Shown: positions 1 through 35,344 of the stretch, one piece after another
Layout of the letters: every line of letters starts with the position of its first letter
Position numbering within the stretch: position 1 is the first letter of the stretch
NCBI GenBank assembly: GCA_016794525.1
Contig: JAEUJY010000120.1
Location: forward strand, 1 to 35,344
Length of the DNA stretch: 35,344 nt
From: Myxococcales bacterium
GTDB taxonomy: Bacteria; Myxococcota_A; Polyangia; Haliangiales; Haliangiaceae
Direction: 5' to 3'
Made by a program: the position numbers and the translations under genes
Notes under the pieces: generated by a model
Seen by the model: the letters and a program-made list of their open reading frames with translations, nothing else
The model's database searches: none
What the model was told of the DNA's origin: nothing

Positions 1-316
1 CCACATCGTGCCGCGGGTGGTCGGCGGCAACCACGCGCCGCGCGGGCTGGCGACGCTGTGCTCGGCGCACCACAAGGCGGTCCACGATGGCCGGCTGCGG
101 CTGGAGCAGACCCCGCGGGGGCGGCTGCGATTCACCCACCCTGACGGGCTGCCGTACGGGACGCCGCCGTCCCACGTGGGACAGAAGGAGGTGCCGACGG
201 GGGCGGCGAGCGAGGCGGCACCGCCACGAGCGGCGAGCGAGGCGGCACCGCCACGAGCGGCCCCCGCCGCCACCAAGCCCCGACGAACGAGACGGGCGCA
301 GCGAGGAGGAAGCTGA
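1..316 (+). CDS. HNH endonuclease, C-terminal fragment (5' end outside window)
   Basis: The frame is open to the left edge (first full codon at base 2), so only the C-terminus is seen. It begins HIVPRVVGGNHAPRG, continues LATLCSAHHKAVHDGRL, and ends in an Ala/Pro/Arg-rich tail. The spacing of H-I-V-P-x4-G-G-N-H, then L-C-x2-H-H-x3-H-x-G, is the typical second half of an HNH nuclease of the type often found behind a DUF222 region; the upstream domain cannot be seen. HNH proteins cleave or nick DNA with one metal ion, and the role here is unknown. The tail contains an exact tandem duplication (9 residues, twice). The gene stops 2 bases before the convergent stop of the next gene. The family call is fairly secure; the function is open. 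Confidence 0.8.
   Translation, partial: HIVPRVVGGNHAPRGLATLCSAHHKAVHDGRLRLEQTPRGRLRFTHPDGLPYGTPPSHVGQKEVPTGAASEAAPPRAASEAAPPRAAPAATKPRRTRRAQRGGS
203..256 (+). repeat. Exact 2 x 27-bp tandem repeat in the HNH gene tail
   Basis: Units 203-229 and 230-256 are identical and encode AASEAAPPR twice. The unit is in frame, so copy number changes would lengthen the disordered tail without breaking the gene. Confidence 0.9.
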
Positions 317-318
317 GG

Positions 319-1026
319 TCAGTCTTCCTTGATACGCGCGGTCGCGGCGGGCAGTTCGGCCTTGCGCCCGGGCAGGGCCTTGGCTTCCTGCTTGCTCCGG
401 CGCCGTGCGTCCCGGCGGCTCTCGCCGGGCAGCCGGGTCTCGACCTCGACCGAGCCGAACAGCGTGAGGCCGGTGATCCGCAAGATCGGGCGAGACGGAT
501 CGGGCTCGTGCGGCGAGCGGTGCAGCTCCTCGAACGATCCGAACACCGCCGTCGCGTCGGACTCGACCGCGAGCTGCGGCGGGACGATCAGCTCGAGCGA
601 GCCGAACACACAGCGCACGCGGAGCTCGGTGACGCCCGGCGCCAGGTTCGCCTCGCGCAGGTCGAGCTTGGCCGAGCCGAACACCGCGACGGCGGTCAGG
701 GTCCGCGCCGGGGTCCAGGTGCCGCCCTTGTCGACCGAGCCAAAGACCGCGGCGATCCGGCGACGCGCCGGCCACCCGTCGACGGGGGGCGCCGGGAGCG
801 GCGCCAGCGCCGTCGTGGCCGCCGGCAAGTCGGCGACCAAGGCGTCCAGCGCGGCCACGCTGTCGGCGCGCTGGGCCAGCTCGAGCCGACGCTCCAGCTC
901 GTCGACCTCGAGCGCGTCGTGGCTGAACTGCTCGGAGAGGATCGCGATGACCTCATCGCGGCGGGCGCGGACGGCGATCAGCGGGGCGGGCGCGTCGGGC
1001 ACCGCGGCAGGATACCCCGCGGTCAC
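319..1026 (-). CDS. DUF1707 / LiaF-like envelope-stress domain protein
   Basis: This is a 235-residue soluble protein. Residues 20-70 (RDEVIAILSEQF..L..DELERRLELA..A..LDALVADLP) match the DUF1707/SHOCT-like helical module. Residues 85-205 hold five FGS turns (VFGSVDKGG, VFGSAKLDL, VFGSLELIV, VFGSFEEL, LFGSVEVET), the signature of the LiaF C-terminal (cell-wall-active antibiotics response) beta-repeat domain. The tail is basic. No membrane segment is visible, unlike classical LiaF. The GTG start at 1026 overlaps the stop of the adenosine deaminase gene as GTGA, so the two are probably translationally coupled. Known DUF1707 proteins are linked to envelope stress; that role here is by analogy only. 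Confidence 0.8.
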   Translation of the reverse strand: MTAGYPAAVPDAPAPLIAVRARRDEVIAILSEQFSHDALEVDELERRLELAQRADSVAALDALVADLPAATTALAPLPAPPVDGWPARRRIAAVFGSVDKGGTWTPARTLTAVAVFGSAKLDLREANLAPGVTELRVRCVFGSLELIVPPQLAVESDATAVFGSFEELHRSPHEPDPSRPILRITGLTLFGSVEVETRLPGESRRDARRRSKQEAKALPGRKAELPAATARIKED

Positions 1027-2069
1027 GCGCGCGCCAGCGCACGCCAGCGCGCCGCGGCGTCGGCGTCGAGCTGGGCCAGATCGACACCCAGCTCGCCGGC
1101 GATCGCACGCTCGCGCTGGTAGCTGGTGGCCAGCGGCTCGGGGTCGTCGCTACCGAGCACGCAGCGCACGCCGGCCCGCTGCAACGCGACCAGCGGCGCG
1201 GCGTGGTGGGCGGCGACCAGCGCGTCGACCGCGCTGGGGATGAGCAGCCGGTTCGAGGTCGGGCACACCTCCAGCGTCACACCGCTGGCCACGAGGCGCT
1301 CGACCACCGCCGGATCGTCGAGCGAGCGCACGCCGTGGCCGATGGCCTGCGGCGCCAGCGCCAGCGTGCGGTCCACCGAGTCGGCGCCTGCGAACTCGCC
1401 GGCGTGGATCGTCAGGTCGGGCAGGTCGGCGCGCAGCGCGTCGAGGATCGCCCGCAGCTCCGGAGGCAGCGGCTCGCGATCTGCGCCGCCGACGATCCCG
1501 AGCACGTCGACGCCGCACAGCGCCGCAGCGTGGCCCGTCACCATCGTCGCTAGCGCCTGGTAGTGCGGCGCGCTCTCGAACGTGCGCGACAGCCCGAGGC
1601 GCAGCAAGAGCGGCACGCCGGTCGCGGCGACCACGCGATCGCGCGCCGCGATCACCGCCGCCAGGATCGGCTCGGCGTACGCCGCGGCGAACTCGGCCGG
1701 CGGCACGTCCCGCCACGGCCGCCGCGCGTGCTCGATCAGCGTGCGCGCCATCGAGAACAGGCTGAGCCGCAGCTCGGCGCCGGCCGGCGCGTCGGTCGCG
1801 GCCTCGCGCAGCGCGCGCTCCGCCAGCGCCGCGATCGCGGCGACGCTGACGTACGCGGCCCGGGCGGCGACGATGCAGCCGTAGAACGCCGCGGGATCGT
1901 CCGACGGCGTGGTCACGGTGGTGACGCGCGTCAGCTCGGCGGCGGTGGCGAACCGGCCGGCGGCGACGTCGAAGAACGGCGGCACGCGGAGGTCGAGCTC
2001 GCGGGCGACGTCGGCCAGCGCCGCGGCGCTGTGCGAGCCTTCGAGGTGGCGGTGGAGATCGAGGTGCAC
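1023..2069 (-). CDS. add: Adenosine deaminase family protein
   Basis: The protein has 348 residues, the usual length for adenosine deaminases (hydrolysis of adenosine or a related purine to the 6-oxo form plus ammonia, zinc-dependent, cytoplasmic). The metal and catalytic motifs are all present in order: LDLHRHLEGS at the N-terminus (HxH), LTIHAGEFAG, AIGHGVRSL, VCPTSN, and LGSDDPE (the metal-binding Asp and neighbour). The frame runs far upstream, but the extra N-terminus is Arg/Ser-rich shadow sequence. The GTG at 2069 places HRH at residues 6-8, as in the family, and has a promoter-like TACACC six bases ahead. A GTG six codons upstream is an alternative. Adenine, adenosine or aminofutalosine specificity cannot be told by eye. 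Confidence 0.9.
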   Translation of the reverse strand: MHLDLHRHLEGSHSAAALADVARELDLRVPPFFDVAAGRFATAAELTRVTTVTTPSDDPAAFYGCIVAARAAYVSVAAIAALAERALREAATDAPAGAELRLSLFSMARTLIEHARRPWRDVPPAEFAAAYAEPILAAVIAARDRVVAATGVPLLLRLGLSRTFESAPHYQALATMVTGHAAALCGVDVLGIVGGADREPLPPELRAILDALRADLPDLTIHAGEFAGADSVDRTLALAPQAIGHGVRSLDDPAVVERLVASGVTLEVCPTSNRLLIPSAVDALVAAHHAAPLVALQRAGVRCVLGSDDPEPLATSYQRERAIAGELGVDLAQLDADAAARWRALARA

Positions 2070-2075
2070 GCGCGG

Positions 2076-2081
2076 GGTGTA
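2076..2081 (-). promoter_or_regulatory. Possible -10 element of the adenosine deaminase gene
   Basis: On the minus strand TACACC lies exactly six bases before the GTG at 2069. The last base departs from TANNNT, so this is a weak member of the set described in the findings. Confidence 0.35.
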
Positions 2082-2130
2082 CCGCACTCGCGGCGGGCGT
2101 GCGCGGTCGACGCGACGGCGGCGGCGGCGG

Positions 2131-2136
2131 TAGCAT
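2131..2136 (+). promoter_or_regulatory. -10 element (TAGCAT), predicted leaderless start
   Basis: TAGCAT is followed by six bases and then the GTG of the GreA/GreB-like gene at 2143. With normal -10 to start spacing, transcription would begin at the start codon itself. No clear -35 box or Shine-Dalgarno sequence is seen. Confidence 0.6.
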
Positions 2137-2142
2137 CGGCGC

Positions 2143-2613
2143 GTGAAGGCGACCCGCAGCGACCTGCGCCGCGAACTCCTGGCGGCCGCCGAGGCCGCGC
2201 TGGCCACCGCCCGGGCCGCCCACGCCGCGGCGGTCGAGGGCGCGACCCACAGCGAGGCCAAGGCCGAAAACGACAAGGACACCCGCGGCCTCGAGCAGTC
2301 GTACCTGGCGCGCGGCCACGCGGCGCGCGTCGAGGAGCTGGAGGCTGCGCTGCTGACCGTCGCCGGCCTGTCGGTGGCCAAGCCCGGACCGCGGGTCGCG
2401 CTGGGCGCGGTGGTCACGGTCGACGACGACGGCGCGACCACCCGCTACTACCTCGCCCCCTGGGGCGGTGGCGTCACGCTCGCCGGCGGCATCGCGGTGG
2501 TCACGCCGACCGCGCCGATCGGCCGCGCGCTGGTCGGCAAGGCGGTCGGCGACGTCGCCGAGGTCCACCGCCCGGGCGGCATCCGCGAGATCGAGATCGT
2601 CGCGATCGACTAG
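2143..2613 (+). CDS. GreA/GreB-family transcription elongation factor
   Basis: The protein has 156 residues. Residues 1-75 form a charged helical hairpin with the acidic-tip region SEAKAENDKDTRGLEQSYLA; residues 85-156 are the C-terminal FKBP-like Gre domain, with VVTPTAPIGRALVGKAVGD matching the family's VTPxSPIGRALLGK pattern. Gre factors enter the secondary channel of RNA polymerase and stimulate transcript cleavage in backtracked complexes. This type diverges from canonical GreA but keeps the coiled-coil acidic residues. The GTG start is chosen because it begins the coiled coil directly and has TAGCAT six bases upstream. It is divergent from the deaminase (73-bp gap), and its stop overlaps the convergent stop of the next gene in CTAG. 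Confidence 0.85.
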   Translation: MKATRSDLRRELLAAAEAALATARAAHAAAVEGATHSEAKAENDKDTRGLEQSYLARGHAARVEELEAALLTVAGLSVAKPGPRVALGAVVTVDDDGATTRYYLAPWGGGVTLAGGIAVVTPTAPIGRALVGKAVGDVAEVHRPGGIREIEIVAID

Positions 2614-2882
2614 CGCGACGGCGACGGGGACGGCGCGGGCGTCGGACCGGCGTCACCGCCCTCGTCCTTGGTGGCTTCCTTGTAGCCGGCCTCGACGCCG
2701 CGCTTGACCTTCTCCAGCGCGGGCTTGGCCTTCTCGCTCACGCCCTCGCGCATGTCCTTGGCCTCGTTGGTCGACCAGATCGCGCTGACGTGGCCGAAGA
2801 ACGTGCGCTTGCCCAGCTTCACCGTGGCGCCCAGGAACACCAGCACGCCGACGATGATCAGGGTGAAGACGAAGCGGATCAC
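2610..2882 (-). CDS. Small single-pass membrane protein, unknown function
   Basis: The protein has 90 residues. Residues 2-20 (IRFVFTLIIVGVLVFLGAT) form one membrane helix right at the N-terminus. A basic stretch follows, then a charged, helix-forming region (residues 45-70, with REGVSEKAKPALEKVKRG), then a Pro/Ser tail. I do not recognise the family. The topology suggests an inner-membrane anchor with a short charged domain. The GTG start has TAGGCT six bases upstream, which supports it as a real gene despite its size. Its stop codon is shared with the convergent Gre-like gene (CTAG at 2610-2613). Confidence 0.7.
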   Translation of the reverse strand: MIRFVFTLIIVGVLVFLGATVKLGKRTFFGHVSAIWSTNEAKDMREGVSEKAKPALEKVKRGVEAGYKEATKDEGGDAGPTPAPSPSPSR

Positions 2883-2888
2883 GCCCGG

Positions 2889-2894
2889 AGCCTA
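2889..2894 (-). promoter_or_regulatory. -10 element (TAGGCT), predicted leaderless start
   Basis: Minus-strand TAGGCT lies exactly six bases before the GTG at 2882 of the small membrane protein. Confidence 0.6.
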
Positions 2895-2929
2895 CCGCGG
2901 CGCGCCAGGCGCGGCCACTCTGCGGCGCG

Positions 2930-3000
2930 ACGGCGCGACGGGGCGACGGGGCGACGGCGCACGGCGCGACGGCGCGACGGGCGACGGCGCGGCACGGCAC
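2930..3000. repeat. GC low-complexity run of CGACGG-type units
   Basis: The stretch between the kinase stop (3016) and the small membrane gene is made of imperfect GGCGACGG / GCGCGACG units. No gene fits it. It may be slippage-derived spacer. Confidence 0.7.
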
Positions 3001-3015
3001 CGCCGCAGCGCGCGC

Positions 3016-4742
<1,727 letters not shown>

Positions 4743-4746
<4 letters not shown>

Positions 4747-7700
4747 GGATCTTCCCCGGGCCAGGCGATCGGCGGGCAGGCCCGGCCCAGCCGCGCGGCG
4801 GCGGCGGCGGCCTCGCCGGCGGCGCGCGCGGCCTCGGCGGCATCACCGATCCGGCGCGCGGTCCGGGCGTACAGCCACCACACGAAGACGGCGTCCTCGG
4901 GGTCGGCGCTCGGGCGTCCGGCCAGCTCGATCACGCCGTCCCACGCGGCGCCCAGCGCGCCGCCGACGGTCAGCGCCGCCAGGTCGCGGGTCAGCGTCAG
5001 GAACGGGTTGTCGCCGAGGTCGTCGACGCGCAGGTGCGCCAGCTCGCGCCGCGCCGCCGGCAGCTCGCCGGCCGCCGCCAGCAAGAGCGCGTACCACACC
5101 GACGCGACCACCGGCGGCGCCTCGCGGAAGCGCTCGCTGCCGATCTTGTGCGACGCCTCGCCGGCGGCCAGCGCGCCGGCGAGATCGCCGGCCCAGAACC
5201 GCAGGAGCGACAGATCGTACCAGCCCCACAGCTCGACCTGATCGAGGCCCATCCGGTTGGCCACGCCGATCGCGCGCTCGGCGTCCGCCTCCGCCTCGCG
5301 CGGCCGATCGAGCTGGCGCCACGCGTTGACGCGGTTGAACAGGCCGATCGCCAGGTGGAAGTGGTCGCCGGCCCGCTCGCAGTCGGCGATCGCGCGATCG
5401 AGCACGGCGCGGCCGTCGTCGACGAGCCCCTGCCGGCGCAGCACGCCGCCGAGCATCAGCCGCGAGCCGGTGGCGGTGGCGTGATCGCCGAGCGCGTCGG
5501 CGCGCGCGATCGCGGCGGTCAGCAGCGCCTGCGCCTCGGGCAGCCGCTCCTGGCGCGCGCGGACGACGCCGAGCCAGTTGTCGAGCCGCGCCTGCACCGG
5601 CGCCGGCAGCCCGGCGGGCGCCTGGGCCGCGGCGTCCTCGATCAGCCGCGCCGACTCGCCGAGCCGCTCGGTGAAGTCGCACACCGCGCCGTCGGCGAGC
5701 TGCAGATCGATCGCCGCGACCCGATCGCCGCGCGCCACGGCCAGCTCGCGCGCGGCGCGCAGGTCGGCCTGGGCCGCCTCGTAGTGCGTCAGCGACCGCC
5801 GCACCGCGCCGCGCTCGCCGAGCAGCCGCTGCCGCGCGGCGAGATCGCGCTCGCCGAGCTGATCGATCGCCAGCGTCAGCCAGCGCTCGGCCTCGAGCAT
5901 CGCGTGGCGCGCCTGCGCGTCGACGGCGAGGCGCTCGGCGGCGGCCGCGGCGGCGGCGGGCTCGCCGGCGCCGGCGGCGTGGAACGCGAGCTTGGCCCAG
6001 GCCTCGGGCCCGTCGGCGCGGCCGCGGGCGTGGGCCAGCGCGGCGGCGTGGATCGCCGGGCGGCTGGTCGGCGCGACGGTGTCGGCGGTCGCCGCCTGCT
6101 CGGCCTCGCTGCGGAACCGCCAGCCGGCGCCGTCGGCGACGATCACGCCGGCGGCCGCGAGCTGCGCCAGCCCGACGCCGGGATCGATGCGCACGCCGGC
6201 GGCGGCCGCGGCGGTCACGGCCTCGATCTCGGCGGCGTCGAAGCTGGGGCCGAGCAGCGCGGCGGCGCGCGCCAGCTCGGGCAGGCCGGGGCCGAGCGCC
6301 GCCAGCTGGCGGGTGACGAACCACTGCACGCCGGGCGCCGGCGGCAGGTAGTCGAGCTCGTCGGCGGCGACGAACCACACCTCGCTGCCCGGGTGCTGGC
6401 GGATCACGCCGGCGCGGCGCAGCTCGCGGGCCAGCGCGGTGATCACCCCGGGCACGCCGCCGCAGCGCGCGGCCAGCCGCGCGACCAGCGCCTCGGGCAC
6501 CCGCCGGGCCGGCGCCAGCGCGCGCCGCATCAGCACCCGCGCGTCGGCGTCGTCGAGCGGCGCGAGCTGGGCCACGCCGACGCGGGCGCCGTCGAGCCAC
6601 GCCGGCTGCGCCGCGGTCAGCGCGTCGGTGGCGGTGGCGGCCAGCCACAGCGGGCCGGTCGCGGTGCGCGCCGCCACGCCCAGCGCCTGCATCAGCGCGT
6701 CGTCGATCCACTGCGCGTCGTCGACGAGGATCGCCAGCGGCCGCTCGGCCAGCACCGCGTCGCACAGCGCGCGCACCAGCGCGGGCAGCGGCAGGTTGGC
6801 CGCGGGCTCGCTCGGCGCGAGCGCGTCGAGCTGCTCGCGCAGCGCGGCCAGCGCCGCGGCGGCGCCGGCGCCGAAGCTGCGGGCGCCGGCGAGCCGGACG
6901 ACGGCGGCGTCGGGGTGATCGCCGGTCACCTGCGCGGCCAGCTCGTCGAGCAGCCGCGACTTGCCCGCGCCGGCGGCGCCGATCGCCACCCAGATCGTCG
7001 GCGGCCCGGCGGCCAGCGCGGCGGCGGCGCTGGCGCGCGCCTCGGCCAGCGTCGCGTCGCGCCCGAGGATCGCGCTGGCCGCGGGATCGGGCGCGGTGAC
7101 GGCCGCCGCGCGCGCGCGCAGCCGCTGGACGCCGTCGATCGCCTCGACCTCGTCGGCGTCGAGCTCGCGCGCCACCGCGGCGGTGACGACGACGCCGTCG
7201 GGCCGCGCCGCCGGGATCCAGGTCGGCCGATCGAGCGCCGCGCCGAACAGCATCGTCCGGCCGTCCTTGCCGCGGCGCGCGACCAGCGGCTCGACGTGGA
7301 CCACCACCAGCGCGCCCAGCGCGGCCAGCGCCTGCGCGATCGCCAGCGCCGCCGGCATCGGCGCCGGGCAGTCGTCGGGCACGAACGCGACGATCGCCCG
7401 CCCGCCGGCCTGGCGCGCGACCTGGCCGCCGCGGGCGCGCGCCAGCGCGTCGAGGTTGTGCGAGCTGGGCGCGCGCTCGATCGCCACCAGCGCGACGCTC
7501 GAGCGGTTGGTCACCGCGGCGGTGGCGGCGGCGCTCACCGTCGGCCCCAGCGCGGCGCTCGCCAGCGCCGCGACCACCGCCGCCGCGGTCGGTCGCTGCG
7601 CCGGATCCTTGGCGAGGCACGCGGCCAGCAGCTCGTCGAGCGCGGCCGGCAGCGGCCGCAGCGAGCTGGCGCGCGGGGCGCGGAAGCTCAGGTGGCCCAG

Positions 7701-8429
7701 CTCGACCGCGGCGCGATCGCCGACGAACGGCGGCCGGCCGGTGGCGAGCTCGAAGCCGATCGCCCCGAGGCCGTAGACGTCGGCGGCGGCGGTCAGCGCG
7801 GCGCCGCGCAGCTGCTCGGGCGCCATGTACAGCGCGGTGCCGGCGATCGCGCCGGCGCTCGCGGTCAGCGGGCGGGCCAGCCCGAGATCGATCAGCCGCA
7901 CCGCGCCGTCCGGCTGGCGCACGACGTTGTCGGGCTTGAGGTCGCCGTGCACGTAGCCCGCCGCCGCGACCTGCGCCACGGCCGCCGCGGCGCCGGCCAG
8001 CCAGGCCACCACGTCGTCGAGCGCGATCGCCGCCGGCGCCGTCGCCAGCGCGTCGCCCAGCGTCACGCCGGCGATGCGCGCCATCGCCAGGTACGGCCGA
8101 CCGTCGGCGAGGGCGCCGTCGGCCAGCCACGCCGGCACGGCGGGCGCGCCGATCGCCCGCAGCGCCGCCGCCTCGCGCGCGAACGCCGCCACCACCTCGG
8201 GCCCGCCCGCGTGCGCGACCTTCACCGCGGCGTCGGCGCTCGCCCCGCTGGCGCGCCACACCGCGGCCTGGCCGCCGTGGCCGAGCGGCGCGCCCAGCGT
8301 CCAGCCCGGCACCACCGGCGCGCTCGCCGGCGCGGCCGCGGGCTCGTGCTCCTCGGCGATCGGCACCGCGCCGTCGACCGGGCACGCCATCGCCGGCGCG
8401 AGCTTGCGGAAACAGCGCGGGCACCGCAC
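4743..8429 (-). CDS. Multidomain Ser/Thr kinase - cyclase-like - ATPase - TPR protein
   Basis: The protein has 1228 residues and no membrane segment. Order: zinc-ribbon-like CPRC..CPVDG (3-20); kinase domain 42-290 with Lys70, HGDLKPDN (161-168; HGD instead of HRD), DLG (181-183; instead of DFG) and APE (203-205); a region at about 312-440 that resembles a degenerate class III nucleotide-cyclase fold (see findings); a predicted AAA/STAND ATPase with ILGRD (454-458), Walker A GAAGAGKS (484-491) and Walker B LAILVDDAQWID (565-576); then TPR-like helical repeats to the end. Such kinase-ATPase-TPR giants are typical of myxobacteria and are thought to be cytoplasmic signalling scaffolds. The GTG start has TAGCAT six bases upstream. 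It is coupled to the following kinase and lies 23 bp after a lipoprotein gene. Confidence 0.92.
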
Positions 8430-8435
8430 GCGGGC

Positions 8436-8441
8436 ATGCTA
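8436..8441 (-). promoter_or_regulatory. -10 element (TAGCAT), predicted leaderless start
   Basis: Minus-strand TAGCAT lies exactly six bases before the GTG at 8429 of the large kinase. It sits in the 23-bp gap after the lipoprotein stop, so the kinase pair may have its own promoter in addition to read-through. Confidence 0.6.
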
Positions 8442-8452
8442 CCGCGCGTCGG

Positions 8453-10240
8453 TCACGCCGCGTCGCTGCACGGCGCGAAGCACGGCGCGATCATGCCGTC
8501 GGGCGGCGCCAGCGCGTCGGGGCCGGGGCCGCCCTCGCCGGGGGCGTCCGACGGGGCCGCGTCGGCGTCGATCGGCGCGTCGGCGTCGACCCCGGCGTCG
8601 GGCGGCAGCGGCGCGTCGGGCAGGAGCGCGTCGGGGCCGGCGTCGGGCGACAGCGGCGCGTCGGGCAGGAGCGCGTCGGGGCCGGCGTCGGGCAAGCCCG
8701 GCATCGTCGCGTCGAAGGTGTCGCCCGCGTCGGCGGCGTCGACGGCGGCGTCGCGCATCGTCTCCGGACCGTCGCCGCCGGCGTCGATCATCATCATCGC
8801 GTCGCCGTCCATCGCCACCACCGGCGAGTCGGGCGGCGGCGGCAGCCAGTTGCCGGGCTGCTCGAACGGGGTCATCCCGCCGCGCAGCGGCGACTCGCAC
8901 GCGGCCAGCCAGTCGATCGGCGTCGCCGGATCGCGCAGCGCGCCCTCGAGCGCCACCTGCGACGCGATCCGCCCCGCGCCCAGCCCGTCGATCCGCATCG
9001 CCGCGGCGTTGGCGCGCCAGTACGAGTAGAAGTACGCGCGGCGGTTGTTCGACGAGTTGCCGGCGTACAGCCCGGCCCGGTACTGCGACGGCCCCGAGCC
9101 GAGGTGCGTGGCCTCGGCCGCCATCTGCTGGCCGATCACCGGCGCCAGCTGGCCCTGGACGCTGTCGAGGCTCGCCGGGTTGGCGCGCTCGTCGTCGGTC
9201 AGCTCGAGCGCCGCCGCGACGCCGCCGCCCCAGGTCGGGGGCAGCCGCAGGCTCGCCGCGCTGGCGCCGTCGCCGCGCGCCAGCGCGAACATCGCGACCG
9301 CGGTGCCGTCCTTGGTGAAGAACGACAGGAAGCGGTGCTGCTCGGGATCCTCGGCGAGCGGCAGCGTGACCCAGCTGGCGTTGCCCAGCGCCAGCGCGCC
9401 GCGCCACAGGAACTGGCCGTTGTCGATCGTCGCGCCGGTGGCGCTGGTGAAGTCGAGGTCGGGCTCGTCGTGCAGCGCGATCGGCAGCGACGCGTAGAAC
9501 GCGAACTTGAACCACAGCGCGCCGGTCTGCGCGGCCACCACGCTCGGCACGTTGGGGTTGTGCTGGTACTCGGCGCGCGGCACCGTCGTGATCGCCTGGA
9601 CGATGTCGCTGCGCAGCTCGAGCGCCTCGCCGGGCAGCTCCGGCAGGCGCACCATCGGCGCCCACGACACGAAGCCGTGGTGGCTCCACGCCCCCGGCGG
9701 CGCGCTGGCGTTGCACGACTCCAGCGAGAAGATCGGCCACTCGTACCAGAGCGCGCTGCGCAGCACGAGCGTGTCGACCCGGCGCAGCCGGAACGCCACG
9801 TCGGCGACGCCCAGGTACCCGTCGTAGACGTGGCCGGGGAAGATGATCTCCTCGCCCATCGCCAGCCGCCCGCGCAGCCCGCCGACCCGCTCGACCTGCA
9901 CGTCGGGGCCGATCGCCGCGGCGGCGGTGCCCGACGAGCTGAGGAAGGTGACGCTGGTGAGGCCGCTGGTCGGGGTGGCGCAGCTGGGCGCGACCGACGG
10001 GTCGAACTGGATGCCGTAGACGGTGGCGTTGTTGAGGGTGCCGGCCCCGGTCGTCCCCCAGCTCGGCGCGCCGTGCAGGCCGGTGACCTCGGCGAACGAA
10101 CGCGGGTTGCCGTTGTAGTTGCCCGAGTTGCGGTCCCAGCCGCCGCGGTTGACCACCACCGGGCCGGGCTCGTCGGCGCAGCCGGCCCCGACGACCGCCA
10201 GGGTCACGGCGACCGCGAGGCGGAGGCGCACGGGGGGCAT
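8453..10240 (-). CDS. Large secreted lipoprotein with Asp/Pro-rich tail, unknown function
   Basis: The protein has 595 residues. The ATG at 10240 gives a good lipoprotein signal: MPPVRLRLAVAVTLAVVGAGC with the lipobox cysteine at about residue 21; the frame extends upstream as Arg-rich non-protein-like sequence. The body (about 25-480) is a globular domain of unknown family starting GGWDRNSGNYNGNP. It mentions no recognisable catalytic motif. Residues 490-580 are low complexity (DAGPDALLPDAPL repeats), typical of outer-membrane lipoprotein tails in this group; the very end is CFAPCSDAA, two cysteines close together. It is first in the leftward run with the two kinases, so it may be an extracytoplasmic partner of the signalling pair; that is inference. 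Confidence 0.8.
   Translation of the reverse strand: MPPVRLRLAVAVTLAVVGAGCADEPGPVVVNRGGWDRNSGNYNGNPRSFAEVTGLHGAPSWGTTGAGTLNNATVYGIQFDPSVAPSCATPTSGLTSVTFLSSSGTAAAAIGPDVQVERVGGLRGRLAMGEEIIFPGHVYDGYLGVADVAFRLRRVDTLVLRSALWYEWPIFSLESCNASAPPGAWSHHGFVSWAPMVRLPELPGEALELRSDIVQAITTVPRAEYQHNPNVPSVVAAQTGALWFKFAFYASLPIALHDEPDLDFTSATGATIDNGQFLWRGALALGNASWVTLPLAEDPEQHRFLSFFTKDGTAVAMFALARGDGASAASLRLPPTWGGGVAAALELTDDERANPASLDSVQGQLAPVIGQQMAAEATHLGSGPSQYRAGLYAGNSSNNRRAYFYSYWRANAAAMRIDGLGAGRIASQVALEGALRDPATPIDWLAACESPLRGGMTPFEQPGNWLPPPPDSPVVAMDGDAMMMIDAGGDGPETMRDAAVDAADAGDTFDATMPGLPDAGPDALLPDAPLSPDAGPDALLPDAPLPPDAGVDADAPIDADAAPSDAPGEGGPGPDALAPPDGMIAPCFAPCSDAA
8606..8694 (-). repeat. 45-bp tandem repeat encoding a 15-residue Asp/Pro unit
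   Basis: The copies start at 8606 and 8651 and are nearly identical. They encode two successive DAGPDALLPDAPLxP units near the end of the lipoprotein. Confidence 0.85.
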
Positions 10241-10331
10241 CGCCCCGTGCTGCTGCACGGGCCGTACCGTTCGGCGGGGGCGTGATCTCGAGAGCATCGC
10301 GGGGGCTGCGGGCCGGCGCCTGCGGGCGCGC

Positions 10332-10347
10332 GCCATCACCTGATGGC
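10332..10347. promoter_or_regulatory. Perfect 16-bp palindrome, candidate operator between divergent genes
   Basis: GCCATCA-CC-TGATGGC sits in the 152-bp gap between the leftward lipoprotein (ATG 10240) and the rightward sigma-54 activator (ATG 10393). Seven base pairs match perfectly around a 2-bp centre, as expected for a dimeric regulator site. Confidence 0.45.
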
Positions 10348-10378
10348 TGGCCCCCGCAGTCCGGCGTCGCGCTGCTGA

Positions 10379-10384
10379 TATAGT
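10379..10384 (+). promoter_or_regulatory. Possible -10 element (TATAGT) of the FHA/sigma-54 activator gene
   Basis: TATAGT ends eight bases before the ATG at 10393 inside a rare AT-rich patch, giving a very short leader at most. Confidence 0.45.
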
Positions 10385-10392
10385 ACGCCGGG

Positions 10393-11751
<1,359 letters not shown>

Positions 11752-11796
11752 CGCGCCGCGCCGGCGAATGCGCGGCGGGCCCGCGCGGCTGCGTGC

Positions 11797-11802
11797 TACG
11801 GT
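11797..11802 (+). promoter_or_regulatory. -10 element (TACGGT), predicted leaderless start
   Basis: TACGGT is followed by exactly six bases and the GTG at 11809 of the third kinase, which suggests that gene can be transcribed separately from the activator gene. Confidence 0.6.
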
Positions 11803-11808
11803 GATCGC

Positions 11809-13197
11809 GTGATCAGCCTGGACTCGGCCGGCCTGCCCGCGCAGGCCCTCGGGGCGACCGCGCTGCCCGCCGGCGCGGCGGTCGGCGAGTTCGTGCTCGA
11901 GGCGCTGCTGGCCCAGGGCGGCTTCGGCCAGGTCTACCGCGCGCACCACGCGACCACGGGCCGCGTCGTCGCGGTCAAGGTCCTGCACGGCGAGCTGTGC
12001 AGCGCGCCGGCCGCGGTGGCGCGCTTCCTCCGCGAGGCCGAGGTCATGGTCCGGGTCCAGCACCCGCACGTCGTCGAGCTGGTCGCGTGGGGCACCGTCG
12101 ACGACGGCCGCCCGTACCTGGCGATGGAGTTCCTCACCGGCACCGACCTCGGCCGGGTGCTGGCGACGCGCGGCCGGCTCGCGGTGGCCGACGCGCTGGC
12201 GATCGTCGCGCCGGTCGCGAGCGCGCTCGCGGCCGCCCACGCCCAGGCCATCGTCCACCGCGACGTCAAGGCCGCCAACGTCTTCCTCGCCAGCGACGGC
12301 GCCGGCGGCGAGCGCCCGATCCTGATCGATTTCGGCATCGCCAAGCTGGCCGCGCCCGACGCCGCCGAGCTCACCACCTCGCGCCAGCTGGTCGGCACGC
12401 CGGTGACGATGGCGCCCGAGCAGATCCGCGGCGGCGCGGTCGACGCCCGCACCGACGTCTACGGCCTCGGCGTGATGACGTTCCACCTGCTCACCGGCCG
12501 GCTGCCGTTCGAGGACGAGTCGCCGACGATCGTCCAGTACCTGCACGCCCACGCGCGGCGGCCGCGGGCCTCGGCGTTCGCGTCGCTGCCGCCGGCGATC
12601 GACGAGGTCATCGCGAAGGCGATGGCGATCGAGCCCGACCAGCGCTACCCCGGCGCGCCCGAGTTCGCCGCCGCGCTGAGCGCCGCCGCCGCCAGCGACC
12701 CCGACGCCGCCGCCGCGCTGGCGCCGCGCCCCGCGGTCGGCGTGCTGGTCGAGGTCCGCGCCGACGACGACGCGATGGCCGACCCCGACGACGCGCTGCT
12801 CGCCGATCTCGAGGGCCTGTTGCCGCTGGCCGAGGCCCGGCTCACCGCCGCCGGCTACGCGGTGGCGCTGCACGGCGGCAACCTGCTGCTGGCGGCGCGC
12901 GCGATCGACGGCGACGACGCGCTGGCCCGCACCGGGGCGATCGAGGTCGGGCGCGCCGTCGCCGCCGCCCTCGAGGCGCGGCCCGATCGCGATCCCCGCG
13001 TCGGCTTCGTCTGCGTCGTCCACGCCGCGGTCGCGCTGTGCGCCGGCGATCAGGTCCGCGCCGGCGACCTCACCGACGTCGCCTACTGGTCGCCCGATCC
13101 CGAGGTGCGCGGCCTGGTCGCCACCCGCGCCGCGCTCGACGGGCTGCCCGTGGTCGGCGCCGCGGTCAGCGACTCGCGGGTGTGGCAGGTCCGCTGA
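11809..13197 (+). CDS. Cytoplasmic Ser/Thr protein kinase with cyclase-like C-terminal domain
   Basis: The protein has 462 residues. The kinase domain (about 26-292) has the Gly loop AQGGFGQVY (35-43), Lys57, HRDVKAAN (150-157), DFG (174-176) and APE (202-204), so it should be active. There is no membrane helix and no N-terminal Cys cluster, unlike the two kinases on the other strand. Residues about 309-450 form a compact alpha/beta domain. Its order of features (GVLVEVRAD, then GYAVALHGGNLLLAA, then VGFVCVVHAAVALCA, then DLTDVAYWSP and GLVATRAAL) resembles a class III cyclase fold with the metal and transition-state residues missing. It lies downstream of the FHA/sigma-54 activator, which makes that activator a candidate substrate. 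Confidence 0.93.
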   Translation: MISLDSAGLPAQALGATALPAGAAVGEFVLEALLAQGGFGQVYRAHHATTGRVVAVKVLHGELCSAPAAVARFLREAEVMVRVQHPHVVELVAWGTVDDGRPYLAMEFLTGTDLGRVLATRGRLAVADALAIVAPVASALAAAHAQAIVHRDVKAANVFLASDGAGGERPILIDFGIAKLAAPDAAELTTSRQLVGTPVTMAPEQIRGGAVDARTDVYGLGVMTFHLLTGRLPFEDESPTIVQYLHAHARRPRASAFASLPPAIDEVIAKAMAIEPDQRYPGAPEFAAALSAAAASDPDAAAALAPRPAVGVLVEVRADDDAMADPDDALLADLEGLLPLAEARLTAAGYAVALHGGNLLLAARAIDGDDALARTGAIEVGRAVAAALEARPDRDPRVGFVCVVHAAVALCAGDQVRAGDLTDVAYWSPDPEVRGLVATRAALDGLPVVGAAVSDSRVWQVR

Positions 13198-13207
13198 GGC
13201 GGGCCGC

Positions 13208-13921
13208 CTACCGGCAGCGCAGCGCGGTGCCGATCATCTCGCGGAACGACGCGTCGGCCGGCGCGATCGTCGCCGCGATCGCCAGCCAGTCGCGCCACGG
13301 CAGCGCGCAGAAGCCGCTCGCGACGTAGCAGTCGGGGTGCGTCGCGTAGGCCGCGGCCTTGACCTCGGGGCACGCCGCGTCGACGTCGATCGTGTCCTCC
13401 ATCGCCTGCATCAGGCAGCGCCGCACGTCGTGGGCGAAGCGCTGGCCCGCCGGCGACAGCCGCGCGGTCGTGACCTCGAGGTAGCGCTCGCAGTACGCGT
13501 ACCCGAAGCCCTGGTAGTAGCCGGTCGCGCCGCAGCTGGTCGCGGCGGCGGCGTCGCGGCACAGGTAGTAGTCGCACTGCGCGCAGTCCTCGCGATCGAT
13601 GTAGTCGGCGCATCGGTCCGCCGCGGCCTCGACGGTGCACGCCGGCACCGGACAGCGCGACAGCACGCCGAGGCGGCACAGCGCCGTCGACGCGCCGTCG
13701 TCCTTGCCCGGATCGATCAGCGCGGCGCACGAGCTGGCGAGCACGGCGTCGGCCGCCGCGCCGTCGCACGCCGCCGGCGCGGGCTCGGCGCCGAGACACG
13801 CGGTGAGGTGGGCTCGGGCCGCGGCGCAGCGATCGTCGTCGGGCTCGGCGGCGCAGGCGCCCAGCATCGCCACCGCGCAGGCGAGCGCGGCGGTCACGGA
13901 GGTTGGCATCCGCCGACCCAT
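13208..13921 (-). CDS. Cys-rich lipoprotein, unknown function
   Basis: The protein has 237 residues from the ATG at 13921 ([23 protein letters not shown], lipobox LGAC); an ATG four codons later is equally possible, and no Shine-Dalgarno sequence decides between them. The mature part is rich in cysteine, in patterns such as [26 protein letters not shown] and [11 protein letters not shown], so several disulphides are likely. This style (short helices with paired Cys) is common in secreted myxobacterial proteins, but I cannot name a family. Its stop is 10 bp from the convergent kinase stop. Confidence 0.75.
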
Positions 13922-14042
13922 CGCAACATCGGCGCCAGCGCGACGCCGCCGCAACGCCCCAGGATCACGCACCGCGTCACTGGCGCCTCGAGGCGCCGGC
14001 GACTGCACCGTGCGCCGGCTGGTCACAGCCCGCGGCGCGAGC

Positions 14043-14462
14043 TCACTTCACGTCGAGCTTGAGGTCGACGGCGTGCTTGCGCGGCTCGCAGGTCGCGTCG
14101 GTGCACAGCGCGAACCGCAGCTTGAGCGCCACCACCTTGGCGCCGGTCGTCCGCGGCGTCAGCGTCAGCTGGAACGCGGCGCGCTCGTGGCGCACCGTCG
14201 CGTCGGCCTTGCCGAGCTTGGTCTTGGCCGCGGCGACGTCGGCCGGCGCCACGATCTCGACCGCGATCGGGTACTCCTCGTTGACCTTGTAGCCGCCCGA
14301 CGGCGTCAGCTCGAGGCGGACGCCGATCGGCGCGCCGGCCACCGGCTGCTCGGCGGTGGTCGCGGTCACGACGAAGCCGTCGCCGGTCCAGCGCTGGGTG
14401 TCGGCGGCTGCCACCGCGGGCGCGGCCAGGAGAGCGATCATCGTGAGCGAGCGGAGCGTCAT
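14043..14462 (-). CDS. Small periplasmic protein with Ig-like fold, unknown function
   Basis: The protein has 139 residues. The signal peptide [20 protein letters not shown] is followed by a beta-rich domain. The segments [21 protein letters not shown] and [20 protein letters not shown] give a G-G-Y-K-x-N and a C-x5-C that recall the DsbD N-terminal (alpha) domain and its relatives; this likeness is by eye and weak. If right, it would accept or pass electrons in the periplasm. GAGG about 4 bases before the ATG serves as ribosome site. It lies downstream of, and in the same direction as, the OmpA gene but is separated from it by a terminator hairpin. Confidence 0.7.
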
Positions 14463-14561
14463 GGGGCCTCGTGGCGAGCCTCGGTTGTGCCACGGCCGTG
14501 GCGGCCGCGCCAGGTAGGTACGCCGCCCGGGCCCGGGAGGTTACGCGCCCCGAAACGGCGA

Positions 14562-14589
14562 CGGCCCGGATCCGCGAGGACCCGGGCCG
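14562..14589 (-). terminator. Hairpin downstream of the OmpA/TSP3 gene
   Basis: CGGCCCGG (14562-14569) pairs with CCGGGCCG (14582-14589); after an A-C mismatch an inner TCC/GGA stem closes on a GCGA tetraloop. It starts about 40 bp after the OmpA stop. Only three T follow on the minus strand, so it may need help from Rho. Confidence 0.65.
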
Positions 14590-14630
14590 CTCAGCCGCCT
14601 GGCGCTGCCGCCTGGCTCAGCCGATGGGCA

Positions 14631-16535
<1,905 letters not shown>

Positions 16536-16539
16536 GAAG

Positions 16540-16544
16540 CCTCC
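16540..16544 (-). promoter_or_regulatory. Shine-Dalgarno GGAGG of the OmpA/TSP3 gene
   Basis: Minus-strand GGAGG lies four bases before the ATG at 16535 and decides this start over upstream in-frame codons. It contrasts with the many SD-less starts in the window. Confidence 0.8.
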
Positions 16545-16707
16545 GGAAGGCAAGCGGGCGCCAGCGGGCGCACGCCAAGGGATGCCTTGAGTTACACCAG
16601 GATGCCGCGGAGGGTCAAACCGCCGCGCCGGGCGTTTCGCGTCGACGCGCGCTGGCATCACCCTCCCTAGTGCCCGCCCGGCTCCCCCCGGTTACGCCCG
16701 CGGACGC

Positions 16708-16733
16708 AAAAACGCCCCGCCGGGGCGGGGCGT
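16708..16733 (-). terminator. Intrinsic terminator of the leftward FHA / ctpA / ftsEX block
   Basis: ACGCCCCG (16712-16719) pairs perfectly with CGGGGCGT (16726-16733) around a 6-base loop, and on the minus strand the stem runs into five T (A run 16708-16712). It lies 37 bp after the FHA gene's stop. Confidence 0.85.
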
Positions 16734-16769
16734 CGACGGGAAGCGCGTCGGATCGAACGCCCCTCCCGG

Positions 16770-18701
16770 CTACTCCGCACCCGGGTCGAACTTGGCGTCG
16801 CGCAGACAGGTCTGGCGGATGCCGGTCTTCGCGCCCGAGCTGGCCTTGGCGTAGTACTGCTTGGCCTTCGCCTGGTTCTTGAGCTTGCAGGCCGACAGCG
16901 CGGCGGTGTTGACCGCCTTGTTGGCGACGCCCGGCGGGATGCCCGGCATCTTGAGCGCCTGCTCGGCCAGCTGCAGCGCCCGCGCGTACTGACCGTTCAT
17001 CGCCGCCGAGCTGGCGTCGCTGACGATCTGGGTCGGGTCGCCCGACGGGGGCGGGCTACCGCCGCCGCCGCTGCTGCCGCCACCGTTGCTGCCGCCGCCG
17101 CCACCCGACGGGTTGCTCGCCACGGCCTCGTCGCATTTGACGTCGCGCACCGCGGCGCCGGCGTCGGAGAACACCTTGCCGGCCTCGGTGGCGAGCTTGT
17201 CGAGCTCCTTGCACTTGTGGCTCTTGGCCAGGCTGTTGGCCTGCCGCTTGGTGTCGTTGAGGAACTGCGTGTGCAGCTTGTCGTAGCCGTCGCGCGCGCG
17301 GTTCTTGTAGACCGAGTCGGCGGGGATCTCCTCGAACGCGGCCACCGCGGCCTCGTACTGCTTGCGGCCGGCGGCGGCCGCGAAGTCGCTGTACAGGTTC
17401 GAGTTGGCCAGCTCGCGCTTGGCCTGGTCGGCCAGCGTGCGCGCCTCGGCGTTGCCCGGGTCGAGCTTGAGCACCTGGTTGGCGAGGTTCGAGGCCTCGC
17501 CCCACTTCGACGCGTCGATCGCGGTGCGGGCGTCGGCGAGGAGCTTGCCGGCGTCGCTGGTCACCGCCGGCGCGGCGCCGGTGCCGGGGCCAGGCGGCGG
17601 CTCGACGGCGGTGCCGGGGCCGGGCGGCGGCTCGACGGCGGTGCCGGGACCCGGGGGCGGATCGCCCGAGCCGACGCCGGGATCGGCGGTGCCCGTGCCT
17701 GCCGGGTTGGTCGCGGTGCCGGCGGCGACGCCGGGGTTCTTGTCGGCCGTGCCCTCGCCCGAGCCGCCGACCGCGACCTGCGTGTCCTTCTTGCTGCCGC
17801 CGCCGCCACCGCCGCCAGCCACCACGGCGATCACGCCGCCGACGACCACCAGGCCGAGCAGCGCGAACAGCCAGGTCTTGCTCTTGCCGGTCGGCACGTC
17901 GACGATCTGCGCGTCGCGGCCGAACAGGAAGTCCTCGCCCGGCTCGACGAAGCGGAACCGGACGTGGCCGAGGTCGATCGTGTCGCCGCGGCGCAGCTCG
18001 ACCTTGCCGTAGTCCTCGCCGTTGACCCGCACGCCGTTGCTCGACTGCAGATCCATGATCGTGTAACGGCCGGTGCCCGGCTCGCGGACGATCTTGGCGT
18101 GGTTGCGGCTGATCGAGCGGTGGTTGATCACGACGTCGTTGTCGTCGGTTCGCCCGATCACCATCTCCTGCTTGGTCAGCTGGAACTCGCGGCCGGCGAA
18201 GTTCGACGACAGCACGACGATGCGGGCGTAGCCGCCCGGCGCCGTCATCGCGGCCGGCGCGACCGCCCGGGCCGTGGGATCGGTGTCGGCCAGGCCCAGC
18301 GGCGTCGCCGCGGGCATCGCCGCGCCGGGCATCGCCGCGGCCAGCTGCGCCGGGTCGAGGCGCTCGATCGGCTGGGTGCGCGCGTCCTCGTACGGGACCG
18401 GCTGCTCGACGCCCTCGGCCTTGAGCTCGATGAGGTAGTCGCCGATCTGGACCCGGTCGCTGACCGCCAGCACGGTGCGCTGGGAGATGCGGGTGCCGTT
18501 GACCCGCACGCCGTTGTAGCTACCCAGGTCCTCGATCGCCACCGCCCCGTTGGCCCGGCTGATCCGCGCGTGCTTGCGCGAGACGTTCCGCTCGGTCAGG
18601 CGGATCGTGTTGCCCTCCTTGCGGCCGATCGTGATCTCGTCGCGCACCAGCGGGACGACCGTCGTCTTTCCCTCGTCATCCTGGATCACTAGCTTGAACA
18701 T
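16770..18701 (-). CDS. Double-FHA membrane protein with periplasmic TPR-like domain
   Basis: The protein has 643 residues. FHA domain 1 spans about 2-95 (GR 26-27, SRKH 41-44, NG 63-64) and FHA domain 2 about 158-252 (GR 183-184, SRNH 199-202, SSNG 220-223); both keep the phosphothreonine-binding residues. A membrane helix follows at about 276-296, then a Gly run, a Pro/Gly linker with tandem repeats, and a C-terminal helical TPR-like region (about 390-530 and 570-643) separated by a Gly/Ser linker. The FHA part would be cytoplasmic and the TPR part periplasmic. It reads kinase output, probably of kinases like those at 3-13 kb. It lies 63 bp after ctpA on the same strand; GGAG about 8 bases before the ATG supports the start. 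Confidence 0.9.
   Translation of the reverse strand: MFKLVIQDDEGKTTVVPLVRDEITIGRKEGNTIRLTERNVSRKHARISRANGAVAIEDLGSYNGVRVNGTRISQRTVLAVSDRVQIGDYLIELKAEGVEQPVPYEDARTQPIERLDPAQLAAAMPGAAMPAATPLGLADTDPTARAVAPAAMTAPGGYARIVVLSSNFAGREFQLTKQEMVIGRTDDNDVVINHRSISRNHAKIVREPGTGRYTIMDLQSSNGVRVNGEDYGKVELRRGDTIDLGHVRFRFVEPGEDFLFGRDAQIVDVPTGKSKTWLFALLGLVVVGGVIAVVAGGGGGGGSKKDTQVAVGGSGEGTADKNPGVAAGTATNPAGTGTADPGVGSGDPPPGPGTAVEPPPGPGTAVEPPPGPGTGAAPAVTSDAGKLLADARTAIDASKWGEASNLANQVLKLDPGNAEARTLADQAKRELANSNLYSDFAAAAGRKQYEAAVAAFEEIPADSVYKNRARDGYDKLHTQFLNDTKRQANSLAKSHKCKELDKLATEAGKVFSDAGAAVRDVKCDEAVASNPSGGGGGSNGGGSSGGGGSPPPSGDPTQIVSDASSAAMNGQYARALQLAEQALKMPGIPPGVANKAVNTAALSACKLKNQAKAKQYYAKASSGAKTGIRQTCLRDAKFDPGAE
17581..17660 (-). 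repeat. 30-bp tandem repeat in the FHA protein linker
   Basis: Units at 17581, 17611 and 17641 (the third partly diverged) encode repeated EPPPGPGTAV. The linker is Pro/Gly-rich and periplasmic, so the copies probably set its length. Confidence 0.85.
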
Positions 18702-18764
18702 CGGCTCATCTCCACTGGCGGTGGCCAGGCCATGTCCGCCGCGGGGGCGACCCCACGCCGGACC

Positions 18765-20042
18765 TCACTTGGACCCCAGCCAGCGCTGGGCGGTTTGGTA
18801 GGCGATACGAAGTTGGTAGTCGTCGGCCAGCCTGGCCTCGAGTATCGCACGGTTGCCGGACGGTTGCACCGCCGGGTCGGCCTCGTCGTCACCCGGGTCG
18901 GCGCCGGCCACCACGGTCTCGGCCTCGAACTCCGGAACCTCGATGTCGGGCGTGATCCCGCGCCCCTCGACCTCGTTGCCGGCCGGGGTCAGGTAGCGGT
19001 GCGTCGTGAGCTTCAGGCCCGAGCCGTCGTCCAGGTCGAAGTAGGTCTGGATGACGCCCTTGCCGTAGGTCTTCATGCCCAGCACGGTGGCGCGCCGGTG
19101 GTCCTGCAGCGCGCCGGCCAGGATCTCGGCGGCCGACGCGGTCTCGGCGTTGACCAGCGCGATCACCTTGGCGCCGACCGCCAGGCCGCCGCGGTGGGCC
19201 TTGTGCACCTCGACCGCGGCGGTGCGACCGCGGATCGTGACGATCAGGCCGTCGTCGAGAAACTCGTCGGCCACGGCCATCGCCTGATCGATCAGCCCGC
19301 CGGAGTCGGTGCGCAGGTCGAGCAGGATGACCTCGCCGGCCTTGGCCGCGATCAGCCCGCGCAGCGCGTCGGCGGCGTCGGCGCCGGTGGCCTCCTGGAA
19401 CCGGCGGATCGCCAGGTAGCCGATCCCGGGCGCCATCGGCTCGGCGCTGACCGACGGCACCTTCACCTGCGCGCGCACCAGCTCGAAGCTGCGCGGGGTC
19501 GGCCAGCCCGGCCGCGTGACCTGCACCGTGACCCGCGAGCCGGGGCTGCCGCGCAGCTTCTCGTCCCAGTAGCGCTCGTCCTTGGCGTCGTCGCCGATCG
19601 TCGCGGTGCCGTCGACGGTGACCACCCGATCGTCGACCGCGATGCCGGCGACCGCGGCCGGCGAGCCGGGCACGACCTCGTCGACGATCGGCCACGGCAG
19701 CGCGTGGGGCATGGCGTCGTCGGGGCCGCCCGGGCCCAGCGCCACGCCGACGCCGCCGAACTCGCCGTCGGTGTCCTCGCGCAGCCGGCGGTACTCGGTC
19801 GGCGAGAAGAACGCCGAGTAGGCGTCGAGGCTCTGGACCATGCCGCGGGCGGCGGCGTACAGCAGCTGGCGCTCGGGCACCGGCGTCACGTACTGCTGGT
19901 TCACGTACGACAGCGTCTGCGCGAACGTGTCGAGGCTCTGGTAGCGCACGGCCTCGGCGCGCCGCGGCTTGGCCGCGACGGACACCGCGGCGGCGACCGC
20001 GCAGCCGGCGGCGAAGGCGGCGGCGTGGGTCGCGCGCGACAC
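18765..20042 (-). CDS. ctpA: C-terminal processing peptidase, S41 family
   Basis: The protein has 425 residues. The N-terminus is an export signal or anchor (AAAFAAGCAVAAAVSVAA), followed by the S41 N-terminal helices, a PDZ domain (about 95-190, IVDEVVPGSPAAVAGI) and the protease core. The catalytic triad can be placed by spacing: Ser303 in TASAAEILAG, Lys328 in KTYGKGVIQ, and Gln332. Ser to Lys is 25 residues and Lys to Gln four, as in characterised CtpA/CtpB enzymes, so it should be active. These proteases trim periplasmic and wall-hydrolase-related proteins. The gene starts 43 bp after the envC-like gene, the common ftsEX-envC-ctp order. The GTG start is supported by TACCAT six bases upstream, so it may also be transcribed alone. 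Confidence 0.92.
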   Translation of the reverse strand: MSRATHAAAFAAGCAVAAAVSVAAKPRRAEAVRYQSLDTFAQTLSYVNQQYVTPVPERQLLYAAARGMVQSLDAYSAFFSPTEYRRLREDTDGEFGGVGVALGPGGPDDAMPHALPWPIVDEVVPGSPAAVAGIAVDDRVVTVDGTATIGDDAKDERYWDEKLRGSPGSRVTVQVTRPGWPTPRSFELVRAQVKVPSVSAEPMAPGIGYLAIRRFQEATGADAADALRGLIAAKAGEVILLDLRTDSGGLIDQAMAVADEFLDDGLIVTIRGRTAAVEVHKAHRGGLAVGAKVIALVNAETASAAEILAGALQDHRRATVLGMKTYGKGVIQTYFDLDDGSGLKLTTHRYLTPAGNEVEGRGITPDIEVPEFEAETVVAGADPGDDEADPAVQPSGNRAILEARLADDYQLRIAYQTAQRWLGSK

Positions 20043-20048
20043 GCGGCG

Positions 20049-20054
20049 ATGGTA
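20049..20054 (-). promoter_or_regulatory. -10 element (TACCAT), predicted leaderless start
   Basis: Minus-strand TACCAT lies exactly six bases before the GTG at 20042 of ctpA, inside the 43-bp gap after the envC-like gene. Confidence 0.6.
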
Positions 20055-20085
20055 GCGCGAACGCCGCGCGGTTGCCCGGCCGGCG

Positions 20086-20856
20086 CTACTTTGCCGGCGA
20101 AAGGTAGCGCTCGGGGTCGACCGGCAGGCCGCCCGGGCCCAGCGGCACCCGGACCTCGAAGTACACGCGGTAGCGCGCCGGCTGGCCGAGGCGCTGGCCG
20201 GCCGCGACGTAGTCGCCGGTCGCGACCGTCAGCTGATCGAGCTTGCCGACGACGGTCCAGACGCCGCCGTGATCGAGCACGACGCCATCGTCGAGCCCGC
20301 GGATCGGCCCGGCGTAGCGCACCAGCCCGTCGGCGGCGGCCACCACCGGCGCGTCGCGCTCGACCTCGAAGTCGACGCCGCGGCGCGACAGCGTGGCCTT
20401 GCTGTCCTCGTGGACCAGCGGGCCGAAGCGGCGGATGATCGCGCCGGCGACGGGGCGGATCAGCCGCAGGTCGGCGGGCGGCTCGGCGGCCCGCGCGCGA
20501 TCGGCGGTGATGCGCGACGCGGCGCTGGTCAGGCTGTCGACCTCGCCGGCGTACATCGCGACCTCGGCGCGGTCGCGCGACAGCAGCCAGCGCGCGGTGG
20601 CGCGGCCGCGGGCCACCGCCATGCGATCGGCGGGCGCGATCGCCAGCGGCTCGCCGGCGGTGCGCAGGAGCTTGTAGGCCAGCCGCACCCGCTGCACGCG
20701 CGCGCGCTGGCTGTCGTGCAGCTTGGTCAGCACCTGATCGCGGGCCCGCGCCACCGACGCCGCCTGCTGATCGAGCTGCTCGCCCAGGGTCGGTCCAGCG
20801 TGGGCGCGGGTGGCCAGCGCCAGCGCGGCGGCGGCGATCAGCGCGGCGCTACGCAT
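20086..20856 (-). CDS. EnvC-like protein with degenerate LytM (M23) domain
   Basis: The protein has 256 residues; E. coli EnvC has about 420. It has a signal peptide ([20 protein letters not shown]), a shortened helical coiled-coil region (about 25-125) and a LytM domain (about 132-254). Zinc ligands of active M23 peptidases are lost: the first His of HxGxD is Arg158 (RRGVD, Asp162 kept), the YAHL His is Lys205 and the LHFE His is Tyr232 (VYFEV). This matches EnvC-type activators, which do not cleave peptidoglycan but switch on amidases when FtsEX changes shape. The start overlaps the ftsX stop by 8 bases, so translation is coupled. Whether an amidase partner exists cannot be seen here. Confidence 0.88.
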
Positions 20857-21709
20857 CGCGGGCCCCGGCCAGCACGCCGCCGGCGAGCCCGATGCCGGCG
20901 CCCAGCGCCAGCACGATGCCCAGCGTCGCCGGCGTCCAGGCCTGGGTCGAGAACAGGCTGCCGAGCTCGGCGGTGGCGGCGAGGCCGCGGCCGATCACCA
21001 GCGCCACCGCGGCGCCGGCGACGCCGAGCCACAGCCCGGCGCCCCAGGTCGGCGCCCGGGTGAACAGCGGGCCGGCGCCGAGCAGGCGCAGCGTCGCGCG
21101 CTCGGCGCGGTCGGCCGCGAGGTGCAGGCGGATCGCGGCGGCGACGGCGATCACGCCGCCCACGCCGACGACGACGAACAGCGCCCACGCCAGCCGCGCC
21201 AGCCGCGCCAGCGCGTCGGCCAGCGGCGCGCTGGCGTCGCGGGTGACCTCGACGTCCTCGATGCCGGCGGTCGCGCGCAGCTCGGCGACGACCGGGCTGG
21301 CGGCGGCGACGTCGGTGGTGCCGGCGGCCAGCGTGATCTCCAGCGAGATCGGCAGGCTGGTCGGCTCGACGCCGTCGAGCAGCTGATCGTGCGCGCCCAG
21401 CGCGACCCGCAGCCGGTCGCTGGCCTCGGTCGAGCTGACCACGGCGACGCCGTCGACGCCGCCGTGGGCGCGCAGCCGCTGGGCCAGCGCGTCGGCCTGC
21501 GCCAGCGTCGCGCCCTCGTCGAGGTAGACCACCATCGACGCCTGGGCCCGGGCCCCGTGCGACCAGGCGGCGACGTCCTGGGCCGCCAGCCGGGTGGCGG
21601 CGACGCCGACCAGCGCGGCCGCGATCGCGGCGATCGCCCACGCCGACGCGCGCCGGTGCTTGCCCACCAGCGCCAGCGAGCGGCGCACGACGCCCCAGAG
21701 CGCGGTCAT
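20849..21709 (-). CDS. ftsX: Cell-division ABC-type permease FtsX
   Basis: The protein has 286 residues. The topology is the FtsX one: a cytoplasmic N-terminus, a first membrane helix ([21 protein letters not shown], about 22-42), a periplasmic domain (about 45-175) with [10 protein letters not shown] and LPISLEITL, then three helices ([18 protein letters not shown]; a second near [16 protein letters not shown]; a last [17 protein letters not shown]). The cytoplasmic loop [20 protein letters not shown] matches the conserved EIEIMKLVGAT-like coupling segment. FtsX transmits FtsE state changes to EnvC-type wall-hydrolase activators. The ATG overlaps the ftsE-like stop as ATGA. It looks intact, in contrast to its partner FtsE. 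Confidence 0.92.
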
Positions 21710-22497
21710 CGGCGGTTCCCGGCCGAGCGGGCCAGCGGGAAGGGCACGACGTTGGGCACGGCGTCGTCGGTCGGCCGCGGGATCTCGGCCTCGACCAGCG
21801 GCGCCGCGTCGATGTCCTCGACGACGATCGTCGCCACGTCGACCAGCCGGTGCTGGTGGATCGTCAGCGTGCGCCAGCCGCGGCGGGCGGCGGCCTCGGC
21901 CAGCGTCGCGTCGCGCGAGGCGACCAGCGCCGCGGCGCCGTCGGCGGCCCGCGCCGCCAGCAGCTCGACGAAGCGGGCCGCGCCGCCCCCGTCCTGGTGG
22001 CTGGTCGGCTGATCGGCGATCACGACGTCCGGATTTCGGACGAACGCGCGGGCCCAGGCGACGCGCTGGCGGGCGGCCATGCCCAGGCCGGCGATCGCCA
22101 GGTCGCCGTCGACGTCGACCTCGGCCAGCGCGGCGTCGGCGCGGCGGCGGGCGTCGCCGGCGCGGACCCCGGCGACCGCGAGGGCCAGCTCGACGTTGGC
22201 GCGGGCGGTGGCGTCGGGCAGGAGCGCGAGGTCCTGCGGCACCACGCCCAGCCGGCGCCGCAGCCGCGTCAGCGACGACGCGCGCAGCTTGCGCAGGCGG
22301 TGGCCGGCGATCGCGACGTCGCCGGTGGCCGGCACCAGGCCGGCGATCATGGCGCACAGCGCCGAGGCGCCGGCGCCGGCAGGCGCGCCGACGATCACCA
22401 CCTCGCCGGCGGCGATCGCCAGCTCGGCGTCGACGAACACCGGCCGGCCGGCGAAGGCCAGGCCGGCGCGACCGAGCGCGATCAGGGGCTCGCTCAT
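21706..22497 (-). CDS. ftsE: FtsE homologue with lost ATPase motifs (candidate pseudo-ATPase)
   Basis: The protein has 263 residues from the ATG at 22497 (longer in-frame starts give non-protein-like sequence). FtsE ancestry is clear from the fold order, from [24 protein letters not shown] (Q-loop Gln88) and from coupling to ftsX. But Walker A is GAPAGAGAS (37-45), with Ala44 in place of Lys; the signature is LGMAARQRV (138-146) in place of LSGGEQQRV; Walker B is DVVIADQP (157-164), with Gln163 for Glu; and the H-loop is ASRD, with Arg195 for His. I rechecked each codon in the DNA. The Walker B Asp162 remains. ATP hydrolysis is unlikely; the protein may act structurally or bind nucleotide weakly. 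A C-terminal extension (about 225-263) is acidic/Pro-rich. Confidence 0.88.
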
Positions 22498-22505
22498 GGC
22501 CTTCG

Positions 22506-22534
22506 GTGGTACGCCCGCTGGTCGGCCGGGGCAA
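22506..22534 (-). promoter_or_regulatory. Possible promoter of the ftsE-like gene
   Basis: On the minus strand TTGCCC (22534-22529), 17 bases, then TACCAC (22511-22506), then eight bases to the ATG at 22497. The -35 box overlaps the T run of the hairpin just upstream. Weak by sequence alone. Confidence 0.35.
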
Positions 22535-22567
22535 AAAAACGGCCGGGCCACAGGCGGTGGGCCGGCC
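22533..22567 (-). terminator. Strong intrinsic terminator pointing into the ftsE-like gene
   Basis: GGCCGG (22541-22546) pairs with CCGGCC (22562-22567); after a G-G mismatch CCAC (22548-22551) pairs with GTGG (22557-22560) around a 5-base loop. On the minus strand the stem runs into seven T (22539-22533), 36 bases before the ftsE ATG. It has the orientation of ftsE although no leftward gene lies directly upstream. Confidence 0.8.
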
Positions 22568-22574
22568 CGCGGCA

Positions 22575-22580
22575 TACGAT
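22575..22580 (+). promoter_or_regulatory. -10 element (TACGAT), predicted leaderless start
   Basis: TACGAT is followed by exactly six bases and the GTG at 22587 of the collagen-like gene. Confidence 0.6.
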
Positions 22581-22586
22581 CGCCGC

Positions 22587-23303
22587 GTGCAAGCGCGGAC
22601 GCTGCTCGTCGCGGGGGCCTGGCTGGCGTGCGCCTGCCGCGGCACCTCGCCCGACAAGCGCGTCGACGAGCTCAAGGCCCGCCTGGCCGAGGCCGAGGGC
22701 CGGCTCGAGTCGATCGAGCGCACCGGCACCAAGGTCGACGCGCAGAAGGTCGCGCGCGAGCTGGCGGCGATGGGGCCGTCGAGCGGGCTGGCCGGGCCTG
22801 TCGGGCCGGCGGGGCCGCCGGGCATCGTCGGGCCGCCTGGACCGAACGGTCCGCCCGGCCCGGCAGGCGCCGGTCCCGAGGGGCCGCCGGGGCCGCCGGG
22901 GCCGTCGGGGCCGGTCGGTCCCGAGGGCGCGCAGGGCGTCCAGGGGCTGCAGGGGCCTCAGGGCCTGCAGGGGCCGCAAGGACCGCAGGGCCCGCGCGGG
23001 CCGGCGGGGCCGCCCGGCGCCTACGCCGCCAAGCAAGATCTGTCGCGCCGCGAGGCCCGGGTCTCGGTCGGCGCGGGCCAGGTCGCGTCGGCGGTCGCCG
23101 CCTGCGAGCGCGCCCGCGACCTGGTCATCACCGGCGGCTGCTACGCCGATCCGATGTGGGTCGCCGAGCTGGTGGCGGCGCGCCCGGTCGGCCTCACCGA
23201 CGAGCACGCCGCGTCGAGCTGGCGCTGCGACTACCGCAACACGTCCACCAGCCAGGCCATCGAGATCGTCGCCGAGGTCTACTGCGTCGCGCCGCGCGAG
23301 TAG
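22587..23303 (+). CDS. Secreted collagen-like (Gly-X-Y) protein, probable lipoprotein
   Basis: The protein has 238 residues. The N-terminus [19 protein letters not shown] is a short signal with cysteines at the expected lipobox region (LACAC). A coiled coil follows ([19 protein letters not shown]; about 25-65), then 26 Gly-X-Y triplets (about 68-147) with a single Gly-Ala interruption about nine triplets in; the first part is GPP/GPA-rich and the second GPQ/GLQ-rich. The C-terminal domain has four Cys ([34 protein letters not shown]). Coiled coils usually register collagen trimers, so a trimeric surface stalk is likely. Pro-hydroxylation is not expected in bacteria. The GTG start is supported by TACGAT six bases upstream. 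It is divergent from the ftsE-like gene with only 89 bp between. Confidence 0.88.
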
Positions 23304-23305
23304 CC

Positions 23306-23329
23306 GGAGGGTTTGTCGCCAAACCCTCC
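23306..23329. terminator. Perfect 10-bp hairpin just after the collagen-like gene
   Basis: GGAGGGTTTG (23306-23315) and CAAACCCTCC (23320-23329) are a perfect inverted repeat around a TCGC loop, starting 2 bases after the stop. No T run follows, but the stem is symmetrical and could act from both sides. Confidence 0.7.
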
Positions 23330-23356
23330 CCCGTCGGGGTCATGCCCCCGACGGGG
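23329..23356. terminator. Second perfect hairpin, 11-bp arms
   Basis: CCCCGTCGGGG (23329-23339) and CCCCGACGGGG (23346-23356) are a perfect inverted repeat with a 6-base spacer, directly abutting the previous hairpin in the gap between convergent genes. Confidence 0.65.
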
Positions 23357-23425
23357 CCCCCACCCGAGACGCGCGCTCGCCCCCCCCTCGCCGCCGGGCG
23401 CGGCGCGGTCAGCGCCCGCTGCGGG

Positions 23426-24577
23426 TCACGGCCGCGTGAAGGTCGCCGTGATGCTGTACGTCGACGCGGTGTAGCCGTCGGCGGCCACGTAGAACCCGGT
23501 CGCGCCCTGCGGCACGGTGATCGCGCAGCTCTCGTTGGAGGTCGTCAGGTACGGCCGGCACGCGAAGCGCGAGCGGGTCGGCGCGTTGTTGAAGCGCACG
23601 TAGAGGTCGGCGTCGCCGGTGCCGGTCATCGTCACGTTGAGCGTCGAGCCGACCTTCACCGCGATCGGGCCGCCGACGACCTTGAGCTGGCCCAGCGTCA
23701 GGCTGCCGGTCCAGGTCTGGGTGCCGCCGCCGCTCGGCGGCGGGGGCGGCGGCGGGGGCGGCGGCGGCGCGCCGCCCGGCGCGCCGTACAGCGCCGCGGC
23801 GCCCTCGGCGTCGCGCGTCGTGAACGCCAGGTTGCTCGAGGTGCCGTTGCACTGCGGGTAGTGCATGATCGACGCCGAGTCGTACGGCGTCAGCGGGCGC
23901 CAGCTGTTGTCCTCGAAGCACGTCCCCGACTCGGGCCGGGTGTGCTCGTGGCGGAAGCCGAGCGCGTGGCCCAGCTCGTGGCCGAGGATGTTCTTGAGCG
24001 GCCAGCTCAGGCCGGGATCGAACGCGGTGTTGTCGATGAGGACGTTGCGGCTCGAGCGCGCGTTGTTGGGGAAGAACGCGCGCGCCAGGTACTGGCCGCC
24101 GACGTTGACCGGGTTCACGTCGAACACGACGCTGGTGTTGCTGGCGGTGCAGGTGGCGTCCTGCGCCGGCACGTAGACGAAGTTGACGTTGGCGCGCACC
24201 TCCCAGCCCAGGTCGGTGGCCTGGCGCAGCGCCTCGACGACGGCGGCCTTGTTGCCGGCGAAGCGGTCGCTCACGCAGTACGTGAGGTTGAGCTTCTGGG
24301 TGTCGTTCCACTTGGTGTCGAGGCCACCGGCGGCGTTGACGATCAGCTCCTGCCCGCCGTACAGCGCCAGCCACTCCTCGTACAGCGCCTTCTCGTTGGC
24401 GACCGGCGTGTCACCGTCGATGATGTACGCGCCGCCCTCCCACGGTTCCCGGAACGTCAGGTCGCGGAACTCCTCGAAGGTGAGGTCGTCGTTGAGGGTG
24501 GCGGTGGTGTCGCCGACCATGCAGCCGGCGAGCGGCGTGGCGGCGATGAACCCGAGTGCGATGAGCGAGCGCTTCAT
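23426..24577 (-). CDS. Astacin-like zinc metalloprotease lipoprotein with PPC domain
   Basis: The protein has 383 residues from the ATG at 24577. MKRSLIALGFIAATPLAGC is a lipoprotein signal (LAGC, Cys19). Residues about 90-265 are a metzincin domain: HELGHALGFRHE (200-211) is the astacin form HExxHxxGFxHE, followed by R214 and the Met-turn SIMHY (237-241) with the Tyr ligand. A run of eleven prolines (271-281) leads to a C-terminal PPC (bacterial pre-peptidase C-terminal) beta domain ending TYSITATFTRP. The propeptide region (20-90) may keep it latent. It should be an outer-membrane-anchored or shed secreted protease. GGAGG nine bases upstream marks the start. It is convergent with the collagen-like gene. 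Confidence 0.93.
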   Translation of the reverse strand: MKRSLIALGFIAATPLAGCMVGDTTATLNDDLTFEEFRDLTFREPWEGGAYIIDGDTPVANEKALYEEWLALYGGQELIVNAAGGLDTKWNDTQKLNLTYCVSDRFAGNKAAVVEALRQATDLGWEVRANVNFVYVPAQDATCTASNTSVVFDVNPVNVGGQYLARAFFPNNARSSRNVLIDNTAFDPGLSWPLKNILGHELGHALGFRHEHTRPESGTCFEDNSWRPLTPYDSASIMHYPQCNGTSSNLAFTTRDAEGAAALYGAPGGAPPPPPPPPPPPSGGGTQTWTGSLTLGQLKVVGGPIAVKVGSTLNVTMTGTGDADLYVRFNNAPTRSRFACRPYLTTSNESCAITVPQGATGFYVAADGYTASTYSITATFTRP

Positions 24578-24586
24578 GTTTCCGAT

Positions 24587-24591
24587 CCTCC
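24587..24591 (-). promoter_or_regulatory. Shine-Dalgarno GGAGG of the metalloprotease gene
   Basis: Minus-strand GGAGG lies nine bases before the ATG at 24577 and supports this start over an in-frame ATG nine codons upstream. Confidence 0.75.
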
Positions 24592-24604
24592 GTGCGGCCG
24601 ACAC

Positions 24605-25065
24605 TCTTCACGCGCGATGCCAGCTCGCTCGAGCGCGTCGTCGCGCCGTCGCGCCGCTGCGTGTCAGCGCGGCGCGGTCTGCCAGACCCACATCGGCGCA
24701 GCGCGACGCCGCGTGCGCAGCCGAACCGCGATCGGTAAGCGCGCTGACGTGCGCCACACGCGGGGCCACTGACATCGGCGCGCCAGATGACAGCGACGGT
24801 CAGCGCGCTGTCATCGTCGCTCCCGATCCCCCGCGCAACTCGGTGAGACCACGTCGGTTCCCGGGCTCGCATCTCGCGCCATGGCGGCGCAACGCCCACG
24901 CGAGCACAGGTGCGTTTTGCCTCGGCGTGTTCGTGCGGCGCGCGCCTACACCGCCATTCCTCGACGGAGATCGCGGCGCATCCGCGCACGTCCGGCGCGC
25001 GTCGGGAGATGGACGGCGGTGGTCGGCGATGTAGGACAGGCGCGCCGGGCGTGGACCCACCAGCC
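24605..25065. other. Intergenic region with repeated GTCAGCGC boxes
   Basis: This is most of the 550-bp gap between divergent genes, the largest in the window. Long open frames cross it on both strands but are Arg-rich and lack any start or family signal. It holds the 8-mer GTCAGCGC three times in either orientation (24663-24670, 24741-24748 inverted, 24799-24806), plus the dyad listed separately. It is slightly less GC-rich than its surroundings. A small RNA or promoter cluster is possible; I see no gene. Confidence 0.55.
24786..24815. promoter_or_regulatory. Perfect 10-bp inverted repeat with 10-bp spacer, candidate operator
   Basis: GATGACAGCG (24786-24795) and CGCTGTCATC (24806-24815) match perfectly. 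Half-site centres are 20 bp apart, about two helical turns, which suits a dimer binding one face of the DNA. Confidence 0.5.
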
Positions 25066-25087
25066 ACTGCAACCGGCGAGTTGCAGT
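25066..25087. promoter_or_regulatory. Inverted repeat ACTGCAA-N8-TTGCAGT upstream of the CAP gene
   Basis: The arms of 7 bp are perfect (25066-25072 and 25081-25087). The site lies just upstream of a TTGACC -35-like box, so a bound protein could activate or block this promoter. Confidence 0.5.
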
Positions 25088-25091
25088 CGCC

Positions 25092-25121
25092 TTGACCCTC
25101 GCGGTGGCGCGAGGCGATCAT
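25092..25121 (+). promoter_or_regulatory. Candidate promoter of the CAP lipoprotein gene
   Basis: TTGACC (25092-25097), 18 bases, GATCAT (25116-25121), then exactly six bases to the ATG at 25128. The -10 box is imperfect. A 7-bp hairpin (CCTCGCG / CGCGAGG, 25097-25114) occupies the spacer. Confidence 0.5.
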
Positions 25122-25127
25122 CCACCG

Positions 25128-25724
25128 ATGCGCTCCTCGCGGTGGTTCGCAGCTCTGGTGGTCCTCGGCGCGTGCGGTTCCGACGACGCCGCGCCGCCGG
25201 GCGACGGCGACGCGGGCGCCGACGTCGACGCGGCCGCCGGCACGATCGACGCGCCGCCGGTGGTGGGCGAGCCGCCCGGCCTCGAGGGCATCGTCAACGC
25301 GCACAACGCCGAGCGCGCGCTGGTCGGCGTCGGCCCGCTCACCTGGGATCCGGCGCTGGCCGCGATCGCCGACGCCTGGGTCCGGCAGTGCGTCGACACC
25401 CAGGCGCCGACCGGGCTGGTCGATCACAACGCCGGCCGCTCGAACGGCTACCCGACCTACGTCGGCGAGAACATCTACGGCTCCGGGGGCCAGGCCAGCG
25501 GCACCGGCGCCACCGCGTCGTGGGTGAGCGAGAAGCAGTACTACCACCACGACACCAACAGCTGCGACCCCGGGCGCATCTGCGGCCACTACACGCAGGT
25601 CGTCTGGCGCAACACGACCAAGATCGGCTGCGCGATCTACACCTGCGCCGGCTTCCAGTACGGCTCGACGGTGGTCTGCGACTACGGCCCCGGCGGCAAC
25701 ATCGGCGGCCAGTCGCCCTACTGA
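25128..25724 (+). CDS. CAP/SCP-family (PR-1-like) lipoprotein
   Basis: The protein has 198 residues. The ATG at 25128 gives MRSSRWFAALVVLGACGSD, a lipoprotein signal (LGAC). An Asp/Ala/Pro linker leads to a CAP domain (about 55-198) with the family marks: IVNAHNAERALVGVGPLTWD, VGENIYGS, CGHYTQVVWRNTTKIGCA and VVCDYGPGGN. CAP proteins are secreted and include plant PR-1 and animal venom proteins; bacterial members bind or process envelope ligands, exact activity unknown. It has the full set of conserved His/Glu and Cys residues. It sits 86 bp ahead of the Tat genes but with promoter-like sequence between. Confidence 0.92.
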   Translation: MRSSRWFAALVVLGACGSDDAAPPGDGDAGADVDAAAGTIDAPPVVGEPPGLEGIVNAHNAERALVGVGPLTWDPALAAIADAWVRQCVDTQAPTGLVDHNAGRSNGYPTYVGENIYGSGGQASGTGATASWVSEKQYYHHDTNSCDPGRICGHYTQVVWRNTTKIGCAIYTCAGFQYGSTVVCDYGPGGNIGGQSPY

Positions 25725-25795
25725 CGCCCCGGCGCCCCGGGCCCGCGCCCTATATACAGAGCGGCGCCGGCGGTCGCCCCGATCCCGGCGGGTGC

Positions 25796-25801
25796 TACAA
25801 T
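25796..25801 (+). promoter_or_regulatory. -10-like element (TACAAT) of the Tat operon
   Basis: TACAAT ends nine bases before the ATG at 25811, so any leader would be very short. An AT patch (TATATA, 25751-25756) lies about 40 bp further upstream and is an alternative promoter. Confidence 0.45.
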
Positions 25802-25810
25802 CCCGCCGCA

Positions 25811-26398
25811 ATGTTCGGCATGGGCATGAACGAGATCCTCGTGATCCTCGTGGTCGCGATGCTGTTTCTCGGCCCCGAGAAGCTGCCCGACGCCGCCAAG
25901 ACCATCTCCAAGGGCATCCGCGACCTGCGCAAGCAGACCCGCGAGTTCCAGGACACGATCGAGAACGACACCGAGATCGGCGGGGCCATCCGCGACATCA
26001 AGAGCGCGCTGCGCGGTGAGGAGATCCGGCGCCCGCCGGTGAAGAAGCCGCCCCCCAAGCCGGCCGACGCGGCCGACGCGGCCGACGCCCCCACCAGCCT
26101 GGCCGCCGCCGTCGCCGCCGCCGGGCTCGCGGGCGGCGCGCACGCGTCGCCGGCCGCCCCCGCACCGGGCGCGGACCTCGCACCCGCCGCGATCGCCGCG
26201 CCGGCCACGGCCCCCGAGGCCACCGCCGAGGTCGCCGCGACCACCGCGCCGCCCGCCGACGCTGGCGACGCCGCCGACGCTGCCGACGCGGTCGACGAAG
26301 CCCCCGATCCCGCCGCCGAGGCCGCCGCCGCCGAGGCCGCCGAGCTGGCCAGCCTCATCAAGCCCGCCGCGGGCGCCATCGGCCGCGGACAGAGCTGA
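25811..26398 (+). CDS. Twin-arginine translocase TatA/TatB-family subunit
   Basis: The protein has 195 residues. The N-terminus MFGMGMNEILVILVVAMLF, then LGPEKLPDAAKTISKGIRDL, is the TatA/B pattern: one short membrane helix with a polar Glu, the GPEKLP hinge and an amphipathic helix along the membrane. A charged helix (REFQDTIENDTEIGGAIRDI) follows, then a long Ala/Pro/Asp-rich tail (about 80-180) with repeated ADAAD, which is more TatB-like in length. The Tat system exports folded proteins with an RR signal; TatB/TatC form the receptor and TatA the pore. Which one this is cannot be settled by eye. tatC follows 2 bases after its stop. Confidence 0.92.
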   Translation: MFGMGMNEILVILVVAMLFLGPEKLPDAAKTISKGIRDLRKQTREFQDTIENDTEIGGAIRDIKSALRGEEIRRPPVKKPPPKPADAADAADAPTSLAAAVAAAGLAGGAHASPAAPAPGADLAPAAIAAPATAPEATAEVAATTAPPADAGDAADAADAVDEAPDPAAEAAAAEAAELASLIKPAAGAIGRGQS

Positions 26399-26400
26399 CC

Positions 26401-27198
26401 ATGGCCGCCAGCGAGTCCGATCTCGACGACGGGCGGATGCCGTTCCTCGAGCACCTGCGCGAGTTCCGCAGCCGCCTCCGCAACTCGGCGATCGCCTTCA
26501 TGATCGCCACGGTCGCGTGCTGGTTCTACGCCGGCAAGATCTACGAGGCGCTGCTCGAGCCGTACCAGAAGGCGATCGTCCACCACCCGAAGCTGGCGAC
26601 GACGACCATGAAGTACAACGTCATCACCGAGCCCTTCTGGGTCGGGATGTCGGTGGCCATGTGGTCGGGGATCTTCGCGGCCAGCCCGTTCATCTTCTAC
26701 CAGCTGTGGAAGTTCATCGCGCCCGGGCTCTACAAGTCCGAGCGGCGGATGGGCCTGGTGTTCTCGATCCTGTCGGCGATGTTCTTCATCGGCGGCGCGG
26801 TGTTCTGCCACCAGCTCGTGCTCGAGCCGATGTTCGACTACCTGCTGGGCATGGACATCGGCAACGCCGAGCCGGCGTTGACCATCAGCGGCTACCTCGA
26901 CCTGACCCGCGACATGATGCTGGCGTTCGGCGCGGTGTTCGAGATGCCGTTCGTGATCTACTTCCTGGCCAAGATCGGCCTGGTCACCCACAAGAGCCTG
27001 TGGCGCTTCAACCGCTGGTTCGTGGTGATCGCGTTCATCCTCGGCGCGGTGCTGACGCCGTCGGCCGATCCGATCTCGCAGTGCCTGATGGCGCTGCCGA
27101 TGATCGCGCTCTACAACCTGTCGATCATCGTCGCGTGGCTGGTGGTGCGCAACAAGCGCAAGCAGCCCGGCTACGAGGCGATGCCCGACGAGGAGTAG
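26401..27198 (+). CDS. tatC: Twin-arginine translocase subunit TatC
   Basis: The protein has 265 residues, normal length, with six membrane helices. The family motifs are visible: MPFLEHLREFRSRL at the N-terminus (signal recognition), ASPFIFYQLWKFIAPGLYKSERR in the first cytoplasmic-loop region, LAFGAVFEMPFVIYFLAKIG (with the conserved Glu), and ILGAVLTPSADPISQ. TatC binds the twin-arginine signal peptide at the cytoplasmic face. The start lies 2 bases after the TatA/B-like stop, so they are one operon. No other tat gene is in the window. The C-terminus is a short charged tail. Confidence 0.97.
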   Translation: MAASESDLDDGRMPFLEHLREFRSRLRNSAIAFMIATVACWFYAGKIYEALLEPYQKAIVHHPKLATTTMKYNVITEPFWVGMSVAMWSGIFAASPFIFYQLWKFIAPGLYKSERRMGLVFSILSAMFFIGGAVFCHQLVLEPMFDYLLGMDIGNAEPALTISGYLDLTRDMMLAFGAVFEMPFVIYFLAKIGLVTHKSLWRFNRWFVVIAFILGAVLTPSADPISQCLMALPMIALYNLSIIVAWLVVRNKRKQPGYEAMPDEE

Positions 27199-27205
27199 CC
27201 CGCGG

Positions 27206-27613
27206 CTACTCGCACGCGAGGCAGAGATCCTGCTCCAGCGTGCCGCAGGCCGGGCCGCGATCGCGCACCGCGCCGCAGGCCTGCCAGTCGACGCACTCGC
27301 TGTCGCCGCCGAGGTACATGCCGAACACCGCGGTGTAGTGCAGGCGCCAGCCGCCGCCGTCGGGCCCGCCGACCCAGCCGATCACGTCGGCGCCATCGGC
27401 GACCGCCTGGCTGATCACCGCGCGGAACCCGCGCCCCTGGCTGCGGGCCACCAGCGCGCACACCCGCGCCCAGCCGGCCGCGCCGGCCTCGTCCCAGCTC
27501 TCGATCGCGCCGCAGTCGACCGTGTCGGGGCCGCGCGCGGCCACCAGCGCCACCGGATCCTGATCGGCGAGGTCGCAGGCGGTCACCAGCACGAGCGCCA
27601 GCGCGGTTCGCAT
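27206..27613 (-). CDS. Small Cys-containing lipoprotein, unknown function
   Basis: The protein has 135 residues. MRTALALVLVTACDLA is a short lipoprotein signal (VTAC). The mature part has a central helix region (GAAGWARVCALVARSQGRG) and a Cys-rich end (SECVDWQACGAV..GPACGTLEQDLCLACE). I cannot assign a family. The start has TACGCT exactly six bases upstream, which argues that it is a real gene. It stops 7 bp after the convergent tatC stop. Confidence 0.7.
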   Translation of the reverse strand: MRTALALVLVTACDLADQDPVALVAARGPDTVDCGAIESWDEAGAAGWARVCALVARSQGRGFRAVISQAVADGADVIGWVGGPDGGGWRLHYTAVFGMYLGGDSECVDWQACGAVRDRGPACGTLEQDLCLACE

Positions 27614-27619
27614 GCCGGG

Positions 27620-27625
27620 AGCGTA
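27620..27625 (-). promoter_or_regulatory. -10 element (TACGCT), predicted leaderless start
   Basis: Minus-strand TACGCT lies exactly six bases before the ATG at 27613. Confidence 0.55.
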
Positions 27626-27683
27626 CGCGCGCCGCCGCCGCGGCGCCGCTGGCCGCCGCTGGCACCCGCGCGAGCCGCCGGCA

Positions 27684-28526
27684 TCACGGCCAGGGCGCGT
27701 CGACGACGCTCGGCGACGCCAGCGCGATGCGCTGGAAGCGGAACAGCCGCTCGCGCTGGTAGTCGCCGAGCAGCTGCAGCGCGAGGTCGTCGAAGCTGAC
27801 CGTGCGCACCCAGCGGTAGCCGCACTCGGCCAGGAGCGGCGTGATGTGGTCCGAGCCGAACCGCACCGGCTCGGCGAGGTCGCCGATGAAGTCGCGCATG
27901 CCGTGGTCCTGCGCCGACAGCTTCTGGCCGGCCGCCAGGTTCTTGCCGACGAAGTCGAAGGCGAGGAGCGAGCGCGGATCGAGCCCGCGGGCCAGCGTCG
28001 TCGCGGTCGCGCGCACCGCCGCCTCGGTCAGGTACGGCACGACGCCCTCCCACAGGACCAGCGTCGGCAGGCGCGTCGACAGCCCGGCCGCGCGCAGCCG
28101 ATCGACCGGATCCTCGCGCTCGAAGTCGCACGGCGCGTAGGTCGCGGCGTCGACCGGGTAGCCGGGCAGGGCGGCCAGCCGCGCGCGCTTGGCGGCCTGG
28201 GTGTCGGGGTGGTCGACCTCGAAGTAGCGCACGCCGCTCTTGGGCATCCGCGCGGCCCGGGTGTCGTAGCCGGCGCCCAGGATCACCACCTGGCGCACGC
28301 TCAGCCGATCGGTGGCCAGCGCGACCAGGCGATCGAGGTAGGCCACGCGCAGCGCCAGCCAGGTCTCCATCGCCGGCCAGTGGCGATCGAAGCCGGCGGC
28401 GATGCGCTGGCCCTCCTCGCCGGCCAGCGCCGCGGCCCAGCGGTCGGTCATGATCGGCTGCGGCCAGGTCGACGCGCGCGCGCGGTACGCGCACACCATC
28501 AGCGCGGTGCTCGAGGCTCCATCCAT
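27684..28526 (-). CDS. Class I SAM-dependent methyltransferase, LCMT-like family
   Basis: The protein has 280 residues. The N-terminus SSTALMVCAYRA and the SAM-binding region VVILGAGYDTRAARMP, followed by RYFEVDHPDTQAAKR, are the marks of the leucine carboxyl methyltransferase (Ppm1/LCMT) family; LVLWEGVVPYLTEAAVR is the conserved catalytic-side motif. In bacteria these proteins methylate small molecules (for example polyketide-related or phenolic acids) or unknown targets, so the substrate cannot be named. It stands alone between lipoprotein genes. The start at 28526 has TATAGA six bases upstream and an AGAGG stretch that could also be a ribosome site. Confidence 0.88.
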   Translation of the reverse strand: MDGASSTALMVCAYRARASTWPQPIMTDRWAAALAGEEGQRIAAGFDRHWPAMETWLALRVAYLDRLVALATDRLSVRQVVILGAGYDTRAARMPKSGVRYFEVDHPDTQAAKRARLAALPGYPVDAATYAPCDFEREDPVDRLRAAGLSTRLPTLVLWEGVVPYLTEAAVRATATTLARGLDPRSLLAFDFVGKNLAAGQKLSAQDHGMRDFIGDLAEPVRFGSDHITPLLAECGYRWVRTVSFDDLALQLLGDYQRERLFRFQRIALASPSVVDAPWP

Positions 28527-28532
28527 GGCGCC

Positions 28533-28538
28533 TCTATA
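28533..28538 (-). promoter_or_regulatory. Possible -10 element (TATAGA) of the methyltransferase gene
   Basis: Minus-strand TATAGA lies exactly six bases before the ATG at 28526. The final base departs from TANNNT. Confidence 0.4.
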
Positions 28539-28595
28539 TCGCGCCGCCGCGGGCGCCGCGCGCTTACACGCCTGTCTCGCCGCCGGCCCGGCGCG

Positions 28596-29816
28596 CTACC
28601 ACAGCTTCACGTCGCCGACGCCGTCGGGGCGCCCGCGCACCGCGCGCACCTGGGCCACGCCCTCGGGCAACAGCGTCACCGTCAGCTTGGTCTCGCTGCG
28701 GATCGGCAGGCCCGGCGTCCGCAGGTCCTTGACGTCGGCGAGCTCCTCGTCGTCGAGGCCGAGCCGGTCGCGCTCGTAGGTCGCCTCGGTGGTCACGTCG
28801 AGCGGGCAGCTCGCCGCGCCGGTCTTGGGATCGCGCACGCACACCATCAGGTACTTCGACGTGACGCTCTCGATCTCGTCGATGCCCATGTCGGAGTCGG
28901 TGCGGGTGTGGGTCGACTCGAAGCGCACGATCGTGTGGTCGCCCAGCGGCTCCTGCTTGGCCGCGTCGAGGGTCCACTCCTCGGAGATGCCGAACATGCC
29001 GGGGTTGTAGATCGCCGCCAGGTAACCGACGACGGCCCAGCCGGTGCCGACCTGCGCCACCACCGCGACCTCGCTCTCGTTCATGCCGCTGGTCGCGAAG
29101 GTGACGGTCTGCCAGCCGTCGACGCCGCTGGGGTCGACCGAGCACGACCGCTCGTCGTCGGGCTCGAAGTTCTCGGCCACGGTCGCCAGCAGGCAGTCGC
29201 ACAGCTTGTCCGCGGGCATCGGCGTCGCGCACGCCAGCGGCGCCGGCGCGTCGGTGATCGCGGTGCCCAGCCCGGCCAGCCGCTGCTCGACGGTCTTGTT
29301 GGGGCGCAGCGCCAGCGACTCGCGGTACAGCGCCGCCGCCTTGGCCGGCGCCGCCGCCTGCTCCTCGACCCGGCCGAGGTTGTACAGCGCGGCGGCCTTG
29401 AGCTTGGCGTCGGTGGTCGTCAGCACCGCCTGCCGGCCAGCGGCGCGGGCCTTGGCGTGGTCGCCGGCCGACATCGCCGCGAACGACAGCTCGCCCAGCG
29501 CGCGCTCGTCGCCGGGGATCGCCACCAGCGCGGCCTCGAACGCGGCGATCGCCTCGGGCCACTTGGCGGCCTTGGCCAGCTTGCGGCCGGCCGACAGCTT
29601 GGCCTTGTACTCGGCGCGCGCGGCCCGCGTGACCGGCGTCGCCGCCGGCTTGGCGGCGGGCTTGGCGGCGGCCTTCGCGGCGGCGTCGACCGTGGCGCCG
29701 GCGTCGACCGCGGCGACCGGCGGTGGGGCCGAGCCGGAACCGGCGGCGGGCGGGGACGACTTCTTGCCGCACGCGATGACCGCGAGCAGCGCGAGCGAGA
29801 GCAGCGGACGCTTCAT
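28596..29816 (-). CDS. TPR-containing lipoprotein, unknown function
   Basis: The protein has 406 residues from the ATG at 29816: MKRPLLSLALLAVIACGKK is a lipoprotein signal (VIAC). An Ala/Pro/Lys linker (about 20-65) leads to a helical TPR region (about 70-190: KWPEAIAAFEAALVAIPGDERALGEL and AAALYRESLALRPNK are two clear repeats). The C-terminal half (about 190-406) is a beta-rich domain with paired Cys (CATPMPADKLCDCLL, CVRDPKTGAASC); I do not recognise it. TPR lipoproteins often act as assembly scaffolds in the envelope, but no partner is evident here. An in-frame ATG 12 codons upstream is less likely because the sequence before the signal peptide is not protein-like. Confidence 0.82.
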   Translation of the reverse strand: MKRPLLSLALLAVIACGKKSSPPAAGSGSAPPPVAAVDAGATVDAAAKAAAKPAAKPAATPVTRAARAEYKAKLSAGRKLAKAAKWPEAIAAFEAALVAIPGDERALGELSFAAMSAGDHAKARAAGRQAVLTTTDAKLKAAALYNLGRVEEQAAAPAKAAALYRESLALRPNKTVEQRLAGLGTAITDAPAPLACATPMPADKLCDCLLATVAENFEPDDERSCSVDPSGVDGWQTVTFATSGMNESEVAVVAQVGTGWAVVGYLAAIYNPGMFGISEEWTLDAAKQEPLGDHTIVRFESTHTRTDSDMGIDEIESVTSKYLMVCVRDPKTGAASCPLDVTTEATYERDRLGLDDEELADVKDLRTPGLPIRSETKLTVTLLPEGVAQVRAVRGRPDGVGDVKLW

Positions 29817-29824
29817 GGGTGCGT

Positions 29825-29830
29825 ATCCTA
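29825..29830 (-). promoter_or_regulatory. -10-like element (TAGGAT) of the TPR lipoprotein gene
   Basis: Minus-strand TAGGAT ends eight bases before the ATG at 29816. Confidence 0.45.
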
Positions 29831-29889
29831 CGCGGCGATCCCCCGTCCGCATTCCACGGCCGCGTCAATCGGGCGCCGCGCGGGCGCGC

Positions 29890-30201
29890 TCAGGTGATCG
29901 GATCGCCCGGCGGCGGCTCGCGGACCACGCCGATCCGGGCCCGCACCTCGCCCGGCACCTCGTAGGCCCGCAGCGCGGTGTCGTCATCGCCCCAGCCCAG
30001 CGCACCTCGGACCACGACGTAGCTCCACGCGTGGTAGGCCGCCGCGTCGACCAGCTCGCCGCGCGGGCGCAGGTCGGTCGGCTGGTGCGCGGCCAGCGCG
30101 GCCAGCGCCTGCTCGAGGCGGCGGCCGTGGCGGCCCAGGGTGGCGGCGCTCTCGGCGACGAGCTCGGCGGTCACCGCCGCCTGCGGATCCTTGTCGGCCA
30201 T
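29890..30201 (-). CDS. Small conserved-looking protein, perhaps DUF6665-like
   Basis: The protein has 103 residues, soluble and mostly helical, with no signal. VAESAATLGRHGRRLEQALAAL and VDAAAYHAWSYVVVRGALGW, ending YEVPGEVRARIGV, recall small DUF6665-type proteins from memory; I give that low weight. It may be a small cytoplasmic helper of unknown role. GGGAG lies about 9 bases before the ATG. It follows smpB on the same strand with a 45-bp gap, so they could be co-transcribed. Confidence 0.65.
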   Translation of the reverse strand: MADKDPQAAVTAELVAESAATLGRHGRRLEQALAALAAHQPTDLRPRGELVDAAAYHAWSYVVVRGALGWGDDDTALRAYEVPGEVRARIGVVREPPPGDPIT

Positions 30202-30246
30202 GGTGAAAGTCTCCCACGCCTCGATGCGCCGGGCCGCGGCTTCGCT

Positions 30247-30711
30247 TCAGCGCTTGGCGGCGCGATCGATCTCGCGCTGATCGTCGGCGGCGCGCTTGGC
30301 CGCGCGCTTGTCGTACTGCTTCTTGTGCGTGGCCAGGCCGAGCTCGACCTTCACCCGGCCCTCCTTCCAGTACAGCGCCAGCGGGATCAGCGTGAAGCCG
30401 CGCTCGCGGGTCTTGGCGCCCAGCTTGGCGATCTCGGCCTTGTGCAGCAGCAGCTTCCGCACCCGGTCGACCTGGTGGTTGTCGCGGTTGGCCTGCGGGT
30501 ACTCGTTGATCTGGATGCCGTGCAGCCAGACCTCGCCCTTGCGGATCTCGGCCCAGCCGTCGGCGATCGTCACCTTGGCGTCGCGCAGCGACTTCACCTC
30601 CGAGCCGACGAGGGCGACGCCGGCCTCGTAGCGCTCGTGGATCATGAAATCGTGAGTCGCCTTGCGGTTCTGGGCGATGAACTTGTGCGCCGAGGTGCGC
30701 GCGTCGGCCAT
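30247..30711 (-). CDS. smpB: SsrA-binding protein SmpB
   Basis: The protein has 154 residues, normal length. ATHDFMIHERYEAGVALVGS, then EVKSLRDAKVTIADGWAEI, is the conserved beta-barrel core, and QVDRVRKLLLHKAEIAKLGA, then KTRERGFTLIPLALYWKEGR, with VKVELGLATHKKQYDKR complete it; the basic tail (KRAAKRAADDQREIDRAAKR) inserts into the ribosome. SmpB binds tmRNA and brings it to stalled ribosomes for trans-translation. No ssrA gene is visible nearby. It is divergent from comF with 50 bp between. Confidence 0.97.
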   Translation of the reverse strand: MADARTSAHKFIAQNRKATHDFMIHERYEAGVALVGSEVKSLRDAKVTIADGWAEIRKGEVWLHGIQINEYPQANRDNHQVDRVRKLLLHKAEIAKLGAKTRERGFTLIPLALYWKEGRVKVELGLATHKKQYDKRAAKRAADDQREIDRAAKR

Positions 30712-30751
30712 CGCCGACTCTTAGCACGCAACCGGCGCCGCGCGCGGCCGA

Positions 30752-30757
30752 TAGGCT
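30752..30757 (+). promoter_or_regulatory. -10-like element (TAGGCT) of comF
   Basis: TAGGCT ends four bases before the ATG at 30762, closer than in the other cases, in the 50-bp gap between smpB and comF. Confidence 0.4.
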
Positions 30758-30761
30758 GCGC

Positions 30762-31475
30762 ATGCAAGCCGTCGAAGTCGCGCTGTCCACCCTGTTCGTC
30801 CCCCGGTGCGCCGCCTGCGAGGCCCGGGTCGAGCCGCCGGCGCCGCTGTGCGCCGCGTGCGCGACGACCGTCGACGAGCTGGGGCCGGCGTGCCCCCGCT
30901 GCGGCGAGCCCCAGGCCGCGCCGCCCGCGGTGGAGTGCGCGCGGTGCCGCGCCGGCCGCTGGCCGCTCGAGGCGATGGTCGCGCCGTGGCGCTACGGCGG
31001 CGAGCTGGGCCGCTCGCTGCGCCGGCTGAAGTTCGCCCGTCGCCACGAGATCGCCCGGGCGCTGGCGCCGCTGTACGCGCCGTTCCTGCTCGCCGCGGTC
31101 GAGGCCGGCGCGATCGATCTGATCGTCCCGATCCCGCTGCACTGGCGGCGGCTCGCCGCCCGCGGCTTCAACCAGAGCGAGGCGCTGGCCCGCCACGCCC
31201 GCGCCGCCGCCGGCTGCGCGGCGCCCCTCGACACCCGGGCGCTGCGCCGGGTCCGCAACACCGCGCCGCAGACCCACCTCGACGGCGACGCCCGCCGGCT
31301 CAACCTGCTCGACGCGTTCGCGGTGCCGCGGCCGGCCCGGGTCGCCGGCCGGCGGGTGCTGCTGGTCGATGACGTCGTCGCCACCGGCGCCACGATGGCC
31401 GCGGCGGCCACCGCGCTCACCACCAGCGGCGCCGCCGGCGTCGTCGGCTTCGCCTTCGCCCGGGCCGAGCGGTAG
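30762..31475 (+). CDS. comF: ComF-family phosphoribosyltransferase-like protein
   Basis: The protein has 237 residues. The N-terminus is a Cys-rich double zinc finger (CAAC..CAAC, CPRCGEPQ, CARCRAG). Then come YGGELGRSLRRLKFARRHE, IVPIPLHWRRLAARGFNQSE and the phosphoribosyl-binding loop RRVLLVDDVVATGATM, all typical of ComF. In competent bacteria ComF helps DNA uptake, acting on the incoming strand in the cytoplasm; the biochemical activity is not settled, and the presence of comF does not prove competence. It is convergent with the long surface-protein gene (11-bp gap). Confidence 0.95.
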   Translation: MQAVEVALSTLFVPRCAACEARVEPPAPLCAACATTVDELGPACPRCGEPQAAPPAVECARCRAGRWPLEAMVAPWRYGGELGRSLRRLKFARRHEIARALAPLYAPFLLAAVEAGAIDLIVPIPLHWRRLAARGFNQSEALARHARAAAGCAAPLDTRALRRVRNTAPQTHLDGDARRLNLLDAFAVPRPARVAGRRVLLVDDVVATGATMAAAATALTTSGAAGVVGFAFARAER

Positions 31476-31486
31476 CCGCGCGCCGG

Positions 31487-35344
<3,858 letters not shown>

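Follow-up and report, generated by a model that had tools for sequence, protein, structure and literature searches.

The reverse strand of the window, by which we mean the whole 35,344-nucleotide stretch of Myxococcales contig JAEUJY010000120.1 that was analysed, encodes a catalytically degenerate orthologue of FtsE (21706..22497). The protein scores on none of four catalytic motifs, namely the Walker A Lys, the signature LSGG, the Walker B Glu and the H-loop His, and on the evidence of sequence comparison this loss arose once, in a common ancestor of four genera that belong to a single family. An FtsE of this kind is not expected to bind ATP normally or to hydrolyse it.

Identity and setting of the gene

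The gene had been called FtsE by its position in a sequence-only reading, which described an ATGA overlap with ftsX and an EnvC-like gene next to it, and the conserved gene row and the placement of the protein in a tree bear this identification out. The frame, which runs from 22497 to 21706 on the reverse strand, is open throughout and comprises 263 codons plus a stop. It lies directly upstream of ftsX, and the two genes are indeed ATGA-coupled, with the ftsE stop at 21708-21706 and the ftsX ATG at 21709-21707. Among 149 NCBIfam families, the model TIGR02673 ranks first for the product at 119.6 bits, with DevA (102) and LolD (95) behind it; the score lies below the curated cut-off of 264.85 bits, a strict threshold that was passed in only 7 of 14 control genomes. 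The match to PF00005 reaches 66.6 bits (cut-off 25). With a threshold of E 1e-22, an FtsE orthologue was recovered from 24 of the 30 genomes of the window's family. The window protein nests among the FtsE of its class in a tree built from 98 FtsE sequences, and it occupies the same locus as its canonical relatives. By descent and by locus, the window gene is a true FtsE orthologue.

The ftsX gene (20849..21709, reverse strand; 286 aa) yields a PF18075 match of 46.7 bits (cut-off 23.5) and encodes the only FtsX_ECD protein in the genome; no genome of the family has more than one. Its coupling helix is kept, as is the pattern E...LLGA...P in nearly all cases. Overlapping ftsX is the EnvC-like gene (20086..20856, reverse strand), present as had been claimed, the product of which contains a short coiled coil and a degenerate LytM (M23) domain (52.1 bits). 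On inspection this LytM domain is without zinc-ligand motifs, as in the E. coli activator (PMC11627006). The stretch between the YKL motif and LytM was compared in eight sequences, and it spans 85-89 residues within the order and 109-156 residues in families f6, f10 and f15. The shorter form occurs throughout the order (window 20086-20856, reverse strand, and loci L147, L151-L154, L161 and L164), including at loci with intact FtsE. Because the stretch is short whether FtsE is intact or not, it may be that the restraint on EnvC was reduced before FtsE lost catalysis.

Next after envC in the gene row is a CtpA-type S41 protease (18765..20042, reverse strand), and the conserved row ends with a double-FHA, TPR-containing protein (16770..18701, reverse strand) that resembles FhaB/FipA-type FHA domains and is conserved in position. 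The divergent neighbour of ftsE encodes a collagen GXX-repeat protein, predicted to be lipoprotein-like, with a coiled-coil-like N-terminus (22587-23303, forward strand; PF01391, 46.8 bits). This gene adjoins ftsE in most relatives, including ones with intact FtsE (L164) or with loss of the H-loop only (L151). The full row, consisting of the divergent collagen-like gene, ftsE, ftsX, envC, ctp and the FHA gene, recurs with degenerate and intact FtsE alike; with intact FtsE it is fullest in f15, and f4 shows the portion from ftsE to FHA. The genome as a whole, which is G+C-rich and measures 9.8 Mb, also encodes one Amidase_3 protein (254 aa) and FtsA (490 bits), and NCBIfam matches include an MXAN_5808-type peptidase.

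Catalytic residues in the window and across the family

Counting from Met1 of MSEPLIAL, and with all codons on the reverse strand, the Walker A Lys is replaced by Ala44 (22366..22368), the signature LSGGE by LGMAA (138-142; 22072..22086), the Walker B catalytic Glu by Gln163 (22009..22011) and the H-loop His by Arg195 (21913..21915). These four replacements had been read from the window earlier, and all are present as claimed within an uninterrupted frame of 263 aa. Two further losses had been missed: Gln168 takes the place of the D-loop Leu (21994..21996), and the A-loop aromatic, which is Y or F in 59 of 61 canonical FtsE, is gone from 20 of 21 degenerate FtsE, the window protein apparently being the one that keeps Phe. 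The claim that every ATP-hydrolysis motif has been lost goes slightly too far, since the Q-loop Gln88 (22234..22236), the Walker B aspartate Asp162 (22012..22014) and the D-loop Asp169 are present in all 21 degenerate proteins. Nor have the catalytic motifs moved within the protein, as none was found displaced elsewhere in an alignment with 20 orthologues and E. coli FtsE.

For the wider comparison, FtsE was sampled from 97 genomes of the class, being identified either by adjacency to an FtsX_ECD gene or through direct orthology, and aligned together with E. coli FtsE (98 sequences). None of the four motifs is found in any of the 21 orthologues from genera g1, g4, g5 and g6, all of one family, whereas each of the 61 canonical relatives, drawn from about 20 families, has all four, as does E. 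coli. The Walker A Lys, invariant in the 61, is A, T, S or G in the degenerate clade; the second Gly of the signature is lost in 21/21; and the Walker B Glu position holds Q in 9 proteins (the window's included) and H in 12. Arg195 and Gln168 are fixed in all 21, against His in 61/61 and Leu in all canonical relatives, respectively. The 21 sequences form one clade in the tree (SH-aLRT 99), so that the loss does follow a clade, a question that the sequence-only reading had raised. Its judgement that the replacements are not a sequencing error is likewise upheld: the same four sites have been lost in each of 21 separately assembled genomes, which rules out assembly or sequencing error, or chance. 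Searched at E 1e-55 against 377 genomes of the phylum outside the family, a profile of the degenerate clade gave no match except the f2g8 relative, which retains both the Lys and the Glu. The P-loop was also inspected for a Lys or Arg that might compensate; g5 mostly has Arg two positions past the lost Lys (GTSR), but no such residue occurs in g1, and the clade therefore lacks a general replacement. From these substitutions, we infer an absence of ATPase activity in the degenerate FtsE.

Within the family, the FtsE search missed 6 of 30 genomes (G001, G003, G008, G012, G021 and G029). In G012, a member of genus g7, FtsX was found later, with a partly degenerate FtsE beside it. FtsX_ECD went undetected in 6 of the 30, several of which are fragmented, and in G018 FtsE is present with no FtsX_ECD match. 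Neither FtsX_ECD nor an FtsE orthologue was detected in G008, an assembly that is 96% complete in 20 contigs, and full loss of FtsEX is possible in this member of the family.

Partial decay, conservation and fold

Less extensive losses are found among other relatives. In genus g2 of the window's family (three genomes) and in f2g8 of the same order, the Walker A Lys, the Walker B Glu and the signature Ser/Gly are kept and the H-loop His is replaced by Asn; having lost only the H-loop, g2 and g8 are intermediates for tracing the passage from ABC ATPase to scaffold. In f7, the Q-loop Gln and H-loop His are lost, the catalytic Glu is lost in part and the Walker A Lys is kept, and the g7 protein of G012 has kept Lys, has Asp for Glu and has no His. 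Because f7 and g7 show partial losses of their own, catalytic decay of FtsE, as read from the alignment, seems to have occurred more than once in the class and to be most complete in the window's clade. Families f17, f2, f1 and f7, all without the H-loop His, form one tree clade with a support of 91, although the database classifies f7 and f17 outside the order and some of the branches are long, so that attraction is possible in this grouping. Locus by locus, separate partial decay was observed in f7 (L155, L187, L190-L197), f17 (L166) and f1g7 (L228): the H-loop His is lost in all of these, the Q-loop Gln in f7 and f17, Glu has become Asp in some, and the Walker A Lys is kept. In f11 (L200, L201), the four scored motifs are present and Glu replaces the Q-loop Gln (HETD).

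In close pairs of the degenerate clade, dN/dS for ftsE is 0.26-0.33. Where both genes were measurable, ftsX gives 0.22-0.30 in four of five pairs and 0.44 in the fifth, and ctp gives 0.25; in more distant pairs, for which extreme G+C makes synonymous counts unreliable, the values climb to 0.5 and above for most of these genes alike. By the close-pair estimates, degenerate ftsE is under purifying selection, like the neighbouring ftsX. The distribution of conservation along the protein has also shifted relative to canonical FtsE, being lower at Walker A, the signature and Walker B and higher at residues 66-113, a segment that comprises the Q-loop and coupling stretch and that we take to include the region meeting the coupling helix in ABC proteins. 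Together with the kept coupling helix of FtsX, this pattern is the one expected if ATP chemistry had been freed from selection and FtsX binding had not.

An AlphaFold2 model of the FtsE monomer, built on a 28-sequence alignment, has a mean pLDDT of 84.3 and a well-ordered NBD. The top two solved structures in Foldseek are the FtsEX entries 8ymc and 8hd0 (8ymc_A at E 6.5e-20, TMt 0.90), and VIA-align returns a Z of 28.5 for both 8hd0_A (rmsd 1.6, 214 aligned) and 8ymc_A (rmsd 1.9, 219 aligned). As modelled, the ABC NBD fold of the window FtsE is intact; LolD, FtsE and MJ0796 chains fall within one unit of one another (Z 28.5-29.0), and so the fold by itself does not single out FtsE.

Beyond the NBD lies a linker that is predicted to be disordered (pLDDT <50 at 225-262), followed by the short C-terminal motif NVVPFP (249-254; 21736..21753, reverse strand). 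The general form N[VIL][VIL]xFP, of which one variant begins with A, occurs after a variable tail in every one of the 20 degenerate FtsE that are complete, in all three f1g2 proteins, in f2g8 and in one of two from f4, and nowhere else in the class sample. The motif is order-specific and is present also beside intact catalysis; judged by this distribution it predates the catalytic loss, and it is a candidate docking peptide.

Possible roles of an FtsE without catalytic residues

The FtsEX-EnvC systems of E. coli, P. aeruginosa and V. cholerae (8hd0, 8ymc, 8i6r, 8tzj) share with the window the ftsE-ftsX order, an EnvC-type activator and the NBD fold, and their Q-loop, coupling face and single FtsX are found in the window genome as well. 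In contrast to FtsE of those systems, the window protein is without the Walker A Lys, catalytic Glu, H-loop His, signature and D-loop Leu, and it adds a disordered C-terminal tail carrying NVVPFP. K41, D162 and E163 of FtsE are highly conserved across species (PMC11139282). In E. coli, septal wall synthesis is held to require ATP hydrolysis by FtsE, and the amidases are activated through ATP binding, while regulation of the cycle is described as an open question (PMC12505981). The laboratory mutations D162N and E163Q of E. coli FtsE remove hydrolysis and retain the complex, as is proposed for the window FtsE; however, these mutants are thought to be ATP-locked, and D162N blocks septation, whereas in the window's clade the residues for ATP binding have disappeared as well, a state that is fixed across four genera. 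In heterodimeric ABC exporters, the degenerate site still binds ATP. Such sites have likewise lost the catalytic Glu or signature residues (PMC7756269), but there only one of two sites is degenerate, whereas one FtsE and one FtsX in the window genome would place the losses in both sites of a presumed homodimer. No description of a natural ATPase-dead FtsE was found in the literature searched, which omits most subscription papers, and its novelty is provisional.

The most economical interpretation suggests that the family kept the recruiting role of FtsEX and dropped the energy-driven one. We consider it fairly probable that the pseudo-ATPase FtsE is a constitutive structural adaptor holding FtsX-EnvC at the septum, and we infer from the preceding comparisons both this role and a gating without ATP, with control by docking. 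An FtsE dimer would clamp the FtsX coupling helices through its kept FtsX-gripping face, FtsX would hold the EnvC-like activator, and the assembled FtsEX-EnvC would recruit or activate the amidase at the septum through placement rather than ATP cycling. Positional control would probably come from partners: FtsA, FtsZ or a binder of the C-terminal NVVPFP peptide. Orthology, the single-clade losses, purifying selection and the retention of the FtsX coupling helix, EnvC, amidase and FtsA all argue for an adaptor. A more specific proposal, in which a complete FtsEX-EnvC-amidase pathway operates without an ATP cycle and FtsE is a permanent clamp that has the docking of its C-terminal peptide onto the divisome as its only gate, is offered tentatively, as something that could be so but is rather doubtful in this exact form.

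Work in other bacteria bears on the adaptor in both directions. In E. coli, FtsEX recruits EnvC with no need of ATP hydrolysis, and an FtsEX ATPase mutant still supports cell separation in part as long as the NlpD pathway is available (PMC7343993); for V. cholerae, nucleotide-independent activation of AmiB is reported, as cited in PMC11139282. Recruitment of EnvC without hydrolysis offers a simpler possibility than the options put forward in the sequence-only reading, which called for another source of energy or control, such as phosphorylation or a second intact FtsE. Counting against an adaptor, septal wall synthesis fails in the E. coli ATPase mutant, a block exerted through FtsA (PMC7343993); FtsA is present here, so the divisome would have to tolerate a non-cycling FtsEX. 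Moreover, E. coli AmiB is activated far better by ATP-bound FtsEX than by FtsX-EnvC alone (PMC11139282), and a complex without ATP may accordingly be weak.

Conceivably, FtsE could bind ATP through non-canonical contacts and serve as an ATP-binding switch or sensor that does not hydrolyse, but this seems unlikely. Gln at the Walker B Glu position in 9 of 21 proteins, the window's among them, is reminiscent of the E. coli E163Q substitution that traps the ATP-bound state (PMC11139282), and Gln88 and Asp162 are retained, yet the other 12 proteins carry His at that position. The Walker A Lys, signature Gly and H-loop His are also gone, together with the P-loop Thr in most and the A-loop aromatic in 20 of 21, and no compensating Lys lies nearby.

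That ftsE is a decaying relic, drifting after the family lost the role of FtsEX, is improbable to a greater degree. Such drift would fit the family genomes, several of them fragmented, in which FtsX_ECD was undetected, and the slightly lower conservation of FtsE than of FtsX in close g1 pairs (an intact f4 pair shows the reverse, with FtsE at 64% and FtsX at 53%). However, it sits poorly with a frame that is open in 21/21 genomes, with close-pair dN/dS of about 0.3, with the fixation of the new residues R195 and Q168 and with a Q-loop and coupling stretch more conserved than in canonical FtsE. We give the same low standing to control of the FtsEX complex by phosphorylation and the neighbouring FHA protein in place of ATP. 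The double-FHA gene does hold a conserved position at the end of the row, but it also accompanies intact FtsE in f4 and f15, and so it did not arrive with the loss and is no specific replacement for the ATPase; no conserved Thr or Ser site was identified either.

The second intact FtsE that had been envisaged did not materialise: no FtsE-model match in the genome passed the cut-off, and the eight best of the other matches obtain better scores from the models for MacB, LolD, DevA or other exporters. Least probable of all is that another intact ABC ATPase encoded elsewhere pairs with FtsX, replacing or joining the dead FtsE, for although 78 genome stretches match the FtsE model, those exporter-like scores, the lone FtsX_ECD protein, the permease of its own that adjoins L004 (the one of the eight whose neighbourhood was inspected) and the coupling surface retained by the dead FtsE all speak against it.

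With the adaptor as the preferred reading, FtsEX-EnvC control of wall splitting in this family probably runs without an ATP cycle, and an FtsE annotation is no guarantee of ATPase activity. Where FtsEX-EnvC is kept but the catalytic residues are not, recruitment by FtsEX is set apart from its energy-driven role, and a pathway free of the ATP cycle would, if true, represent a natural uncoupling of the two.
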